64,000 nt of DNA, taken from Methylacidimicrobium sp. B4 (lineage in GTDB: Bacteria; Verrucomicrobiota; Verrucomicrobiia; Methylacidiphilales; Methylacidiphilaceae). The stretch is taken from the NCBI RefSeq assembly GCF_017310545.1, contig NZ_CP066203.1, positions 930,001 to 994,000 on the forward strand, in the 5' to 3' direction. Below the pieces are notes generated by a model, which worked only from the letters and a program-made list of their open reading frames with translations, was not told where the DNA came from and did no database searches. Numbering within the stretch: position 1 is the first letter of the stretch; each line of letters starts with the position of its first letter. The position numbers were made by a program, and so were the translations under genes. Of the stretch, positions 1 to 64,000 are shown piece by piece.

Positions 1-1
1 C

Positions 2-694
2 GTCCTCTGTCAGGGCGGAAGAGGGGGATGGGGCAACTGGCATTTCCGTGGTCCCCGGAACCAGGCTCCCCGCCGCGCCGATCCCGGAAAGCCGGGGGAG
101 TCCGGGCAATTCGTCCTCGAGCTCAAGCTCTTGGCCGATATCGGGCTCGTCGGGCTTCCCAACGCAGGGAAGTCGAGCCTGCTGCGCCGCCTCACCTCGG
201 CGGAGCCGAAGGTCGCCGACTACCCCTTCACGACGCTTTCGCCAACCGTCGGCGTCCTCGAATGGCCCGACGGACATCGGCTCACCGTGGCGGACATTCC
301 GGGGCTGATCCGCGATGCGCATCTCGGAAAGGGGCTCGGGGATGAATTTCTCCGCCATGTCGAGCGGTGCCGGCTCTTGCTTTTCGTGCTCGACCTCTCC
401 GGAAGGGATCCCCTGGACGACTTTCATCTCTTGCGGCGAGAGCTCGAGGCCTATGGTCACGGGCTCGCCGAACGACCCTTCCTGGTGGTGGGGAACAAGA
501 CAGACCTGCGCACCGCGCGCAGAGCCGCCCTGCGGCGCGCCCGTCCCGGCGGGGAGGAGCCCCGCTTTGTCTCCGCCTTGACCGGAGAAGGCATCACCGA
601 GCTCACGACCGCCTTTCGGCACCGGCTCGACCCGCACCCCTTCCCGGCAAGCCGCCAGGAAGCCGTCTGCGTTTCGGCCGAGGAGATTGGATGA
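2..694 (+). CDS. obg: GTPase Obg/CgtA, 5' end cut off by the window
   Basis: This is the C-terminal part of the ribosome-assembly GTPase Obg, which acts in late 50S maturation and stress signalling. The window opens inside the glycine-rich Obg fold (GGRGGWGN, then FRGPRNQAP). The G domain follows with P-loop GLPNAGKSS, G3 DIPGL, G4 NKTDL and G5 SALTGEG. The reading frame is open from base 2, so the first in-frame TTG at 131 is internal and not a start. The protein stops soon after the G domain, so the variable OCT domain of some Obg proteins appears absent. Its stop overlaps the next gene's ATG (ATGA), suggesting translational coupling. Confidence 0.93.
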   Translation, partial: VLCQGGRGGWGNWHFRGPRNQAPRRADPGKPGESGQFVLELKLLADIGLVGLPNAGKSSLLRRLTSAEPKVADYPFTTLSPTVGVLEWPDGHRLTVADIPGLIRDAHLGKGLGDEFLRHVERCRLLLFVLDLSGRDPLDDFHLLRRELEAYGHGLAERPFLVVGNKTDLRTARRAALRRARPGGEEPRFVSALTGEGITELTTAFRHRLDPHPFPASRQEAVCVSAEEIG

Positions 695-1044
695 AGGAGG
701 TCGCCCGGTGGCTCATCATCTATGGGCTCGGGCTCGTCGCTTTGGGCACCATCGGCTATCTCTCGAATCCGAAGAAGGCGAAGACCGCGCTCTACTCGGG
801 CGGCGGCTTCGGCGTCATTACGATCTGCCTCGGGATCTTGACCCGCCGCGGCGTCTCCTGGGCCTTGCCGACAGCCCTTTTCCTGGTGGCCCTCTTTTCT
901 CTTCTCTTGCTTTGGAGATCGACTGTCGTCTGGAGGGCGGTCGCCGCAGGCGAACGGAGGAAGACCTTCGTCGGCGCGCTACTCGCCCTGATGCTGCTCT
1001 TTTCGGTCATCCTGCTCCCCTACCTCTTCCAGGCTTGGCGATAG
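691..1044 (+). CDS. Small TMEM14-like (UPF0136) membrane protein
   Basis: A 117-residue, very hydrophobic protein with about four membrane segments, near residues 5-25, 35-50, 55-75 and 95-115. The GTIGYL motif followed by a small-residue-rich YSGGGFG stretch resembles TMEM14/UPF0136 membrane proteins, whose bacterial function is unknown. I base the family on motif similarity only. The ATG overlaps the obg stop by four bases, so it is probably translated from the obg message. A short loop with basic residues (NPKKAK) separates the first two helices. It could instead be an unrelated small membrane protein. Confidence 0.6.
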   Translation: MKEVARWLIIYGLGLVALGTIGYLSNPKKAKTALYSGGGFGVITICLGILTRRGVSWALPTALFLVALFSLLLLWRSTVVWRAVAAGERRKTFVGALLALMLLFSVILLPYLFQAWR

Positions 1045-1398
1045 CGAGCTGAGCCTCCAATGCGCCAGCAGCCGGGTGTCCGCCGACGCTCCCGCACCGC
1101 GTCCGCGCTGCTGCAGGCGCATAACCTTCTGGCACAGCTGGTCATCCAAGGTAAGCTCGCTCTCCACGGTACGCGGCGCGGCGCGTTTTATAAGCTAGTG
1201 TCCAAAAATATGAGCAGGTCCAAATCGAATATGGATAGGTCCATAATTCCGTCCAAATGGTTCAAAGCGAATGGGCTCCCCGCTGAATTTCAACTGGCGA
1301 GCGGGAGCTTCATCGCTGGATCGACCAATCCGGGATTCGGGCGCAAGGCGGCGGCACCTTCGGTTCCCGGCGGAGGTAGGGCTCTCAAGACGGAGCGG
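1045..1398. other. 354-base intergenic stretch, no supportable gene
   Basis: This lies between the convergent ends of the obg pair and the minus-strand yraN gene. No frame here shows a recognisable family. Positions about 1185-1270 are AT-rich compared with the surroundings and carry four copies of GTCCA (1200, 1218, 1239, 1251). A minus-strand frame starting at the GTG at 1167 is open but runs into the 3' end of the obg partner and resembles nothing I know. It may be eroded mobile or coding DNA. Confidence 0.4.
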
Positions 1399-1806
1399 TC
1401 AAGAGCCTGGCGGACCGAACGCATCGGGCAGATGTCGGAGGATCGGCTTTCCGGAACCCTGGGCGAGCACCTCGACGATGTCGAAGCGGTAGGTCACCTC
1501 GTCCCGTCCCAGCTCCTCCAGGTAGGCGTAGGCGGCCCGCACCAGGCGCGCCCGCTTCCCGGGGTCGACAGCCTCGCATGGCTCGCCATGGCTCGTCGAG
1601 CTGCGGGTCTTCACCTCGACGAAGACGAGCACGGACCCATCCCGGCAGACGAGGTCGATCTCCCCGCCCCCGATCCGCACGTTGCGCAGGAGGATCCGGT
1701 AGTGCTTGCGACGAAGGAACCGTGCGGCCTCGCGCTCCCCCCACGCTCCCAGGTTCCTCTTCTGCAGCAGGGGTCGTGGGAAGAAAGCCCAAGGGAGGCC
1801 GAGCAT
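1399..1806 (-). CDS. yraN: YraN/UPF0102 family endonuclease-like protein
   Basis: A 135-residue protein of the UPF0102 (YraN) family, which has a restriction-endonuclease-like fold and is usually near rnhB. The signature is visible: GxxGE near residues 20-24 (LGAWGEREAARFL), then GEIDLVCRD and VFVEVKTRSS, which supply the acidic and lysine residues of a PD-(D/E)XK-like site. I chose the ATG at 1806, two bases after the rnhB stop, because it matches the family's usual length. The frame stays open further upstream but overlaps rnhB there. The precise cellular role is not established. Confidence 0.85.
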   Translation of the reverse strand: MLGLPWAFFPRPLLQKRNLGAWGEREAARFLRRKHYRILLRNVRIGGGEIDLVCRDGSVLVFVEVKTRSSTSHGEPCEAVDPGKRARLVRAAYAYLEELGRDEVTYRFDIVEVLAQGSGKPILRHLPDAFGPPGS

Positions 1807-1808
1807 GT

Positions 1809-2495
1809 TCAGACCCCTTTGTCCCACGGAAGATCGGGCATCGCTTCCGCGGAGAGCCGACCGAGGAAGCTTCGGCGGTGTAAAGGGGTCGGGCCGTGAA
1901 TCCGTAGGGCATCCCAATGCTCTGCGGTCCCGTAGCCCTTGTGGCGGGCGAAGCCGAAGCGGGGATGCTCCCGGTCGATCTCGGTCATCCACTGGTCACG
2001 CCTGACCTTGGCCAGGATCGAAGCGGCAGCGATGCAGGCGCAGCGGCCATCTCCACCGATGATTGCGCGAACGGGCAGCTCGAGGGGGGGAGCCTCCCTA
2101 CCGTCGACCAGGACGACTCCGGGCCTTTCGGGCAGTGCCGCAACGGCCCGAGACATCGCGAGCATCGTCGCCCCCAGGACGTTCCAGCGATCGATCTCCT
2201 CGACGGAGGCAAAGCCGACTCCGTACGCCACACCCGGCAAGCCGACGATCCAGTGGCAGACCTCCGACCGGTGCCGCGGCTCGAGCCGCTTGGAATCGTC
2301 GAGCTTCGGGTGGAGGGGAATCCCCGGAGGCAAGATGACGGCTGCAGCGACAAGGGGCCCGGCGAGGCAGCCGCGGCCCACCTCGTCCACGCCCGCGGCG
2401 GGCGAGAGGCCTTGCTCGGCAAGCAGGAGCTCGAGCCGCCGGTCGACTCCCCGCCTCCGGGGATTCGATTGACCCGCAGGCTCCGGTTTCCGCAC
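1809..2495 (-). CDS. rnhB: Ribonuclease HII
   Basis: RNase HII cleaves the RNA strand of RNA-DNA hybrids and starts ribonucleotide excision repair. The 228-residue protein has the diagnostic GVDEVGRG motif (Asp and Glu ligands) near residue 37, LDDSKRL, and a C-terminal block AAASILAKVRRD with the last acidic ligand, followed by the family HKGYGT segment. About 20 basic or proline-rich residues precede the domain, so the start could lie further in. It follows rplS and precedes yraN on the same strand, a common bacterial order. A second RNase H (type HIII) is encoded at 25484-26515. Confidence 0.95.
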   Translation of the reverse strand: MRKPEPAGQSNPRRRGVDRRLELLLAEQGLSPAAGVDEVGRGCLAGPLVAAAVILPPGIPLHPKLDDSKRLEPRHRSEVCHWIVGLPGVAYGVGFASVEEIDRWNVLGATMLAMSRAVAALPERPGVVLVDGREAPPLELPVRAIIGGDGRCACIAAASILAKVRRDQWMTEIDREHPRFGFARHKGYGTAEHWDALRIHGPTPLHRRSFLGRLSAEAMPDLPWDKGV

Positions 2496-2587
2496 GGCGC
2501 GAGTATGGGGGTCCTCCCTCTGCGAGGCAAGTTGCGCGGGCAGAACAGCGAGAAGAAGAGGAAAAACGACCCGGAGGGACCTGCGGC

Positions 2588-2926
2588 CTATTTTCGACCG
2601 AGGACGGCCTCCTTGCCCTTCCTGCCCCGCAGGTAATAGAGCTTGGCCCGCCGCACCTTGGAGCTCCGTTCCACCTCGATCTTCTCGATCCAGGGGGAGT
2701 GGAGGCGATAGATGCGCTCGATTCCCTCTCCATAACTGAGCCGCCGAACGGTGAACGCCGCATGGATTCCGTGTCCCTTGCGGGCGATCACGATGCCCTG
2801 AAAGACCTGAACCCGCTCCTTATCACCCTCGCGAATGCGTGAGTGGACCCGCACGCTGTCGCCGACCGCAAACCGGGGAAGCTCTTTCTTGAACTGCTCC
2901 TGCTCAATCCGCTCGATTACGTTCAT
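2588..2926 (-). CDS. rplS: 50S ribosomal protein L19
   Basis: L19 sits at the 30S-50S interface. The 112-residue product is of normal length and shows the family blocks FAVGDSVRVH, VFQGIVIARKG, TVRRLSYGEGIER and RRAKLYYLRGRKGK. A strong AGGAGAG site precedes the ATG at 2926. Its first 23 bases overlap the 3' end of trmD, so the two are likely translationally coupled. The order rpsP-trmD-rplS matches the classical ribosomal operon, although rimM, which usually sits between rpsP and trmD, is absent here. Confidence 0.97.
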   Translation of the reverse strand: MNVIERIEQEQFKKELPRFAVGDSVRVHSRIREGDKERVQVFQGIVIARKGHGIHAAFTVRRLSYGEGIERIYRLHSPWIEKIEVERSSKVRRAKLYYLRGRKGKEAVLGRK

Positions 2927-3620
2927 CGCTCTCTCCTTTTCCTCTCCGCTCCCACAAATCCGTTCTCACGCGCCGCGTCTTCTCTTCCGCCATGGAGCGG
3001 CGCCACCGCCCGATCGCTCCGTGATCTCCGGACAGAAGGATTTCGGGCACCCCCCACTCCCGGAAGACGGCCGGCCGTGTATATTGCGGACCCTCTAGAA
3101 GAGCATCTTCGAAGGATTCGTGCAACACCGATTCTGCATTTCCCAGAACGCCGGGAAGCAGACGGGCGACCGCGTCGATGATCGGCAGGACGGCTACGGC
3201 CCCGTTGGCGACGACGAAGTCTCCGATCGAAACCTCCTCGTCAACCCAATGGTCGATCACCCGCTGATCGACTCCTTCGTAGTGGCCGCAAACAAAGATC
3301 AGCCGAGGAGCGCGGGAAAACTCCCAGGCCATGGCCTGATCGAAGGTTCTTCCTCCCGGAGACAGGAGGCGGATGGGCGCCTTCTCCGCCAGGGCTTGGA
3401 CCGCCTCGATCGCTTCGACCAGGGGCTCGCATTTGAGCACCATCCCCGGTCCGCCCCCATAGGGCCGATCGTCGACGGTCCTGTGCCGGTCACGGGCGTA
3501 GTCCCGGAGCTGGTGCACGTGGAAATCGAGCCGCCCGCTCCCAATCGCCCTTCCCAGGATGCTCTCCCGCGCCGCCGCCTCCAAGAGCGCGGGGAAGAGG
3601 GTGATGACATCGATCCGCAC
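2904..3620 (-). CDS. trmD: tRNA (guanine-37-N1)-methyltransferase
   Basis: TrmD methylates G37 next to the anticodon with S-adenosylmethionine and prevents +1 frameshifting. The 238-residue protein carries the SPOUT-fold trefoil knot motifs: DDRPYGGGPGM, LLSPGGRTF, FVCGHYEGVDQR and the EEVSIGDFVVANGAVA segment with the catalytic region. It lies between rpsP and rplS on one strand. Its C-terminal tail is charged and overlaps rplS by 23 bases. No rimM gene lies between rpsP and trmD. Confidence 0.97.
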   Translation of the reverse strand: MRIDVITLFPALLEAAARESILGRAIGSGRLDFHVHQLRDYARDRHRTVDDRPYGGGPGMVLKCEPLVEAIEAVQALAEKAPIRLLSPGGRTFDQAMAWEFSRAPRLIFVCGHYEGVDQRVIDHWVDEEVSIGDFVVANGAVAVLPIIDAVARLLPGVLGNAESVLHESFEDALLEGPQYTRPAVFREWGVPEILLSGDHGAIGRWRRSMAEEKTRRVRTDLWERRGKGESDERNRAD

Positions 3621-3639
3621 GACTCCCCCGCGCGATGAA

Positions 3640-3918
3640 TCACGACGCCGCCGGGGAGGCTTCTTCCTTTTCCGCAGGCTCGCTCGGAGCGGTCTTCACG
3701 ATGCGCGCAACGGTCTCGCTCATCTGCGCTCCCTGCTTTCTCCAGAATTCGATCCGGTCGAGCTTCACCTGAACCCCGCCTTCCTTCACGACCGGATCGT
3801 AGGTTCCGACTGATTCCAGGAACTTGCCGTCCCGAGCCGCCCGCCGGTCGGCGACCACGATGCGAAAGAAGGGCCGGTTCTTGCGCCCCTCCCTCCGTAA
3901 ACGAACTACCACTGCCAT
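3640..3918 (-). CDS. rpsP: 30S ribosomal protein S16
   Basis: S16 is an early 30S assembly protein. The 92-residue product begins MAVVVRLRREGRKNRPFFRIVVADRR, which I cite only for the family blocks VRLRR and NRPFFRIVVAD, followed by GTYDP and the LDRIEFW region. The C-terminal 20 residues are rich in Ala, Pro and Glu and are outside the conserved fold. It lies 24 bases after ffh and 19 bases before trmD on the minus strand, so all three are probably cotranscribed. Confidence 0.96.
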   Translation of the reverse strand: MAVVVRLRREGRKNRPFFRIVVADRRAARDGKFLESVGTYDPVVKEGGVQVKLDRIEFWRKQGAQMSETVARIVKTAPSEPAEKEEASPAAS

Positions 3919-3942
3919 ATGCCTCGCTTTCTTCCTTGCTCT

Positions 3943-5271
3943 TCATCCAGACAGGGCTCCGGGAAAGCCCAGCTTCGGCCAGCCCCTTCCCGCTCCCTTG
4001 GAAATCTTCCGCATCATCTTCCGCATCGAGTCGAATTTCCGCAAGAGATCATTGACATCGGTGACCTGCGTTCCGCTCCCGCGGGCGATGCGCAACCGAC
4101 GACGTCCGTTGAGAATCCCCGGGCGGCGCCGCTCCTCGGGCGTCATGGAGAGGATGATCGCCTCGACCTGCTTGACCTTCTTCTCATCGACCTTGACCGC
4201 TTCCTTGCCAGGAAGCCCCGGAAGGAGCGCCAACAGGCTCTCGAGCGGTCCCATCTTCTTCATGAGCCGGAGCTGCGTGAGAAAATCCTGGAGGCTGAAT
4301 TCATTGCTCTTGAGCCGCTTGGCCATCTCCTCCATCGACTGGGTGTCGATTTCCGACTGAGCCCGATCGACGAGGGCCACGATGTCTCCCATGCCCAGGA
4401 GCCTTCCGACGAATCGCTCGGGGACGAAGGCCTGCAAGGCATCAGGCTTCTCTCCCACGCCCAGGAACTTGATCGGAATGCCCGTCACCTGCTGGATCGA
4501 GAGAGCCGCGCCGCCCCGGGCGTCGCCATCGGCCCTCGACAGGACCAGCCCGGTAAGGGGCACCTTGGCCGCAAAGGCTTCCGCCACCTTCACCGCCACC
4601 TGTCCGGTCGCCGCATCGACGACCAAGAGTGACTCTCCCGGCTCCCAGAGCCCGGCCACGCCCGCAAGCTCCTCGAGCAGCTCGGCGTCGACATCGAGGC
4701 GGCCCGCGGCGTCGAAAATCAAGACATCGACTCTTTCCCGCTCACCTCGTGCCCGTCCTTCCCGAACGACCGTTTCGAGCGGGGTCCCCTCCGGCCAGGA
4801 ATAGACCGGAACCTGGATCTGCTCACCGAGCCGCTGGAGCTGCTCGCGCGCAGCGGGACGGGTCAGGTCCCCAGCGACCAGCGCCACCTTCTGGTGCTGC
4901 TTCCGGAACCAGAGGGCCAGCTTTGCCGCCGTCGTCGTCTTCCCCGAGCCGTTGAGCCCGCAGAGGAGGAGGCGAATGGGCCGCTCGGGCCGGATCCCGC
5001 GCTCGCCCTCTCCCAGCAGGCGCACGAGCTCGTCGTGGAAGATCTTGACGAACTGATCTCCCGGTCGAATGCTGGCCAGCGCTTCCCGCCCGAGGGCGCT
5101 CTTCTGGATCTCCTCGCAGAGCCGCTTGGCCACCGGGTAGTGGACGTCGGCGGCGAGCAGGGCGAGGCGGATCTCGCGGAGCGCGTCGGCGACGTTCGCC
5201 TCGGAGAGCTTTCCGTATCCGCGAAGGTTGCGGAAGACCGATTCGAGCTTTTTCTGGAGGAGTTCGAGCAT
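3943..5271 (-). CDS. ffh: Signal recognition particle protein Ffh (SRP54)
   Basis: Ffh binds SRP RNA and hydrophobic signal sequences on the ribosome and docks with FtsY at the membrane. The 442-residue protein has an N-terminal helical domain, a G domain with P-loop GLNGSGKTTTAAK, DAAGR and the SRP-specific TKxDG position replaced by SRADGDARGGAAL, and a methionine-rich M domain with GSGTQVTDVNDLLRKFD. The usual TKLDG guanine-specificity motif reads SRADG here, a modest divergence. It follows pafA by 27 bases on the minus strand, linking the proteasome genes to the ribosomal operon. Confidence 0.96.
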   Translation of the reverse strand: MLELLQKKLESVFRNLRGYGKLSEANVADALREIRLALLAADVHYPVAKRLCEEIQKSALGREALASIRPGDQFVKIFHDELVRLLGEGERGIRPERPIRLLLCGLNGSGKTTTAAKLALWFRKQHQKVALVAGDLTRPAAREQLQRLGEQIQVPVYSWPEGTPLETVVREGRARGERERVDVLIFDAAGRLDVDAELLEELAGVAGLWEPGESLLVVDAATGQVAVKVAEAFAAKVPLTGLVLSRADGDARGGAALSIQQVTGIPIKFLGVGEKPDALQAFVPERFVGRLLGMGDIVALVDRAQSEIDTQSMEEMAKRLKSNEFSLQDFLTQLRLMKKMGPLESLLALLPGLPGKEAVKVDEKKVKQVEAIILSMTPEERRRPGILNGRRRLRIARGSGTQVTDVNDLLRKFDSMRKMMRKISKGAGRGWPKLGFPGALSG

Positions 5272-5298
5272 GGGGGATGGGCCGCGCCGACCCCTTCG

Positions 5299-6708
5299 CT
5301 ATTTGGAGCGGAGCTCCAGGTCCTCGCACAGGCCCGGTAGCTCCGCCTTCGACGGTACGGCACTCACGAAGGGATCTTCCAAGGAGTAGTAGCCGCTGTT
5401 GCCCACCTGCACATAGTCCCAGTCGATCACATACGAGATCTTGCCTGCGGCCATTCGCCGCATGAGCTGGCTCCGTGCGTGGGCCCGGGTATTCCGGGGC
5501 GCGTCCCGCTCCGGATCATGGTCCCCCAGGCCAGGCAAGCCGAGGGCCTCGAGCGAAGGCTGGGGGATCAGAGCCGCCAAGCTCCGCTTTTCATTGAGGT
5601 TGTGGTATTCGAGATCGAGGCTCTCCATCCACGGATCGTCCCAACCTACCCCTTCCTGGGTGCGAAAGAGCTCGAGCAGGTGGCGCTTGGTGATCCAGTC
5701 AACCTTGCCCAGGAGAGCCTCGGTGTCCTCGCGCAAGCCGCGCAAGACCTCTTCCCAGGCAAGACAGGTCCAGACCGTGTCCCGATCCTCTTCCCGATCG
5801 AGCCGGCTGGCCGCCGTCAGGAAGTGCTCCAGAAGCTCCACAGCCGTCCATCTCCTTCCGTCGGAGAGCTCGATGAGCCAGGGGCCGTCGGGACAGTGGC
5901 TGATCTGATGCATCGCGCGCACCGGGTCGGCCAGGGCGAGGCGAGGCATCCGGTCCGCCTCCAAGAGGTCGAGCACGAGGGAGGTGCTGCCGACCTTGAG
6001 GGCCTGGCAGAACGGAAGCATGTTCGAGTCCCCAAGGAGGAGATGGAAGCGGCGAAAGCGGCAGGGATCCCCCAAGGGCTCGTCCCGGGCGTTGATCAGC
6101 GCTCGGTTGAACTGGACCCACTCGTAGATCTCGGTCTGGATGTAGTCGGCGCGCTGCATCACCTGAAACGGCAGGGCGCGCGTGCGGGCTCCCCGGTCGA
6201 CCCCCCTGGGCACCATCACCGTCCCGACCCGGCCGGCTCCGACCATCAGCCCTCGGACAGCCAGAAAGGCGAGCAGCGCGTCGACGTTTCCCTGGGAAAG
6301 CGGGGCGTCGCGCTGGAGAAGATAGTTTTCGTGGCAGCCGAAGGTCGCGCCCGTGTAGTGATCGATGTTGTTCTTGATGAACGAGGACTCCCCCGCGATG
6401 CCCAAGTCGTTCAGGGCCCGTTGCAGCAGCTTCTCGCCCGCCCGGTCGGAAGCGAGCAGATCCCCCAGGAAGCGACATTCGGCGGTGCAATATTCGATGT
6501 GCCCCATGTCGAGATAGAGCCGGCCACCGTTGAAGAGGAACCCGCCGTTGCCTGCGGGCTCGTCGTAATCCCGGTCGTGGACATCGATCAGGCCCACGCC
6601 CTCCCGGTAGAAGAGATGGTCGCGCACCCGCTCCGGCACGGGCGGACTCTCCATGGTCCGCTGCGAAAGGCAGCCATATTCCGTCTCCAGGCCCGCAATC
6701 CGCCGCAT
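5299..6708 (-). CDS. pafA: Pup/UBact--protein ligase PafA
   Basis: PafA uses ATP to join the C-terminal glutamate of the small modifier to substrate lysines. The 469-residue protein belongs to the carboxylate-amine ligase-like family shared with Dop. Visible are LETEYG at the N terminus, the Asp-bearing GGRLYLDMGHIEY (Asp67, expected catalytic base), NNIDHYTGATFGCHENYL, INARDEP and FHLLLGDSNM. It lacks the loop insertion seen in the Dop paralogue and ends with IDWDYVQV and LEDPF, as PafA does. The ATG has a good AGGAG site and starts three bases after the prcA stop. Minor family variations such as HIEY for HPEY are present. Confidence 0.92.
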   Translation of the reverse strand: MRRIAGLETEYGCLSQRTMESPPVPERVRDHLFYREGVGLIDVHDRDYDEPAGNGGFLFNGGRLYLDMGHIEYCTAECRFLGDLLASDRAGEKLLQRALNDLGIAGESSFIKNNIDHYTGATFGCHENYLLQRDAPLSQGNVDALLAFLAVRGLMVGAGRVGTVMVPRGVDRGARTRALPFQVMQRADYIQTEIYEWVQFNRALINARDEPLGDPCRFRRFHLLLGDSNMLPFCQALKVGSTSLVLDLLEADRMPRLALADPVRAMHQISHCPDGPWLIELSDGRRWTAVELLEHFLTAASRLDREEDRDTVWTCLAWEEVLRGLREDTEALLGKVDWITKRHLLELFRTQEGVGWDDPWMESLDLEYHNLNEKRSLAALIPQPSLEALGLPGLGDHDPERDAPRNTRAHARSQLMRRMAAGKISYVIDWDYVQVGNSGYYSLEDPFVSAVPSKAELPGLCEDLELRSK

Positions 6709-6711
6709 CCC

Positions 6712-7488
6712 CTACTCCTTTTCCTCCGGCCATCCCAGTTGCTGGGCCTCCGGGACCAGGAACGCGGGGCCGCCTTGGGCCGCGACCTCCCGGGAGAGCG
6801 CCCCGACTTCAAATCGGTCGCAGAGCCTGGGAGCGAGCCAATCCTTCGGAGGCGCGAACTGCGCCCACGGAACACGCTTCTCTCCCTCCGCCTGGGCGGA
6901 CCAGGCGAGCACGCGTAGCGCGTGCCCGGCAAGCTCCTTCCAGTCCTTAGCCGAAGGAGGCGGGGATTTCCGGCTCTCCTCCTGCCAGACCGACGAAAGA
7001 TCCTTGCGCGCACCGAAGAGGACTCCGCGGCGGAGCTGCTCGGGCTCGAGCCCCGCATAGCCGCCATCATATTCGAGGAGCCACGCTTGATCCGCGGAGG
7101 GCGAGCTTCCTAGCTCCACGAGAATGCCCCGGAAGAGCAATGGGGCGGAGAAGATCTGCTCAAAGGCGCTTTTCAGGGCTCCGGCCAGGCCATAGCTCAC
7201 GATCCGCCGCGCGCTCACGTCGGCCCGCGACCGGGAGAATCCCTCGACGTGCGCCGCCTCGATCGCAGTCTGCCGGATCTTTTCCACGTCGGCGGGATGG
7301 CCGACCGCCCCGAGGGCCAAGTGGTCGTAGACCTCGAAAACCTTTGGCGTGGACGCCTTGCCGGCGACCAGCAGGACGCCGGGCTCTCCGCTAACGGCAA
7401 CGACGGGCGCGGCACCGCGAAGTTGATCCTCGATGTACTCGCGCCGATTCTGGACCGCTTCCAACCAGCGATAAGGTTCCTCGATCAC
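6712..7488 (-). CDS. prcA: 20S proteasome alpha subunit PrcA
   Basis: PrcA forms the outer heptameric rings that gate the proteasome chamber and dock the ATPase. The 258-residue product has the bacterial alpha-subunit layout: an N-terminal gate helix (PYRWLEAVQNRREY), VVAVSGEPGVLLVAG, KVFEVYDHLALGAVGH and YDGGYAGLE. It has no propeptide or catalytic Thr. I chose the GTG at 7488 because AAGAGG lies six bases upstream. An in-frame TTG at 7530 has no ribosome site. It directly precedes pafA but is separated from prcB by 229 bases, the largest gap in the cluster. Confidence 0.88.
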   Translation of the reverse strand: MIEEPYRWLEAVQNRREYIEDQLRGAAPVVAVSGEPGVLLVAGKASTPKVFEVYDHLALGAVGHPADVEKIRQTAIEAAHVEGFSRSRADVSARRIVSYGLAGALKSAFEQIFSAPLLFRGILVELGSSPSADQAWLLEYDGGYAGLEPEQLRRGVLFGARKDLSSVWQEESRKSPPPSAKDWKELAGHALRVLAWSAQAEGEKRVPWAQFAPPKDWLAPRLCDRFEVGALSREVAAQGGPAFLVPEAQQLGWPEEKE

Positions 7489-7717
7489 GCTTAGCCTCTT
7501 GCTCGCCGCATCTCTCCCTTCCCCCCGCAAGGCGTCGGACCGCGCACCACCCCTGCCCGAAGGAAAACGGAAGTTGGCAGCCTACCACCTCCTGGACGGA
7601 GTTCAATGCAAATGCGCGCTCGATGCTTCCTGCCGGCACAATCGCCCTCCCGTGGGTTGGTCGATCCTCCCCCCATTCCCGGACCAGGCCCTCGGCCGGG
7701 CCGTCCGGCCAGGGTCC

Positions 7718-8515
7718 TCAGGCCTCCGCCGGGAGGAGACGGCCCAGCTGCTCCTCCGCGATCGACCGAACGCCGGCCTTCCGGATCAATTTTATCTGCG
7801 GGTAGATCCGCGTGCGCCGGTCGATGCCCCCCGTGGCGGTGTCGGATTCCGCCGCAACGTCCAAGAGCTGGAGGGCCAGGAGGATTGCCTCCTCCTCCGT
7901 GCGCTCGGCCGGAGGCGAACCGCTCCACCGGTTGAGGTATTGGAGGACGCTGCGGGCCGCCGGAGATCCGGAGCCCGAGACGGCGAAGTCGACCGCTTCG
8001 AATTGCGCGCCCAGGGCGTCGTAAAAGAAGATCTTCGGACCCCCCTTGCCCAGGGGATCGACCAGGGCGAGGACGGGAACCACGACCCCGACCCCTTGCA
8101 GGGTCATCGCAAGGTTCTCCTTGAGCAGCTTCCCGACCATCCTCACCTTGGCATCGAGCGACAAGGGCTGGAGCTGGCTCCGGCGGTAGTACTCGAAGGA
8201 GTGCTGGAGGACGCGGGCAATCTCATAGGCGGTCGCCGGAGCCCCCGCGATCGCCATGACCGTCGAACGGTCGATCTCGATTACCTTGTCCGCTCGATCA
8301 TGAATGACCGTGTGCCCCATCGTGGCTCGCCGATCTCCCGCGACGATGACCCCGTCCCGATAATGAAAGCTGAGCACGGTCGTCGACTCCGGCATCGGGA
8401 GCGCAGCACCCCCCGCCACCACCCCCTTCCCTTCGGGGAAAAGGAGATTCCTCGACCGGAGCACGGCAAAGAAATCGCCCGTCTGCGCCCCGGCTGAGAC
8501 ACCGATGGTCTCCAC
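7718..8515 (-). CDS. prcB: 20S proteasome beta subunit PrcB, threonine protease
   Basis: PrcB forms the inner rings and cleaves peptide bonds with its N-terminal threonine. The 265-residue precursor has a propeptide of about 44 residues ending in PMPES. The mature chain would begin TTVLSF, so Thr45 is Thr1. Counting from it, Asp17 (AGDRR) and Lys33 (DRADKV) fall exactly at the expected catalytic positions. SGSGSPAA and the downstream conserved core also fit. The start is a GTG five bases after the pup stop codon. The product is predicted to be active, as no key residue is missing. Confidence 0.95.
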   Translation of the reverse strand: METIGVSAGAQTGDFFAVLRSRNLLFPEGKGVVAGGAALPMPESTTVLSFHYRDGVIVAGDRRATMGHTVIHDRADKVIEIDRSTVMAIAGAPATAYEIARVLQHSFEYYRRSQLQPLSLDAKVRMVGKLLKENLAMTLQGVGVVVPVLALVDPLGKGGPKIFFYDALGAQFEAVDFAVSGSGSPAARSVLQYLNRWSGSPPAERTEEEAILLALQLLDVAAESDTATGGIDRRTRIYPQIKLIRKAGVRSIAEEQLGRLLPAEA

Positions 8516-8519
8516 GGTG

Positions 8520-8696
8520 CTATTCCCCAGTCCGCTGCCGATAGCGCTTCGCCTGATCGGGGTCGACCTTGCGCATCCGCTTGAGGATCTCTTCGGTGTT
8601 CGGCCGATCGACTCTCGGCGCTCTCGGGCCCGGTCCCTCTCCTCCCGGACCCGGGCCGGGACGGACCGGATGTGTCTTTTGCACTTGTTCTGGCAT
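8520..8696 (-). CDS. pup: Ubiquitin-like protein modifier, Pup/UBact type
   Basis: A 58-residue protein joined by its C terminus to substrate lysines to send them to the proteasome. It has a Pro/Gly-rich N-terminal half (VRPGPGPGGEGPGP), a helical segment NTEEILKRMRKVDPD, and ends RYRQRTGE. As in the UBact modifiers of non-actinobacterial phyla, the last residue is already Glu, so no Gln deamidation is needed. The position between dop and prcB is that of pup in mycobacteria. Two in-frame ATGs exist, at 8702 and 8696. AGGAGGG ends 2 bases before the first and 8 before the second, so I chose 8696. Confidence 0.9.
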   Translation of the reverse strand: MPEQVQKTHPVRPGPGPGGEGPGPRAPRVDRPNTEEILKRMRKVDPDQAKRYRQRTGE

Positions 8697-8704
8697 CAGC
8701 ATAG

Positions 8705-8711
8705 CCCTCCT
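8705..8711 (-). promoter_or_regulatory. Ribosome binding site deciding the pup start
   Basis: AGGAGGG on the minus strand lies eight bases before the ATG at 8696 but only two before the ATG at 8702. The perfect Shine-Dalgarno match suggests strong translation of the modifier compared with its neighbours, several of which start at GTG with weaker sites. Confidence 0.65.
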
Positions 8712-8725
8712 GGGTTTAGTGAAAT

Positions 8726-10276
8726 CTAGCCGCCGATCGGCTCGAGCTTCAACTCCTCGATCATATCGGAGACGAGCTGGGCGCGGTCGATCACCTCGCA
8801 GTAGCGCTCCAGGTCGACTCCCGGAAAGGCCGAAGAAAGCTCGACCCGGTAGGTCTGCCCCTTCCAGCGGAAAGCGATGTAGTCCCATTGGACGTTGACC
8901 AGATCCCGGGCGAACTTTTGAATGCACTTGCCCCGGACGTAGGCGCGGGAGGCGTTGGGCGGCTGCTGGATCGCCCGGTAGATATCCTCTTCCCGGGAAA
9001 TCCGGCTGATCTCGCCCCCCGATTCGAGGGCGTAATAGAGACCCCGGTCCCGATCCATCAGGTGATATTCGAGGTCGACGCTCTGGAGCCAGGGGTCGTT
9101 CCAGGAAAGGTTCTGCTCCTCGCGGAAGGTCTCCAGCAAGGATCGCTTGGCGACCCAATCGAGCCGATCGCGCAAGGCATTGGGACCCTTTTGCAGCAGC
9201 TCCACCGTCTCTTTCCAGCTCTTCCAGACCGCCCGCTTCTCGGGGTGGTCGAGATCGACGTAGCGGCCGACCCAATCGGCGTAGTCGTTCTGCAGCTCGG
9301 TGGCGGTGGTCGCCCCCGAATGGGCGAGATCCACCTCCCAGCGATTGGTCTGGTCCCGAGAGATGCTCCGATGGGCGTAGAGCGGATCGGCCAGGAAGAA
9401 GCGGCGCGGCACGCGGTCGTACTGGAGGGCCTCCAGCACCAGGGCCGTGGTACCGACCTTGAGCCAGGTCGCATACTCCGAAAGGTTGGAGTCACCCACG
9501 ATGACGTGGAAGCGCCGGTAGAGCTTGGGGTTGGCGTGGGGCTCATCCCGCGTGTTGATCAGCGGCCGCCGGTTCATGGTGTCGATGCCCACGAGCTCGG
9601 TGAAAAAGTCGGCGCGCTGGGAAATTTGAAAGCCACCGACCATTCCCTGGTCTTCCTTCTCCCAGCCGAGCTTTCCGGCCCCCCCGAAGATCTGGCGGGT
9701 GACCAGGAAGGCCATCATCCCCTCGACGATCCGATCCCAGGGGATCATCCGCGGGATCAGGTAGTTTTCGTGGCAGCCGTAACTGTGCCCGGCGAAATCG
9801 CTGTTGTTCTTGTAGAGGCAGACCGTGTGATTCCGCTTCCGGCTCGCCGCCCGGGCACACTCCTCGAGGATCCGTTCCCCCGCCTTGTCCTGCGCCACCA
9901 GCTCCAGGAGGGTGGAGCATTCCGGGGTCGAATATTCGGGATGGGTGTGGTCGTTGTAGAAGCGGGCTCCGTTGCGCAGGACGAAGTCGCTCTTGATCTC
10001 CTCGAAGCTGTAGGGCCGCTGGCGGTCCTGGGAGAAAAAGTTCGCCTCGTCCCCGTCCTGGCGCAGCTCCTTCGCCCGGAAGCCGCGGGCGTCACGGTGG
10101 GGATCCTCCCGCGTGTAATCCCAGAGGTTGGGGCTGCCGAGCTGAGCGGCGGCCCGCACCAGATGGATCGACTCCTCGACGACATCGATCTCCGCATTTT
10201 CCCGAACCGCAATCCCGAATTCGGTCTCCAATCCAAAATAGATCGGCCACGCTGGTATGGGTCTTTGCTTGTCCAT
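8726..10276 (-). CDS. dop: Depupylase/deamidase Dop
   Basis: Dop removes the modifier from tagged proteins; in species whose modifier ends in Gln it also deamidates it. The 516-residue paralogue of PafA has GLETEFG, an Asp-bearing NGARFYNDHTHPEYS (Asp109), NNSDFAGHSYGCHENYL, NTRDEPHA and FHVIVGDSNLSEY. A charged insertion (about residues 65-97, AKELRQDGDEANFF) before the Asp motif matches the Dop loop and separates it from PafA. I chose the ATG at 10276, preceded by GGAGGG 12 bases away. A TTG at 10318 would overlap mpa and add 14 residues. Since the local modifier already ends in Glu, depupylation is its likely role. Confidence 0.92.
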   Translation of the reverse strand: MDKQRPIPAWPIYFGLETEFGIAVRENAEIDVVEESIHLVRAAAQLGSPNLWDYTREDPHRDARGFRAKELRQDGDEANFFSQDRQRPYSFEEIKSDFVLRNGARFYNDHTHPEYSTPECSTLLELVAQDKAGERILEECARAASRKRNHTVCLYKNNSDFAGHSYGCHENYLIPRMIPWDRIVEGMMAFLVTRQIFGGAGKLGWEKEDQGMVGGFQISQRADFFTELVGIDTMNRRPLINTRDEPHANPKLYRRFHVIVGDSNLSEYATWLKVGTTALVLEALQYDRVPRRFFLADPLYAHRSISRDQTNRWEVDLAHSGATTATELQNDYADWVGRYVDLDHPEKRAVWKSWKETVELLQKGPNALRDRLDWVAKRSLLETFREEQNLSWNDPWLQSVDLEYHLMDRDRGLYYALESGGEISRISREEDIYRAIQQPPNASRAYVRGKCIQKFARDLVNVQWDYIAFRWKGQTYRVELSSAFPGVDLERYCEVIDRAQLVSDMIEELKLEPIGG

Positions 10277-10314
10277 GGCGCCGCGCTTCCCTCCGGTCAC
10301 TGGTTCCCGAATGC

Positions 10315-12003
10315 TCAAACGACCTGACGCATCGTCCCCCCCTCCCGCCGCACCACCGGAGCCAGCCGAACTACGTTCTGCGGATCGCAGTCGACGAGCT
10401 TCAGCCAGTCTTCCGTGATATCCGACGGCGGGAAGATGTCATTCTCAAGATACTCGATATCGAGCGCTGTCAACAGGTCCTCCAGCCGCAAGCCGTGATC
10501 CGACGGATCGGAGATCGCCCGCTTGATCGCCAGCTCCTTGGCCCGCTCGACGATCGAGGCGATGATGGCCCCGCTGATCAGGTCGCCGCGATAGAGGTAT
10601 TCCTTTCTCCCGCTCCGGTAGGTGATCTCCAGGAAGCGGTTCTCTTCGGCACGGGCGAACTGGGCGTCCAGCACCCCTTCGACGAGCAAGTCGATCGCCT
10701 TTTGCCGATCCTCGCCCGCCTGCTTCAAGAGCTCCGGGGCATAGGGGAGATCGGCGTGAAGGTAGATTCGATAGATTTCGCCCGATCCCGCGCGATCCGG
10801 CCGGTTGACCTTGATCTTTCGATCGATGCGGCCCGGTCGAAGGATGGCCGGGTCGATCAGATCTGCGCGGTTGGAGGCCAGGATGATCACTACCTCGCGC
10901 ATCGACTCGATCCCGTCCATCTCGGCACAGAACATGGGGACGAGCGTATTGAGGATGCTGTTGAAGCGTCCTGCGCGCCGGGTACCCAGGATCGATTCGG
11001 CCTCGTCGATGAAGATGAAGGGGAGAAAGCCCTCGCGGGCCAGCTCCCGAGCCTGCTCGAAGAGGTCACGCACCTGCCGCTCCGACTCGCCGACCCACAT
11101 GTTGAGAATCTCCGGCCCCTTGACGTGGAGGAAGAACTCCTTGCGCTCCTCTCCGGTCCGTTCCCGAAGCTGGCGCGTCAGGTTGTACGCCGTCGCCTTC
11201 CCCAAGAGGGTCTTCCCGCATCCCGGCGGCCCGTGGAGCAAGAATCCCTTCGGGACGTGGTGGTGATACTTGGCGAAGAGGTCCGCATGGAGGAAAGGCA
11301 GCTCCACGGCATCCCGAACGGCTCCCACCGCCTCCTTCTGGCCCCCGATCTTCTCCCACGGAAGCTCCGGGACCTGGTCGAGCAGACGGTGCTTGGTCCT
11401 CGAGGTCGCCACGACCTCGAGTGCCACCCGGGAGAAGCCGTCGATCCGGATTTCGAGCCCGGCCTTGATCCGCTCCTTGGCCAGCGGGGTCGAACGAATC
11501 ACCACGAAGCTCCCGCCCACGCCTTCGTGGCCCACGCGCAGCCGGTTGTCCGGTAGCACGTCGAGAACCTTCACCACGGGGCCGGAAAAGTCGAAGCCGA
11601 GATCGCCAACGACCGCAAACGCCTCGTTGAGCAGCACCCGCGTTCCCACCAAGAGCGTCTCGTGAGCCAGCCGCGGATCGATCAGGCAGTAGAATTCGGT
11701 GCCACCCTGGACCACCAGCGCGATGTCTTTCTTGGGGAGGCCAAGGAGGGTGCCCACGCGGTTCGCCGGGGCGGAGAGCTTCTCGACCGCCTCGTTGAGC
11801 TTTTCCAGGGCCTGGTGGGCCTGCTCGCTCGTCTCCTCGAGCTCGGCGACCCGGCGCCGCAGGTAGAAGAACGCCTCCCGCGAAACCGCGTCGAAGGAGA
11901 GTGATTGGCCGATCAGGTCGACGACCTGCAGAGCGGAGGCCGACTCCAAGTTTTCGAAAGACAAAGGCATGTCTGCTCCGAATCCCTTTTCTTTTCTCGC
12001 CAT
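10315..12003 (-). CDS. mpa: Proteasome-activating AAA ATPase Mpa/ARC
   Basis: This hexameric ATPase recognises modified proteins, unfolds them and threads them into the 20S core. The roughly 562-residue protein has an N-terminal coiled coil (residues 45-85) that binds the modifier, two OB-like regions, and one AAA module with Walker A GPPGCGKT, Walker B FIFIDEAES and arginine finger ILRPGRIDRK. It ends MRQVV and so lacks the penultimate Tyr of the Mpa GQYL docking tail. I chose the ATG at 12003. An ATG at 11970 has a nearer GGAG, and an upstream start at 12039 is possible. It is 54 bases from pyrF and heads the proteasome genes. Confidence 0.93.
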   Translation of the reverse strand: MARKEKGFGADMPLSFENLESASALQVVDLIGQSLSFDAVSREAFFYLRRRVAELEETSEQAHQALEKLNEAVEKLSAPANRVGTLLGLPKKDIALVVQGGTEFYCLIDPRLAHETLLVGTRVLLNEAFAVVGDLGFDFSGPVVKVLDVLPDNRLRVGHEGVGGSFVVIRSTPLAKERIKAGLEIRIDGFSRVALEVVATSRTKHRLLDQVPELPWEKIGGQKEAVGAVRDAVELPFLHADLFAKYHHHVPKGFLLHGPPGCGKTLLGKATAYNLTRQLRERTGEERKEFFLHVKGPEILNMWVGESERQVRDLFEQARELAREGFLPFIFIDEAESILGTRRAGRFNSILNTLVPMFCAEMDGIESMREVVIILASNRADLIDPAILRPGRIDRKIKVNRPDRAGSGEIYRIYLHADLPYAPELLKQAGEDRQKAIDLLVEGVLDAQFARAEENRFLEITYRSGRKEYLYRGDLISGAIIASIVERAKELAIKRAISDPSDHGLRLEDLLTALDIEYLENDIFPPSDITEDWLKLVDCDPQNVVRLAPVVRREGGTMRQVV

Positions 12004-12057
12004 GCTTTCAACAATAGGCGCATGCGCTTCCCCCCGCAAATCGCCTCCTAGGCGAGG

Positions 12058-12756
12058 TCATTTCCCCACTTGAAGCAAGTTCCGCACCAACTTGACCGGG
12101 TCCGCCGATTCGAGCACGGGCCGGCCGACGACAATGTGGGTAGCTCCCAGGGCAAACGCCTCACGGGGGGAGACGGTGCGGCGCTGATCATCTCCTTGCC
12201 GCTCCGCGAGCCGGATCCCCGGGGTCACGATCACTTCCGGCCGGATGCCGGCCTCCCGCAGGGAAGTGAGCTCGCGGGCCGAACAGACGATGCCGGGAAC
12301 GCCACATTCTCCGGCGAGCGCCGCCAAGGAGCAGACCCGTCCGGGGATGCCGCCGCTCAGGCCGACCTCGGAAAGTTCCTCCTCCTCGAGGCTCGTCAGC
12401 ACGGTCACCGCGAGGATCTGGGTCCCGCTGCCCACCGCGGCCTCGGCGGCGGCCGTCAGCATTCGCCTTCCCCCGAGGGCATGAACGGTCAGGAAGCCCA
12501 CTTCCATCCGCACGCAAGCTTCGACGGCCCGGCCGACCGTAGCCGGGATGTCGTGAAACTTGAGATCGAGGAAGACTCGCGCCCCCAGCGCCCGGAGCTC
12601 CTCGACGACATGCGGCCCGCCGCGCAAGAAGAGTTGACTTCCCACCTTGAACCAACTGACATACTCGCTCAGTCGGCGCGCGAGGGAGAGCGCCGTCTTC
12701 ACCTCGAAGAGATCCAAGGCCACGATGAGCCCATCCACTAAGGGCAGGGAGGACAC
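12058..12756 (-). CDS. pyrF: Orotidine 5'-phosphate decarboxylase
   Basis: PyrF converts OMP to UMP, the last step of pyrimidine synthesis. The 232-residue TIM-barrel protein shows LIVALDL, WFKVGSQLF, the catalytic DLKFHDIPATV (Asp-Lys-x-x-Asp), VTVLTS, IVTPGIR and HIVVGRPV. The frame is open far upstream, but that part lies antisense to ispE, so I chose the GTG at 12756, which gives normal length. Its 5' end overlaps the divergent ispE 5' end by about 32 bases. It is the first gene of the minus-strand block that continues into mpa. Confidence 0.94.
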   Translation of the reverse strand: MSSLPLVDGLIVALDLFEVKTALSLARRLSEYVSWFKVGSQLFLRGGPHVVEELRALGARVFLDLKFHDIPATVGRAVEACVRMEVGFLTVHALGGRRMLTAAAEAAVGSGTQILAVTVLTSLEEEELSEVGLSGGIPGRVCSLAALAGECGVPGIVCSARELTSLREAGIRPEVIVTPGIRLAERQGDDQRRTVSPREAFALGATHIVVGRPVLESADPVKLVRNLLQVGK

Positions 12757-13624
12757 CTCGCGTGGTATTGAACTCTTCGCTCCCGCGAAAATCAACCTCG
12801 ACCTGCGGATCCTCGGCCGCCGCACCGACGGATTCCATGAGATCTCGACCCGGATGGCCCCGGTCTCGCTCGGCGACCGGCTCCGCGTCCGCGCGCATCC
12901 GGGACGGGAATTTACCTTTCGCTGCGACGACCCGCGAATACCAGCGGGAGAGGAGAACCTGGTCTGCCGGGCCACCCGCCTCTTCGGCGAATCCTTCGGT
13001 CTCTCGTGCGGCCTGACGATCTCTCTGGAAAAGCGGCTCCCCTCGGGAGCCGGCCTGGGGGGAGGCAGCAGCGATGCGGCCGCGACCCTCCTGGCTCTCC
13101 GCACCCTCCTCGGCTATCCCTCATCCCGAGATGCCCTCCTGCCCCTGGCAGCCTCCTTGGGAAGCGACGTGCCCTTCTTCCTCCTCCAAAGGCCCGCGCT
13201 CTGCCAGGGCCGCGGGGAGATCGTCTCACCCGAACCGTGGGTCGGCCCCGGCCACGGCCTCCTCCTTTTCCCCGGGTTTTCGGTGTCGACTCCCTGGGCC
13301 TACCAAGCCTATGCCGCAAATCCCCGCCCTGGGGAGGAACGAGGAGCCCCTCCCTGGGGGCCGGTTCGGAACGACCTGGAGCCGGCCGTCTTCGAAAAGT
13401 ATCTGTGGATCGCCACCGCCCGGGATTGGCTCCAAAGGGAAGCGGGAGCCGCCCTTGCCATGATGAGCGGCAGCGGGAGCTCGGTCTTCGGGTTGTGGGA
13501 GCGCGCTCCCGATCCGGAGATCGTGACGCGCGCCCGGCTTTTCCTTGGGGTGGATGCCTGGATCAAACCGTTCGTGATCCTCGGCGGAGAGGTTTCGACT
13601 GACCTCGGGGCTTTTCTTCCTTGA
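12725..13624 (+). CDS. ispE: 4-diphosphocytidyl-2-C-methyl-D-erythritol kinase
   Basis: IspE phosphorylates CDP-methylerythritol in the MEP isoprenoid pathway. The 299-residue GHMP kinase has the substrate motif FAPAKINLDL near residue 20, the glycine-rich ATP loop LPSGAGLGGGSSDAAA, and the C-terminal SGSGSSVFGLW block. I chose the ATG at 12725. It adds about 18 residues before the conserved start of the fold. A strong AGGGAGG lies inside this extension but is followed by no ATG, GTG or TTG in frame. The 5' end overlaps divergent pyrF, so transcription of the two may interfere. Confidence 0.92.
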   Translation: MSPSTKGREDTSRGIELFAPAKINLDLRILGRRTDGFHEISTRMAPVSLGDRLRVRAHPGREFTFRCDDPRIPAGEENLVCRATRLFGESFGLSCGLTISLEKRLPSGAGLGGGSSDAAATLLALRTLLGYPSSRDALLPLAASLGSDVPFFLLQRPALCQGRGEIVSPEPWVGPGHGLLLFPGFSVSTPWAYQAYAANPRPGEERGAPPWGPVRNDLEPAVFEKYLWIATARDWLQREAGAALAMMSGSGSSVFGLWERAPDPEIVTRARLFLGVDAWIKPFVILGGEVSTDLGAFLP

Positions 13625-13710
13625 GCGCTCTCTCTCGCGTCCCGATGGAAGACGCGGCCATCCAAAGTTTTGCTAAGCAGAGCCCCGCAAGCTGGACTCG
13701 TCGCGGAAAA

Positions 13711-13725
13711 TCGTTAATATAACGA
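13711..13725. promoter_or_regulatory. Inverted repeat upstream of the FAD reductase gene
   Basis: TCGTTA-ATA-TAACGA is a perfect 6-base inverted repeat with a 3-base centre, in an AT-rich stretch 41 bases before the ATG at 13767. It overlaps a possible -10 (TATAAC at 13718). A repressor or redox-sensor operator is possible; I cannot name the regulator. Confidence 0.35.
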
Positions 13726-13766
13726 TAAAGGGATTCACTCCCGAAGCACGTAGCTAAGTTTTTCCT

Positions 13767-14942
13767 ATGCCCCACTATACCTATCTGATCATCGGCGGCG
13801 GGATGGCGGCCGATGCGGCCGTTCGCGGAATCCGGGAAGTCGATCCGACGGGGTCGATCGGCCTGCTCGCTTCCGAGCCTGAGCTTCCCTACAACCGGCC
13901 GCCGCTCTCCAAGGGGCTCTGGAAAGGGGAAGCCTTCGACTCCATCTGGTGCCATACGCCCGAGGCGGGAGTGACCTTTCACCGCAGCTGCACCGCCCGC
14001 TCCCTGGATCTTTCCGCCAAAACGGTCACGGCGGAAGGGGGTGCCACCTTTTCCTTCGATAAGCTGCTGCTCGCGACCGGCGGGGATGCGCGCCGTCTTC
14101 CGACAGCCAGCCAGCGGATCCTCTATTTCCGTACGCTGGCCGATTACCGGAAGCTCCGCTCGTGGAGCGAGTCGGAGGAGAGGATCTGCGTGCTCGGGGG
14201 AGGCTTCATCGGCTCAGAGATCGCCGCAGCCTTGGCCCTCCAGGGGAAGCGCGTAACCCTCCTCTTCGCGGAGGCGGGAATCGGCGGCAGGATCTTTCCC
14301 GAGGGACTCTCGCTGTTTCTCAATGACTATTACCGCCAGAAGGGAGTCGAGGTGCTCGCCCGGCAGACCGTCTCCTCCGTTGAGGAGCAGCAGGGGCTAC
14401 TGACCCTACAGCTCGGCCAGGGGCGACTTTCGGTCGGCGCCATGGTCGCAGGCATCGGCATCTCCCCCAACGTCGGGCTAGCGAAGGAAGCACGCTTGGC
14501 GGTCGAAAACGGCATCGTGGTCGACGAGCTTCTCCGCACCGGCCATCCCGATGTCTATGCCGCAGGGGACGTGGCGGCTTTCTTCCAACCCGCCCTCGGG
14601 CAGCGGCTCCGCTTCGAGCATGAGGACAACGCCCGCCAGATGGGCCTCGCCGCCGGTCGAAACATGGCCGGGAAAGAAGCGAAATACGACCACATCCCTT
14701 TCTTCTACTCGGACCTCTTCGACCTCGGCTACGAGGCCGTCGGTCTCCTCGACAACCGGCTCGAGGTCTTCTGCGATTGGAAGGAGGAGTACCGCAGCGG
14801 GGTCATTTTCTACTTGGACCGGCGGCGGGTCCGCGGGGTGCTGCTCTGGAACGTCTGGGGCCAGGTCGATGCAGCCCGCGCGCTCCTTGCCGAGCCCGGA
14901 CCCTTCCAGGCCGCCGATCTGCGCGGGCGGATCCCGGCCTGA
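13767..14942 (+). CDS. FAD-dependent NAD(P)H oxidoreductase, AIF/ferredoxin-reductase-like
   Basis: A 391-residue two-dinucleotide-domain flavoprotein. The N-terminal FAD-binding loop reads YLIIGGGMAADAAVRGI, with YNRPPLSK typical of ferredoxin/rubredoxin reductases and the AIF-like group. The NAD(P) loop ICVLGGGFIGSEIAAALA is near residue 145, and the second FAD motif VYAAGDVA is near residue 265. The C terminus has the reductase-associated domain (FFYSDLFDLGYEAVG). No redox-active CxxC pair is seen, which argues against thioredoxin reductase. The partner protein is unknown; no ferredoxin gene lies beside it. An inverted repeat at 13711 may regulate it. queE follows 13 bases later. Confidence 0.82.
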   Translation: MPHYTYLIIGGGMAADAAVRGIREVDPTGSIGLLASEPELPYNRPPLSKGLWKGEAFDSIWCHTPEAGVTFHRSCTARSLDLSAKTVTAEGGATFSFDKLLLATGGDARRLPTASQRILYFRTLADYRKLRSWSESEERICVLGGGFIGSEIAAALALQGKRVTLLFAEAGIGGRIFPEGLSLFLNDYYRQKGVEVLARQTVSSVEEQQGLLTLQLGQGRLSVGAMVAGIGISPNVGLAKEARLAVENGIVVDELLRTGHPDVYAAGDVAAFFQPALGQRLRFEHEDNARQMGLAAGRNMAGKEAKYDHIPFFYSDLFDLGYEAVGLLDNRLEVFCDWKEEYRSGVIFYLDRRRVRGVLLWNVWGQVDAARALLAEPGPFQAADLRGRIPA

Positions 14943-14955
14943 GTGCCTGCAGCCC

Positions 14956-15636
14956 ATGGATGCATCCTCCACCGATGCGCCCTGCCAAGAACCGGCAGTC
15001 GTGGTCAACGAGATCTTCCACAGCATCCAAGGGGAGAGCAGCTTCGCAGGCGAGCCGTGCGTCTTTATCCGTCTGACAGGATGCGATCTCCGCTGCCGCT
15101 GGTGTGATACGACCTATGCCTTTTTGGAAGGGAAGCGGCTACCTCTGAGCCTGCTCTTGCCGGAAGTGGAGCGCTTCGGCTGCGGGCTCGTCGAGGTGAC
15201 CGGCGGAGAGCCTCTCCTGCAGAAAAACAGCCGCATCCTCCTCCGCCGGCTCTGCGATGCGGGATACACCGTGCTCCTGGAAACCAGTGGAGCCCACTCG
15301 ATCGCCGGGATCGATCCGCGGGTGCACCGCATCGTCGATTGCAAGTGCCCCTCGAGCGGGGAGTCCTCTCGGAATCTCGCCGCCAATTTGGAGCTGCTGG
15401 GACCGCGGGACGAGGTGAAGTTTGTGATCGGCACCGAAGAGGACTATCGTTGGGCGCAAGCGCGGCTCCACGATGCCGCGTGGGCGAGGGTGGTTCGGGC
15501 CGTCCACTTTTCGCCCGTGCAGGGCGAGCTCTCCCTGGAAATCCTGGCCGGATGGCTGCTCCGCGACCGCCTGCCCGTCCGCCTGGGCTTTCAGCTCCAC
15601 AAGCTCATCTGGGATCCCGGCCGCCGAGGAGTATGA
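14956..15636 (+). CDS. queE: 7-carboxy-7-deazaguanine synthase QueE
   Basis: QueE is a radical SAM enzyme that converts carboxytetrahydropterin to 7-carboxy-7-deazaguanine, on the path to queuosine. The 226-residue protein begins its domain with FHSIQGESSFAG, then TGCDLRCRWCDT, the CxxxCxxC cluster motif for the [4Fe-4S] centre, and VTGGEPLLQ for SAM contact. The ATG at 14956 gives normal length and follows the FAD reductase closely. The next pathway partner upstream in the chemistry, QueD, is encoded at 19250-19633, so two steps of the pathway are in the window. Confidence 0.94.
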   Translation: MDASSTDAPCQEPAVVVNEIFHSIQGESSFAGEPCVFIRLTGCDLRCRWCDTTYAFLEGKRLPLSLLLPEVERFGCGLVEVTGGEPLLQKNSRILLRRLCDAGYTVLLETSGAHSIAGIDPRVHRIVDCKCPSSGESSRNLAANLELLGPRDEVKFVIGTEEDYRWAQARLHDAAWARVVRAVHFSPVQGELSLEILAGWLLRDRLPVRLGFQLHKLIWDPGRRGV

Positions 15637-15694
15637 TCGCTCGCGTACTCCCTGCGGGGCGACGAAGACCCGAGGCCAGCGTTCGAGCCGCTGG

Positions 15695-15925
15695 CTAGTA
15701 GGGAGCCCCGGGAGTGGTTCCCATTCCGCCCAGATAGGCTCCAGCCGCACCCGCCTGCTGCCAGGACGGAGGTCGGTTCCATGGGAGGTCGGACACCTGC
15801 TGGCCCTGCTTCGCCGCCTGCTTTTTCGCCGCCGACTGGTTGTCGGAGGAGGCGCAGCCCCCGAACAGGATTGCTCCAGCGACGAGCACCATACCGAACT
15901 TCGCCTTTGTCATCATCTTCCGCAT
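15695..15925 (-). CDS. Small lipoprotein, unknown function
   Basis: A 76-residue precursor with a lipoprotein signal: basic MRKMMTKAK start, hydrophobic stretch and a lipobox-like LFGGC, so Cys25 would be lipidated after cleavage. The mature part is about 52 residues, rich in Gln, Ala and Lys, then Gly/Pro-rich to the end (TTPGAPY). I see no domain. The ATG at 15925 is preceded by GGAGA nine bases away; further upstream in-frame codons would spoil the signal peptide. It may belong with the minus-strand envelope genes at 16028-17693. Confidence 0.68.
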   Translation of the reverse strand: MRKMMTKAKFGMVLVAGAILFGGCASSDNQSAAKKQAAKQGQQVSDLPWNRPPSWQQAGAAGAYLGGMGTTPGAPY

Positions 15926-16027
15926 TGTTCTCGATCTCCGGGAGGAGCGATCCATCCCCTTTTCCTGCCGACGCAGCCGCCCGGGCTGCTTGAACGCCCT
16001 CTTTATAATGATTTCAGGGTTCTCCGC

Positions 16028-16858
16028 TCAATTCAACACATCATCACCGGGTTGGATGCCTCCCTGGCCCGATCCGGCCTCGACGTCCGCGACGGCCGTA
16101 TTGGCCTCGGTGGAGACGATCTTCACCTTTCCGACCGGCTGGCCGCTTCGATAGACATTGAGCAGGCCATTTTCCACCAACCCATCCTTCTCGCCGACGT
16201 TCAAGACGACAAAATTCCAGTTGCGGTTGACCGACACGACCTTGCCTCGAATCCCCGACCGCATCGACACCGCCCGGGAGGCCGAGGGAGCCACCTCGCG
16301 CATCCGTCCGAGCTCTCCGGTCAACTTGGCGAGGTTATCCTCCAGTGCCTGCTTCTCCTTGAGCAGGCTTTCGACCTTGGCGGTCGCCGCCTCGCTTGCC
16401 GCCTTCTCCGATTCCAGCTTGCTCCCCAGCTCGTCGATTTCCGCCTTCTCCTGTTGCGCACGCTGCTCTGCATCCTTGGCGCGCTTCTCCGCCTCCTCGA
16501 CGCGGCTGTCTCCGCTTCCCGCCTGGCTCTCCGCCTGAGCCAGCTTTTCGCTCGCCTCGGCCATCTTGGTGCGCAGCTCTTCGAGCTTCTTCTGGCTTTC
16601 CGCCGCCAGAACCTTGCCCTCTTCGGCCTGCTCGGTCACGGACTTGAGTTGCGCAGCCGCTTTTTCATACTCCCGCCGCAACGCGTTCCGCTGGTTCGCA
16701 ACCAGATACCCGAGCACCGCGGTCGCCAAGCTGCCAATCAACGCAATTCCCAAAAAGAACTTGATCACGAACCTTCCCGCCTTTCGCTTCGCCCTTCCAC
16801 CGGTCTTTTTACTCTCCCCTGCCCGAAACTCCACCCAAAAGCTTCTCCGCGCGGCCAT
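16028..16858 (-). CDS. Membrane-anchored coiled-coil protein
   Basis: A 276-residue protein with a basic N terminus (about residues 1-30), one membrane helix (about 32-54, FFLGIALIGSLATAVLGYLV), a long coiled coil rich in Glu, Ala, Lys and Gln (about 55-195), and a C-terminal beta-rich segment with GKVVSVNRNWNFVVLNVG and GQPVGKVKIVS. That last segment resembles small domains found after coiled coils in bacterial envelope proteins, but I cannot name the family. It starts seven bases after the PDZ gene stop and is likely cotranscribed with it. A role in envelope organisation is inference. Confidence 0.72.
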   Translation of the reverse strand: MAARRSFWVEFRAGESKKTGGRAKRKAGRFVIKFFLGIALIGSLATAVLGYLVANQRNALRREYEKAAAQLKSVTEQAEEGKVLAAESQKKLEELRTKMAEASEKLAQAESQAGSGDSRVEEAEKRAKDAEQRAQQEKAEIDELGSKLESEKAASEAATAKVESLLKEKQALEDNLAKLTGELGRMREVAPSASRAVSMRSGIRGKVVSVNRNWNFVVLNVGEKDGLVENGLLNVYRSGQPVGKVKIVSTEANTAVADVEAGSGQGGIQPGDDVLN

Positions 16859-16865
16859 CCCAGAG

Positions 16866-17693
16866 TCATTCCGAGCGGCCGCGCCCGATCTCCGGAGCAA
16901 CGTCCAGGAGACTCTGCTGCAAGCTGGGAGGGAGGGGAAGCGAGACGGCGACCGGCTCCGCGCTTCCCTCCCGGTAGACGGTAAAGCGGAGTGAGGGGAT
17001 CTCTCCCGATTTTCGGCCGAGGTTGGCTCTCCGATAGACTTCCAGGAATTCCTCGAGCGTTCCCAGGAAAGGCTCTCCCTGGATCGTGATGATCCGATCC
17101 CCGGGCTGGAAGCCGCCGCGCTCCCCGGGCTCTCCCGCCTGGACAGCCAGGACCGCAATGCGCCCGTCGACCGCAGCCAGCAACAGGCCGGCGGGCAGGC
17201 TCACCGGTTCGTCGCAAACCTTCTTCTCTTCTCCCCGCTCATAAATCAGCCGGATGTCCGAGCCGTTCAGGACCTCAAGCGCCTGGAGAAAGGTGGTCTT
17301 GGAAGGCCAGACCGTGCGGGTGAACTTTTGCAACGCGCGCTCCGCAGGAGTTACGCTCAAGGGATCGGGCGTCGACTTCCGCGAGTAGGCCGCCTCCTTA
17401 TGCTCTTGATTCTGCTGCGCTTCCTCGACCTTTTCCTCGAGCTCGGGCTTTACGTAGAGAGTCCGAAGCTTGTCCTGCGGGTGAACGATGGTCTGTTCAT
17501 TGATGGCGACAGGATACCGGAAATGGACGCCACCCGGGCCGTCTTCCACGGGGAAGACCATGATCATGGGAGGATTGGTGACCAGGGGCCCTTCCGCCGC
17601 CCGCCCGGGGCTCGGGATCGCGATCGAGCCGCCCAGAACGAGGACGCAGAACCAGGCCCAGGACCAACCGCGCCGCCAAGCCTTCCGGCTCAT
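16866..17693 (-). CDS. Secreted PDZ-domain protein
   Basis: A 275-residue protein with an N-terminal signal peptide (RRGWSWAWFCVLVLGG then a GRAAE cleavage region). A charged helical region covers about residues 85-130. A PDZ domain follows at about 170-250, with GGFQPGDRIITIQGEPF as the carboxylate-binding and turn region. There is no protease domain, so it is probably an adaptor or scaffold in the periplasm. The ATG at 17693 overlaps the stop of the DUF167 gene (ATGA). The coiled-coil protein follows seven bases downstream, suggesting a shared envelope task. Confidence 0.75.
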   Translation of the reverse strand: MSRKAWRRGWSWAWFCVLVLGGSIAIPSPGRAAEGPLVTNPPMIMVFPVEDGPGGVHFRYPVAINEQTIVHPQDKLRTLYVKPELEEKVEEAQQNQEHKEAAYSRKSTPDPLSVTPAERALQKFTRTVWPSKTTFLQALEVLNGSDIRLIYERGEEKKVCDEPVSLPAGLLLAAVDGRIAVLAVQAGEPGERGGFQPGDRIITIQGEPFLGTLEEFLEVYRRANLGRKSGEIPSLRFTVYREGSAEPVAVSLPLPPSLQQSLLDVAPEIGRGRSE

Positions 17694-18043
17694 GGGCCAA
17701 TGCCCCCTCTCCTGGACCCCTCCGCCGCACGGCGCATCGCATAGGATTCGGCGGACTCGTCGTTTGCCTCCCTCGGCTCCCACCCTTCGATTGCGATCAC
17801 CTTTTCGCGCGATTTCTCACCCCGCACGATCACAACGCTCGATCGCCGCGTCCCGAAGACCTCCGCAAGGAACCGGATCAACTCCTCGTTGGCCCGTCCT
17901 TCGACGGCCGGCGCCTGGAGCCGCACGCGCAGCACTCCGTCCGTCCACCCTGCGATCTCGCTCTTCCGCGCATTCGGAACGACCCGCACGGCGAGCCGGT
18001 TCCGAGAGGGCGCTGTCCCGGCGCCTGCTGCCTTTCCTTTCAT
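17690..18043 (-). CDS. DUF167 (YggU) family protein
   Basis: A 117-residue protein of the DUF167/YggU family: small soluble proteins of unknown function. The core is clear: LAVRVVPNARKSEIAGW, LRVRLQAPAVEGRANEELIRFLA and VVIVRGEKSREK. The conserved core is about 75 residues. The C-terminal 30 residues (REANDESAESYAM onwards) are an extra charged tail. Start and stop both overlap neighbours by ATGA (aldo/keto reductase before, PDZ protein after), so the three are translated as a unit. No biochemical role can be read from the sequence. Confidence 0.86.
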   Translation of the reverse strand: MKGKAAGAGTAPSRNRLAVRVVPNARKSEIAGWTDGVLRVRLQAPAVEGRANEELIRFLAEVFGTRRSSVVIVRGEKSREKVIAIEGWEPREANDESAESYAMRRAAEGSRRGGIGP

Positions 18044-18966
18044 CGCAACCCTCCCCACCGTTCCGCCGACCGGCTCTCGGCTTGAGCAAAGGCTCGGCGC
18101 AGCCGCGTCACGGCCTCCTCGGGCAGGGGACCGCGCCGAGCGGCTTCCAGGTTGCCGAAAAGATGCTCCAGGCGAACGCTCCCAACCAGGGCGACCTGAA
18201 CCCCCGGCTGGGAGAGGACGAAGCGGAGAGCCATTTCCGCCCACCCCATCTCCTTGAGCCCCAGCTCGGCCAAGGTGATCCCCATCGCTCGGAAACGCTC
18301 GGCGTAGGGCCGCGCATATTCGCGATAGACGGGATCGATCTCTTCCGCGCGTCGCCAGGCCCCGTTGGCTAGTGACCGCTTGGCGAGGACTCCAACCCGG
18401 GCTTCCCGGGCCGCAGGCAATACCGTCTCGAGGTTCGCCTGATCGCAAAAATTGATGCTGGTCTCGATGACCTCCACCTCGTCCTGCCGACAGGCGAATG
18501 CCGCCGCTTCGCCGTCCCCCGAGTAGCCGATGAACCGGACCTTGCCCGCCTCCCGCGCCCGCTGCAGGGCAGCCATCGCATCGCCGCGCTCAAGGATCGC
18601 TTGGTCGCAGGAGTGGAGCAGCATCACATCGATATGGTCGGTCCGCAGCCGCCGGAGCGACCGCTCGATCGACAGCCCGATCTGCCCCGCGGTCCAGGGC
18701 CCCGGATCCGCCTCCCGCTCCTCCGCCCATCCGCATTTGGAGACGAGCACGCACTGCCGTCGCCGGGGACCGAGCGCCTTGCCGATCCGCTCCTCGGAGC
18801 TTTCGTAGCCCGCAGCAGTGTCGATCACGTGGATCCCGTGGTCGATCGCAAAGTGGAGCAGCTCGGTGGCCGCCGACTGCTCCATGCCCGTGAAGCCGAT
18901 TTCGGCGGCTCCCAGCCCGAGCGGGGAAACCTGGAGCCCGGTCTTGCCAAGCGGTTGGAGCTGCAT
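18040..18966 (-). CDS. Aldo/keto reductase
   Basis: A 308-residue NADPH-dependent aldo/keto reductase with a TIM barrel. The catalytic tetrad is recognisable: Asp and Tyr in VIDTAAGYESSEERIGKAL, Lys in CVLVSKCGW and His in DVMLLHSCD. Cofactor-binding elements lie near the C terminus (QVALVGSVRLEHL). It starts MQLQPLGKTGLQVSPLGLG, typical for the family (cited only for the GxTGLxVSxLGLG pattern). The substrate cannot be told from sequence. It is the first gene of the five-gene minus-strand group. Confidence 0.92.
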   Translation of the reverse strand: MQLQPLGKTGLQVSPLGLGAAEIGFTGMEQSAATELLHFAIDHGIHVIDTAAGYESSEERIGKALGPRRRQCVLVSKCGWAEEREADPGPWTAGQIGLSIERSLRRLRTDHIDVMLLHSCDQAILERGDAMAALQRAREAGKVRFIGYSGDGEAAAFACRQDEVEVIETSINFCDQANLETVLPAAREARVGVLAKRSLANGAWRRAEEIDPVYREYARPYAERFRAMGITLAELGLKEMGWAEMALRFVLSQPGVQVALVGSVRLEHLFGNLEAARRGPLPEEAVTRLRRAFAQAESRSAERWGGLR

Positions 18967-19249
18967 CTGGCCGGAAAGCTTAATGCAATGCGAGCAAACT
19001 GACGATGAGGATCTTTGGGATCATCTCGGAAAGCGGGAGAGCACGCTCCGGGTGCGAGGGAAGAGCTGCGCCTGAGCCCATGCCGGTTCCCGCCCCTTGC
19101 TCCTCGCGGAGAGCGGGATCGAGGCCTCGCCGTGAGCAGAAGGAGCTCTCTCCGAGGCCAAGGAACCGTCCCCCGATGATTTTGGTCTGCTGCCCGAGCT
19201 TGCACGCACGCGGGGTTCCGCCCATAAGAGTGAGCTCGGTCCTTGCTCC

Positions 19250-19633
19250 ATGCGCGTAACGATTGAAAAGGATTTTGGCTTCGAGGCGGCGCAGCAGCTG
19301 CCCGGCTTCCCGGAAGGCCACAAGTGCCGGCGCCTCCACGGCCACAGCTTCGAGGTCCGCATTGCGGTCGAGGGCGAAGTCGACCCCGCCACTCACATTC
19401 TCTACGACCACGCGAGGATCTCCCGGGCGGTCGAGCCGCTTTTGGTGCAGCTCGATCACCAGCTCCTCAACGAGATTCCTGGCCTCGAAAACCCGACGAT
19501 CGAGTCGATGGCCCACTGGTTCTGGGAAAGGCTCGAGCCGCTCCTCCCGGGTCTTTCCCGGATTTCGATTTGCGAAACCCCGCGGGTCCGCTGCCACTAT
19601 CACGGCCCCAGCGCCTCCCGAACTGGCCCATGA
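19250..19633 (+). CDS. queD: 6-carboxy-5,6,7,8-tetrahydropterin synthase QueD
   Basis: QueD (PTPS family) makes carboxytetrahydropterin from dihydroneopterin triphosphate for queuosine synthesis. The 127-residue protein has the zinc-binding histidines in GHKCRRLHGHSF (the third His is near residue 15-30 in related enzymes), the YDHARI segment, LDHQLLNEI and PTIESMAHWFW with the conserved Glu. The Cys of the HKCRRLHGH block is the likely catalytic residue. The stop overlaps the lysS ATG (ATGA). queE, the following enzyme, is 4 kb upstream on the same strand. Confidence 0.92.
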   Translation: MRVTIEKDFGFEAAQQLPGFPEGHKCRRLHGHSFEVRIAVEGEVDPATHILYDHARISRAVEPLLVQLDHQLLNEIPGLENPTIESMAHWFWERLEPLLPGLSRISICETPRVRCHYHGPSASRTGP

Positions 19634-21084
19634 GCGCAAACGAAGAAGCCAGCGAGCTGCTCCGCCTCCGCCGGGAGAAGCTCTCCGCCTGGAGGAGCCG
19701 CGGCGTCGACCCCTTCGGCAGCGCTTTCCCCGGCACCCGGGCGATCGCCGACATCCTGGCGGACTTCGCCGAGGCGCGCGAAGCGCGGCTGGCGGGCCGG
19801 CTCCTCTCGATCCGGGAGATGGGCAAGAGCGTCTTCGCTCACGTCCAGGATGCAACCGGGAAGATGCAGATCTACGCCAACCTCCAGTCGCTCGGAGAGC
19901 GGTTCGCCGACCTCAAGCTTCTCGACCTGGGCGACATCGTTGGAGTCGAGGGGGAGTGCTTCCAGACGAAGACCGGCGAGAAGACGGTGCGGATCCGGAG
20001 CTTGACGCTGCTCTCGAAGTCGCTCCGACCACTCCCCTCGCAGTGGCACGGTCTCCAGGATGTGGAGGCGCGCTACCGTCAGCGCTATCTGGATCTGATC
20101 GCCAATCCCGAGGTCCGCGAGATCTTCGGCAAGCGGATCCGGATCATCCGGGAGATTCGCCGCTTCCTCGAGGAGCGCGGCTTCCTCGAGGTGGAAACCC
20201 CGATGATGCAGCCGATTCCCGGCGGAGCGGCGGCCACGCCCTTTGCCACCTTTCACGAGGCTTTGGGCATCCCGCTCTATCTGCGGATCGCCCCGGAGCT
20301 CTACCTCAAGCGGCTGCTCGTCGGAGGCTTCGAGCGGATCTTCGAGCTCAATCGGAACTTCCGGAACGAGGGCATCTCCCGCAAGCACAACCCCGAGTTC
20401 ACGATGCTCGAGGCCTACTGGGCCTATGCGGACTTCCCGCAGATGGCCGAGCTGCTCGAGTCGCTCGTCTGCCATCTGGCCCAAACGGTCTGCGGCGGCC
20501 TCCACCTCTCTGCCCCCGGAGGAGCCTTCCCCTCGATCGACCTCTCCCCTCCCTGGCCGAGGAAGAGATTCGCCGACTGCCTCCGGGAAGCGACGGGGAA
20601 GGACTGGTTCGCCCTCTGCGCCGAGGAGCGGCGCCGGCTTGCCGAGACGCTCGGGGTAGAGCTCCTGCCCGATGCCGAGGAGATCGACGTCACCCGACAC
20701 ACCTTTGAAAAGCTCGTGGAAGCCCGGACCGCCGGCCCTCTCTTCGTGACCCATCTCCCCACCGAGCTCGTTCCGCTCGCCCGGCAAAACCGGGACGATG
20801 CGTCAGTCGTCGACGTCTTCGAGCTCATCATCGGGGGGCAGGAGGTCGCCCCCGGTTACAGCGAGCTCAACGACCCGATCGTGCAGCGCGAACGGCTCGA
20901 GCACCAGGCGGGGGAAGAGCGGCAGAAGCTCGACGAGGAGTTCCTCACCGCACTCGAATACGGGATGCCCCCCGCGGGTGGCATCGGAATGGGGATCGAC
21001 CGGCTGGTCATGCTCCTGACAGGAAGCGAATCGATTCGGGATGTCATCTTTTTTCCCCTGCTGCGCCCGAGGGAGACGGCTTAG
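19630..21084 (+). CDS. lysS: Lysyl-tRNA synthetase, class II
   Basis: LysS charges tRNA-Lys. The 484-residue protein has an N-terminal OB-fold anticodon domain (about residues 55-140) and a class II catalytic core. Motif 1 lies in IIREIRRFLEERGFLEVETP, motif 2 in FERIFELNRNFRNEG followed by HNPEFTMLEAY, and motif 3 in GGIGMGIDRLVMLL. The start is the ATG at 19630, overlapping the queD stop. A Rho-independent terminator follows at 21112. A second small hairpin spans the stop codon. Confidence 0.97.
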   Translation: MSANEEASELLRLRREKLSAWRSRGVDPFGSAFPGTRAIADILADFAEAREARLAGRLLSIREMGKSVFAHVQDATGKMQIYANLQSLGERFADLKLLDLGDIVGVEGECFQTKTGEKTVRIRSLTLLSKSLRPLPSQWHGLQDVEARYRQRYLDLIANPEVREIFGKRIRIIREIRRFLEERGFLEVETPMMQPIPGGAAATPFATFHEALGIPLYLRIAPELYLKRLLVGGFERIFELNRNFRNEGISRKHNPEFTMLEAYWAYADFPQMAELLESLVCHLAQTVCGGLHLSAPGGAFPSIDLSPPWPRKRFADCLREATGKDWFALCAEERRRLAETLGVELLPDAEEIDVTRHTFEKLVEARTAGPLFVTHLPTELVPLARQNRDDASVVDVFELIIGGQEVAPGYSELNDPIVQRERLEHQAGEERQKLDEEFLTALEYGMPPAGGIGMGIDRLVMLLTGSESIRDVIFFPLLRPRETA

Positions 21085-21089
21085 CCGTC
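21075..21089 (+). other. Hairpin over the lysS stop codon
   Basis: GACGGC-TTA-GCCGTC is a perfect 6-base stem with a 3-base loop. The loop bases TTA form part of the TAG stop region. It has no T tract, and the true terminator lies 23 bases later. It may protect the mRNA 3' end or be chance in GC-rich DNA. Confidence 0.4.
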
Positions 21090-21111
21090 CCGTACCGCAC
21101 CGTGCGAAATT

Positions 21112-21138
21112 GCGGTTCCCAACCGCGCTTTTCTTTTG
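21112..21138 (+). terminator. Rho-independent terminator of queD-lysS
   Basis: The stem GCGGTT/AACCGC with loop CCC (21112-21126) is followed by GCTTTTCTTTT. It is 27 bases after the lysS stop and 22 bases before tRNA-Ala(CGC), so the tRNA needs its own promoter or readthrough. Confidence 0.75.
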
Positions 21139-21159
21139 TAGAGTTCGCGATAGATCCTT

Positions 21160-21232
21160 GGGGGTTTAGCTCAGTTGGTAGAGCGTCTCGTTCGCAATGA
21201 GAAGGTCGGGGGTTCGAATCCCCCAACCTCCA
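21160..21232 (+). tRNA. tRNA-Ala (anticodon CGC)
   Basis: A 73-base cloverleaf folds fully: acceptor GGGGGTT/AACCTCC with the G3-U70 wobble pair that identifies tRNA-Ala, D arm GCTC/GAGC, anticodon arm TCTCG/TGAGA with loop TTCGCAA (anticodon CGC), and T arm GGGGG/CCCCC. The discriminator is A73. CCA is not encoded and must be added. Confidence 0.96.
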
Positions 21233-21277
21233 CAAGGCTCAGCTCGATTTCGCCGGCCGCTCCGAGTTCCTTGCACA

Positions 21278-21826
21278 ATGCCTTCCCCGCTCGATCGAAT
21301 CGACATTCTCTTTGGAGACATCACCCGCGTTTCCGTCGATGCCGTCGTGAACGCGGCTAATACGAGCCTCCTCGGCGGCGGGGGCGTCGACGGGGCACTC
21401 CATCGGGCCGCGGGCCCCGAGCTGTTAGAGGAATGCCGCGCTCTTGCCGGCTGCCCGGTAGGAAAAGCGAAGGTCACGAAGGGATATCGCCTCCCCGCCA
21501 AGTGGGTGATCCATGCGGTGGGGCCATTCTGGCAGGGGGGCGAGCAGGGAGAGGACGCGCTTCTGGCCAGCTGCTACCGCGAAGCCCTGGGTCTTGCCGC
21601 CACCCTTCCCGCTCGCTCCGTCGCCTTCCCAGCGATAAGCACGGGAGCCTATCGCTTTCCGGCCGAACGAGCTGCCCGCATCGCCATGCAGGAGATGGTG
21701 AGCTTTCTCGCGAGCCACGCGCTTCCGGAAAAGATCGTCCTGGTCTGCTTCCGAGACGAGACGCTGCTCGCCTCCCGGAAAGCCTACGCCGCCCTCGGCT
21801 TGGAGAAAGGGCGACCCGAGGCTTGA
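21278..21826 (+). CDS. Macrodomain protein, probable O-acetyl-ADP-ribose deacetylase
   Basis: A 182-residue single macrodomain (MacroD/YmdB type), which binds ADP-ribose and removes it, or the acetyl group, from ADP-ribose derivatives. Diagnostic elements are VVNAANTSLLGGGGVDGALHRAAG (the ADP-ribose pocket, with the catalytic Asn and Asp region), CPVGKAKVTKGYRLP, WVIHAVGP and FPAISTGAYRFP. The start is the ATG at 21278. The gene lies alone between two oppositely oriented tRNA-Ala genes. Whether it acts on proteins, nucleic acids or O-acetyl-ADP-ribose cannot be told here. Confidence 0.93.
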   Translation: MPSPLDRIDILFGDITRVSVDAVVNAANTSLLGGGGVDGALHRAAGPELLEECRALAGCPVGKAKVTKGYRLPAKWVIHAVGPFWQGGEQGEDALLASCYREALGLAATLPARSVAFPAISTGAYRFPAERAARIAMQEMVSFLASHALPEKIVLVCFRDETLLASRKAYAALGLEKGRPEA

Positions 21827-21936
21827 TCGCCCGTGCTCCCAAGAGCGTTCAGCCGTTCTTCGGGAGCGAGGAGCTCCGGGAAAAACGGCCGAGCCATGCC
21901 GTGTTGCCGCCGGGGAATCCGCTGGAGCAAATCCGC

Positions 21937-22009
21937 TGGAGCCTAGGGGATTCGAACCCCTGACCTCCTCAATGCCATTGAGGCGCTCTACCAACTGAGC
22001 TAAGACCCC
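21937..22009 (-). tRNA. tRNA-Ala (anticodon GGC)
   Basis: A 73-base cloverleaf on the minus strand: acceptor GGGGTCT/AGGCTCC with the G3-U70 identity pair of tRNA-Ala, D arm GCTC/GAGC, anticodon stem CCTCA/TGAGG with loop ATGGCAT (anticodon GGC), T arm AGGGG/CCCCT, discriminator A73. CCA is not encoded. Confidence 0.96.
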
Positions 22010-22071
22010 GGCGAAGTTCCCCATCCTTGCCACTGTTCGAGCCTGCCGTCAAGGGAAAGGCCGTCTCCAGT

Positions 22072-23286
22072 TCAGCGCGCGGCAGGCTTGGCGGCCTTTT
22101 CCAGGAGAGAGAGCTCCTCCTGGGCCTCCGGATCTCCCTGCGCGGCCGCTTTTTCGAGCCAAGCTTCGGCCTCTTCCCGGTTGGGAGCCACCCCTTCCCC
22201 GGAGCGATAGAGATGGCCGAGCTCGCGTTCGGCCACGACGTCTCCCATTTCCGCTGCCTTCCGATACCAGAGGGCTGCTTCCCCCGGGTCTCTCGGGACT
22301 CCCTTCCCCTCTTCGTAGAGGCGCGCCAAGTGGCGAGCGGCTAACGGATAGCCATGGTCGGCGGCCTTGCGGTACCATTCTGCCGCTCGCTTGGCATCCT
22401 GCAGGGCTCCTTTGCCGGTTTCGCAAGCGTTCCCCAGGTTATCCTCAGCCTTGAGCTCTCCCTGCGCGGCCGCCTTTTCCCACCAGGATACGGCCTGCGC
22501 GAGGTCCTGGCGGACTCCCTTGCCCTCGGCATAGAGCACCGCCAGATCCGACTGCGCGAAGGGATCCCCGGCCCCGGCGGCTTTCTCGAGCCAGGCGGCT
22601 CCCTGCGCGTAATCCTGAGGAACTCCCTCCCCTTGGACGTAGGCGAGGCCGAGTCGGAATTGGGAGGGGGCATACCCCTGCTCGGCCGCCTTCCGATACC
22701 AAGACGCAGCCGCAACCGGATCGGCTGGGACTCCCCGCCCCTTGGCGTAGATCCGTCCCAGGCTGTGCTCCGCCTCTGCCTGTCCCGCTGCCGCGGCTTT
22801 CCGATACCAACGGGCGGCCTGCTCGTAGTTCTGCTCGACCCCGAGCCCGTGCGCATACAGAACGCCCAGGCTCCATTCCCCCAAGGGATCACCTTGCTCG
22901 GCGGCCCGGCGGCTCCACTCCAAGGCCCGGTGGTAATCCCGATCCACGCCTTGACCGACCGTGTAGAGCAGGCCAAGGGTGGCCTGGGCGGGCGCCCATC
23001 CCTTCCGAGCGGCCTTCGTGTACCATTGGACGGCCTTCTTCGCATCGGGCTCGACCCCCTGCCCTTCCAGATATGCGGCACCCAACCGGTATTGCGCCTC
23101 CGCGCTTCCGCCCTCCGCCGCGCGCACAAGCCTCCGCCAGCCGGCGGGAGCGGTTCCTTCGCCCCCGTGCGGCGGCCCGACGGTTCCCGTCGCCCCCTGG
23201 CCGCTCGGGAGAGCGGACCCAAGCACGATGACCAAGGCGAGGAAAAAGCACCGACCGGTCCAAGGACGCGCCAAGGGGATCCTCAT
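22072..23286 (-). CDS. Secreted Sel1-repeat protein
   Basis: A 404-residue protein with an N-terminal signal peptide (CFFLALVIVLGSAL), followed by nine complete 36-residue Sel1-like repeats and a partial tenth. Each repeat fits the pattern A-x-x-x-LG-x-x-Y-x-x-G-x-GV, ending in A-x-x-WY-x-KAA-x-x-G. Such TPR-like solenoids bind other proteins in the periplasm or cell surface. I chose the ATG at 23286 because the frame further upstream contains no signal features. It lies downstream of aroG on the same strand with a 46-base gap. The binding partner is unknown. Confidence 0.88.
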   Translation of the reverse strand: MRIPLARPWTGRCFFLALVIVLGSALPSGQGATGTVGPPHGGEGTAPAGWRRLVRAAEGGSAEAQYRLGAAYLEGQGVEPDAKKAVQWYTKAARKGWAPAQATLGLLYTVGQGVDRDYHRALEWSRRAAEQGDPLGEWSLGVLYAHGLGVEQNYEQAARWYRKAAAAGQAEAEHSLGRIYAKGRGVPADPVAAASWYRKAAEQGYAPSQFRLGLAYVQGEGVPQDYAQGAAWLEKAAGAGDPFAQSDLAVLYAEGKGVRQDLAQAVSWWEKAAAQGELKAEDNLGNACETGKGALQDAKRAAEWYRKAADHGYPLAARHLARLYEEGKGVPRDPGEAALWYRKAAEMGDVVAERELGHLYRSGEGVAPNREEAEAWLEKAAAQGDPEAQEELSLLEKAAKPAAR

Positions 23287-23332
23287 GGCGAAAGGGTCTT
23301 CCCCGGATGGAATCCACCGCTCCCTTGGCTGA

Positions 23333-24400
23333 TCAGGCACCGGCAGAAAACGCTTCTTGGATTCTCCGGCTGCTCTGGCGCAGCACCTTTTCCGTCGCCT
23401 CCCATCCCATGCAGGGATCGGTCACGGAGATCCCATAGCGGAGCTGTGCGAGATCTTCGGGAATCTTCTGGCTCCCTTCGTAGAGGGAGCTTTCGAGCAT
23501 CGCCCCGATGATGGCGGCCGTCCCGCGCAGCCGCTGATCGAGGATGCTCGCCAACACGGTTTCCTGGACCGCCGGACGTTTCGCCGAGTTCGCGTGGCTG
23601 CAGTCGACCACGACGCGTTGGGGCAACCCCGCCTTGAGCAGCCGAATGCACGCTTCCTGAATGCTTTCCGGGTCGTAGTTGCTCCGCTTGTGCCCACCCC
23701 GCAGAACCACGTGTCCCCACGGGTTCCCCGAGGTCCGGATCACGCTCGTGAAGCCTTCCTGATCGATTCCGACGAAGCTGTGCGGCTGGAGTGCCGCGCC
23801 GAGTGCGTCGACGGCGATCTGCAGCGACCCGTCGGTGCCATTCTTGAAGCCGACCGGCATCGAGAGTCCGCTCGCCATCTCCCGATGAAGCTGCGATTCG
23901 GTGGTTCGCGCTCCGATCGCGGCCCAGCTGACCAGGTCGTCGATATATTGGGGCGTGATCGCGTCGAGGAACTCGCTGGCAGTGGGAAGCCCCATTTCGT
24001 TGATCTGGAGAAGGAGCTGCCTGGCCAGCCGCACTCCTTCCTGGATGTTGCACGAGCCATCGAGGAAGGGGTCGTTGATGAGGCCCTTCCAGCCGAGCGT
24101 GGTTCTTGGCTTCTCGAAGTAGGCGCGCATGACCAGGAAGATCTCGCCCTGCAGATCCTCCTGGAGCAGTCGGAGACGTTGGGCGTACTCCAAAGCGGAC
24201 ACCGGATCGTGGATCGAGCAAGGTCCTACGATCACCAGAAAGCGCTGGTCCTCCCCGGAGAAAATGCGCTGGAGGGTACTGCGGCTCTGATATACGGTCT
24301 GGTTCGCGGCCTCGGTCAGTGGAAGGCTTTCCTTGAGGGCGCGGGGCGAGACCAAGCGTTCCACGGAGCGGACGCGGAGGTCCTGGATCGGCAACATCAT
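23333..24400 (-). CDS. 3-deoxy-7-phosphoheptulonate (DAHP) synthase, class I
   Basis: The first enzyme of the shikimate pathway, joining phosphoenolpyruvate and erythrose 4-phosphate. The 355-residue protein is of the AroF/AroG/AroH type. Conserved blocks are VIVGPCSIHD (metal-binding Cys), MRAYFEKPRTTLGWKGLI, IGARTTESQLHREMASGLSMPVGFKNGTDG, VLRGG and VVDCSHANS. Feedback specificity (Phe, Tyr or Trp) cannot be read by eye. The start overlaps the end of mutY by four bases, so the pair is coupled. An aroD gene lies at 47551-48309. Confidence 0.95.
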   Translation of the reverse strand: MMLPIQDLRVRSVERLVSPRALKESLPLTEAANQTVYQSRSTLQRIFSGEDQRFLVIVGPCSIHDPVSALEYAQRLRLLQEDLQGEIFLVMRAYFEKPRTTLGWKGLINDPFLDGSCNIQEGVRLARQLLLQINEMGLPTASEFLDAITPQYIDDLVSWAAIGARTTESQLHREMASGLSMPVGFKNGTDGSLQIAVDALGAALQPHSFVGIDQEGFTSVIRTSGNPWGHVVLRGGHKRSNYDPESIQEACIRLLKAGLPQRVVVDCSHANSAKRPAVQETVLASILDQRLRGTAAIIGAMLESSLYEGSQKIPEDLAQLRYGISVTDPCMGWEATEKVLRQSSRRIQEAFSAGA

Positions 24401-25461
24401 TTGTGAGAGGGTAGCTCATGGCCGCCAGAAGAGCAACCGGTTCCCGGACTCGCTTGCTCCTCTCGCTGGAACGGAGGCGGAGTCCCGGCGCAGGCGATCG
24501 CCAGGGCTCGTCGATGGGGGGCGGGAAGGGGAAGGCGTGCTAACTCCTCTGGAGCGACCCACTTCCCCTCTCCGTGCTCCCTTTCCTGCCAATCGGCCCG
24601 GAACAGGGTCAGGCATACGCGGTATCGGGTGATGGCGTAGGAGAGGCGGGCGGCTTCCCCGAGATTTCTCATCCGGTCCGAATCGAGCTCCGGAAGCCGC
24701 CACAGGCCGCGGTACCGCACTTGTCGCGAAGGCACAAGCCAGGTCAGGCCGTCCCGGACGATCAGCGCGGCGCACTCCTCGCAACGGGCCGGGGCGCTCT
24801 TGCGTCGGGAGGCGATCACCCCTCCTCGGCTCCGGCAGAGCTCGCCCACCGGGCAGCGCTGGCAGCAGGCTTTTCGTGGCATGCAGACCGTGCGGCCCAT
24901 CTCCATCAGCGCCGAATTGAAGGCCGCGCAATCCCGGGCGGTTGGCAAGAGGGCCTCGGCGATCTCCCATAGCTGATTGGTACCCGTCTCCTCCGGAAGA
25001 GCAAAGAGCCGGTGGAAGAGGCGACGGACATTCCCGTCGACCAGGGGGGTCCGCTGCCCGAAGGCGAGGCTGGCAACGGCTCCCGCGGTGTAGCGTCCAA
25101 TCCCCGGCAGGCGCTCGAGATCCTCCGTCCGCGACGGCAGCCTGCCTTGGTGTTCGGCCGCCAGCAGCCGAGCGATCCGGTGGAGGTTTCGCGCGCGGGC
25201 GTAGTAGCCGAGTCCCTCCCACAAGCGGAGCACCTCCTCTTCCGAAGCCTGCGCCAAGGCGAAGAAGTCCGGGAAATGCGCCATCCAGCGCTCGTAGTAG
25301 GCGACGACCGTCGCCACGCGCGTCTGCTGCAGCATGACCTCGGAGACCAGAACCGCGTAGGGATCGGGCCTCCGCCGCCACGGAAGATCCGCGGCTTCCT
25401 CGCGATACCAGGAAAGCAGGCGCCGGCGCAACTCTTGGCGAAATTTCCTCTCGATCCTCAT
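24397..25461 (-). CDS. mutY: A/G-specific adenine glycosylase MutY
   Basis: MutY removes adenine mispaired with 8-oxoguanine. The 354-residue protein has MLQQTRVATV with the catalytic-region Glu, helix-hairpin-helix LPGIGRYTAGAVASLAF, VDGNVRRLFHR with the catalytic Asp, and a complete iron-sulphur motif C-x6-C-x2-C-x5-C ending in CPVGELC. The C-terminal third is the NUDIX-like 8-oxoG recognition domain (LTWLVPSRQVRYRGLWRLPEL). The ATG at 25461 is 22 bases from the divergent rnhC start. Repair function agrees with dinB, ligA and two RNases H elsewhere in the window. Confidence 0.95.
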   Translation of the reverse strand: MRIERKFRQELRRRLLSWYREEAADLPWRRRPDPYAVLVSEVMLQQTRVATVVAYYERWMAHFPDFFALAQASEEEVLRLWEGLGYYARARNLHRIARLLAAEHQGRLPSRTEDLERLPGIGRYTAGAVASLAFGQRTPLVDGNVRRLFHRLFALPEETGTNQLWEIAEALLPTARDCAAFNSALMEMGRTVCMPRKACCQRCPVGELCRSRGGVIASRRKSAPARCEECAALIVRDGLTWLVPSRQVRYRGLWRLPELDSDRMRNLGEAARLSYAITRYRVCLTLFRADWQEREHGEGKWVAPEELARLPLPAPHRRALAIACAGTPPPFQREEQASPGTGCSSGGHELPSHK

Positions 25462-25483
25462 CGGGATGCGCTAGGGTCTCCTT

Positions 25484-26515
25484 GTGGTTCCCCTTCTGAC
25501 GCGGACGCTCCTCCGATCCAAGGACTTTTTCTCGTTGGGGGGCTCCGGATCGGACGATCCGCCTCCGTCCCCTTCGCGGCCGTCTGTATTTTCGTTCTCG
25601 CTTCTGCCCGGGCAGATCGCGGAGCTGGGGGAGCGCCTGCGGGAGAAGGGATTCGAGATCCGGACCCTCGAGCACGGGTTCTTCGACGCGCGCGGGCCAT
25701 TGGTGATCGTCCGCGCCTACCGGAGCGGGAAGGTCCTCGTCCAAGGGAAAGGGGCTAGCGATTTCGTCGAGATGTTCCTGGAACCGGAAATCCTGGGCGA
25801 GGCGCGGATCGGATACGAGGAGGCCCGGGAGCCCGAGGCCGACGATCCTCATGCCGGCTCGGACGAATGCGGGAAGGGAGACTTCTTTGGACCGCTGGTC
25901 GTCGCGGCGGCGTACGTGGATCCCGAGATCGCCCCGGTTCTCCGCCGCCTCGGGGTGCGGGATAGCAAGGAAATCAAGAGCGATGCACGAGCTGTCCGCT
26001 TGGGCGAAGAGATCGCCAAAGCGGTGCGCGGACGGTGTGCCGTGGTGGTCCTTAGCCCGGCCAAGTACAACGAGCTCTACGAGCGTTTCAGCAACCTCAA
26101 TCGGCTGCTTGCCTGGGCTCATGCGGCCGCCCTCGCCGAGGTCGCCCGCAAGGTCCCCTCCTGTCCGCGAGCCCTGGTCGATCAATTTGCCCGGGCATCC
26201 GTCCTCGATCAGGCGATCGGGCGGCAAGGGCTTTCCCTCCGCGTGGAACAGAAGCCCCGAGCGGAATCCGATATTGCGGTGGCCGCCGCCTCCCTTCTGG
26301 CTCGAGCAGAGTTTCTTCGCCGGCTTGCGCTTCTCGGAAAGGAGGCGGGGAGGACTCTCCCCAAGGGGGCTTCAGCACAGGTGCTGGCGGCAGCGCGCGA
26401 GATCGTGCGCCTCGAGGGAGCCGACCGGCTCCGCCGCTTGGCCAAGGTCCATTTCCGGACCTTCGCCCAAGCGGCGGCGAGCGGCTCTTCACCGGAACGG
26501 ACCAGGATCTCGTGA
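25484..26515 (+). CDS. rnhC: Ribonuclease HIII
   Basis: RNase HIII cleaves RNA in RNA-DNA hybrids. The 343-residue protein has an N-terminal TBP-like substrate-binding domain (about residues 35-110), then the catalytic domain with GSDECGKGDFFGPLVVAA, RDSKEIKSD, ALVDQFA and ESDIAVAAASLLARAEF, giving the four acidic residues. The GSDECGKG sequence separates type HIII from type HII (GVDEVGRG at 1809-2495). Having both is uncommon but known in some bacteria. The start is the GTG at 25484, close to divergent mutY. Confidence 0.93.
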   Translation: MVPLLTRTLLRSKDFFSLGGSGSDDPPPSPSRPSVFSFSLLPGQIAELGERLREKGFEIRTLEHGFFDARGPLVIVRAYRSGKVLVQGKGASDFVEMFLEPEILGEARIGYEEAREPEADDPHAGSDECGKGDFFGPLVVAAAYVDPEIAPVLRRLGVRDSKEIKSDARAVRLGEEIAKAVRGRCAVVVLSPAKYNELYERFSNLNRLLAWAHAAALAEVARKVPSCPRALVDQFARASVLDQAIGRQGLSLRVEQKPRAESDIAVAAASLLARAEFLRRLALLGKEAGRTLPKGASAQVLAAAREIVRLEGADRLRRLAKVHFRTFAQAAASGSSPERTRIS

Positions 26516-26547
26516 GAATCCGCAGCGGTAGCTTCCTCGCGACCCTC

Positions 26548-26575
26548 TTGCACCGATCTCCAGAGTAAGTATGAT
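26548..26575 (+). promoter_or_regulatory. Predicted sigma70-type promoter of the first HtrA gene
   Basis: TTGCAC (26548-26553) and TATGAT (26570-26575) are separated by 16 bases, 127 bases upstream of the ATG at 26703. It matches the consensus at 4 of 6 and 5 of 6 bases. Confidence 0.45.
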
Positions 26576-26702
26576 GGAGTAGATCGACGGAAAGGGGGCA
26601 ACCCGAAGGGAGGGCCCGAGCGGGACGACTGAAGGATCGTCTCCAGGCAGCGCCTCTTACAGGGTGCTCGGAGGCGAACATCCGATCCGGAGAGTGGCTG
26701 CC

Positions 26703-28271
26703 ATGTACCGCCTTATGGAAGGGCAAACGACGTTGAAGAGCCCCTGGAAACGGGGAGGGGTCCTCGTTCTGGTGGCTCTCCTGGGCGTAGGGCTGGGCCT
26801 CGAGATCCGGGAGCTATTCTTGCCCTCCCCGAAGCCTGTCCCCCCACCCCCCGTCGCTTCCGAACCTTTGATTCCCCGCGCCATTCCCGTTCCGCACGGC
26901 CTGGAGTCACACGCCACCGCCGGCGGCCTCCTGCAGGAGATCAATCGGGAATATGTCGAAGTCCTCTCGCGGATCCTTCCGAGCGTCGTCAACATCTTCA
27001 CCGCCCGGCCGGTGAGCGCCGACGCCGGAGAAGCGGTTCCGCCCGCGGAATCCGGCCCGCACAGCTCGAGGCGCACGCTCACGGACGAAGAAACCTCCCT
27101 CGGCTCCGGGGTCATCCTCAGCCCCCAAGGGCACATCCTGACCAACGCTCATCTGGTCAAGAATGCTCGGGAGATCCGCGTGCAGATCTTCGACGGCCGC
27201 CGCTACCAGGCCAAGCTCCTCGGGCTGGACGAGCCCGCCGACGTCGCTGTCCTGAAAATCGAAGCGAAGGGGCTGGTCCCCGCTCTTTGGGGAGACTCCG
27301 ACCGGCTCGAGGTGGGAGAGCAGGTGTTCGCGGTAGGCAACCCGTTCGGCCTGAGTGGTTCGGTCAGCCGCGGCATCGTAAGCGCCAAGGGCCGCAACCC
27401 GAATCTCTCCGCATCGGGCTTCGAGAATTACATCCAGACCGATGCCGCGATCAACCCAGGGAATTCGGGAGGTGCGCTGATCAATGTCGAAGGGCTCCTG
27501 GTCGGCATCAATACCGCCATCTATTCGCGTAGCGGCGGGTCCAACGGCATCGGCTTCGCCATCCCGAGCAAGCTGGCCCGGTTCGCGTATGAGAGCCTCG
27601 TCGCGCGCGGAAAGGTCGTCCGCGGCTTCCTCGGGGTAGAGGCCCAAGAGGTCGACGAGGACATGCAGCAGGCCTTCAACTTGCCAGACACCTCCGGAGC
27701 CCTGGTCACTCGCGTGGAGCCCAACTCCCCGGCGGCCAAGGCCGGGCTTCGCCGCGGAGATGTGATCGTCCGATACCACGGGATGAACGTGCGTGATCCC
27801 GCAGAGCTGCGGCTCTATGTTTCCGAGACTTCGGCCTCCACCGAGATCCCCATCATCTTCTACCGGGACGGACGCTCCCTTACCGTGCAGGCGCAGATTA
27901 CCGAGCAGCCGGAGCAAGGGGCGCGCACCGAGGAGGGCTCCCGGTGGCAGGTCGTCCGGACCGGAGAGCTGGGTAACGCGTTCGCCGGGCTTCAGATTGT
28001 GAACCTGGACGAAGGCTTGCGAGCCCAGCTTGGGCTTCAGGCTCGCGCCGCCGGGGTCTATGTGGTCGATGTCGAGGAGGGGGCGCCATCTCTCGATCTC
28101 CTGCAGCCGGGGGACGTGATCGAGGAGATCCGCAAGGTTGGCAAGCCTTCGGAGAAGGTGCGCAACACGGGCGATCTCCTGCGGATCGCCGCGGCGGAGC
28201 ACGGCAAGGAGCCGGTTCTCTTCTACATCCGCCGGGGCGGCGCGCAAACCTTCGTGCTGGTTCGACCATAA
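26703..28271 (+). CDS. HtrA/DegP-family serine protease with PDZ domains
   Basis: A 522-residue periplasmic quality-control protease. One membrane-anchor or signal segment covers about residues 18-40 (GVLVLVALLGVGLGL). A Pro-rich linker follows, then a trypsin-like domain with the triad His150 (LTNAHLV), Asp180 (PADVAVLKI) and Ser255 (NPGNSGGALI). Two PDZ domains follow (about 305-395 and 415-515, RRGDVIV and LQPGDVIEEI). I chose the ATG at 26703, which has GGAGAG eight bases before it. The GTG at 26664 is less likely. A second HtrA gene lies at 39650-41209. Confidence 0.92.
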   Translation: MYRLMEGQTTLKSPWKRGGVLVLVALLGVGLGLEIRELFLPSPKPVPPPPVASEPLIPRAIPVPHGLESHATAGGLLQEINREYVEVLSRILPSVVNIFTARPVSADAGEAVPPAESGPHSSRRTLTDEETSLGSGVILSPQGHILTNAHLVKNAREIRVQIFDGRRYQAKLLGLDEPADVAVLKIEAKGLVPALWGDSDRLEVGEQVFAVGNPFGLSGSVSRGIVSAKGRNPNLSASGFENYIQTDAAINPGNSGGALINVEGLLVGINTAIYSRSGGSNGIGFAIPSKLARFAYESLVARGKVVRGFLGVEAQEVDEDMQQAFNLPDTSGALVTRVEPNSPAAKAGLRRGDVIVRYHGMNVRDPAELRLYVSETSASTEIPIIFYRDGRSLTVQAQITEQPEQGARTEEGSRWQVVRTGELGNAFAGLQIVNLDEGLRAQLGLQARAAGVYVVDVEEGAPSLDLLQPGDVIEEIRKVGKPSEKVRNTGDLLRIAAAEHGKEPVLFYIRRGGAQTFVLVRP

Positions 28272-28338
28272 GTATCTTTTTCCGCTTGAGCAAAATCCGC
28301 CAAGCCTGCTCTTTGTTTAGAAAAAAGGGAATTTACGA

Positions 28339-28354
28339 CCGAATCGAGATTCGG
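28339..28354. promoter_or_regulatory. Perfect inverted repeat before the rhomboid-like gene
   Basis: CCGAATC-GA-GATTCGG is a perfect 7-base inverted repeat with a 2-base centre, 14 bases before the ATG at 28369. No T tract follows, so it is not a terminator. It could be an operator or an mRNA hairpin covering the ribosome site. Confidence 0.4.
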
Positions 28355-28368
28355 CAGACTTTAAGCTC

Positions 28369-29205
28369 ATGGGATACTGGCCTGGAGATGGCCGGGGAGA
28401 ACCGGTTTTTCGTTTACAGAACCGTCCGGTCTACCTGACCGACATCTTCATCGCGTTTCATTGCCTTTCGTTCGTGGTTGGCGTCCTCTCGGTCGCCACC
28501 TACCGGCTCTCCTGGTTCCAAGAGCTCTCTCTGAGCCCGCAGGCGGTGCTCTCCCAGGGGAAGGTCTGGCAGATCTTTACCTATGCCTGGGTTCACTCCC
28601 CCTCGCTCTGGTTCGCGCTCTGGATGCTGATGTTCTTCTGGTTCGGGCGCGAGGTGGAATTCGCGCTCGGCCGGAGGAAATATTTTTTCCTCTACCTCTC
28701 GCTCATCCTGGCTCCCGCGATTTGCGCCGTCCTCTTCAGCCTGGTCGACCCGAGTGGTGGCACCTTCTACGGACCGGACGAAGCTCACATGGCGATCTTC
28801 GTCGCCTTCGCAGCACTTTCTCCGGCCGCAGAGCTCATCTTCGGCATCACCGCAAAGTGGTATGCCGTCGTCCTGCTCGCGCTCTACGTCCTCATCGATA
28901 TTTCCGCCCATGCCTGGACTCCGCTGCTCATGCTCAGCGTCGCCTCCGGCATCGCCTACCTCTCTGTTCGGATGCCTACCGTTTCGTGGATGCACTCCTG
29001 GGGAGAGCGGTGGAGAAAGCGGAGCCGCCCCTTCCCGACGCCGCGTACTTCCCCTCCCCCGAAGGGAACGAATGCGCCGGTCGAATCGATCGACACGATC
29101 CTCGACAAGATTTCCCGGAATGGCATTGGCAGCCTCACCAAGTCGGAGCGCGAGGCGCTCGAACGGGCCCGCAAGGCTCTCTTGCGGAAGGAGCAACGGA
29201 AGTAG
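28369..29205 (+). CDS. Rhomboid-family membrane protein without the catalytic serine
   Basis: A 278-residue protein with about six membrane helices (residues 25-205) and a cytoplasmic tail. VWQIFTYAWVHSP matches the L1-loop/TM2 region of rhomboids, and GREVEFALGRRKYFFLYL matches the following helices. The tail (DTILDKISRNGIGSLTKSEREALERA) resembles the short C-terminal domain attached to many bacterial rhomboids. The GxSG nucleophile motif expected in TM4 is missing: the matching region reads PDEAHMAIFVAFAALSP. I therefore call it a pseudoprotease. It follows the HtrA protease gene on the same strand. Confidence 0.75.
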   Translation: MGYWPGDGRGEPVFRLQNRPVYLTDIFIAFHCLSFVVGVLSVATYRLSWFQELSLSPQAVLSQGKVWQIFTYAWVHSPSLWFALWMLMFFWFGREVEFALGRRKYFFLYLSLILAPAICAVLFSLVDPSGGTFYGPDEAHMAIFVAFAALSPAAELIFGITAKWYAVVLLALYVLIDISAHAWTPLLMLSVASGIAYLSVRMPTVSWMHSWGERWRKRSRPFPTPRTSPPPKGTNAPVESIDTILDKISRNGIGSLTKSEREALERARKALLRKEQRK

Positions 29206-29488
29206 CGAGAGGTCGGCTCGCTTTTCGGCAGCGCCGTCGGGCATCTGCCTGCGCCAGGGGAGCGGTCATTCTCGGACGCTCTACACGTTGCCCCGGAGCG
29301 TCGCTAATCTTAGGAGAAGCGCGATTCTCTGGTCGATTCTGCCCAAACTTCCTTTTGGGCTCTCGGCCTCTCCCAGTGCCACCGGTAGTCGGTTTCCCCC
29401 AAGGAAGAGCCTCTGGATACCCTGAGTGCCGCTCGCACTTGGAAGCGATGCACTCGTTCTGGCCGGGCTCGAATGCCGCCAGCCGTCC

Positions 29489-30721
29489 TCAGTGGAAGTT
29501 GCGCACCCAGATGGTGATCCCGAGACCGAAGAAGATCGCGACCCAAGTCAAGACGATCGCCAATGCGAAGTTGGCGAGCCGCGCCACGGTCTTGCCGGCC
29601 ACGTAGCGCCCCTCCACCTTTCCGGCCTGCCAGAGCATCAAGAGCAGGAAGCCGAGAGCTGTGCCACCAACGCCGAGGAAGGTGACGAAGAACAAGAGGG
29701 TCGAGGCCAGGTCGAGGTTGACCTTGTAGGTCATCGGATCGTAGCCGAGCGGGAGAAGCGCTCCCAGGCGGATCTCCTCCCGGGCAATCCCGACGATCAG
29801 GGTATAGCCGACGAAGAGTCCTTGGAAGAGATAGCCCTTCCCGGCCAGCCTCTCCGGCTTTTCCTCCCAGAGCAGAACAAGCAGCCCGACCAGAGTGACG
29901 ACCGTGATCCAGAGGAAGGGATGGGATGCGGCCTTCTCGATCCCCGCAAACCAGGCCAAGGCGAAGAGGGCCTGCCCGACGAAGCCCCAGCAAGCCCACT
30001 GCCGGCCAATCCTCCGGCAAAGCTCCCGGTAGGGCTCCGGAAAGTCGTTCCGGGTGCGGAAATAGTCAGCGTACGCGAGAAGGAAGATCCCGGTTCCGGC
30101 AGCGGCGGAAGCGAAGAAGAAGGCAAACCGTGGAAAGGAGAAGGCGTGGACTTTCAGGCCCGACATGTCGGGCACGCCATGCGGCGCATACCAGTCGAGC
30201 CACTTGGCGGGAAGGATCGATTGGACGGAAAGGACATGCATCACCCATCCGTTCAGGGCAAAGAGGAGGACGGCCGCCACCGCCCAGAGAAGCTCGAAGG
30301 AGGAAGCCCCCTCCTTGTTGCGGAAGGAGAAGATAAACCAGCAGGTATATCCCAGGCCCAGCGCATAGATGAATCCCATGACCCATGCGGCGGAGAGGAC
30401 GTTGGAGGTATACCACATCGGATCGTAGATCACCTGCGTGAAGAGCAGGGGCGCGACCCCCAGGACGATCGCCAGGGAAAGGGCGACCTTGGTCACTTGC
30501 GTCATCGCCCGGGAGAGCCGGCCCCAGAGGGGATCCTTCCGCCGGAGAAAGGCCGCGATCGCAAGGCTCCCACCCCCCAGCACCAGGTTGATGAAGAGGA
30601 TGTGTAGGGCCCAGGTGAGCACCATGAGCCACTGGAAGAGAGCCGGGGGCGCCGGGATCCCTGCGGGATCGCGCAGGACGTTGAGCATCGATCCCAGGTC
30701 GGTGGAAGAAGCGGAGTGCAT
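29489..30721 (-). CDS. Second membrane subunit of a bd-family oxidase
   Basis: A 410-residue protein with about ten hydrophobic helices. It is not a close match to classical CydB, but it follows the haem-c bd-type subunit by 24 bases and shares features of the bd superfamily, such as a His in an early helix (WALHILFINLVLGGG) and FTQVIYDPMWYTSN. I infer it is the partner subunit of that oxidase. The start ATG at 30721 has AGGAGA nine bases before it. The two together would form a respiratory terminal oxidase, or related quinol- or cytochrome-linked enzyme, in the membrane. Confidence 0.7.
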   Translation of the reverse strand: MHSASSTDLGSMLNVLRDPAGIPAPPALFQWLMVLTWALHILFINLVLGGGSLAIAAFLRRKDPLWGRLSRAMTQVTKVALSLAIVLGVAPLLFTQVIYDPMWYTSNVLSAAWVMGFIYALGLGYTCWFIFSFRNKEGASSFELLWAVAAVLLFALNGWVMHVLSVQSILPAKWLDWYAPHGVPDMSGLKVHAFSFPRFAFFFASAAAGTGIFLLAYADYFRTRNDFPEPYRELCRRIGRQWACWGFVGQALFALAWFAGIEKAASHPFLWITVVTLVGLLVLLWEEKPERLAGKGYLFQGLFVGYTLIVGIAREEIRLGALLPLGYDPMTYKVNLDLASTLLFFVTFLGVGGTALGFLLLMLWQAGKVEGRYVAGKTVARLANFALAIVLTWVAIFFGLGITIWVRNFH

Positions 30722-30745
30722 GGTCTTGGGTCTCCTGGTTCTAGG

Positions 30746-32134
30746 CTACCGAGATGACGGCGGCTTTGGCTCGACGCTCGACAGGGCGGCGGGCACTTCG
30801 GAAGCGTGGGCGATAAAGCAGGCGAGCGCCTCCCTCTCCTTTTCGGAAAGGGGGATCGCTGGCATGTATGGAATCGCTCCGGTGTAGAGCGGACCGTCGA
30901 GGAATGCTCGAATCACCCGCGGATCGGTCGTTCCGCCGAACTTCACCGGAAGCGGCCGCAGAAGGCCCGTCTTTTCGAGGCTATGACAGTTGGCGCAGGC
31001 GATTGCGGCGATTACTCGACCCGCCTCGAGGCGATTTTCTGGAGTAATCTCCTTGAGATCCGCGGGAACGAAGGGCTGGAGCGCGAGCAGCCCGTGCTGC
31101 TGAATGGCCGGGAGCTCCGCCTTGATCCCCTTCCCTGGGACATCACGGGAGATCACCTGGTTGCCGTAGATATACTGACCCGCGACATAGGGCTTGCGCA
31201 TGCTCTCCCGGGCCCGCTCTTCCGGCCAAAGCCCGAAGAGGAGAAGGAGCAGGGTCATCACGGCTGCTACCGGCATGGGGAGCCAAGAGGGTCTCCAGGC
31301 GAGCCAAGCAAGGTAGAGGGCCGTGATTCCAAGCAGCCCGATCAGGAACTGCGAGGTATAGGCCGGGAGACGGGCCGCCAGGATGATTTTTGCGGTCGGG
31401 GGAAGCGTCTGGAGATACCAGAAGAAGAGTGGAACCAGCGCGATCAGCCCGACAAACCCCATCTTCGCGATGAAACGGGCGATCTCGCTCCGCTGCGCCT
31501 TGTCTCGGACTCCGGCGACGACGATGCTTCCGACGACGGCCGCCGCCACGCACATGAAGGCGGCCCGCATCGACATCTGCGCAAAGATGTTCAGGTTGTA
31601 AAAGGCGTCGAGGACCGACCCCGTCCGATACCAGCGCTCCCCTCCCGGCCACATCATGAAAGAGAGGATGCCGATGATCAGGAGGAGGGTTTCCAGGGAG
31701 GCGACGGCGAAGAGCCAGGTGAGCTTGAGATGGGTCTTCGGATCGATCTTCCCGATCGTGTAGACCAAGGCATAGACACCGATCACCTCCAGGACGAAAA
31801 AGACCCACTCGGTTGCCCAGACCCAGACGAAATTGTGAATCAGCCCGGAGATGCCGCGCGGGCTCGCCACCGTGGTCGAATACCAGATGCCCGGGCCAGT
31901 CACCGATCCCCAGATGTAGGAAAAGACCAGGAGAAAGACCCCATAGCGCCGGATGTAGTCGAGCAGCCAGGGCTTGTTCTCCCGATAGGCCTTGGTCTCC
32001 AGGAGAGCGAAGAGGAAGGCTGCGCCGATCGAAGTATGGGAAGCCAGAATGTGAATGGTTCCAGTGATTCCCATCACCCATCCCGATCCGATATAGGGCA
32101 CATACCAAGTCGGATACATTCCCAGGCTTTCCAT
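30746..32134 (-). CDS. Cytochrome bd-family subunit I with C-terminal cytochrome c domain
   Basis: A 462-residue protein with nine or so membrane helices related to CydA. The N-terminal helix contains GTIHILASHTSIGAAF (His28 and His33, candidate haem ligands), and VTGPGIWYSTTVASP corresponds to the following CydA region. After the last helix (about residue 300) a periplasmic domain carries CANCH (Cys380-His384) and PYMPA (Met424), a class I cytochrome c. Such fusions are described in the bd oxygen-reductase superfamily (OR-C type) and suggest cytochrome c or periplasmic electron input. The ATG at 32134 has GGAGGG seven bases upstream. Confidence 0.85.
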   Translation of the reverse strand: MESLGMYPTWYVPYIGSGWVMGITGTIHILASHTSIGAAFLFALLETKAYRENKPWLLDYIRRYGVFLLVFSYIWGSVTGPGIWYSTTVASPRGISGLIHNFVWVWATEWVFFVLEVIGVYALVYTIGKIDPKTHLKLTWLFAVASLETLLLIIGILSFMMWPGGERWYRTGSVLDAFYNLNIFAQMSMRAAFMCVAAAVVGSIVVAGVRDKAQRSEIARFIAKMGFVGLIALVPLFFWYLQTLPPTAKIILAARLPAYTSQFLIGLLGITALYLAWLAWRPSWLPMPVAAVMTLLLLLFGLWPEERARESMRKPYVAGQYIYGNQVISRDVPGKGIKAELPAIQQHGLLALQPFVPADLKEITPENRLEAGRVIAAIACANCHSLEKTGLLRPLPVKFGGTTDPRVIRAFLDGPLYTGAIPYMPAIPLSEKEREALACFIAHASEVPAALSSVEPKPPSSR

Positions 32135-32183
32135 CGTGAATCCCTCCGCCTTCTCCATCTCCCGCGCGTTGTTGCGCTCCCAA

Positions 32184-32197
32184 CTTGTTATGACAAG
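32184..32197. promoter_or_regulatory. Palindrome overlapping the oxidase promoter
   Basis: CTTGT-TATG-ACAAG, a perfect 5-base inverted repeat with a 4-base spacer, overlaps the predicted -10 (32195-32200) and the start site. Binding here would block transcription, so it is a candidate repressor operator. The regulator is unknown. Confidence 0.4.
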
Positions 32198-32224
32198 ATA
32201 GCACGCCAGAGAGCGGAGCGTCAA
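32195..32224 (-). promoter_or_regulatory. Predicted sigma70-type promoter of the bd-family oxidase
   Basis: On the minus strand TTGACG (32224-32219) and TATCTT (32200-32195) are 18 bases apart, about 60 bases upstream of the ATG at 32134. The -35 is a 5-of-6 match and the -10 is 4 of 6. Confidence 0.45.
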
Positions 32225-32438
32225 ACAACGCTGCCAACGCATGCTCCTCGTGTGACAGTTTTTGGCCGAGCTGCCACGGCAGGCGCACGGCCGGGAGCAT
32301 CGTCTGGAAGGATGCGAACCGAGCCTCCGGCCCGCCGCCGCCGAAGATCGCTCGAAGAAGCGAGAGGCCCCGAAGGGGCGGCCGCTTTCCCCTTGCACTT
32401 TGCCTCCGGACGGGGAAGGCTCTGGTGCACAGAGTTCA

Positions 32439-33215
32439 ATGAAGGTCCTCGTGATCGACATCGGGGGGCACAACGTCAAGCTGCTCGCCACCGGCCAAAA
32501 GCGTCCTCGGAAGATTCCTTCGGGGCGCGCCTTTACTCCTCAAGATTTGGTCGCTCGTGTCCCCGAGGCGGTCGGCAGCTGGCCTTTCGAGGCGATTTCA
32601 ATCGGCTATCCCGGGCCGGTGCTCGGAGGGAGACCCGCGGCGGAGCCCCGCAACCTGGGCTCGGGCTGGCTCGGATTCGATTTTGCGCAGGCATTCGGGA
32701 CTCCGGTGAAGGTGGTGAATGACGCCGCGATGCAGGCGTGGGGCAGTTATGCCGGGGGAAGGATGCTTTTCCTGGGCTTGGGAACGGGGCTCGGAATGGC
32801 ACTGATCCTCGACGGTCTCCTCCATCCGTTGGAAGCGAGCCATCTCCCCTACAAGAAGGGCCTGACGTACGAAGAGGTGCTCGGAGAGGCGGGTCTCCTG
32901 AGCCAGGGGAAGAAGCGCTGGCGCGAGGAGGTCCGCTGCGTCATCAAGCTTTTCCGAGAGGCCTTCCAGGTCGACTACCTCATGATCGGTGGAGGCAACC
33001 GGAAGCTCCTCAAGTCGCTCCCGCCCTACGCGCGCATGGGAGACAACTCTTTTGCCTTCTTGGGGGGCTTCCGCCTGTGGGAGGAGACCGAGCGGGTCCT
33101 GGCGGAGGGACCCCAGCCGGCGGCGGATTCCGTGAACATCCCGCCCACCTCGCCTTCCGGCGAGGCTGCACGCCACTCACCCCCCCCGGGCGATGCCTCC
33201 TCCCCATCGGAGTAG
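32439..33215 (+). CDS. ROK-family sugar kinase (polyphosphate glucokinase-like)
   Basis: A 258-residue sugar kinase of the ROK/actin-like ATPase fold. The phosphate-1 loop VLVIDIGGHNVKLL, sugar-binding IGYPGPV and NLGSGWLGFDF, and VVNDAAMQAWGSY (the Asp is the catalytic base), with GLGTGLGMAL as phosphate 2, are visible. The length and motifs resemble polyphosphate/ATP glucokinases, but substrate and phosphate donor are inference. I chose the ATG at 32439; upstream the frame is open but carries no domain. The C-terminal 35 residues are Pro/Ser-rich and probably disordered. dinB follows 51 bases later. Confidence 0.85.
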   Translation: MKVLVIDIGGHNVKLLATGQKRPRKIPSGRAFTPQDLVARVPEAVGSWPFEAISIGYPGPVLGGRPAAEPRNLGSGWLGFDFAQAFGTPVKVVNDAAMQAWGSYAGGRMLFLGLGTGLGMALILDGLLHPLEASHLPYKKGLTYEEVLGEAGLLSQGKKRWREEVRCVIKLFREAFQVDYLMIGGGNRKLLKSLPPYARMGDNSFAFLGGFRLWEETERVLAEGPQPAADSVNIPPTSPSGEAARHSPPPGDASSPSE

Positions 33216-33266
33216 CTGCTCGTCGACGTGATGCCTGGGGAAGGGAAGCCCCCCAGCAAACGAGCC

Positions 33267-34331
33267 ATGGCCTGGGTCCTCTTCCTCGATTTGGATGCCT
33301 TCTTCGCCGCTGTCGAGCTCCTGCAGCGTCCGGCCCTCCGGAACGAACCGGTGATCGTCGCCGTCGGCCATCCGGGAGGGCGCGGGGTCGTTTCAACGGC
33401 GACCTATGCCGCCCGCCGCAGCGGTGTCTCGAGCGGCATGTCGCTGCGCCGGGCGCTCTCGCTCTGCCCGCAAGCTGTCGTTCTTCCCGCTCGCCATCAT
33501 CTCTACGCGGCCTATTCGGAAAAGGTGCGGCAGATCCTCCACGCCCGCTTTGGCAAGGTCGAAGCCCTTTCGATCGACGAAGCCTGTGCGGAGCTGCCGG
33601 AGGGGACAGATCCCGAGATGGTCGCCCGCGAGGTTCAAGAGCGGGTGGCGGCGGACCTCGGTCTTTCTTGCACGATCGCCGTGGCAACAAACAAGCTCGT
33701 CGCCAAGGTCGCCTGCGACCAAGTCAAGCCGCACGGACGCATCGTAATCCCGCAAGGCACCGAACAGGCATTCCTGGCCCCGTTGCCGGTGGAGAAGCTC
33801 CCCGGGGTCGGTCCGCGTACGCAAGGCCACCTCCTCGAGCTTGGCGTCCGGACGATCGGGGAGCTGGCCGCCCAGCCGAAAGAGCGGCTGACCGGGACCC
33901 TCGGAAAGCACGGAGCCTACCTTTGGGAGGCCGCCCACGGCATCGACACCAGCCCCGTGCAACCGGAATGGGAACCCAAGTCGATCGGCCGCGAAACGAC
34001 ATTCGAGCGGGATCTCGCCGATTTCGCCATCTTTCGCAAGCACTTGGATCGGTTCAGCCGCGAAGTGGCAGAAGAGCTCCGAGCGGAGCGCTTCCTGGCG
34101 AAAACCATCACGGTGAAGCTCCGCTACGGAAACTTCGAGACCCTCGTTCGCCAGGTCACCCTACCCATCGCGACGGCCGATCCGAAGGAGATCGCCGATT
34201 TCGCCCTCCGTCTGCTCCGATCGACGTGGCAGAGGGGCAGACCGCTTCGCCTGATCGGCCTCGCAGCGCATGGGTTCGTGCGAGCTTGGCCGAAGCGGGA
34301 CGCCGGCTCCGCGGCGCTCTGGGAAGGTTAA
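33267..34331 (+). CDS. dinB: DNA polymerase IV (Y-family)
   Basis: Pol IV copies past damaged bases with low fidelity. The 354-residue protein begins FLDLDAFFAAVE (first metal-binding Asp), followed by VVSTATYAARRSGVSSGM, then LSIDEACAEL with the catalytic Asp-Glu pair (usually SIDEAYLD, so the last residues differ), PGVGPRTQGHL as the helix-hairpin-helix, and a little-finger domain (TITVKLRYGNFETLVR). No beta-clamp tail motif is obvious. ATG at 33231 or GTG at 33228 would add about 12 residues; I chose the ATG at 33267 next to the conserved core. Confidence 0.92.
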   Translation: MAWVLFLDLDAFFAAVELLQRPALRNEPVIVAVGHPGGRGVVSTATYAARRSGVSSGMSLRRALSLCPQAVVLPARHHLYAAYSEKVRQILHARFGKVEALSIDEACAELPEGTDPEMVAREVQERVAADLGLSCTIAVATNKLVAKVACDQVKPHGRIVIPQGTEQAFLAPLPVEKLPGVGPRTQGHLLELGVRTIGELAAQPKERLTGTLGKHGAYLWEAAHGIDTSPVQPEWEPKSIGRETTFERDLADFAIFRKHLDRFSREVAEELRAERFLAKTITVKLRYGNFETLVRQVTLPIATADPKEIADFALRLLRSTWQRGRPLRLIGLAAHGFVRAWPKRDAGSAALWEG

Positions 34332-34395
34332 TCCCTGCGGCACGGTCTGCAAAGATTGTAAAGACCCCACCCCGGCTGATAGATTGGCTCTCATC

Positions 34396-35043
34396 GTGCG
34401 GCCACACTCCCATCGCTCTCTTCGCTCTCGCGCGCTTTTTCTTGTGTTTTCGCTTCTCGCCGGTTGGCAATTGGCCTGCCTCAGGGAAGCCCACGCCGCG
34501 TCGGTCCCGGAATGGTATCGGAAGCAGGCCAAGGACCAACCCGCCTTTGCGGAGCTGCTGGCCAATCCTCTTGCGTATGACGGACGGGTCGTGATTCTTG
34601 GAGGAACGGTCACGCGGACCAAGAGCGCGGAAGGCGTTTTTCGGCTGCAGATCGTTCAACAACCGCTCTCGAAAGGGTGGGGCTCCTCCTACCGACCCAA
34701 GAAGGAGGAGACGTCGACCGGCTGTTTCTATGCGATCGTCCCCGGCTTCGTGGATCACTCCGATTTCGTTCGCGGAGCGGAAATGACCATCGCCGGCACG
34801 GTAAAAGGCGCTCAGCCCGGACAGGTCGGGGAGCAGAGCTATCTCTTTCCCGTGGTGCGTGCCTCCTGGATGCGGGTCTGGAACGGGCAGCACAGGGCGT
34901 CAAAGGACCGGTCGGACGGCGGCGGGGCGGGCCTTGGAGCCATGGGCATGTCTGGGCCCGCCAATCTGTACGGGCCGATGGGGATGGGAATGTACGGGCC
35001 GATGGGGATGTATGGCCCGATGGGGATGGGTCCCTGGTACTGA
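34396..35043 (+). CDS. Slp-family envelope protein with Gly/Met-rich tail
   Basis: A 215-residue secreted protein. After an N-terminal basic and hydrophobic signal (ALFLVFSLLAGWQLAC, an imperfect lipobox), a domain similar to the outer-membrane lipoprotein Slp runs from about residue 40 to 150: FAELLANPLAYDGRVVILGGTV, VQQPLSKGW, GCFYAIVPGFVDHSDFVRG. The last 40 residues change abruptly to repeats of GPMGM and MYGPMG. I chose the GTG at 34396; TTG at 34384 is also in frame. It precedes ligA by 46 bases. The role of Slp in carbon starvation or acid stress elsewhere is known only broadly. Confidence 0.75.
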   Translation: MRPHSHRSLRSRALFLVFSLLAGWQLACLREAHAASVPEWYRKQAKDQPAFAELLANPLAYDGRVVILGGTVTRTKSAEGVFRLQIVQQPLSKGWGSSYRPKKEETSTGCFYAIVPGFVDHSDFVRGAEMTIAGTVKGAQPGQVGEQSYLFPVVRASWMRVWNGQHRASKDRSDGGGAGLGAMGMSGPANLYGPMGMGMYGPMGMYGPMGMGPWY

Positions 35044-35056
35044 GCCGCAGGATTGA

Positions 35057-37727
<2,671 letters not shown>

Positions 37728-37791
37728 GCCGCCTTCCGGCGACCGATTTTTCCGGATTGCCCGACCGATCCCACCGGTAGAAAGTAGAAAA

Positions 37792-38277
37792 ATGCCTTCG
37801 TTCGATATTGTTTCGGAAGTGGATGAGCAAGAGGTCGCCAATGCGCTCAATCAAGCGCGCAAGGAGATTGCCAACCGCTTCGATCTCAAGGGAGCCGGGG
37901 CCTCGATCGACTATGAGCGGCCCACGCTCGACTTGCGAGCCAACGATGCGTTCAAGCTCTCTGTGATTCGGGAGATCCTGCTGGCCAAGCTCGCTCGGCG
38001 GAACGTGAGCCTCAAGAACCTCGAAATCGAGGCTCCTTCGGTCTCTTCGACGGGAAGGGCATCTCAAGGGATCGTCGTCAAGCAGGGGATCGACTCCGAT
38101 GCGGCCCGGCTAGTCACCCATGCCGTCCGCGAATTGGGTCTCAAGGTTCAAGCGCAGATCCAAGGGGACCAGGTCCGCGTCACGGGAAAGAACCGGGACG
38201 ATCTCCAGCAGGTCATCACAGCCCTGCGAGCCAAGGAATTTCCTTGCTCCCTCTCGTTCCGCAACCTTCGGGATTAG
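37792..38277 (+). CDS. YajQ-family nucleotide/RNA-binding protein
   Basis: A 161-residue protein of the YajQ (UPF0234) family, which has two RNP-like domains and in some bacteria binds cyclic di-GMP. The family start PSFDIVSEVDEQEVANAL is followed by EIANRFDLKGAGASIDY, VIREILLAKL, GIDSDAARLV and the end DLQQVITALRAKEFPCSLSFRNLRD, the latter cited for its QVIxxLxxxDFPxxLxFxNxR pattern. It is full length. The ATG at 37792 gives the usual start. Regulation and ligand are not shown by the sequence. Confidence 0.95.
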   Translation: MPSFDIVSEVDEQEVANALNQARKEIANRFDLKGAGASIDYERPTLDLRANDAFKLSVIREILLAKLARRNVSLKNLEIEAPSVSSTGRASQGIVVKQGIDSDAARLVTHAVRELGLKVQAQIQGDQVRVTGKNRDDLQQVITALRAKEFPCSLSFRNLRD

Positions 38278-38325
38278 CCCGCATCGGTCAGAAGCGTCCT
38301 TCGGCGGAGGGAGGCGGGATGGTTT

Positions 38326-39108
38326 CTACGCCCGCGCCCGATGGCGCGCCCCCCGTCCGGATCGAGGCTCGGCGAGCCACCGTTGCCCCAGGACTCGCAA
38401 ACCTTCCAGCGTGAGATTGGGCCGGACGCACGCGACTTCTGCCAGCCCGCGCGCAACCAGGGCCGCATGACCTCCGGTCGCCACGGCGGTCAAGCGATCC
38501 GTGCCGAGCTCCTCGCGGATCCGCTCGAGCAGGCCGCGGATCATGGCGCGGTAGCCATGGACCGCCCCCACGCGAATCGCTTCGACCGTGCTCCGGCCAA
38601 TGCCTCGCTTCGGCTCGAGCAACCGGACTCTCGGCAAGAGGGCGGTTCGCTCGTGAAGATAGTCGGTCATCAGGTCGAGGCCGGGAGCGATGATTCCCCC
38701 GCAGAAGGCCCCGGAGGCGTTCACGACGTCGAAGTTGGTCGCGGTCCCGAAATCAATGACGACCACGGGCGGTGTCCAGAAATGGAGAGCCGCCGCCGCG
38801 TTGGCGAGCCGGTCCCCTCCGATCTCCGAAGGCTTCGGATACTCGATCGCGAAGCCGAGGGGGGCTTTCCCGTGCACCAGGAAAAGAGAGCGGGAAAAGA
38901 GGGCGGCAAAGATCTCGGTCTTGGCCGGAACCACGCTCGCCAGAACCACCGGAGCGCCCGCGTGCCGTACCGCCAGGGATTGGAGGAAGGGACGATCGAG
39001 ATCCGCGGTAGCCTTCCGCTCCACTTTGCCAAGCCCTCTCTCCCGGACGGTTGCGATTTTCGCAAAGGAGTTGCTGATGTCGACGACGACGAATCGGTCG
39101 GCCGGCAT
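38326..39108 (-). CDS. coaX: Type III pantothenate kinase
   Basis: CoaX phosphorylates pantothenate in coenzyme A synthesis and is not feedback-inhibited. The 260-residue protein has DISNSFAKIA (ATP loop; often DxGNT), EIGGDRLANAAAA, VVIDFGTATNFDVV and GGIIAPGLDLM, all type III motifs. The ATG at 39108 fits; an upstream extension would overlap the FabZ-like gene. The C-terminal tail (EPRSGRGARHRARA) is basic and unusual. It follows the FabZ-like gene by 14 bases and is likely cotranscribed with it. Confidence 0.92.
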   Translation of the reverse strand: MPADRFVVVDISNSFAKIATVRERGLGKVERKATADLDRPFLQSLAVRHAGAPVVLASVVPAKTEIFAALFSRSLFLVHGKAPLGFAIEYPKPSEIGGDRLANAAAALHFWTPPVVVIDFGTATNFDVVNASGAFCGGIIAPGLDLMTDYLHERTALLPRVRLLEPKRGIGRSTVEAIRVGAVHGYRAMIRGLLERIREELGTDRLTAVATGGHAALVARGLAEVACVRPNLTLEGLRVLGQRWLAEPRSGRGARHRARA

Positions 39109-39122
39109 GGGGTAACGGGGCT

Positions 39123-39614
39123 CTAGCCCAGCGGGTTCTCGTCCCTCACGATCAGCGTGAGCCGCCTCACCCGCGCGACCTCCCGGCCGCACACGGTGAC
39201 TCTGCCAGAAAAAGCGGCGACCCTCCCCAGGATCCTTGCGAGCCGCAGCTCGAGCTCGAGTCGATCCCCGGGGCCGGTCCTCCGAACAAATCGAGCGCCG
39301 TCGCTCCCGGCAAAGAGGATCTCGCCCGACGTTTCCTTGGCGCCGACGGTTCGCAGCCAGAGGCAACCCGCCTGGCCCAGGGATTCAAAGACGATCGCGG
39401 CGGGCGTGGTCGGATTTCCTGGGAAGTGACCGCGAAAGAAGTCCTCCTCCCCCCGGAGGAGGTAGCGGGCACGCACTCCTCGTTCTTCGACCACGGCTTC
39501 GTCTAAAAAGAGAAACGGCGGCTTTTGCGGCAGCAGCTTTTCGATCTGGCCGCGGGAGAGAACGAGCTCAGCCAGGGCGCCGTCGCCCGCCTGCCCAGGG
39601 CTGTCATCTCCCAT
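39123..39614 (-). CDS. FabZ-like 3-hydroxyacyl-ACP dehydratase
   Basis: A 163-residue hotdog-fold protein. LLPQKPPFLFLDEAV, FFRGHFPGNPTTPAAIVFESLGQAGCLWL and the following strands are those of FabZ, with the catalytic His in GHFPGNP and Glu in FESLGQ. It dehydrates 3-hydroxyacyl-ACP in fatty acid elongation. Family proteins usually read PGxPVMPGVL; this has PTTPAAIV, a divergence. An N-terminal segment of about 20 acidic residues precedes the fold. It could be a specialised FabZ paralogue. coaX follows downstream and an HtrA gene lies upstream. Confidence 0.82.
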   Translation of the reverse strand: MGDDSPGQAGDGALAELVLSRGQIEKLLPQKPPFLFLDEAVVEERGVRARYLLRGEEDFFRGHFPGNPTTPAAIVFESLGQAGCLWLRTVGAKETSGEILFAGSDGARFVRRTGPGDRLELELRLARILGRVAAFSGRVTVCGREVARVRRLTLIVRDENPLG

Positions 39615-39649
39615 TCCTCGGTCTTTTCCTACAGCCGGAGGGCGCCCAG

Positions 39650-41209
39650 CTAGCGCTTCACCACGACAAACCGGGTCATCCCGTGAGACCAGACTTGCAA
39701 GAGCACATCTCCCTGGCTGGCCTTCGCCGCCTCCTGTGCTTCCCGCACCGCATGAACGGGGTGATGGTTCACTTGCAGGATCACGTCGCCGGGCTGCAGC
39801 TGGTTCCGCCCGGGGCGGCCCGCGGGAGAATCCTGGTCGACATTGGTCACCACGACTCCCTGGACCTCCGCCGGAATCTCGAGCTGCTGCCGAGCCGCGC
39901 CGCTAAGATCCGAAATCTCGATTCCGGGAAGGAAGGTTCCCTGCTCCGATCCCCCGGGAGCGCTGCTGCTGGCAACCGGCTCGTTGGGTCGCTCCTTGAG
40001 GACGGTCTGAACGGTCAGTTCCTTTCCGTCGCGCCAGATCTTCAAGGAGACCTTGGAGCCGGGAGGAGTCTCCGAGACAGCCAAGCGGAAGACGCGAGGA
40101 TCGATTACCTTCTGCCCGTTGAAGCCAATGATCACGTCCCCATCCTTGACGCCAGCCTGCGCGGCGGGGGCTCCCGGAGTCACCTGCTCCACCAAGGCCC
40201 CGATCGGCTCGGGCAGCTTGAAAGCCCGCGCCAGCTCCGGAGTGACTTCGGAGATGGTGACACCCAGGAATCCGCGAATCACCCTTCCGTGGGAGACGAG
40301 CTCCTGCATGACATACCGGGCCATGTTCGACGGAACCGCGAACCCGATCCCGAGATTGCCGACGCGACCGGGGCTTACGATCGCGGTATTGATGCCGACC
40401 AGCCGGCCCTCGACATCGACCAGAGCCCCTCCCGAATTCCCGGGGTTGATCGCTGCGTCGGTCTGGATGAAGTCCTCGTACTCCTCGATACCGACATCCT
40501 TCCGGCCCTTGCCGCTCACGATCCCCATCGTCACGGTCTGACTGAGCGCGAAGGGGTTGCCCACCGCCAGGACGATGTCGCCGACCTCGACCTGATCGCT
40601 ATCCGTAAAAACGGCCGCCGGCAGGTCTTTCGCGTCGATCTTCACCAGGGCGATATCGCTGTAGGGGTCCTTCCCGACCACTTTGGCGGAATACTCCTTC
40701 TTCGCCTCGCCCACCAGGACCTTGATCTCCTCGGCGACCTCCACGACATGGTTGTTGGTCAGGATGTACCCATCCGGCGAAACGATCACCCCGGATCCCA
40801 GCCCGCTCTGTCGACGAGAACGCGGAGGCTGGGAAGGAGCTTGCCTCCTTCCTCCTCCCTGATCTTCCCCTTCCGGGGGGCCGAAAAAGCGGCGGAACGG
40901 AGGCTCGTTAAAGAACGGCGGGAAGGGAAAGGGCCAGCCTTCCGGCGCCTTGACCCGCTGAGTGGTCGTGATCTGCACCACACTCGGCACCACCTTCTTC
41001 ACGATGGGAGCGAAGCTGGTCAGGAGGCCCGCTCCCTGGCGGGGAAGCGGGGCATCATCGATTTGAATCGAAAACGAGGTCTCCTTGGCCTGCTTCGAAG
41101 GACCCGCCAGCGAGAGCAACTGGACGGCTGCCGTCGAGCGGTCGGGAAGGGAGAGCAGGCAATATGCGACTAGGGCCAGGGTGGCGCCGGCTTGCCGGGG
41201 GAATTTCAT
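39650..41209 (-). CDS. degQ: DegP/DegQ-family periplasmic serine protease
   Basis: A 519-residue HtrA protease and chaperone for misfolded envelope proteins. The signal peptide (about residues 1-28) is followed by a Phe/Pro-rich LA-type loop (about 90-135), the protease domain with His154 (LTNNHVV), Asp185 (YSDIALVKI) and Ser259 (NPGNSGGALV), and two PDZ domains (about 300-390 and 415-515). The second PDZ carries NQLQPGDVILQVNHHPV. This is closer to classical DegP/Q than the protein at 26703-28271. Both being present suggests division of labour in the envelope. Confidence 0.94.
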   Translation of the reverse strand: MKFPRQAGATLALVAYCLLSLPDRSTAAVQLLSLAGPSKQAKETSFSIQIDDAPLPRQGAGLLTSFAPIVKKVVPSVVQITTTQRVKAPEGWPFPFPPFFNEPPFRRFFGPPEGEDQGGGRRQAPSQPPRSRRQSGLGSGVIVSPDGYILTNNHVVEVAEEIKVLVGEAKKEYSAKVVGKDPYSDIALVKIDAKDLPAAVFTDSDQVEVGDIVLAVGNPFALSQTVTMGIVSGKGRKDVGIEEYEDFIQTDAAINPGNSGGALVDVEGRLVGINTAIVSPGRVGNLGIGFAVPSNMARYVMQELVSHGRVIRGFLGVTISEVTPELARAFKLPEPIGALVEQVTPGAPAAQAGVKDGDVIIGFNGQKVIDPRVFRLAVSETPPGSKVSLKIWRDGKELTVQTVLKERPNEPVASSSAPGGSEQGTFLPGIEISDLSGAARQQLEIPAEVQGVVVTNVDQDSPAGRPGRNQLQPGDVILQVNHHPVHAVREAQEAAKASQGDVLLQVWSHGMTRFVVVKR

Positions 41210-41313
41210 ACGTGGATGGATGCGTGGCGGTTAGGCGATCTTCCGATTGATTCCGCTGAAGTTGAACGGAAACCCGCGCCGCTTTCAAGCGATAAAGTGC
41301 CATGCAGCCCGTT

Positions 41314-41328
41314 CGTGCCGGAGGCACG
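41314..41328. other. Small perfect hairpin in a divergent intergenic region
   Basis: CGTGCC-GGA-GGCACG, a 6-base stem with 3-base loop, lies between degQ (-) and the small basic gene (+), 75 bases before its GTG. No T tract follows. It could be a 5' leader hairpin or an operator. A TTGACA at 41351 is a possible -35, but no good -10 follows it. Confidence 0.3.
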
Positions 41329-41389
41329 ACGGTTCGCAAGCAGTTGGGCCTTGACAGAGGGGCCAGGGTTGCGCCCACTAACGGGAATC

Positions 41390-41497
41390 GTGAGCAAACA
41401 GTCGAATAAGCTCGAAAAGCGGAGGCGGCGCAAGGCGTATCTCAAGAGGCAGCGCGAGAAGGCCCCGGTCGCGCCAGCGGCGCCGGGAAAGAAGTGA
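41390..41497 (+). CDS. 35-residue very basic protein, unknown
   Basis: A short open frame from the GTG at 41390 to the TGA at 41497. The product starts MSKQSNKLEKRRRRK and is about one-third Lys and Arg, ending in Ala/Pro/Lys. It lies four bases before the YacP-like gene, so it could be a leader or partner of it. It may be a nucleic-acid- or ribosome-binding peptide. The short length and lack of a clear ribosome site make this tentative. Confidence 0.45.
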   Translation: MSKQSNKLEKRRRRKAYLKRQREKAPVAPAAPGKK

Positions 41498-41501
41498 GGA
41501 G

Positions 41502-41984
41502 ATGAAGACCGAGGCCGCCGCCAGGGAGCTTCCCGCCACCCCGGTGCTGGTCGTCGATGGTCATAGCGTGGTTTTCGCATGGAAGGAACTGCGAGAGCTG
41601 CACGCGCGCTCGCCCAATCAGGCTCGCCACCTCCTCACCGAGCGGCTGCGGCATCTGCACGACTCGGGGGCCTGGTCGGTGATCCTCGTTTTCGACGGAC
41701 GTTTCGGATCCCGACCGGATCGAATCCAACCTGCGTCGGACGATATGGTCATCGCCTATTCCTCGCCCGATTGCACGGCGGACTCGCTGATCGAGGGCTT
41801 TGTCGCCCGGAGGAAGGATCGGCAGCGGGTGACGGTCGTTACGGCGGACCAGGCGGAGCGACGCACCATCGAGGCGCTGGGCGCCTGGTGCTCCTCGCCC
41901 GAATGGCTCTCCTCGGCGCTGGGAGAAGAGCAAGGCAATCTGGTAGAAGCCTTGGGGAGAGTCCATCGGAAAGCGCGCTGGTGA
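41502..41984 (+). CDS. YacP-like NYN-domain protein
   Basis: A 160-residue protein of the YacP/NYN (PIN-like) family of RNases. The core is VLVVDGHSVVFAWKEL with the first acidic residue, then SVILVFDGRF, SPDCTADSLIEGFV and VTVVTADQAERR. These acidic residues form a metal site in PIN-type nucleases. In other bacteria the family takes part in rRNA or tRNA processing. The start ATG at 41502 is directly after GAGGAG and four bases after the small basic protein. trpS follows about 100 bases later. The substrate is not known. Confidence 0.82.
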   Translation: MKTEAAARELPATPVLVVDGHSVVFAWKELRELHARSPNQARHLLTERLRHLHDSGAWSVILVFDGRFGSRPDRIQPASDDMVIAYSSPDCTADSLIEGFVARRKDRQRVTVVTADQAERRTIEALGAWCSSPEWLSSALGEEQGNLVEALGRVHRKARW

Positions 41985-42085
41985 CCCCGCCCTCACCTCG
42001 GGCCTGTGCTGCAACCGCCCGGTGGGCGACCCGGAGAGATCGTTCGCGAGGGCCCTTCTTCCGATAACATTCAGACCCATCACCC

Positions 42086-43048
42086 ATGCGCATCTTGTCC
42101 GGCATCCAGCCATCGGGGTTCCTTCACCTGGGGAACTTCTTCGGCATGCTGCAGCGGGCACTCCGATGGCAGCAAAAGGGGGAGACTTTCCTCTTTATCG
42201 CCGATTTCCACGCCCTCACCACGGTCGGCGACCCTGAGGCATTGCGCCGCAACGTCCGGGAAGCCGCTCTCGCGTTCTTGGCATGCGGGCTCGATCCAAA
42301 GCGGACGGTCTTTTTCCGACAGAGCGCTGTGCCCGAGGTCCTGGAGCTCACCTGGCTCCTTTCCACGGTCACCCCGTTTGGTCTCTTGGAGAGGTGCCAT
42401 AGTTACAAGGACAAGCTGGCCAAGGGGATCGCTCCGACCCATGCCCTGTTTGCCTATCCGGTGCTCATGGCCGCCGACATCCTGCTCTACCGCGCCGACG
42501 TCGTTCCCGTAGGGATCGACCAGAAGCAGCATCTGGAAGTGACGCGGGATCTGGCCGCGAAGTTCAATCAGGCCTTCGAGCCCGTCTTCGTGGTGCCGCG
42601 GGAAGACATCGAGGAGAACGTAGCCACGATTCCCGGGATCGACGGGCAAAAGATGTCGAAATCGTATGGAAACACCCTCGAGCTCTTCGGGGACCGCGAA
42701 GAGTTCCGCAGGAGGGTGATGGCGATCCGCACCGACTCGACCCCGATCGAAGAGCCCAAGCCGATCGCCGGCTCGGTGCTGGTTGCCCTCTATCGGCTCG
42801 TGAGTGAACCGCAGGAGCTCGAGGAATTCATCGCCTCCATGCGGCGGGGAGGCGTAGGCTATGGAACGCTCAAGAAGGAGCTTCTGTCCAAGCTCGAGCG
42901 CTTCTTAGCGCCCTTCCGCGAGCGATACGAGGAGCTGAGGGGCAAGTCAGGCCTCGTGGATGAGATTTTGGACGAGGGAGCCCGTACGGCACGCGCCGCG
43001 GCCGCTCCGACCTTGGACGCGGCACGGAGGGCGGTCGGCCTCGTCTAG
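42086..43048 (+). CDS. trpS: Tryptophanyl-tRNA synthetase
   Basis: TrpS charges tRNA-Trp. The 320-residue class I synthetase has SGIQPSGFLHLGNFFG with the HIGH-like HLGN motif, LFIADFHALT, APTHALFAYPVLMAADIL, VGIDQKQHLEVTRDLA and the KMSKS loop in GQKMSKSYGN. The C-terminal helical domain ends at ARRAVGLV. Length is normal. It starts at the ATG at 42086. The next gene is 175 bases downstream, and the gap contains a 14-base tandem repeat. Confidence 0.97.
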   Translation: MRILSGIQPSGFLHLGNFFGMLQRALRWQQKGETFLFIADFHALTTVGDPEALRRNVREAALAFLACGLDPKRTVFFRQSAVPEVLELTWLLSTVTPFGLLERCHSYKDKLAKGIAPTHALFAYPVLMAADILLYRADVVPVGIDQKQHLEVTRDLAAKFNQAFEPVFVVPREDIEENVATIPGIDGQKMSKSYGNTLELFGDREEFRRRVMAIRTDSTPIEEPKPIAGSVLVALYRLVSEPQELEEFIASMRRGGVGYGTLKKELLSKLERFLAPFRERYEELRGKSGLVDEILDEGARTARAAAAPTLDAARRAVGLV

Positions 43049-43149
43049 GAAAAGCCGGATCGGCGCTGGGAGCCGGGCCGTATCGTGATGGACATCGCGA
43101 CGCATCCGATAGAGCGGCGGAGAGGCTACCGGGTAGCTCTGTCGTTGGA

Positions 43150-43176
43150 GGCGCTTCCCCAAAGGCGCTTCCCCAA
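43150..43176. repeat. Two tandem copies of a 13-base unit
   Basis: GGCGCTTCCCCAA occurs at 43150-43162 and again at 43164-43176, one base apart. It is in the non-coding gap between trpS and the chorismate mutase gene, 48 bases before its ATG. It may be a slippage duplication. I see no function. Confidence 0.55.
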
Positions 43177-43223
43177 TTCTGCGCAGTCCCGCAATCGGAT
43201 CCGTCCGCAACGGGAGGCAGCCG

Positions 43224-44096
43224 ATGACTGAGCCGCCCGGTTCGGAGCGGGAGATCGACCGGCTTCGCCGCAGGCTGGGCGAGATCGACCGTGAACTCCT
43301 GGCTCTTCTCAACCGGAGAATGGAGGTGGCCCGGGACGTCGGAGAATGGAAGCGTCGGAACGGTTTCTTTCTCTTCGATCCGATCCGGGAGGAGGCGGTG
43401 ATCGCGGATCTGATCCGACGAAATGCCGGCTCCCTCTCCGATCGGGGAATCCGGGCGATCTTCCTGGAAATCTTTTCGAGTGCGCGCGGCCAGCAGGGTC
43501 TCCTCCGGATCGGCTGCGGCGGTGGAGCCGCCGGCCTCCTGGCCGCACACAGCCGCTTCGGCGCATCGGATCACTTCCTCATGGTCCGATCTGCTGCGGA
43601 AGGGCAGAGGCGGCTCACGACGCAATCGATCGATATTCTGGTCCTTCCCAAGGAAGGAGTGCTCGATCTTTCGCCCACGCTCCGGCAGACGCCGGGGGCG
43701 GTACCACAGTGGACCATCCGCGGCGAGATCGATCGCCCGTATGCTCTCGTTGGCGACCGGGCCTCCCGCTTCGGCTTCTACATCCTGGGCCTCGGAGAGG
43801 AGCCGCCCGGTCCGCGAGAGCTTCCGGAAACCCAGAAAGCCGTCTTCCTCCTGGTGGGAGGTTCCAGGGAATCGATCGATCGCTGGACTGGCCGCTTGGG
43901 CGGGTGCTGGATCGAGAGGGACAGGCGTCCGAGGGTCCAGCAGCCGACCGGCACGGCCAATCTCGCCGGACTCTGGGAGGCGTTCGCTCCCTCTCCCCCG
44001 GAGGTGCTGCAGGAGCGTTGCCGAGAGATCTGCGGAAATTCCGCTTGGATCGTGCGCTTGGGCGCTTACCCTATATCGACCGTTGCCCACTTATGA
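43224..44096 (+). CDS. Chorismate mutase domain fused to a diverged C-terminal domain
   Basis: A 290-residue protein. Residues about 1-95 are an AroQ-type chorismate mutase: REIDRLRRRLGEIDRELLALLNRRMEVARDVGEWKR with the expected basic residues, and GIRAIFLEIFSSAR. In bifunctional PheA a prephenate dehydratase follows. Here residues 95-290 start LLRIGCGGGAAGLLAAHSRFG and have only a vague likeness to a periplasmic-binding-like PDT core, without TRF or other dehydratase signatures. Chorismate to prephenate is supported; the second activity is not. The stop overlaps the next gene's ATG by ATGA. Confidence 0.75.
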   Translation: MTEPPGSEREIDRLRRRLGEIDRELLALLNRRMEVARDVGEWKRRNGFFLFDPIREEAVIADLIRRNAGSLSDRGIRAIFLEIFSSARGQQGLLRIGCGGGAAGLLAAHSRFGASDHFLMVRSAAEGQRRLTTQSIDILVLPKEGVLDLSPTLRQTPGAVPQWTIRGEIDRPYALVGDRASRFGFYILGLGEEPPGPRELPETQKAVFLLVGGSRESIDRWTGRLGGCWIERDRRPRVQQPTGTANLAGLWEAFAPSPPEVLQERCREICGNSAWIVRLGAYPISTVAHL

Positions 44097-45559
44097 GCAA
44101 TCGACCCGGCAAGGGGGACCCGCATTTCCGCTCGGAGCCTTCCGAAAGGGAAGCCGCCCGCCCCCCCCTCGCCTCCCGACGCGGCCCCAGGACGAACGGT
44201 CCACCCTGGATGTCGGAGAGCCGGGGAACCCACCGTCCACCCCGCTCGTTGTCCGGTTCGCAGCCGGGCGGGCCCGAAGGAAGGCGGAGGGCTCCGTCGC
44301 CGGTCGAGGGCCGACCCGCACCGCCCGATCCATTTCCATCGCCAGCCGCATGGGACGAGGAAGGTTCGAGCCCCCGACCGTCGACCGTCGTCTCCGACGA
44401 GGAGTTCCGCGAGCCGGTGCTCGGCGAAGAGAAGGCGACCAGACCCGGCATGAGCCGCGGCCTCTGGCTGGCCGCCTTTGCCCGCGTGCTCTTCTATAGC
44501 GCCGTAGCCGCTACGGGCCTCGGAACCTACTATTCGCTGCGCGAAACCCAGGTCGAAGGCCAGATCTTTCCCGGCAAGCTTCCCATGCCGGCCAAGGCGT
44601 ATGTCGTCTACGACTTCTCGGGAGACGTCCGCGCCCTGCGGCGAGATTGCGGAAGCTCGGTCGAGCCCTATCGGCAGACCGCCCAAAATAGCGAAAACAA
44701 CCTGCAGCGCGTCCGCTCTGACCTGGTGGCCCAGCAGGAACGCGTCCGCCTCCTGAAGGAGCAGCTTCATGCCGCCGAAGAGGAGCTCAAGAGCGTCGGG
44801 AAGGAGTCGCAGGAGAAGGGGAAGGAGCTTTGGGCGACGGAGGGGGCTGAGCTGGAGCGGGAATATGACGCAGTGGTCGCGGGGATCGAATCGAAGTTCC
44901 GGGAACGGAGCAAGCAGATCGGAATCCCGATCGAGGAAAAGGACCTCTCGATCCGGGCGCCCGAAGCATGGGCGAATGCCTACGAGCTGGCTCTCTACTC
45001 CGCCCCCCCCTCTGTCCACGTGACCGAAGAGCGGAAATGGGCGGAAGAAGGCCTGAAGGTCTGGCACGAATTTCAAGGCAAATACGAGCAGAAGCAGCAG
45101 GCGTTGAAAAGGAAGACCGAGGAGATCCAGGCGCAGGTGGCACCGAAGGTGACCGAAATTCGGAATCAGATTTCTCTCCTCGAGGGGCGGATCGCGGAAT
45201 CCGAGGAGGAAATGGTCCCTCTCCAGCAGGAGTTCACGGCGAACCAGAACGAGCTCTCCGCTGCGACCGCGCAAGCGGAGATGGCGCGCGCCAATTTCCA
45301 AAAGCAGCTGCTCGAGCTGCCCCGACACTCGATCATTGCGACGATTCCGATCGGCGCGGACGGTCATTTCGAATGGCGACGTCTCGATCAGAACGGGCGC
45401 TTCCAGGCCGGAAATTATTTTCTCTGGCTGGTGACGGAAGAAGGAGGTCAGGAGTATTGGAGCCTCTTTCCGTTCTCAATTTCGCCGTATCGGAAGACGG
45501 AGATGATCGTACGAGCGAGCAGCTTTCTCCCGGTCCGTTTGCTTTGGCAGGGCTTGTAG
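44093..45559 (+). CDS. Membrane-anchored coiled-coil protein, unassigned
   Basis: A 488-residue protein with three parts: an N-terminal, disordered, Pro/Gly/Ser/Arg-rich cytoplasmic region (about residues 1-120), one membrane helix (about 127-147, LWLAAFARVLFYSAVAATGLG), and an extracytoplasmic region with long coiled coils (about 190-420) ending in a beta-rich domain with GADGHFEWRRLDQNGRFQAGNYFLWLV. I do not recognise the family. The ATG overlaps the chorismate mutase gene stop. A structural or tethering role in the envelope is inference. The IS607-like element begins just downstream. Confidence 0.72.
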   Translation: MSNRPGKGDPHFRSEPSEREAARPPLASRRGPRTNGPPWMSESRGTHRPPRSLSGSQPGGPEGRRRAPSPVEGRPAPPDPFPSPAAWDEEGSSPRPSTVVSDEEFREPVLGEEKATRPGMSRGLWLAAFARVLFYSAVAATGLGTYYSLRETQVEGQIFPGKLPMPAKAYVVYDFSGDVRALRRDCGSSVEPYRQTAQNSENNLQRVRSDLVAQQERVRLLKEQLHAAEEELKSVGKESQEKGKELWATEGAELEREYDAVVAGIESKFRERSKQIGIPIEEKDLSIRAPEAWANAYELALYSAPPSVHVTEERKWAEEGLKVWHEFQGKYEQKQQALKRKTEEIQAQVAPKVTEIRNQISLLEGRIAESEEEMVPLQQEFTANQNELSAATAQAEMARANFQKQLLELPRHSIIATIPIGADGHFEWRRLDQNGRFQAGNYFLWLVTEEGGQEYWSLFPFSISPYRKTEMIVRASSFLPVRLLWQGL

Positions 45560-45656
45560 GCCATCCTCCGAGATCCACCGGGCCGTTGGGATCGGATTTC
45601 GCAGCAACGCCAGGTCTTGAACAGTGAATTTACTTATTGCTTATTCCTGCGCTTTT

Positions 45657-46301
45657 GTGAATATTTCATACATAAATCGCAAGCTGGTAAGCATCCACGA
45701 AGCTGCCGAGTTCCTTGGTGTCTGTGCCCAAACGCTGCGGCGATGGGAGCGCGAGGGAAGGCTCATGCCGCACGAACGGACGCCTGGAGGGCGACGGCGC
45801 TACGACCTTGCCAGGTTGCGGCCTGGGCAATTCCATTCACCCGAATCGGAACGGCAGACCATCGCCTACGCGAGAGTGTCCAGTCATGACCAGAAGGATG
45901 ATCTGGAGAGGCAGAAGCAGGTTCTGGAACGCTACTGCGCCCGGCAAGGATGGACGTTCGAGGTCATCTCGGACCTGGGTTCGGGCAGGAACGAGCACAA
46001 GAAGGGCCTCAAGCGGCTGCTGGACGCGATCATCGGCGGGAAGGCGGGGCGGCTCGTCATCACCCACAAGGACCGGCTGCTGCGCTTTGGGGCGGAGCTT
46101 GTGTTTGCCATCTGCGAGGCCAAGGGCGTCGAGGTCGTGATCCTCAACCAAGGCGAAGACACGACCTTCGAGGAAGACTTGGCGAAAGACGTGCTCGAGA
46201 TCATCACGGTGTTCAGCGCCAGGCTGTACGGAGCTCGCTCGCGCAAGAGCCAGAAGCTGCTCGAAGGTGTCAGGGCCGCCGTGGAGGCGGCGCAATGCTG
46301 A
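45657..46301 (+). CDS. tnpA: IS607 TnpA: serine recombinase with MerR-like DNA-binding domain
   Basis: A 214-residue serine-family transposase that excises and inserts the element through a circular intermediate. The N-terminal helix-turn-helix (VSIHEAAEFLGVCAQTLRRWE) reads DNA ends, and the catalytic domain has YARVSSHDQKDDLERQ with the nucleophile Ser in the RVSS motif and the Arg-bearing ITHKDRLLRFG. I chose the GTG at 45657; a GTG at 45624 would add 11 residues. It looks complete. The stop at 46301 overlaps the tnpB start by seven bases. The 5' end lies in an AT-rich stretch. Confidence 0.9.
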   Translation: MNISYINRKLVSIHEAAEFLGVCAQTLRRWEREGRLMPHERTPGGRRRYDLARLRPGQFHSPESERQTIAYARVSSHDQKDDLERQKQVLERYCARQGWTFEVISDLGSGRNEHKKGLKRLLDAIIGGKAGRLVITHKDRLLRFGAELVFAICEAKGVEVVILNQGEDTTFEEDLAKDVLEIITVFSARLYGARSRKSQKLLEGVRAAVEAAQC

Positions 46302-47644
46302 TCGCCCACAAGATCGCCCTCGATCCGAACAACGCGCAGGCCACCCATCTGGCCCGGGCTGCCGGCACGGCACGGTTCGCCTACAACTGGGCGCTTGCGG
46401 AGTGGAAAGGGCAATACGAGGCAGGGAAGGCCGACAAGAGATTGCCCAAGCCATCGCAATATTCTTTGCGCCGCCAGCTCAACGCCATCAAGCGCGAGCG
46501 CTTCCCCTGGATGCTCGAAGTCACCAAGTGCGCCCCGCAGATGGCGATCATCCAGCTGGGAAAGGCATTCCAGAACTTTTTGGCCGGTCGCGCCAGATAC
46601 CCGACCTTTCGCAGGAAGGGCGTCCACGACCGGTTCACGCTCACCAACGACCAGTTCAGTCTCGACGGCTCCCGCACGCGCATCCCGAATCTTGGCTGGG
46701 TGCGCCTGCGCGAGACGTTGCGTTTTCCTGGGAAGGTGATGTCCGCCACGGTCTCCCGGGTGGCCGACCGCTGGTTCGTCCGCATCGTTGTCCAGATGCC
46801 GGAGGGGTTGCGTCCGCCAGAAGCCGAAAGCCAAGGCGTGGTTGGCGTGGATCTGGGCGTCTGGGCGCTGGCGACGCTCTCGACGGGGGAGAAGGTGCCT
46901 GGCCCCAAGCCGCACAAGGCGCGGCTGGGCCGCTTGCGCAGGCTCTCGCGGAGCCTGAGCCGCAAGAGGAAGGGGTCGGCCAACCGGCGCAAGGCCAAGG
47001 AGAAGCTGGCGAGGCTGCACGCCCGAATCGCCAATGGCCGCCTGGACGCCCTGCACAAGCAGTCGGCTGGCCTCAGGCGCCGGTTTTCGCTCATCGGCGT
47101 CGAGGACCTGAACGTGCGCGGCATGATGGGCAACCGGCGTCTGGCCCGGTCGATCGGCGACATGGGCTTCTTCGAGTTCCGGCGGCAGCTGGAGTACAAG
47201 GCCGCGATGCGGGGCGGAGAGGTGGTGGTCGCCGATCGGTTCTTCTCCAGCCGCAAGACCGGCTCCCACTGCGGCCATCGGCTGGAGAGCTTGCCGCTCT
47301 CGGTGCGGGAGTGGACCTGTCCGGCCTGCGGCGCGGAGCATGACCGGGACGTGAACGCCGCGATGAATCTCAAGAATGTGGCCGTGAGTTCCACGGTGTC
47401 AGCCTGTGGAGAGGAGGGCTCTGGCTCGGCACGCAAGCGCCGGGTGAAACCAGCCGCGGCGAAGCAGGAAGTCAGCTTTGTTCCTGTCCTAGCAGGAATG
47501 AGTAAGTCTGACGGAACGGTCTTCTTCGAGTGGACTTGGGTCTACCTCACCTATCGCCCGGGAGCCCGCAGTCTCCTCCGATCAGAGGCGACCGGAAGCC
47601 CGAGGCGACGCAGGTCGAGAGCAAGCTCCTCGGCCGAGGGTTGA
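46295..47644 (+). CDS. tnpB: TnpB RNA-guided nuclease of the IS607-type element
   Basis: TnpB uses a guide RNA (omega RNA) made from the element's right end to cut DNA and help transposon persistence. The 449-residue protein has RuvC catalytic residues: Asp in VGVDLGVWALA, Glu in GVEDLNVRG and Asp in HDRDVNAAMNL. The zinc finger is damaged: the usual Cys-x-x-Cys before GH reads SRKTGSHCG, so the first Cys is Gly, while CPACG is intact. The frame runs on past the likely element end into DNA antisense to aroD (about 94 bases), so the true stop may have been lost. Confidence 0.85.
   Translation: MLIAHKIALDPNNAQATHLARAAGTARFAYNWALAEWKGQYEAGKADKRLPKPSQYSLRRQLNAIKRERFPWMLEVTKCAPQMAIIQLGKAFQNFLAGRARYPTFRRKGVHDRFTLTNDQFSLDGSRTRIPNLGWVRLRETLRFPGKVMSATVSRVADRWFVRIVVQMPEGLRPPEAESQGVVGVDLGVWALATLSTGEKVPGPKPHKARLGRLRRLSRSLSRKRKGSANRRKAKEKLARLHARIANGRLDALHKQSAGLRRRFSLIGVEDLNVRGMMGNRRLARSIGDMGFFEFRRQLEYKAAMRGGEVVVADRFFSSRKTGSHCGHRLESLPLSVREWTCPACGAEHDRDVNAAMNLKNVAVSSTVSACGEEGSGSARKRRVKPAAAKQEVSFVPVLAGMSKSDGTVFFEWTWVYLTYRPGARSLLRSEATGSPRRRRSRASSSAEG
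47481..47498 (+). other. Stem-loop near the right end of the IS607-type element
   Basis: TTCCTG-TCCTAG-CAGGAA, a perfect 6-base stem with 6-base loop, lies at the 3' end of tnpB. IS605/IS607-family elements encode their omega RNA across this end, with the guide downstream of the element. This hairpin may be part of that RNA scaffold or of the recombinase end site. Confidence 0.45.
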
Positions 47645-48309
47645 CCCGGGGCCGCCGGGGCGTCCAGGTAGCCGTAGACGAGCTCACTACCCAAGGCAGA
47701 GAGGACGATGCGGGAGAGCGCAGCCCACGGCCCCAGCCCCATGAGCGCCCATGCTTGCGATCGATGATCCAACAACACCCGCGCCAGCGAATGAAGATCG
47801 TGGAGCTCGCGAAGCCGTAGAGCGATCTTCGCCCAGTCCGGCTGAGCGCCTTCCAGGAAGGAGCAATGCTCCCGAATCTGCCCCTCGCCGGGGCTGCCCT
47901 CCAGCCAATGGACCGAAAGGATGCGCCACTTTCCTTCCGCTCGCGCACGCTCCCACCAGTGCCGCCATGGCTCGAGGGAGCGGTATTCCACATCGAGCGC
48001 GTCGATCACGGGGAAAAACTCTTCGAGCAGCCGCTCCCTCTCCCCTTCCGCCCAATGCCTGCGTCCTCCTTCTTCGGGAGCACGCAGCGTCAGAAGCGCG
48101 GGTCTGGCCCGCTCCGCCAAGGAGGAACGCAGCTCCTGGAGGGGTACCCCGGCTTCCCGCAGGGCATCGAGCCGGATTTCCACCAGGTGGGCCGGCGACT
48201 CGGCGCGCAGAAAGGGCAGTCCTTCGGCCGTGGTGACGGTTCCGACGATCCACGGCCCTTCCCGAAGCCTCTCGCCCCCGTCTCGTTTCGGCTCAGCCGC
48301 TCTTTCCAT
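47551..48309 (-). CDS. aroD: 3-dehydroquinate dehydratase, type I
   Basis: AroD dehydrates 3-dehydroquinate in the shikimate pathway. The 252-residue TIM-barrel has HLVEIRLDAL, ALLTLRAPEEGG, LDVEYRSL, SVHWLEG with the catalytic His, and DWAKIALRL with the Schiff-base Lys. The C-terminal YGYLDAPAAPGQPSAEEL is also typical. The IS607-type element lies just beyond its 3' end. The last residues and the stop at 47551 could have been altered by the insertion, but the end appears near normal. DAHP synthase is at 23333-24400. Confidence 0.92.
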   Translation of the reverse strand: MERAAEPKRDGGERLREGPWIVGTVTTAEGLPFLRAESPAHLVEIRLDALREAGVPLQELRSSLAERARPALLTLRAPEEGGRRHWAEGERERLLEEFFPVIDALDVEYRSLEPWRHWWERARAEGKWRILSVHWLEGSPGEGQIREHCSFLEGAQPDWAKIALRLRELHDLHSLARVLLDHRSQAWALMGLGPWAALSRIVLSALGSELVYGYLDAPAAPGQPSAEELALDLRRLGLPVASDRRRLRAPGR

Positions 48310-48456
48310 GGCTCCTTTCGAATCCCCGGGTCGCCTTCGAGAGGCTCGAGATCTTTCCCCAAGGAAGCACCCTGCGGACCAGACGAGGCAGATTGATCGA
48401 GGCTTCCCTTTTTTCTAGCAATCCACTCCCTTTTTTTTCAAGCTAGGGTTGCGGCC

Positions 48457-49584
48457 GTGAATAATCCTCCTCTCCTCGAACCGACTTCCCCGAAAGAAAC
48501 CTCTTCTCCTCCGGAACGAAGCCATCTTAGCAAACGCTTGTCCCCCCAACTATGGGATTGGGCCGCATCCGCGCTCGCAAACGACATCGGCATCGACCTC
48601 GGAACAGCGAACACCCTGGTCTACATTCGCGGCAAGGGCATCGTCCTGCGGGAGCCCTCGGTCGTCGCGGTACACCCCGCGACCAAGCAGGTGGTGGCCG
48701 TCGGGGGGGAGGCTAAGCGGATGCTGGGCCGCACCCCGGGGAACATCCAGGCGATCCGTCCTCTGAAGGACGGGGTCATCGCCGACTTCCAGCTCACCGA
48801 AGAGATGCTCAAGGCCTTCATCCGCAGAGCGCAAGCAAGGATCCTGTTCCGGAGACCGAGAATCGTCATCGCCGTGCCGAGCGGAATCACGGAGGTCGAG
48901 CGGAGGGCCGTCGAGGAGTCGACGCGGCAGGCTGGCGCCCGGGAAGTCTACCTGGTCGAGGAGCCGATGGCGGCGGCTATCGGGGTGGGGCTCCCCATCC
49001 AAGAGGCCTCCGGCAACATGATCGTCGATATCGGGGGGGGGACCACCGAGGTGGCGATCATCTCCCTTTCCGGCATCGTCTACTCCCGCAGCGTCCGGGT
49101 TGCGGGCGATGAGCTCGACGAGAGCATCTCGAATTATCTCCGCCGGGCCTACAACCTGATGATTGGCGAGCGCACGGCCGAGGAGATCAAGATGCGGATC
49201 GGTTCCGCCCACCCGCTTGAGACCGAGACCGTCATGGAGGTGCGTGGACGGGATCTCGTCGCCGGTCTTCCGAAGACCTTGACTGTCACCTCCCAAGAGG
49301 TGCGGGAAGCGATGATGGAGCCGCTTTCCGTGATCGTCGAGTCCGTCCGAATCACCCTGGAACGTTGCCCTCCGGAACTCTCCGCTGACCTTCTCGAACG
49401 GGGCGTGGTCCTGGCGGGAGGCGGCGCTCTCCTGCGCGGCCTCGACCGCCTCCTGACCGAAGAGACCTCCCTGCCCGTCCATGTCGCCGAGGACCCGCTC
49501 AGCGCGGTTGCCGAAGGCACTGGAAAGATCTTGGAAGAGTATTCGGTACTCAAAAAAGTCGCCCGGGCGGAAGCTCGTCGTTAA
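48457..49584 (+). CDS. mreB: Rod-shape protein MreB
   Basis: MreB polymerises into membrane-bound filaments that guide lateral wall synthesis. The 375-residue actin-like protein has [14 protein letters not shown] (phosphate 1), [50 protein letters not shown] (phosphate 2) and GGGALLRGL. About 40 residues precede the fold (from the GTG at 48457), longer than usual; no in-frame start nearer the fold has an obvious ribosome site. It opens a classical mre-PBP2-rodA operon. Confidence 0.96.
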
Positions 49585-49634
49585 GCTAGGATTCATGCCG
49601 AACCTTTTCGCGGTTTTCGAAGTTTCTTCGCATC

Positions 49635-50528
49635 ATGCCGGTTGACGAAGATTCGCCTCTTGCAGCTCGCGGGGAACCGAGCGTCGGATCCCACCGCGGA
49701 GTGGGACGGGTTCCGCTCTACCTGGGCGCAGCCTCGCTCTTCCTTCTTCTGATCGGGCTCGCGCTTCCCCACGCATGGGAGCGGCAACTGCACAAGATCG
49801 GTCTGGAAATGGCCTCTCCGTTTCTCTCCATCTGGGACCACTCCGTCAAGTTCTGGGATGATTTCGAACTGGGCACGAAGACATTGAACCAGATCCAGGC
49901 CGAACTCAAGCAGCTGCGCGTCCGGAACACGGAGCTGGCGATGCAGAACAGCTATCTGAGCCATCTGCAGGAGGAAAACGACCGGCTCCGCGAAATGCTC
50001 TCCTTCCGGCAGAGCTCGTCGTTCCGCCTGCTCTCCTGCCGAGTCATCAGCCGGGATCCCTCGAACTGGTGGAGCAACATTTACGTCGACGTCGGCTGGG
50101 GCGACGACAGCCACCTCTCCTCGGATCTTCCGGTCGTCACTCCCCGAGGGGTCGTGGGGAAAACGGGGATCATTGCGCGCAACATAAGCCAGATCATTCT
50201 CCTCACGAATGAGAACTGCAAGATTTCCGCCATGAGCGAGGTGTCCAAGGATCAAGGCCTGATCGTCGGCGCCGGGACGCCGGCGGACAACAAACCCTAC
50301 GCCCGCATGATCTATCTCCCGCGGAATGCTCAGGTCGCTGCGGGAGAACGCGTCCTGACGAGCGGCCTCGGCGGGGTCTTTCCTGCCGGTCTCTATGTCG
50401 GCAGCATCACGCAGGTGCTCCCTTTGGAGGCATCCCGTTCGTTCGGCCTCTATCGCGAGGCTACGGTGGATCCCGGGGTCGACCTGACACAGATTTCTGA
50501 GATGTTCATCGTCCTTCCCGGGCGATAG
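49635..50528 (+). CDS. mreC: Rod-shape protein MreC
   Basis: MreC is a periplasmic scaffold that links MreB to PBP2. The 297-residue protein has a short basic N terminus, one membrane helix (about 30-50), a coiled coil (about 70-115) and the MreC beta domain with VISRDPSNWWSNIYVDVG, VVTPRGVVGKTG and LTNENCKISAM. The last part (TVDPGVDLTQISEMFIVLP) is well conserved. It lies 50 bases after mreB and is followed by mreD after about 230 bases. The beta domain is of normal length. Confidence 0.94.
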   Translation: MPVDEDSPLAARGEPSVGSHRGVGRVPLYLGAASLFLLLIGLALPHAWERQLHKIGLEMASPFLSIWDHSVKFWDDFELGTKTLNQIQAELKQLRVRNTELAMQNSYLSHLQEENDRLREMLSFRQSSSFRLLSCRVISRDPSNWWSNIYVDVGWGDDSHLSSDLPVVTPRGVVGKTGIIARNISQIILLTNENCKISAMSEVSKDQGLIVGAGTPADNKPYARMIYLPRNAQVAAGERVLTSGLGGVFPAGLYVGSITQVLPLEASRSFGLYREATVDPGVDLTQISEMFIVLPGR

Positions 50529-50552
50529 GGCGCTTCCTTCCCCCGCTTTCCA

Positions 50553-50581
50553 TTGCTATCCTTCTCTTTAGGCGCTATAGA
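50553..50581 (+). promoter_or_regulatory. Possible internal promoter upstream of mreD
   Basis: TTGCTA (50553-50558) and TATAGA (50576-50581) have 17-base spacing, 179 bases before the mreD ATG. It could allow mreD, PBP2 and rodA to be transcribed apart from mreB-mreC. Confidence 0.35.
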
Positions 50582-50759
50582 GGAAAGACGAATACTACGG
50601 ATGGATCATCGTCGTTGGGGATTGCCCCAGCTTGGCCGAGAATCCGGGGCCGCGACGGCTCGCCGTGAGGAGAGAACTCGGATTGAACCCTGCCCTTGGG
50701 GATTCGAAGGGCGGGAAAGACTGGATGGCTGGGCGACAATGGCCGGTGGAGGAATCACG

Positions 50760-51335
50760 ATGCGCTGGGTAGGCAGCGGATTTGCCCGCAAGGCTCTCTG
50801 CACGGTACCAGCCCTTGTCTGTCTTGTCTGTTGCTTCATCGCGGTGCCCCTGCAGATGATTCTCCCGAGCCTGCCCGTGATCGTTGCCAAGCCGGATTTA
50901 CCGTCCCTGCTGGTCGCCTACGTGGCCTTCCGCCTTCCGCTCATCCCTTCCTTCAGCCTTGCCGCGGCTGCGGGATTCTGGCGCGATCTTCTCACGGCGG
51001 GCCATATCGGCCCGGACCTGCTCGCCTTTACACTGGCCGCGATTCTGGTCTTCCTCCTCCGACAGGCGCTGTTCTTGCGAAGCATCCGGTTTTTGCCGCC
51101 GCTTGCCGCCCTGGCGACTTTCGTGATCCTGGGGAGCTCGCACACGATCCGATTGCTGGAGCTGGGTGTATGGAGGTGGATTGCGGCCTCTTGGGGAGAG
51201 TTTGTGATCGCGTCGGTGCTGACGGCCCTGATCAGCCTTCCCATCGGGTGGTTCTTCGACTGGAGCCTCGGGCTGCTTCTGTCCCGAGCTTCGATCGAGA
51301 AGGAGGACGATCTGGTAGAGATCGAACTGCTCTGA
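50760..51335 (+). CDS. mreD: Rod-shape protein MreD-like
   Basis: A 191-residue, strongly hydrophobic protein with five or six membrane helices, in the position of mreD between mreC and PBP2. MreD proteins are poorly conserved, so order and topology support the name more than sequence. I chose the ATG at 50760, which has GGAGGA six bases upstream; the frame continues further upstream, where another ATG at 50739 is in frame. The TGA overlaps the PBP2 ATG (TGATG), so the pair is coupled. It acts in the elongasome. Confidence 0.8.
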   Translation: MRWVGSGFARKALCTVPALVCLVCCFIAVPLQMILPSLPVIVAKPDLPSLLVAYVAFRLPLIPSFSLAAAAGFWRDLLTAGHIGPDLLAFTLAAILVFLLRQALFLRSIRFLPPLAALATFVILGSSHTIRLLELGVWRWIAASWGEFVIASVLTALISLPIGWFFDWSLGLLLSRASIEKEDDLVEIELL

Positions 51336-53386
51336 TGGACCCGCTCACTTCCCGTCCGTCCTACCTCCCCAAGCTTCGGGTCGGCATCGTTGCCGTGGCG
51401 ATTACAGCGTGCCTGGGGCTTCTGATCGCCCGCCTCTGGGTGCTCCAGGTGGTCGAAGGGCAAACGTACGCGAGCCGGCTCCGGAATCAGACGACGATCG
51501 CCCTGCGCCTCGACGGCGCCCGCGGCCCCATCCTGGATCGGAACGGCATCGCCCTCGCCGAGAACCGCGCTACCTACGAGATCGACCTCTACCTCGATCA
51601 GCTGGTGCGTGACTACCCGAAGCGCCACCGCGGACGGGTGCCCCGCATTCAGGTGGAACGGAGAATGGGGGGTGCCACCTTGGTCCGCAAGGAGCCCGAT
51701 ATCTATCGGGTCGTCATGACCGACCTCATCCCCATCGCCAACGCCCTGCATCTGGAGGTCAAGCTCGACCCAAAGGAGCTTCAGCGCCACTATTTCACGA
51801 GCCCGACGGTCCCCTATCGCTTTGCGTCCGAGCTCAGCTACGTCACGGTCGCACGGTTCGCCGAGCAAAACCTGGGCGTTCCGGGAATCGACGTTGCGGT
51901 GCGCCCGGTCCGCCACTATAACTTCGGCGCCTTTGCCTCGCACATTCTCGGTTATGTCGGACCACCGGGAGAGAAAGAGCGCCTCGGGCCCGACGGAAAC
52001 GACTTGGAGACGATCGGCCGCATCGGCGTCGAGCGGCTGATGGACGGGCAGTTGCAGGGGAAACCGGGAGGCAGGATTCTCCGCGTCAACTATCGCGGCT
52101 ATATCGTCGCAGAAGAGGGATATACCAACCCGGGCCTCGGTGCTTCGGTCTACCTGACCCTCGATGCGCGCATTCAAGCGATCGTGCAAGAGGCTCTCCG
52201 CGACGTGGGGCGGGGCGCGGCGATCGTCATGGACCCGAATACCGGGGACATCCTGGCCATGGCTTCTGTTCCCGATTTCGATCCCAACGGATTTATCCCG
52301 AAGATCAGCCAGGAAGACTGGAAGAGGCTCACTTCCGATCCGACGCGGCCGCTTCTCAACCGGAGCGTCGCCGCCTATGCCCCTGGCTCCACGTTCAAGG
52401 TACTGGTCTCCCTGGCCGCCCTGAAATACGGGGCCATCACGCCGAGCACGCAGATTTACTCCCCAGCCGCGGTCGATATTGGCGGCCACCTCTTTCACGA
52501 CTGGACCAAGACAGGGCGTGGGAACATCACCCTCGCCGAGGCGCTCCAGTATTCGTGCAACACGTTCTTCTACCAAGTGGGCATCCGCACGGGGATCAAG
52601 CACCTGGATGAGATGGCCAGCCTTTGCGGCTTCGGGGAGCCGACCGGCCTACCTTACCTGGGTGAGGCTTCGGGGATCCTCCCAGGACCGGCGTGGATGA
52701 AGGTCCATCATCCCCTGGAGCGATGGACAACCGCCCATACGGCCAACCTGTCGATCGGGCAGGGCTTCCTGGAGGTCACTCCCCTGCAGATGGTGCTCCT
52801 GATGAGCTCGGTCGCCAATGGCGGCACCCTTCTCTACCCCCGGCTCGTCGTCGGGGTCAGCGACGATCACGGCCGCCAGATCGCCTCCATCCCTTCCCGG
52901 CCGCGTGCCGATCTGGGAGTGCGCCGGGAAGATCTGGACGCCATCCGGAAGGGATTGCTCGCCGTGGTCGAGAACGGAACCGGCCACTCGGTGGCGATTC
53001 CGGGAATAGCGATCGCCGGCAAGACGGGTTCAGCCCAGGCGAAGCGAAAGTGGAACGGAAAGCTCTACAATGATACCCGTGCCTGGTTCATCGGCTTCGC
53101 GCCCTACGACCATCCGAGATACGCCTTCGGCGTGATGGTGGAAGGGGGCATCGGGGGAGGGGCTACGGCTGGACCGATCGCCCACAAGATCGTCGAGGGG
53201 ATCCTGGCCATGGAACGGAGCGGGGCCTCTCCGCAACTCGTCTATTTCACCCCCGCCAAGGGTAACTTCAACGGCCTTTCCGAAATTCAGCCCAAGACCG
53301 ACACGGCGCAGCCGGCGGCTCGCCCAGCCATCCCGGTGCGCGAAGAGGAAGACAGCCAGGACAGCGCCTCTTCGGATCAGGGGTAG
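51335..53386 (+). CDS. mrdA: Penicillin-binding protein 2
   Basis: PBP2 is the transpeptidase of the elongasome. The 683-residue protein has a membrane anchor (about residues 14-36), a pedestal (ARGPILDRNGIALAENRATYEIDLY) and the transpeptidase domain with the active-site Ser in APGSTFK, SxN in YSCNTF and KTG in AGKTGSAQ. The C terminus is a Pro/Ser/Asp-rich tail of about 40 residues. The ATG at 51335 overlaps the mreD stop. rodA follows 11 bases later, giving the usual PBP2-RodA pair. Confidence 0.96.
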   Translation: MDPLTSRPSYLPKLRVGIVAVAITACLGLLIARLWVLQVVEGQTYASRLRNQTTIALRLDGARGPILDRNGIALAENRATYEIDLYLDQLVRDYPKRHRGRVPRIQVERRMGGATLVRKEPDIYRVVMTDLIPIANALHLEVKLDPKELQRHYFTSPTVPYRFASELSYVTVARFAEQNLGVPGIDVAVRPVRHYNFGAFASHILGYVGPPGEKERLGPDGNDLETIGRIGVERLMDGQLQGKPGGRILRVNYRGYIVAEEGYTNPGLGASVYLTLDARIQAIVQEALRDVGRGAAIVMDPNTGDILAMASVPDFDPNGFIPKISQEDWKRLTSDPTRPLLNRSVAAYAPGSTFKVLVSLAALKYGAITPSTQIYSPAAVDIGGHLFHDWTKTGRGNITLAEALQYSCNTFFYQVGIRTGIKHLDEMASLCGFGEPTGLPYLGEASGILPGPAWMKVHHPLERWTTAHTANLSIGQGFLEVTPLQMVLLMSSVANGGTLLYPRLVVGVSDDHGRQIASIPSRPRADLGVRREDLDAIRKGLLAVVENGTGHSVAIPGIAIAGKTGSAQAKRKWNGKLYNDTRAWFIGFAPYDHPRYAFGVMVEGGIGGGATAGPIAHKIVEGILAMERSGASPQLVYFTPAKGNFNGLSEIQPKTDTAQPAARPAIPVREEEDSQDSASSDQG

Positions 53387-53397
53387 GAGGCAACCAG

Positions 53398-54564
53398 ATG
53401 GCGGAGAACGAGCGGCTGAGCTTCCTGACCAAGGTGATGCGCTTCGACTGGTCCCTTTTGATCGTAGCGGTGGCTTTGTCGGCTTTCGGAATCGTCGTCG
53501 TCTACAGCGCGACCTACTCGAGCGAGAGCCAGGATTTCCGCAACGCGGCCTTTTCCCAATCCGTCTGGCTTCTGCTCGGCTTGGCAGCTTTCTTCGCCCT
53601 CTCCTTCGTCGACTACCGGATCTGGGTGAAGTGGGGGTGGCTCTTTTTCCTGGCTTCTCTTCCGGCACTCGTGATCGTTCTCGTGGTCGGTCAGACCGTT
53701 AACGGGGCCAAGAGTTGGCTGCGCTTCGGCCCGATCAGCATCGAACCCGCCGATTTCACGAAGGTGGGCTTTGTTCTGCTGGGCGCATGGTGGCTCAACC
53801 AGGCGAAGAACCGGGGCCTCCTCTTCGCCGCTCCCCTCGTGCTCGCCATGATCCTCCCCACGATCCTGGTCTTGAAGCAGCCGGCACTCGGTTCCGCTGG
53901 CGTCTTCCTCCCTCTCTGCTTCGCCATCCTCTTCGTCGGCGGCCTGAAGATGCGCTACGTCCTTCTCGGGGTGGTCGGCCTTCTTGCGGTGCTCGCCTAC
54001 GCCTATGTGGGGGTGGGCAAGCTCGGTTGGGACATCCCCGGGCTCAAGCCCTATCAGATGAACCGGATTCGCACCTTCTTCGATCCGACGCTCGATCCCC
54101 TGGGCGCGGGTTGGACGATCAATCAATCGCTGATTGCGATCGGCTCCGGCGGGATGTCCGGCAAAGGTTATCTCAAGGGCACCCAGAACATGCTCGGTTT
54201 CCTTCCCAAGAACATCTCCTATACCGACTTCATCTTCTCGGTGATCGGGGAGGAGTGGGGCTTCCTCGGGGGTGCAGCGGTCATCGCCGGCGAGTGCCTT
54301 CTGCTCCTGCTCTGCCTTCGGATCGCCTTCGGCGCTCGAGAGCCCTCGGGGCGAGCCCTTGCCGTCGGGATCGCCACGATTCTTTTTACGCACATTTTCG
54401 TAAATGTCGGGATGACCATCAAAGTAGTGCCGATTACCGGCATCCCCTTGCCTTTCATCAGTTATGGAGGAACCTTCCTCATCAGTTGCCTGGCAGGGTT
54501 GGGGCTAGTGGAAAGCGTATGGATCCATCGGAAAGCCGAAGACGCCCATTTGCGCGGAACCTGA
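53398..54564 (+). CDS. rodA: Peptidoglycan glycosyltransferase RodA
   Basis: RodA is the SEDS-family glycan polymerase working with PBP2. The 388-residue protein has ten membrane helices with VVYSATY, GAKSWLRFGPISIEPADFTKV, the loop QSLIAIGSGGMSGKGYLKGTQ, FLPKNISYTDFIFSVIGEEWG and the C-terminal PITGIPLPFISYGGTFL. These are family marks, including the catalytic Asp region of the fourth extracellular loop. It is full length and 11 bases downstream of PBP2. Confidence 0.97.
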   Translation: MAENERLSFLTKVMRFDWSLLIVAVALSAFGIVVVYSATYSSESQDFRNAAFSQSVWLLLGLAAFFALSFVDYRIWVKWGWLFFLASLPALVIVLVVGQTVNGAKSWLRFGPISIEPADFTKVGFVLLGAWWLNQAKNRGLLFAAPLVLAMILPTILVLKQPALGSAGVFLPLCFAILFVGGLKMRYVLLGVVGLLAVLAYAYVGVGKLGWDIPGLKPYQMNRIRTFFDPTLDPLGAGWTINQSLIAIGSGGMSGKGYLKGTQNMLGFLPKNISYTDFIFSVIGEEWGFLGGAAVIAGECLLLLLCLRIAFGAREPSGRALAVGIATILFTHIFVNVGMTIKVVPITGIPLPFISYGGTFLISCLAGLGLVESVWIHRKAEDAHLRGT

Positions 54565-54759
54565 CGGGACTGATCCGTGTCATCGCCGCCATCCCGAGCC
54601 GACTTGCTGCCGGAGCCAAAGGAGTGCATCCGCCGCCCGCGGCGGAGCCGCATCCTGGTCCCGAGCTCAAGAAAACTTCGCGAAACAACCCCCGACCGGA
54701 ATGCCGCCCCACCTGCGGCTCCCGGCGAAGGGGATGGCAAGAAAAGAAGGAGACCATTC

Positions 54760-56331
54760 ATGTTTTTCGACCGAATCCGACGTTGGGTCCGCCTGAAGCC
54801 GAACGCCGACAGAAAGGAAATCGCGATCAGCTGCGAACCGCTCGAGTACCGGGTCGCCCTCTTGGAAGATGGCCTGCTCGAAGAGCTGGCGCTTGAACGG
54901 CGGGAGCAGCGCGGGATCGCCGGCAACGTCTACAAGGGACGCGTCAACAATGTCGAGCCCGCGCTGAAGGCACTCTTCGTCGACATCGGGGTCGGCAAGA
55001 ACGCCTTCCTCCACTATTGGGATGCCATCCCCGCCGCCCTCGACGCGAGCTTCGAAACGGTCGAGCGGCGCAAGCGCAAAAGCAAGTCGCGCACCCCTCG
55101 GGCCGAGGACATCCCCAAAATCTACCCGGCCGGCGCCGAGGTAGTCGTCCAGGTCACCAAAGGCCCCATCGGCACGAAGGGGGCCCGCGTGACGACCAAT
55201 ATCAGCCTCGCGGGCCGCTATCTCGTGCTGAGCCCGTTTAGCGAGCAGTTCGGGATTTCCCGGAAGATCGACAATCCGAAGGAGCGCGCGCGTCTCCGCA
55301 AAATTCTCGATTCGCTCGAGGTCCCCGACGGAATGGGCCTCATCTTTCGCACGGTAGGGGAGGGGGCGCGCGCACGCTATTTCGTGCGCGATCTGGCCTT
55401 CCTCCTCCAGCAATGGCAGGAGATCAACGACAAGATCCGCTCGCTGCCTGCCCCAAGCCTCGTCTACGAAGAGCCGGATCTCGTCCAGAGGACGGTGCGG
55501 GATTTCCTTACCGAGGATGTTGAACGCATCCTGGTCGACGACGAAGAGGAGGCAAAGCGCATTCGCGAGATGGTAGGCCTCATTTCCTCGCGATCGCAGA
55601 GAAAGATCGTCTCGTACAAAGACCCTACCCCTCTCTTCGAGCGGCTCGGTATCGAAAAGCAGATCGACAGTGCCTTCGGACGGAAGGTGGAGCTGCCGAG
55701 CGGGGGCTACATCGTGATCGACGAGGCGGAGGCGCTCGTCGCCATCGATGTCAATACGGGTCGGGCTCGCGGAGGACGGGAACAGGGCGGCGCCATTTTT
55801 CAGACGAACATGGAAGCCGCCCGCGAAGTCGCCCGGCAGCTGCGCCTGCGCAACATCGGGGGCCTGATCGTCATCGATTTCATCGACATGAAGGCGCGCC
55901 GGGAAGGGGAAGCGGTCGTGCAGAGGCTCAAGGAGTGCGTACGTCGAGACAAGGCCAAGACCAACATTCTGCCGATGTCCGACTTCGGCCTCGTCGAGAT
56001 GACCCGACAGCGTGTCCAGGAAAGCATCCGCCACTCCCTCTATCTCCCCTGCCCGACCTGCCACGGGAGGGGCATGGTCAAATCGCCGGAGACCATGAGC
56101 GTGGAGATTCAGCGGGCCATTGTCCGAGCCATGCGGCTCCACCCGGAAATCAAGGAGCTGCGCGTCCTCGTCCATCCGTCGACCCTCGAAAGGTTGAAAA
56201 CCGAAGACGAGGAGCTCCTGCTCGACCTCGAGCGCCGACTCCAGGGGAAGCTCTATTTCCGACCCGACACGCACCTCGGCGCCGAACAGTTCACTCTTCT
56301 CAACGCGATCACGGGCGATGAGATCGCCTGA
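54760..56331 (+). CDS. rng: Ribonuclease G/E family protein
   Basis: RNase G/E cleaves single-stranded RNA in rRNA maturation and mRNA decay. The 523-residue protein has an S1 domain with long insertion (about residues 40-145), then the catalytic part: VTKGPIGTKGARVTTNISLAGRYLV, VAIDVNTGRA and IVIDFIDM, which supply the metal-binding Asp residues. CPTCHGRG near residue 430 is the zinc-link motif. There is no degradosome C-terminal arm, which fits RNase G. The ATG at 54760 has AAGGAG seven bases upstream; the frame runs further upstream without a domain. Confidence 0.94.
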   Translation: MFFDRIRRWVRLKPNADRKEIAISCEPLEYRVALLEDGLLEELALERREQRGIAGNVYKGRVNNVEPALKALFVDIGVGKNAFLHYWDAIPAALDASFETVERRKRKSKSRTPRAEDIPKIYPAGAEVVVQVTKGPIGTKGARVTTNISLAGRYLVLSPFSEQFGISRKIDNPKERARLRKILDSLEVPDGMGLIFRTVGEGARARYFVRDLAFLLQQWQEINDKIRSLPAPSLVYEEPDLVQRTVRDFLTEDVERILVDDEEEAKRIREMVGLISSRSQRKIVSYKDPTPLFERLGIEKQIDSAFGRKVELPSGGYIVIDEAEALVAIDVNTGRARGGREQGGAIFQTNMEAAREVARQLRLRNIGGLIVIDFIDMKARREGEAVVQRLKECVRRDKAKTNILPMSDFGLVEMTRQRVQESIRHSLYLPCPTCHGRGMVKSPETMSVEIQRAIVRAMRLHPEIKELRVLVHPSTLERLKTEDEELLLDLERRLQGKLYFRPDTHLGAEQFTLLNAITGDEIA

Positions 56332-56349
56332 GGTTGCACGGGTTTCCTC

Positions 56350-57621
56350 ATGCTCGACATTCACTGGCTTCGCCAATATCCCCAAGAGGCCCGCGAGCGC
56401 CTGAGGACTCGCGGTCGCGGAGATGAAGGGCTACTCGACCGACTTCTTGAGCTCGACGAGGAGCTCCGAGCCGTCATTCACTCCGTCGAAGCGCTCCGCG
56501 CCCAGCGCAACCAGGTGAGCCGGGAAATCGGATTTCGCCGCGGAAGGGAGGAGCCGCCCGCAGAGCTTCTGAGCGCCATGCGATCTCTGGGAAAAAGGAT
56601 CGAGGAAGACGAAGGCAAGCGGCAGAGGCTGGAAGAGGAAGTCAAGGATCTCCTCCTGCTCCTTCCTAACCTCCCCCATCCCACCGTTCCCGTCGGCAGC
56701 GATCCGGAGGCGAATCCGACGGTGCGCTCGTGGGGCACCCCGCGCTCGTTCTCCTTTGCGCCCAAGCCCCATTGGGAGATCGGCGAAAAGCGCGGCTGGT
56801 TCGATTTTGCCGCCGCCGTCAAGCTGGCGGGTAGCGGATTTGCTCTCTTTCGCGGTGAGGGAGCCCGCCTGCAGCGAGCCCTCATCCGCTTCATGCTCGA
56901 CCTGCATACCCGGGAGCACGGATATACGGAGATCTGGCCTCCCTTTCTCGTTCGAGGGGAGGTCGCGGTCGGCAGCGGCCACCTCCCGAAATTCGCCGAA
57001 GAGATGTATCACATCCCTTCTGACGACCTCTACCTCCTCCCGACCGCCGAGCTTGCGCTGGCGAATCTCCACCGAGAGGAAGTCCTTCCGCAATCCGGGC
57101 TTCCTCTCCGGTACGTCGCCTATAGCCCCTGCTTCCGGAGGGAAGCGGGGAGTGCGGGAAAGGACACCCGCGGCCTTCTCCGGATCCATCAATTCGAAAA
57201 GGTCGAGCTCGTGCAGGTGACACAGCCGGAACGCTCCTACGAAGCGTTGGAAGAGCTCGTCCACCATGCGGAAAAGGTCCTCCAGCGACTCGAGATCCCC
57301 TACCGGATCGTGCTTCTCTGCTCCGGAGACATGGGGTTTGGCGCTGCCAAATGCTACGACTTGGAAGTCTGGGCCCCCGGGGTGGGCGCCTGGCTCGAGG
57401 TCTCCTCTTGCAGCAACCTGGAAGATTTCCAGGCCCGCCGGATGAATCTTCGCTACAAGCCCGATCCGCCGGGCAAGCTGCGCTACTGCCACACCCTCAA
57501 TGGCTCCGGGACAGCTCTACCCCGTCTCCTAGCCGCTCTCCTGGAAAATCACCAGGAGGAAGACGGGCGGGTGTTGCTCCCCGCAGCATTTCGCGCTTAT
57601 TATGAGAAGGAACTCGTATGA
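56350..57621 (+). CDS. serS: Seryl-tRNA synthetase
   Basis: SerS charges tRNA-Ser. The 423-residue class II enzyme has the N-terminal coiled-coil arm (about residues 28-100) that contacts the long variable arm of tRNA-Ser. The core has LPTAELALANLHREEVL, FRREAGSAGKDTRGLLRIHQFEKVEL (motif 2, cited by its GSAGxDTxGLxRxHQF pattern), EVSSCSNLEDFQARRMNLRY and GSGTALPRLLAALLEN (motif 3). It follows rng by 18 bases and overlaps prc by four, so the three are likely one transcript. Confidence 0.97.
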   Translation: MLDIHWLRQYPQEARERLRTRGRGDEGLLDRLLELDEELRAVIHSVEALRAQRNQVSREIGFRRGREEPPAELLSAMRSLGKRIEEDEGKRQRLEEEVKDLLLLLPNLPHPTVPVGSDPEANPTVRSWGTPRSFSFAPKPHWEIGEKRGWFDFAAAVKLAGSGFALFRGEGARLQRALIRFMLDLHTREHGYTEIWPPFLVRGEVAVGSGHLPKFAEEMYHIPSDDLYLLPTAELALANLHREEVLPQSGLPLRYVAYSPCFRREAGSAGKDTRGLLRIHQFEKVELVQVTQPERSYEALEELVHHAEKVLQRLEIPYRIVLLCSGDMGFGAAKCYDLEVWAPGVGAWLEVSSCSNLEDFQARRMNLRYKPDPPGKLRYCHTLNGSGTALPRLLAALLENHQEEDGRVLLPAAFRAYYEKELV

Positions 57622-59783
57622 GAGGCCTTTTGCGTCGTCTTTGGCTCTTCGGCCTGCTGCTCGCACTCGCACCGGCGGCGTTCCCCGCCGAGATGGATCA
57701 GACGCAGTGTGGAAAGGTGGCCAAGCTCGTTGCGATCTTCCTCCAGCAAGCTCACTTTTCCCAGAAACCGTTCGACGAGCACGTCTCGCAGACCTTTCTC
57801 CGAAACTACCTCGACGCCCTCGACTTTAACCACTCGATCTTCCTTCAACCGGACATTGACGAGTTCGAGAAGAAGTATGGCACCACCCTCGGAGACTACA
57901 CCCGCAGGGAAGACATTTCACCGGCTCTGGACATCTACAATCGCTTTTTGACGCGAGCGGCAGAGCAGGAGCACGGTGTCGAAACCCTGCTCGCCGAGCC
58001 GCACGACTTCTCGAAGGAGGAAACCTACCGGCCGGATCGCAGCAAGCTACCCTGGCCGAAGGACGAGGCCGAAGCGCACGATCTCTGGAGAAAGCGCGTC
58101 AAGTTCGAGCTTCTCCAAGGGCTATTGTCGAAGGAGAGCCCGGCGCAGACCCGGAAGACGATCGCCCGCCGGTACAGCCGCTTCCTCAAGGAGATGCGGG
58201 AGGCGGACACCGAGGAGATCCTCGACTATTACTTGAACGCGCTGGCGCACGCCTACGACCCCCACTCTGATTACCAGTCGCCGAGCGAGGCGGAAAACTT
58301 CGAGATCAACAGCATCAAGCTCTCCCTGACCGGAATCGGAGCGGTCCTGAAATCCGAAGACGGCTACCCGAAGATCGTCAGCTTGGTCCCCGGTGCGCCG
58401 GCCGATCTGGACAAGCGGCTGAAGCCCAACGACCGGATCGTCGCCGTCCAGCAGGAGCACGGAGAGCCCGTCGACGTGGTGGACATGAAGCTCAACAAGG
58501 TCGTTGAGCAGATTCGCGGCGAACGAGGCACCAAGGTGACCCTGCTGGTGATTCCGGCGGACGCGGCGGACGAGTCGGTACGCCGCTCGATCACCCTCTC
58601 CCGCGACGTGGTCAAGCTCACCGAGCAGCACGCAAAGGGCTTCGTTTACGAGCGGACCGACACCCAGGGGCATCCGACCGAGCGGTTCGGTGTCGTCCAG
58701 CTGCCCGGCTTCTATGAGAAATGCAGCGATGACGTCGCGCTGCTCTTGAAACGCCTCGAAAAGGAGCGCATTTCCGGTGTGATCCTCGACCTCCGCCGTA
58801 ATGGAGGAGGCATGCTCGAAGAGGCGATCAACTTGACGGGGCTCTTTCTGCGGGACGGGCCTGTCGTTCAAGTGAAGGACTATCGCGGTCGCACGCAATC
58901 CTTCCGCATCCCCGGGAATCACCTCTGCTATGCCGGCCCCTTGCTTGTCCTGGTCAGCCGGTTTAGCGCATCCGCTTCGGAGATCGTGGCCGCCGCGCTC
59001 CAGGATTACGGCCGGGCCGTGGTGATCGGTGATCAGACGACGCACGGCAAGGGGACGGTGCAAACGCTGCTTCCACTTTCCGATTATGTTCCCTGGGATT
59101 TTCACGGGGATCCCGGGAAGCTCAAGGTGACCGTCCAGAAGTTCTACCGCGTGACAGGGCTGAGCACGCAGCAGCGGGGGGTCGCCTCCGATGTGGTCCT
59201 TCCTTCGGTGGACGATTACCTCGAGCTCGGCGAGTCGGCGCTGCCGAATGCCCTTCCCGCGGATGCCATCCCGCCGGCCTACTATCAAAAAGCGAGCGGG
59301 GAGGCGGCCTTCCTTCCCATCTTGCAAAAGCGCTCCTCGGAACGGGTGGCGTCGAATCCGGACTTCTCCTATGTGTTGACGCAGATCGACCTCATCAAGC
59401 GGAAGAACGAGGACAAGGCCGTTTCCCTCAACCAGTCGATCCGCCTCAAGGAAAAGCAAGAGGCGGAGGAGAGCAAGGCGGCCCTGGAGGCAAAGCGTGC
59501 GCGTCGTCCCCCGCACAACGAGTCGGTCTACTACTTGGACATCGAATCCGCGCGGAGCCGCAAGCCGATGAAGCTCTTGCCGCGCTCCACCGCAAAGAGC
59601 TCTCCTGGCGAAGCGTCGGGCGACACGTCGGCTATCCGGGAGATCGAAGAGAAGAACTGGGACGACGGCACTCCTCAGGTCGGCAACGATTTTGCCCTGG
59701 AGGAAGCGCTAAACGTATTGGGCGATTACGTCACCCTGCTGCAGAAGCCGGGCAGTTCCTTGGCCCTACAAAAAGACCAGTAA
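57618..59783 (+). CDS. prc: Tail-specific periplasmic protease (Prc/Tsp)
   Basis: Prc degrades proteins with exposed hydrophobic C termini in the periplasm. The 721-residue protein has a signal peptide ([15 protein letters not shown]), an N-terminal helical domain, a PDZ domain (about residues 225-310, [20 protein letters not shown]), and the protease domain with [18 protein letters not shown], the nucleophile Ser in [13 protein letters not shown] and the general-base Lys in THGKGTVQ. The C-terminal region is long and Lys/Glu-rich. The ATG overlaps the serS stop. infA follows 25 bases later. Confidence 0.95.
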
Positions 59784-59808
59784 CGGAATTCTCCGGCTCT
59801 ATTGCACC

Positions 59809-60096
59809 ATGACCACACCGAATACCATCGAAGTTGAAGGCACGATCGTCACCATTCTCCCGGGAACGATGTTCCGGGTAGAGCTGGACGAGAGCCAGCA
59901 CCAGGTGCTCGCGCACATTTCCGGAAAGATGAGGAAGCATTTCGTCCGATTGACCTGCGGGGATCGCGTCAAGCTGGAAATGTCTCCCCACGACCTGACC
60001 AAGGCGCGTATTCTCTACCGGCTGGACCGCCCCTCTGAGGTTCGCAGGCCAGCGCGCAGGAGCCATAAGTTCCGGCGCGGAGGCCGCCGACCCTAA
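59809..60096 (+). CDS. infA: Translation initiation factor IF-1
   Basis: IF-1 binds the A site of the 30S subunit during initiation. The protein is 95 residues, with an S1-like OB fold: [36 protein letters not shown] and [21 protein letters not shown]. The last 20 residues are a basic tail ([17 protein letters not shown] in outline) not seen in the usual 72-residue form. It stands alone as a gene between prc and an MBL-fold gene. The basic tail may aid rRNA contact; that is inference. Confidence 0.95.
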
Positions 60097-60116
60097 CCCG
60101 CCCCGGCCTCCCTACG

Positions 60117-60986
60117 GTGCACAGCTCCAAGCGGCCAAAGAGGGGTCGGCGCAACTTTCTCCTGGACGTCTTGCTGCCCTCGCTCTTCGCACGGCGCGGG
60201 GGAGTTCGCCACTCTCCTTCCTTCCCGATGCTCACCGAGGGCCAGCTCTGCCTCACCTGGGTCGGCCATGCATCGTTCCTGGTCCAGACCCCACGGCACA
60301 ACGTCCTGATCGACCCCAACTGGGCCAATTGGATGATCGTGATCCGCCGGCTCAAACGAGCGGGAATCGCCATCCGGGACCTGCCCGACATCGACCTGGT
60401 ACTCATCACCCACGCACATTTCGACCATCTCAACCGGCGCTCGCTACGCGAAGTCGCCGCCCGCCAGCCGGTGATCGTTCCAGAGAAGGTTGGCAACCTG
60501 GTGCACGACTTGGGGTTCGAGCAGGTGCGGGAGATGGCCTGGTGGGATCATTGGGACTTCGCAGGACTCTCGCTCACCTTCACCCCTGCGCACCATTGGG
60601 GAGCGCGCTATCTCGCCGATCGCGATCGCGGCTACGGGGGCTATGCGCTCTCGTACAGCGGTCGCACCGTCTACCACTGCGGAGACACCGCCTACTTCAA
60701 GGAGTTCCCGGAAATCGGACGGCGACTCCGACCGGAAATCGTCCTCATGCCGATCGGCTGCTATGATCAGCCCTCGAAGCGCGTCTCCCACATCACGCCG
60801 GAGAAGGCGGTCCAGGCTTTTCTGGAGCTGCAAGGTCGGGTGCTTATCCCCATGCACTTCGGCACCTACCGGATGAGCTATGAGCCGCTTCATGAGCCGG
60901 CCTATCGGCTGCTTGTCGCCGCGAGCCGCGCGGGCATTCTTTCCCAAGTCCACTTTTTGCATGAAGGGGTTCCCCGGATTTTCTGA
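60117..60986 (+). CDS. MBL-fold metal-dependent hydrolase, NAPE-PLD/UlaG-like
   Basis: A 289-residue protein of the metallo-beta-lactamase fold. LCLTWVGHASFLVQT, DLVLITHAHFDHLNRR (the HxHxDH metal motif), FTPAHHWGARY, VYHCGDTAYF and IPMHFGTYRMSYE fit the Lactamase_B_2 group that includes NAPE phospholipase D. The basic N-terminal 30 residues contain LLDVLLPSLFARRGG, possibly membrane-associating. The metal ligands all appear present. Substrate is unknown; a phosphodiester or lipid is likely from the family. The GTG at 60117 starts the frame. Confidence 0.9.
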   Translation: MHSSKRPKRGRRNFLLDVLLPSLFARRGGVRHSPSFPMLTEGQLCLTWVGHASFLVQTPRHNVLIDPNWANWMIVIRRLKRAGIAIRDLPDIDLVLITHAHFDHLNRRSLREVAARQPVIVPEKVGNLVHDLGFEQVREMAWWDHWDFAGLSLTFTPAHHWGARYLADRDRGYGGYALSYSGRTVYHCGDTAYFKEFPEIGRRLRPEIVLMPIGCYDQPSKRVSHITPEKAVQAFLELQGRVLIPMHFGTYRMSYEPLHEPAYRLLVAASRAGILSQVHFLHEGVPRIF

Positions 60987-61171
60987 TCGAAGGCGGTCGA
61001 ATGCGTCTCCTGCGGAGAGGAGCGCGCGATCCTCCGGCGGAAGGGAAGTTTGAGGAGATTTCCATTGTCAGCCGCCGGAATCCTGGAATATGGTGGCACT
61101 TCTTCCATGGGATGGAATCCCTGCGAAACGTCACTCGCCTGGTCGGAAGAGGGGCGCGTCGGATCAACCAG

Positions 61172-61245
61172 GGAGCCATAGCTCAATTGGTTAGAGCGCT
61201 GCCCTGTCACGGCAGAGGTTGCGGGTTCGAGACCCGTTGGCTCCG
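61172..61245 (+). tRNA. tRNA-Asp (anticodon GTC)
   Basis: A 74-base cloverleaf: acceptor GGAGCCA/TGGCTCC, D arm GCTC/GAGC, anticodon stem CTGCC/GGCAG with loop CTGTCAC (anticodon GTC), T arm GCGGG/CCCGT, discriminator G73 as expected for Asp. CCA is not encoded. The next gene's ATG is 11 bases after it. Confidence 0.96.
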
Positions 61246-61256
61246 GTTCGCGAACT

Positions 61257-62069
61257 ATGCGGTTGAAAGAACGGCTGGGAGAGAGCGGCAATCTCTCCGT
61301 CCGCAGGGGAGTCTGTCTCCAGGCAGGATGGGGCCGTCGGGCTCTGTACCTTCTCGTCGTCCAAGCTCTCTTCGTGCTTCCCTCTCCGTTGGCCCACGCT
61401 GCGGCTCCGAGCGTGCTGGTCCGCTGGTATGGTCACGCCTTCATCTATCTGATCGCCTCCACCGGAATTCGGATTGCGGTCGATCCCTTCGGGGACGAAA
61501 CGGTTCACTACCATTTCCCGGGATCGCTCCAGGCCGACGTCGTCCTGATCAGCAATGAAGCAAACGATCGATCGGCGGGTGAACGCATTCAGGGTTCTCC
61601 CCAGATCTTTCGCAGCGTCGCGGCCCTCGGCACGAATAACGCCCGCGGTCTTCTCTTCCGAGGCATCCTTACCTTCCGTGACAAATCCCAAGGAGCGATT
61701 CACGGGCACAATACCGCCTTCGTCTTCGAGCTCGACGGAATCCGCTTTGCCCACCTCGGGGACTTGGGGCATCCTCTCAGTCCGGAACTGCTGGCCGAAT
61801 TCGGAAAGGTAGACGTTCTCTTCCTCCCGGTCGGTCGAGACAGCCTGATGATCTCCGAACTCGATAAGATTGCGAGCGATCTTTCCGCACGGATCATCGT
61901 CCCGATCGCGTATCGGACTGAGCTTAGCGGCGACCTGGAATTGCGGTCGCTGGAAGGCTATGTGGACAGTCGCCCCAATATCCGGTGGATCGACGGTGCA
62001 GAGTTTTCCCTCAGCGCGTCGGAGATCCCTCCCACTCCGATGATCTATGCCTTTCGAGGCACGCCATGA
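61257..62069 (+). CDS. Secreted MBL-fold protein lacking the metal-binding motif
   Basis: A 270-residue protein with a signal peptide (about residues 27-48, ALYLLVVQALFVLPSPLAHA). The fold resembles UlaG-type MBL proteins: VLVRWYGHAFIYLIA, IRIAVDPFGDE, FAHLGDLGHPL and DVLFLPVG. In place of the metal motif HxHxDH after VVLIS it has NEANDRS, so both first His are Asn and the last is not His. It is probably not a zinc hydrolase. The stop overlaps the purD ATG (ATGA). The start is the ATG at 61257, right after tRNA-Asp. Confidence 0.72.
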   Translation: MRLKERLGESGNLSVRRGVCLQAGWGRRALYLLVVQALFVLPSPLAHAAAPSVLVRWYGHAFIYLIASTGIRIAVDPFGDETVHYHFPGSLQADVVLISNEANDRSAGERIQGSPQIFRSVAALGTNNARGLLFRGILTFRDKSQGAIHGHNTAFVFELDGIRFAHLGDLGHPLSPELLAEFGKVDVLFLPVGRDSLMISELDKIASDLSARIIVPIAYRTELSGDLELRSLEGYVDSRPNIRWIDGAEFSLSASEIPPTPMIYAFRGTP

Positions 62070-63367
62070 AGGTGCTGGTCGTCGGAGGCGGTTCGCGCGA
62101 GCATGCCCTCTGCTGGGCGCTCCGTCAGGACCCGGCGGTGGAACGCATCTACGCCGCACCCGGTAATGCCGGCACGGCGCTGCTCGCCGACAACCTGCCG
62201 ATCGCCGCCGATGACATCGACTCTCTCGCTCACCAAGCCCAAGAGCTACGGCCGGACTTGACCATCGTCGGACCCGAAGCCCCCCTCTGCGCCGGCATCG
62301 CCGACACATTCGGCCGGCACGGCCTTCCGGTCTTCGGTCCGACTCGTCGTGCGGCACGACTGGAAGGGAGCAAAGTGTGGACGAAGGAGCTCGCACGGCG
62401 CTTCGGCATCCCGACCGCGGAGGCGCATTCCTTTGACGATCCCCGCCAAGCGCTCGCCTTCAGCCGCCGCTTCCCCTTTCCCCAGGTCATCAAGGCGGAC
62501 GGCCTCGCTTCCGGCAAGGGGGTGTTCATCGCAACGGACTTTGCGCAAGCCCGGGATGCCATTACTTCCCTGATGGAGCGTCGCCTTTACGGATCGGCCG
62601 GGCACCGCATCCTGGTCGAGGCCTTCCTGGAAGGAGTCGAGCTCTCCGCTTTCGCTCTTTTTGATACCCGGCAATACACGATCCTGGGTTTCGCCCACGA
62701 CTACAAGCGGATCAACGATGGGGATTCCGGGCCCAATACGGGCGGTATGGGCGCGTTTTTGCCGAGCCCTTTGCTCTCCCCCTCCCTCGTCCGGCAGATC
62801 GAGGAATCGATCTTTTCCCGACTGCATGCCGCCTGCATCGAGGAGAAGCTCGAATACCGCGGAGTCCTTTACGCGGGGCTCATGGTGACCGAGAAGGGCC
62901 CTTTCCTCCTGGAGATCAATGTCCGCTTCGGGGACCCCGAGGCGCAGGTGCTCCTTCCGTCCCTGAGAACGCCTCTCAGCGAAATCGCCCAAGCGGTTTG
63001 CCGCGACGAGCTGAGCGGGCTTCGTCTGGTCCGACATCCGCGCTCGGTCGTGGGTGTGGTGATCGCGTCCTCCGGGTATCCCGACAACCCTCGGCAGGGC
63101 GACCGGATTACCCTTTCTGACTCCCCGTCCTCGGCGTCGGGAAGGCAGGGCGTTCTCTTTCACGGCGCCACCAAGCGGAACCAAGGGCTTCTCCGAACGG
63201 CCGGCGGGCGGGTGTTCACCGCCGTCGGGTGGGGCGATCGCCTCTCCGAGGCTAGATTGCACGCGTACCAAGAGGTAGACGCGGTGTCCTTCCCTGGAAT
63301 GCACTTCCGCAAGGATATCGCCAGCTCCCTGGCCGGCCATCCCGTGGCCGAGCCTCACGAGGCCTAG
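62066..63367 (+). CDS. purD: Phosphoribosylamine--glycine ligase
   Basis: PurD joins glycine to phosphoribosylamine in the second step of purine synthesis. The 433-residue ATP-grasp enzyme has VLVVGGGSREHALCWAL, VGPEAPLCAGIADTF, IKADGLASGKGVFIA, NDGDSGPNTGGMGAF and LLEINVRFGDPEAQVLLP, the metal-binding Glu/Asn block. It is full length. The ATG overlaps the upstream gene by four bases, so it is translationally coupled to the MBL-like gene. A leaderless-type promoter of htpX follows immediately. Confidence 0.97.
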   Translation: MKVLVVGGGSREHALCWALRQDPAVERIYAAPGNAGTALLADNLPIAADDIDSLAHQAQELRPDLTIVGPEAPLCAGIADTFGRHGLPVFGPTRRAARLEGSKVWTKELARRFGIPTAEAHSFDDPRQALAFSRRFPFPQVIKADGLASGKGVFIATDFAQARDAITSLMERRLYGSAGHRILVEAFLEGVELSAFALFDTRQYTILGFAHDYKRINDGDSGPNTGGMGAFLPSPLLSPSLVRQIEESIFSRLHAACIEEKLEYRGVLYAGLMVTEKGPFLLEINVRFGDPEAQVLLPSLRTPLSEIAQAVCRDELSGLRLVRHPRSVVGVVIASSGYPDNPRQGDRITLSDSPSSASGRQGVLFHGATKRNQGLLRTAGGRVFTAVGWGDRLSEARLHAYQEVDAVSFPGMHFRKDIASSLAGHPVAEPHEA

Positions 63368-63373
63368 CCCGCC

Positions 63374-63401
63374 TTGCGTTTCCGCCGACCCCGATTATAC
63401 T
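63374..63401 (+). promoter_or_regulatory. Promoter placing the htpX start codon near +1
   Basis: TTGCGT (63374-63379) and TATACT (63396-63401) are 16 bases apart. The -10 ends seven bases before the ATG at 63409, so transcription would start at or next to the A of ATG. No Shine-Dalgarno site can fit, which suggests a leaderless mRNA. Confidence 0.5.
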
Positions 63402-63408
63402 ATTGCCC

Positions 63409-64000
63409 ATGATCAAGCGCATCTTGCTATTGACGGTCACCAACGTCGCAGTCCTGGTACTGCTGACGGCCGTCATCTCGGTATTGCACCTCGATCGCTG
63501 GCTCACCGCAGCCGGCATCAATTATCCGCTTCTTCTCGTCTTCTCCTTGGTCGTCGGCTTCACAGGAAGCTTCCTCTCGCTCGCCATCTCGAAATGGATG
63601 GCCAAGATGACCTACAACATCCAGGTCATCGATGCTCCACAGACCGACGGAGAAGAATGGCTGGTCCATACCGTGCGGGAGCTTGCGGCCCGCGCCCGGA
63701 TCGCCATGCCGGAAGTTGGCATCTACCAGAGCCCGGAGGTCAACGCGTTCGCTACGGGACCTTCCCGCTCCAACGCGCTCGTTGCGGTGAGCACGGGCCT
63801 TCTCTCCCAGATGGATCGCCACCAGATCGAAGGCGTTCTCGGTCACGAGATCACGCACATCTCAAACGGGGACATGGTCACCATGACCCTGCTCCAAGGC
63901 GTGGTGAATACCTTCGTGGTCTTTCTTTCCCGCATCATCGGCGTAGCGATTGACAGCTTCCTTAGCCGCGGCGAGGAGGAGCGCCGAGGCGTCGGAATGG
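63409..64000 (+). CDS. htpX: Membrane protease HtpX, 3' end cut off by the window
   Basis: HtpX is a zinc-dependent inner-membrane protease that removes misfolded membrane proteins. The first 197 residues are visible: two N-terminal membrane helices (about 5-27 and 38-60), MPEVGIYQSPEVNAFATGP and the zinc motif HEITH in VLGHEITHISNGDMVTM. A third helix starts near residue 165. The gene continues beyond base 64000. Its promoter lies in the gap after purD. With the HtrA genes, Prc and the rhomboid-like gene this adds to the envelope proteolysis set in the window. Confidence 0.95.
   Translation, partial: MIKRILLLTVTNVAVLVLLTAVISVLHLDRWLTAAGINYPLLLVFSLVVGFTGSFLSLAISKWMAKMTYNIQVIDAPQTDGEEWLVHTVRELAARARIAMPEVGIYQSPEVNAFATGPSRSNALVAVSTGLLSQMDRHQIEGVLGHEITHISNGDMVTMTLLQGVVNTFVVFLSRIIGVAIDSFLSRGEEERRGVGM

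Follow-up and report, generated by a model that had tools for sequence, protein, structure and literature searches.

The locus raises the question whether a bacterial proteasome cluster that runs on into the signal recognition particle (SRP) gene ffh and into ribosomal protein genes forms one operon with them, tying degradation to targeting and ribosome supply, as a sequence-only reading had proposed. The explanation favoured here, at a probability of roughly 0.7, is that a standard UBact-proteasome cluster was joined once, by its 3' end, to the ffh operon in the ancestor of Methylacidiphilaceae, and that the result would be expressed as two overlapping units.

Gene content of the cluster

The window is the whole stretch analysed, 64,000 nt at positions 930001-994000 of a single-contig genome of 2.37 Mb. 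Profile matches and coordinates confirm that mpa, dop, a modifier gene, prcB, prcA and pafA occupy the minus strand here and continue into ffh, rpsP, trmD, rplS, rnhB and yraN, in that order of transcription and with pyrF ahead of mpa (Table 1). The UBact tag, both 20S subunits and an Mpa-type ATPase are thus encoded together.

Table 1. Genes and promoter-like sites of the cluster in order of transcription (positions in the window)
Feature	Position	Strand	Assignment and support
pyrF	12058..12741	-	NF001273, 244 bits; start approximate; codirectional neighbour upstream of mpa
P1	12011..12039	-	Promoter-like; TTGCGG-N17-TATTGT, 7 nt ahead of mpa ATG, leaderless geometry
mpa	10315..12003	-	UBact-type proteasomal AAA ATPase; TIGR03689, 448.6 bits; OB and AAA domains; C-terminus RQVV
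dop	8726..10276	-	PF03136; TIGR03688 446 vs TIGR03686 365 bits, Dop score above PafA score
dop, alternative start	10318	-	TTG
UBact	8520..8702	-	60 aa, C-terminal RQRTGE; NF033388 85.6 bits, PF20513 81.4 bits
prcB	7718..8515	-	20S beta subunit; TIGR03690 159 bits, PF00227 94 bits
P2	7579..7606	-	Promoter-like; TTGAAC-N16-TAGGCT, extended -10 TGG, 90 nt ahead of prcA
prcA	6712..7488	-	20S alpha subunit; GTG start; TIGR03691, 1.7e-14
pafA	5299..6708	-	Candidate UBact ligase; PF03136 367 bits; PafA 267 vs Dop 256 bits
ffh	3943..5271	-	SRP54 GTPase; TIGR00959, 511.7 bits, above cut-off
rpsP	3640..3918	-	S16; TIGR00002
trmD	2904..3620	-	PF01746
rplS	2588..2926	-	L19; sequence and position; ortholog matches at every family locus
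rnhB	1809..2495	-	Sequence and position; ortholog matches
yraN	1399..1809	-	NF009154; start approximate

The modifier is UBact and not Pup, as the protein is matched by UBact models only (Pfam, NCBIfam; cut-offs 35 bits for NF033388 and 27.8 bits for PF20513). Exactly two proteins in the genome match PF03136, the products of dop and pafA (523 and 367 bits), and PafA is 89-90% identical to that of Methylacidimicrobium tartarophylax and close kin, which places this acidophilic methanotroph in Methylacidimicrobium (Verrucomicrobiota). By profile comparison PrcA is a divergent 20S alpha subunit: the Pfam Proteasome model gives no match to it, and the PrcA family profile finds actinobacterial PrcA proteins of solved structure (PDB) at 1.8e-18. 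PrcB has its predicted Thr1 at PES/TTV, with Asp17 and Lys33 present as counted from the predicted cleavage site. The PafA, Dop, Mpa (pup_AAA), PrcA and PrcB proteins all score below the corresponding NCBI equivalog cut-offs.

Start codons were chosen by comparison with relatives (mpa ATG at 12003; prcA GTG). The comparison rules out two other candidates, a TTG at 7530 for prcA and a TTG at 12039 for mpa; the latter is the -35 of P1 and is followed by in-frame stops in relatives. The pyrF and ispE genes are divergent, with starts so close (12647-12741) that any pyrF promoter must sit within the ispE coding region.

The gaps had been described as mostly short. That holds overall, with prcB-prcA as the clear exception: from mpa onward every gap is at most 38 bp (mpa-dop 38, dop-UBact 23, UBact-prcB 4, prcA-pafA 3, pafA-ffh 27, ffh-rpsP 24, rpsP-trmD 19, trmD-rplS -23) except prcB-prcA (229 bp) and rplS-rnhB (92 bp). 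Across Methylacidiphilaceae the prcB-prcA gap spans 163-339 bp, against no more than about 27 bp in most of the measured outgroup loci. This expanded gap (7489-7717 here) varies in length and shows scant conservation apart from P2.

Distribution and origin of the pafA-ffh junction

The mpa-dop-UBact-prcB-prcA-pafA order is found in many of the 80 named loci retrieved by PafA across the genome collection, where the flank suffices, and is shared by Gemmatimonadota, Latescibacterota, Nitrospirota and Verrucomicrobiota. The six-gene block, pafA included, is ordinary among UBact bacteria of several phyla. The position of pafA in the cluster had been contrasted with mycobacteria, and in Mycobacterium pafA does sit with pafBC (PMC5656591), but the contrast is not distinctive, because UBact clusters usually include pafA. 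In two Verrucomicrobiota families (f6 and f14) the block is split into mpa-dop, UBact-prcB-prcA and pafA. The Pup-ligase family was present in 10 of 289 genomes in the phylum sample. Five public MAG records (L125, L092, L095, L096 and L100) are titled Klebsiella pneumoniae or Akkermansia muciniphila; their PafA groups with Verrucomicrobiota (Pedosphaera-like) rows, so the titles look misassigned.

A Pup-like tag with proteasome and accessory genes in one neighbourhood was described for Methylacidiphilum in 2008 (Iyer et al., PMC2588565; Methylacidiphilum infernorum genome, PMC2474590). Main-text passages of these two papers mention neither the junction with ffh and the ribosomal genes nor promoters. 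RNA-seq tables have been published for Methylacidiphilum fumariolicum SolV (PMC3404531). The literature search found no paper connecting pafA to ffh in this sense.

The unusual part of the locus is the pafA-ffh junction, not the proteasome block. All 13 Methylacidiphilaceae genomes have pafA with ffh next to it (two of the 13 contigs begin inside the block), and the junction does not appear at the other testable pafA loci to which the gene order was compared. Of the named loci, 65 extend at least 1.4 kb beyond pafA; ffh is next in only three of them, all Methylacidiphilaceae. Mapped on a PafA tree of 87 rows, the junction takes one change (support 100/97), and shuffles average 7.8 changes. Its confinement to the family, together with this single change, points to one origin, at or before the ancestor of Methylacidiphilaceae. 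In eight outgroup genomes the ffh operon is located elsewhere, with other unrelated genes upstream; one of the eight belongs to the same taxonomic order as Methylacidiphilaceae and has no Pup ligase.

The pafA-ffh gap is -7 to 27 bp in 12 of the 13 family genomes and 114 bp in the remaining one; in five Methylacidiphilum genomes it is -7 to 13 bp, the overlap being that of G302. The ffh-rpsP gap is 22-30 bp in Methylacidimicrobium and G008, versus 106-118 bp in Methylacidiphilum. The link of the block to ffh is therefore firm, and its connection with the ribosomal genes differs between lineages.

Between Methylacidimicrobium and two Methylacidiphilum genomes, gene order is also kept across a region of ~35 kb that surrounds the cluster (~916-951 kb in G000, the genome of the window) and has genes on both strands. 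Adjacency of pafA and ffh could thus last even if co-expression is not under selection; the junction itself may be neutral, a rearrangement retained by general synteny. Conserved adjacency was dropped as proof of co-regulation, since the flanking ~35 kb is equally syntenic. The order from which a coupling of degradation, targeting and ribosome supply had been proposed stands in every family genome, but with ~35 kb on both strands equally conserved it does not in itself demonstrate selected coupling.

The block and the ffh operon might then simply adjoin and be transcribed separately, with ffh read from a promoter within the pafA end. The both-strand synteny would allow this, and in Methylacidiphilum an AT-rich sequence resembling TACAAT/TATAAT stands in the pafA end, 17-18 nt upstream of ffh. 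A comparable site was not noticed in the pafA end of Methylacidimicrobium, however, and in 12 of 13 genomes pafA and ffh either overlap or are 7-27 bp apart, with scant room for a terminator between them, which makes separate transcription unlikely.

Promoter-like sites and proposed transcription units

P1 precedes mpa, where the 36 nt upstream of the ATG (12003) have the layout TTGCGG-N17-TATTGT-N7-ATG. The layout is kept in all 11 family genomes having the region, from three genera of very different base composition, with a spacer of 17, or 16 in G008. In several relatives an in-frame stop separates the hexamers from the ATG, so the stretch is not coding. Scored at the observed distance from the ATG, P1 gives shuffle P values of 0.008-0.022 in each of four lineages, which the tests take as independent and which are not fully so. 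Exact matches to the pattern number 7 in this genome versus 1 in the reversed control, and 8 versus 2 in G302. Such geometry would set the transcription start at the mpa start codon, giving a leaderless mRNA.

P2 lies in the prcB-prcA gap. It is present in all six Methylacidimicrobium genomes checked as TTGCATTGAAC-N13-TGGTAGGCT, with small variation, and the rest of the gap has diverged. In these six genomes the spacer is always 16 bp, and P2 lies 90 nt from the prcA GTG, or 93 nt in one of them. Its run of invariant columns beats all column permutations (0/10000), and at 0 mismatches the pattern has a single site in the whole genome. Neither Methylacidiphilum nor G008, whose prcB-prcA gap is long too (163-299 bp), has a recognisable copy of the motif; TTGA-N18-TATT(T/C)T is present in the gap of just two Methylacidiphilum genomes.

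P1 and P2 are sequence footprints of putative promoters, whose activity we infer. Generic promoter scans gave no more matches than in shuffles. Folds after prcB, ffh, prcA and rplS showed no consistent signal of intrinsic terminators, and terminator scans gave fewer matches than shuffles. The ffh end of G302 has a hairpin followed by a T run, resembling a terminator (L203:5341-5362), which is suggestive but does not exceed chance in the scan. The gaps of the cluster thus have no terminator signal beyond chance, and they do have promoter-like footprints, before mpa and before prcA.

In the favoured reading, the 3' end of the UBact block would have been fused, once, to the ffh-rpsP-trmD-rplS operon in the ancestor of Methylacidiphilaceae. 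P1 would then produce a leaderless mpa mRNA covering mpa-dop-UBact-prcB, with some read-through beyond, and P2 would produce prcA-pafA-ffh, supplemented by read-through from upstream. In Methylacidimicrobium the P2 transcript probably reaches rpsP-trmD-rplS. Co-transcription of prcA, pafA and ffh is possible, and this much of the single operon first proposed may stand, with gaps of 3 and 27 bp here and -7 to 13 bp for pafA-ffh in Methylacidiphilum; the footprints before mpa and in the prcB-prcA gap, and the Methylacidiphilum ffh-rpsP gap of 106-118 bp, argue against the remainder. One long operon from mpa or pyrF to rplS or yraN, selected so that degradation, targeting and ribosome supply co-vary, would fit genes that share one strand, mostly short gaps, an order that is the same in every family genome and no significant terminator signal between genes, but it is very improbable in view of the conserved promoter-like sites ahead of mpa and prcA (P2 speaking against the absence of an internal promoter), the family's long prcB-prcA gap beside that of most outgroup loci measured, the wide Methylacidiphilum ffh-rpsP gap and the equal conservation of the flanking ~35 kb.

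Comparison with known systems and consequences for the family

The enzymes and 20S subunits are homologous to those of the actinobacterial Pup-proteasome (Mycobacterium). By this homology, PafA would attach the C-terminal Glu of UBact to lysines and Dop would take UBact off, and Mpa would unfold UBact-tagged proteins, which PrcA/PrcB would degrade. The actinobacterial system has a Pup tag where this one has UBact, and its Mpa ends in GQYL, whereas the Mpa here ends in RQVV. UBact-type Mpa proteins have V or I as the C-terminal residue in 49 of 49 cases, including this one (10315-10326), and the last two residues are both from V/I in 44 of the 49. The V/I end may be the motif by which Mpa docks to the 20S core in UBact systems.

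The UBact clusters of Gemmatimonadota, Latescibacterota, Nitrospirota and other Verrucomicrobiota have the identical order with pafA, but lack ffh after it. Downstream, the genes follow the order of the bacterial ffh-rpsP-(KH/rimM)-trmD-rplS operon, except that there is no KH gene between rpsP and trmD. Outgroup loci L140 and L141 have a KH-domain gene at this place, which is absent here (3620-3640). RimM has no match in this genome and a match in 10 of 14 control genomes.

The locus shows a known system in a variant arrangement specific to one lineage. It is a long shot that in Methylacidiphilaceae a P2 mRNA spanning prcA, pafA and ffh holds proteasome core and UBact ligase in a fixed ratio to SRP, so that targeting and tagged degradation would be adjusted together, for example under acid stress. 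Almost no experimental work on UBact systems was found in the open literature searched. This family offers cultured organisms in which a UBact system with base-resolved candidate promoters adjoins an essential SRP gene, and in which its expression is open to testing and manipulation. Should prcA-pafA and ffh prove to be on one mRNA, knockouts of pafA or prcA in these organisms would be easy to misread because of polar effects.
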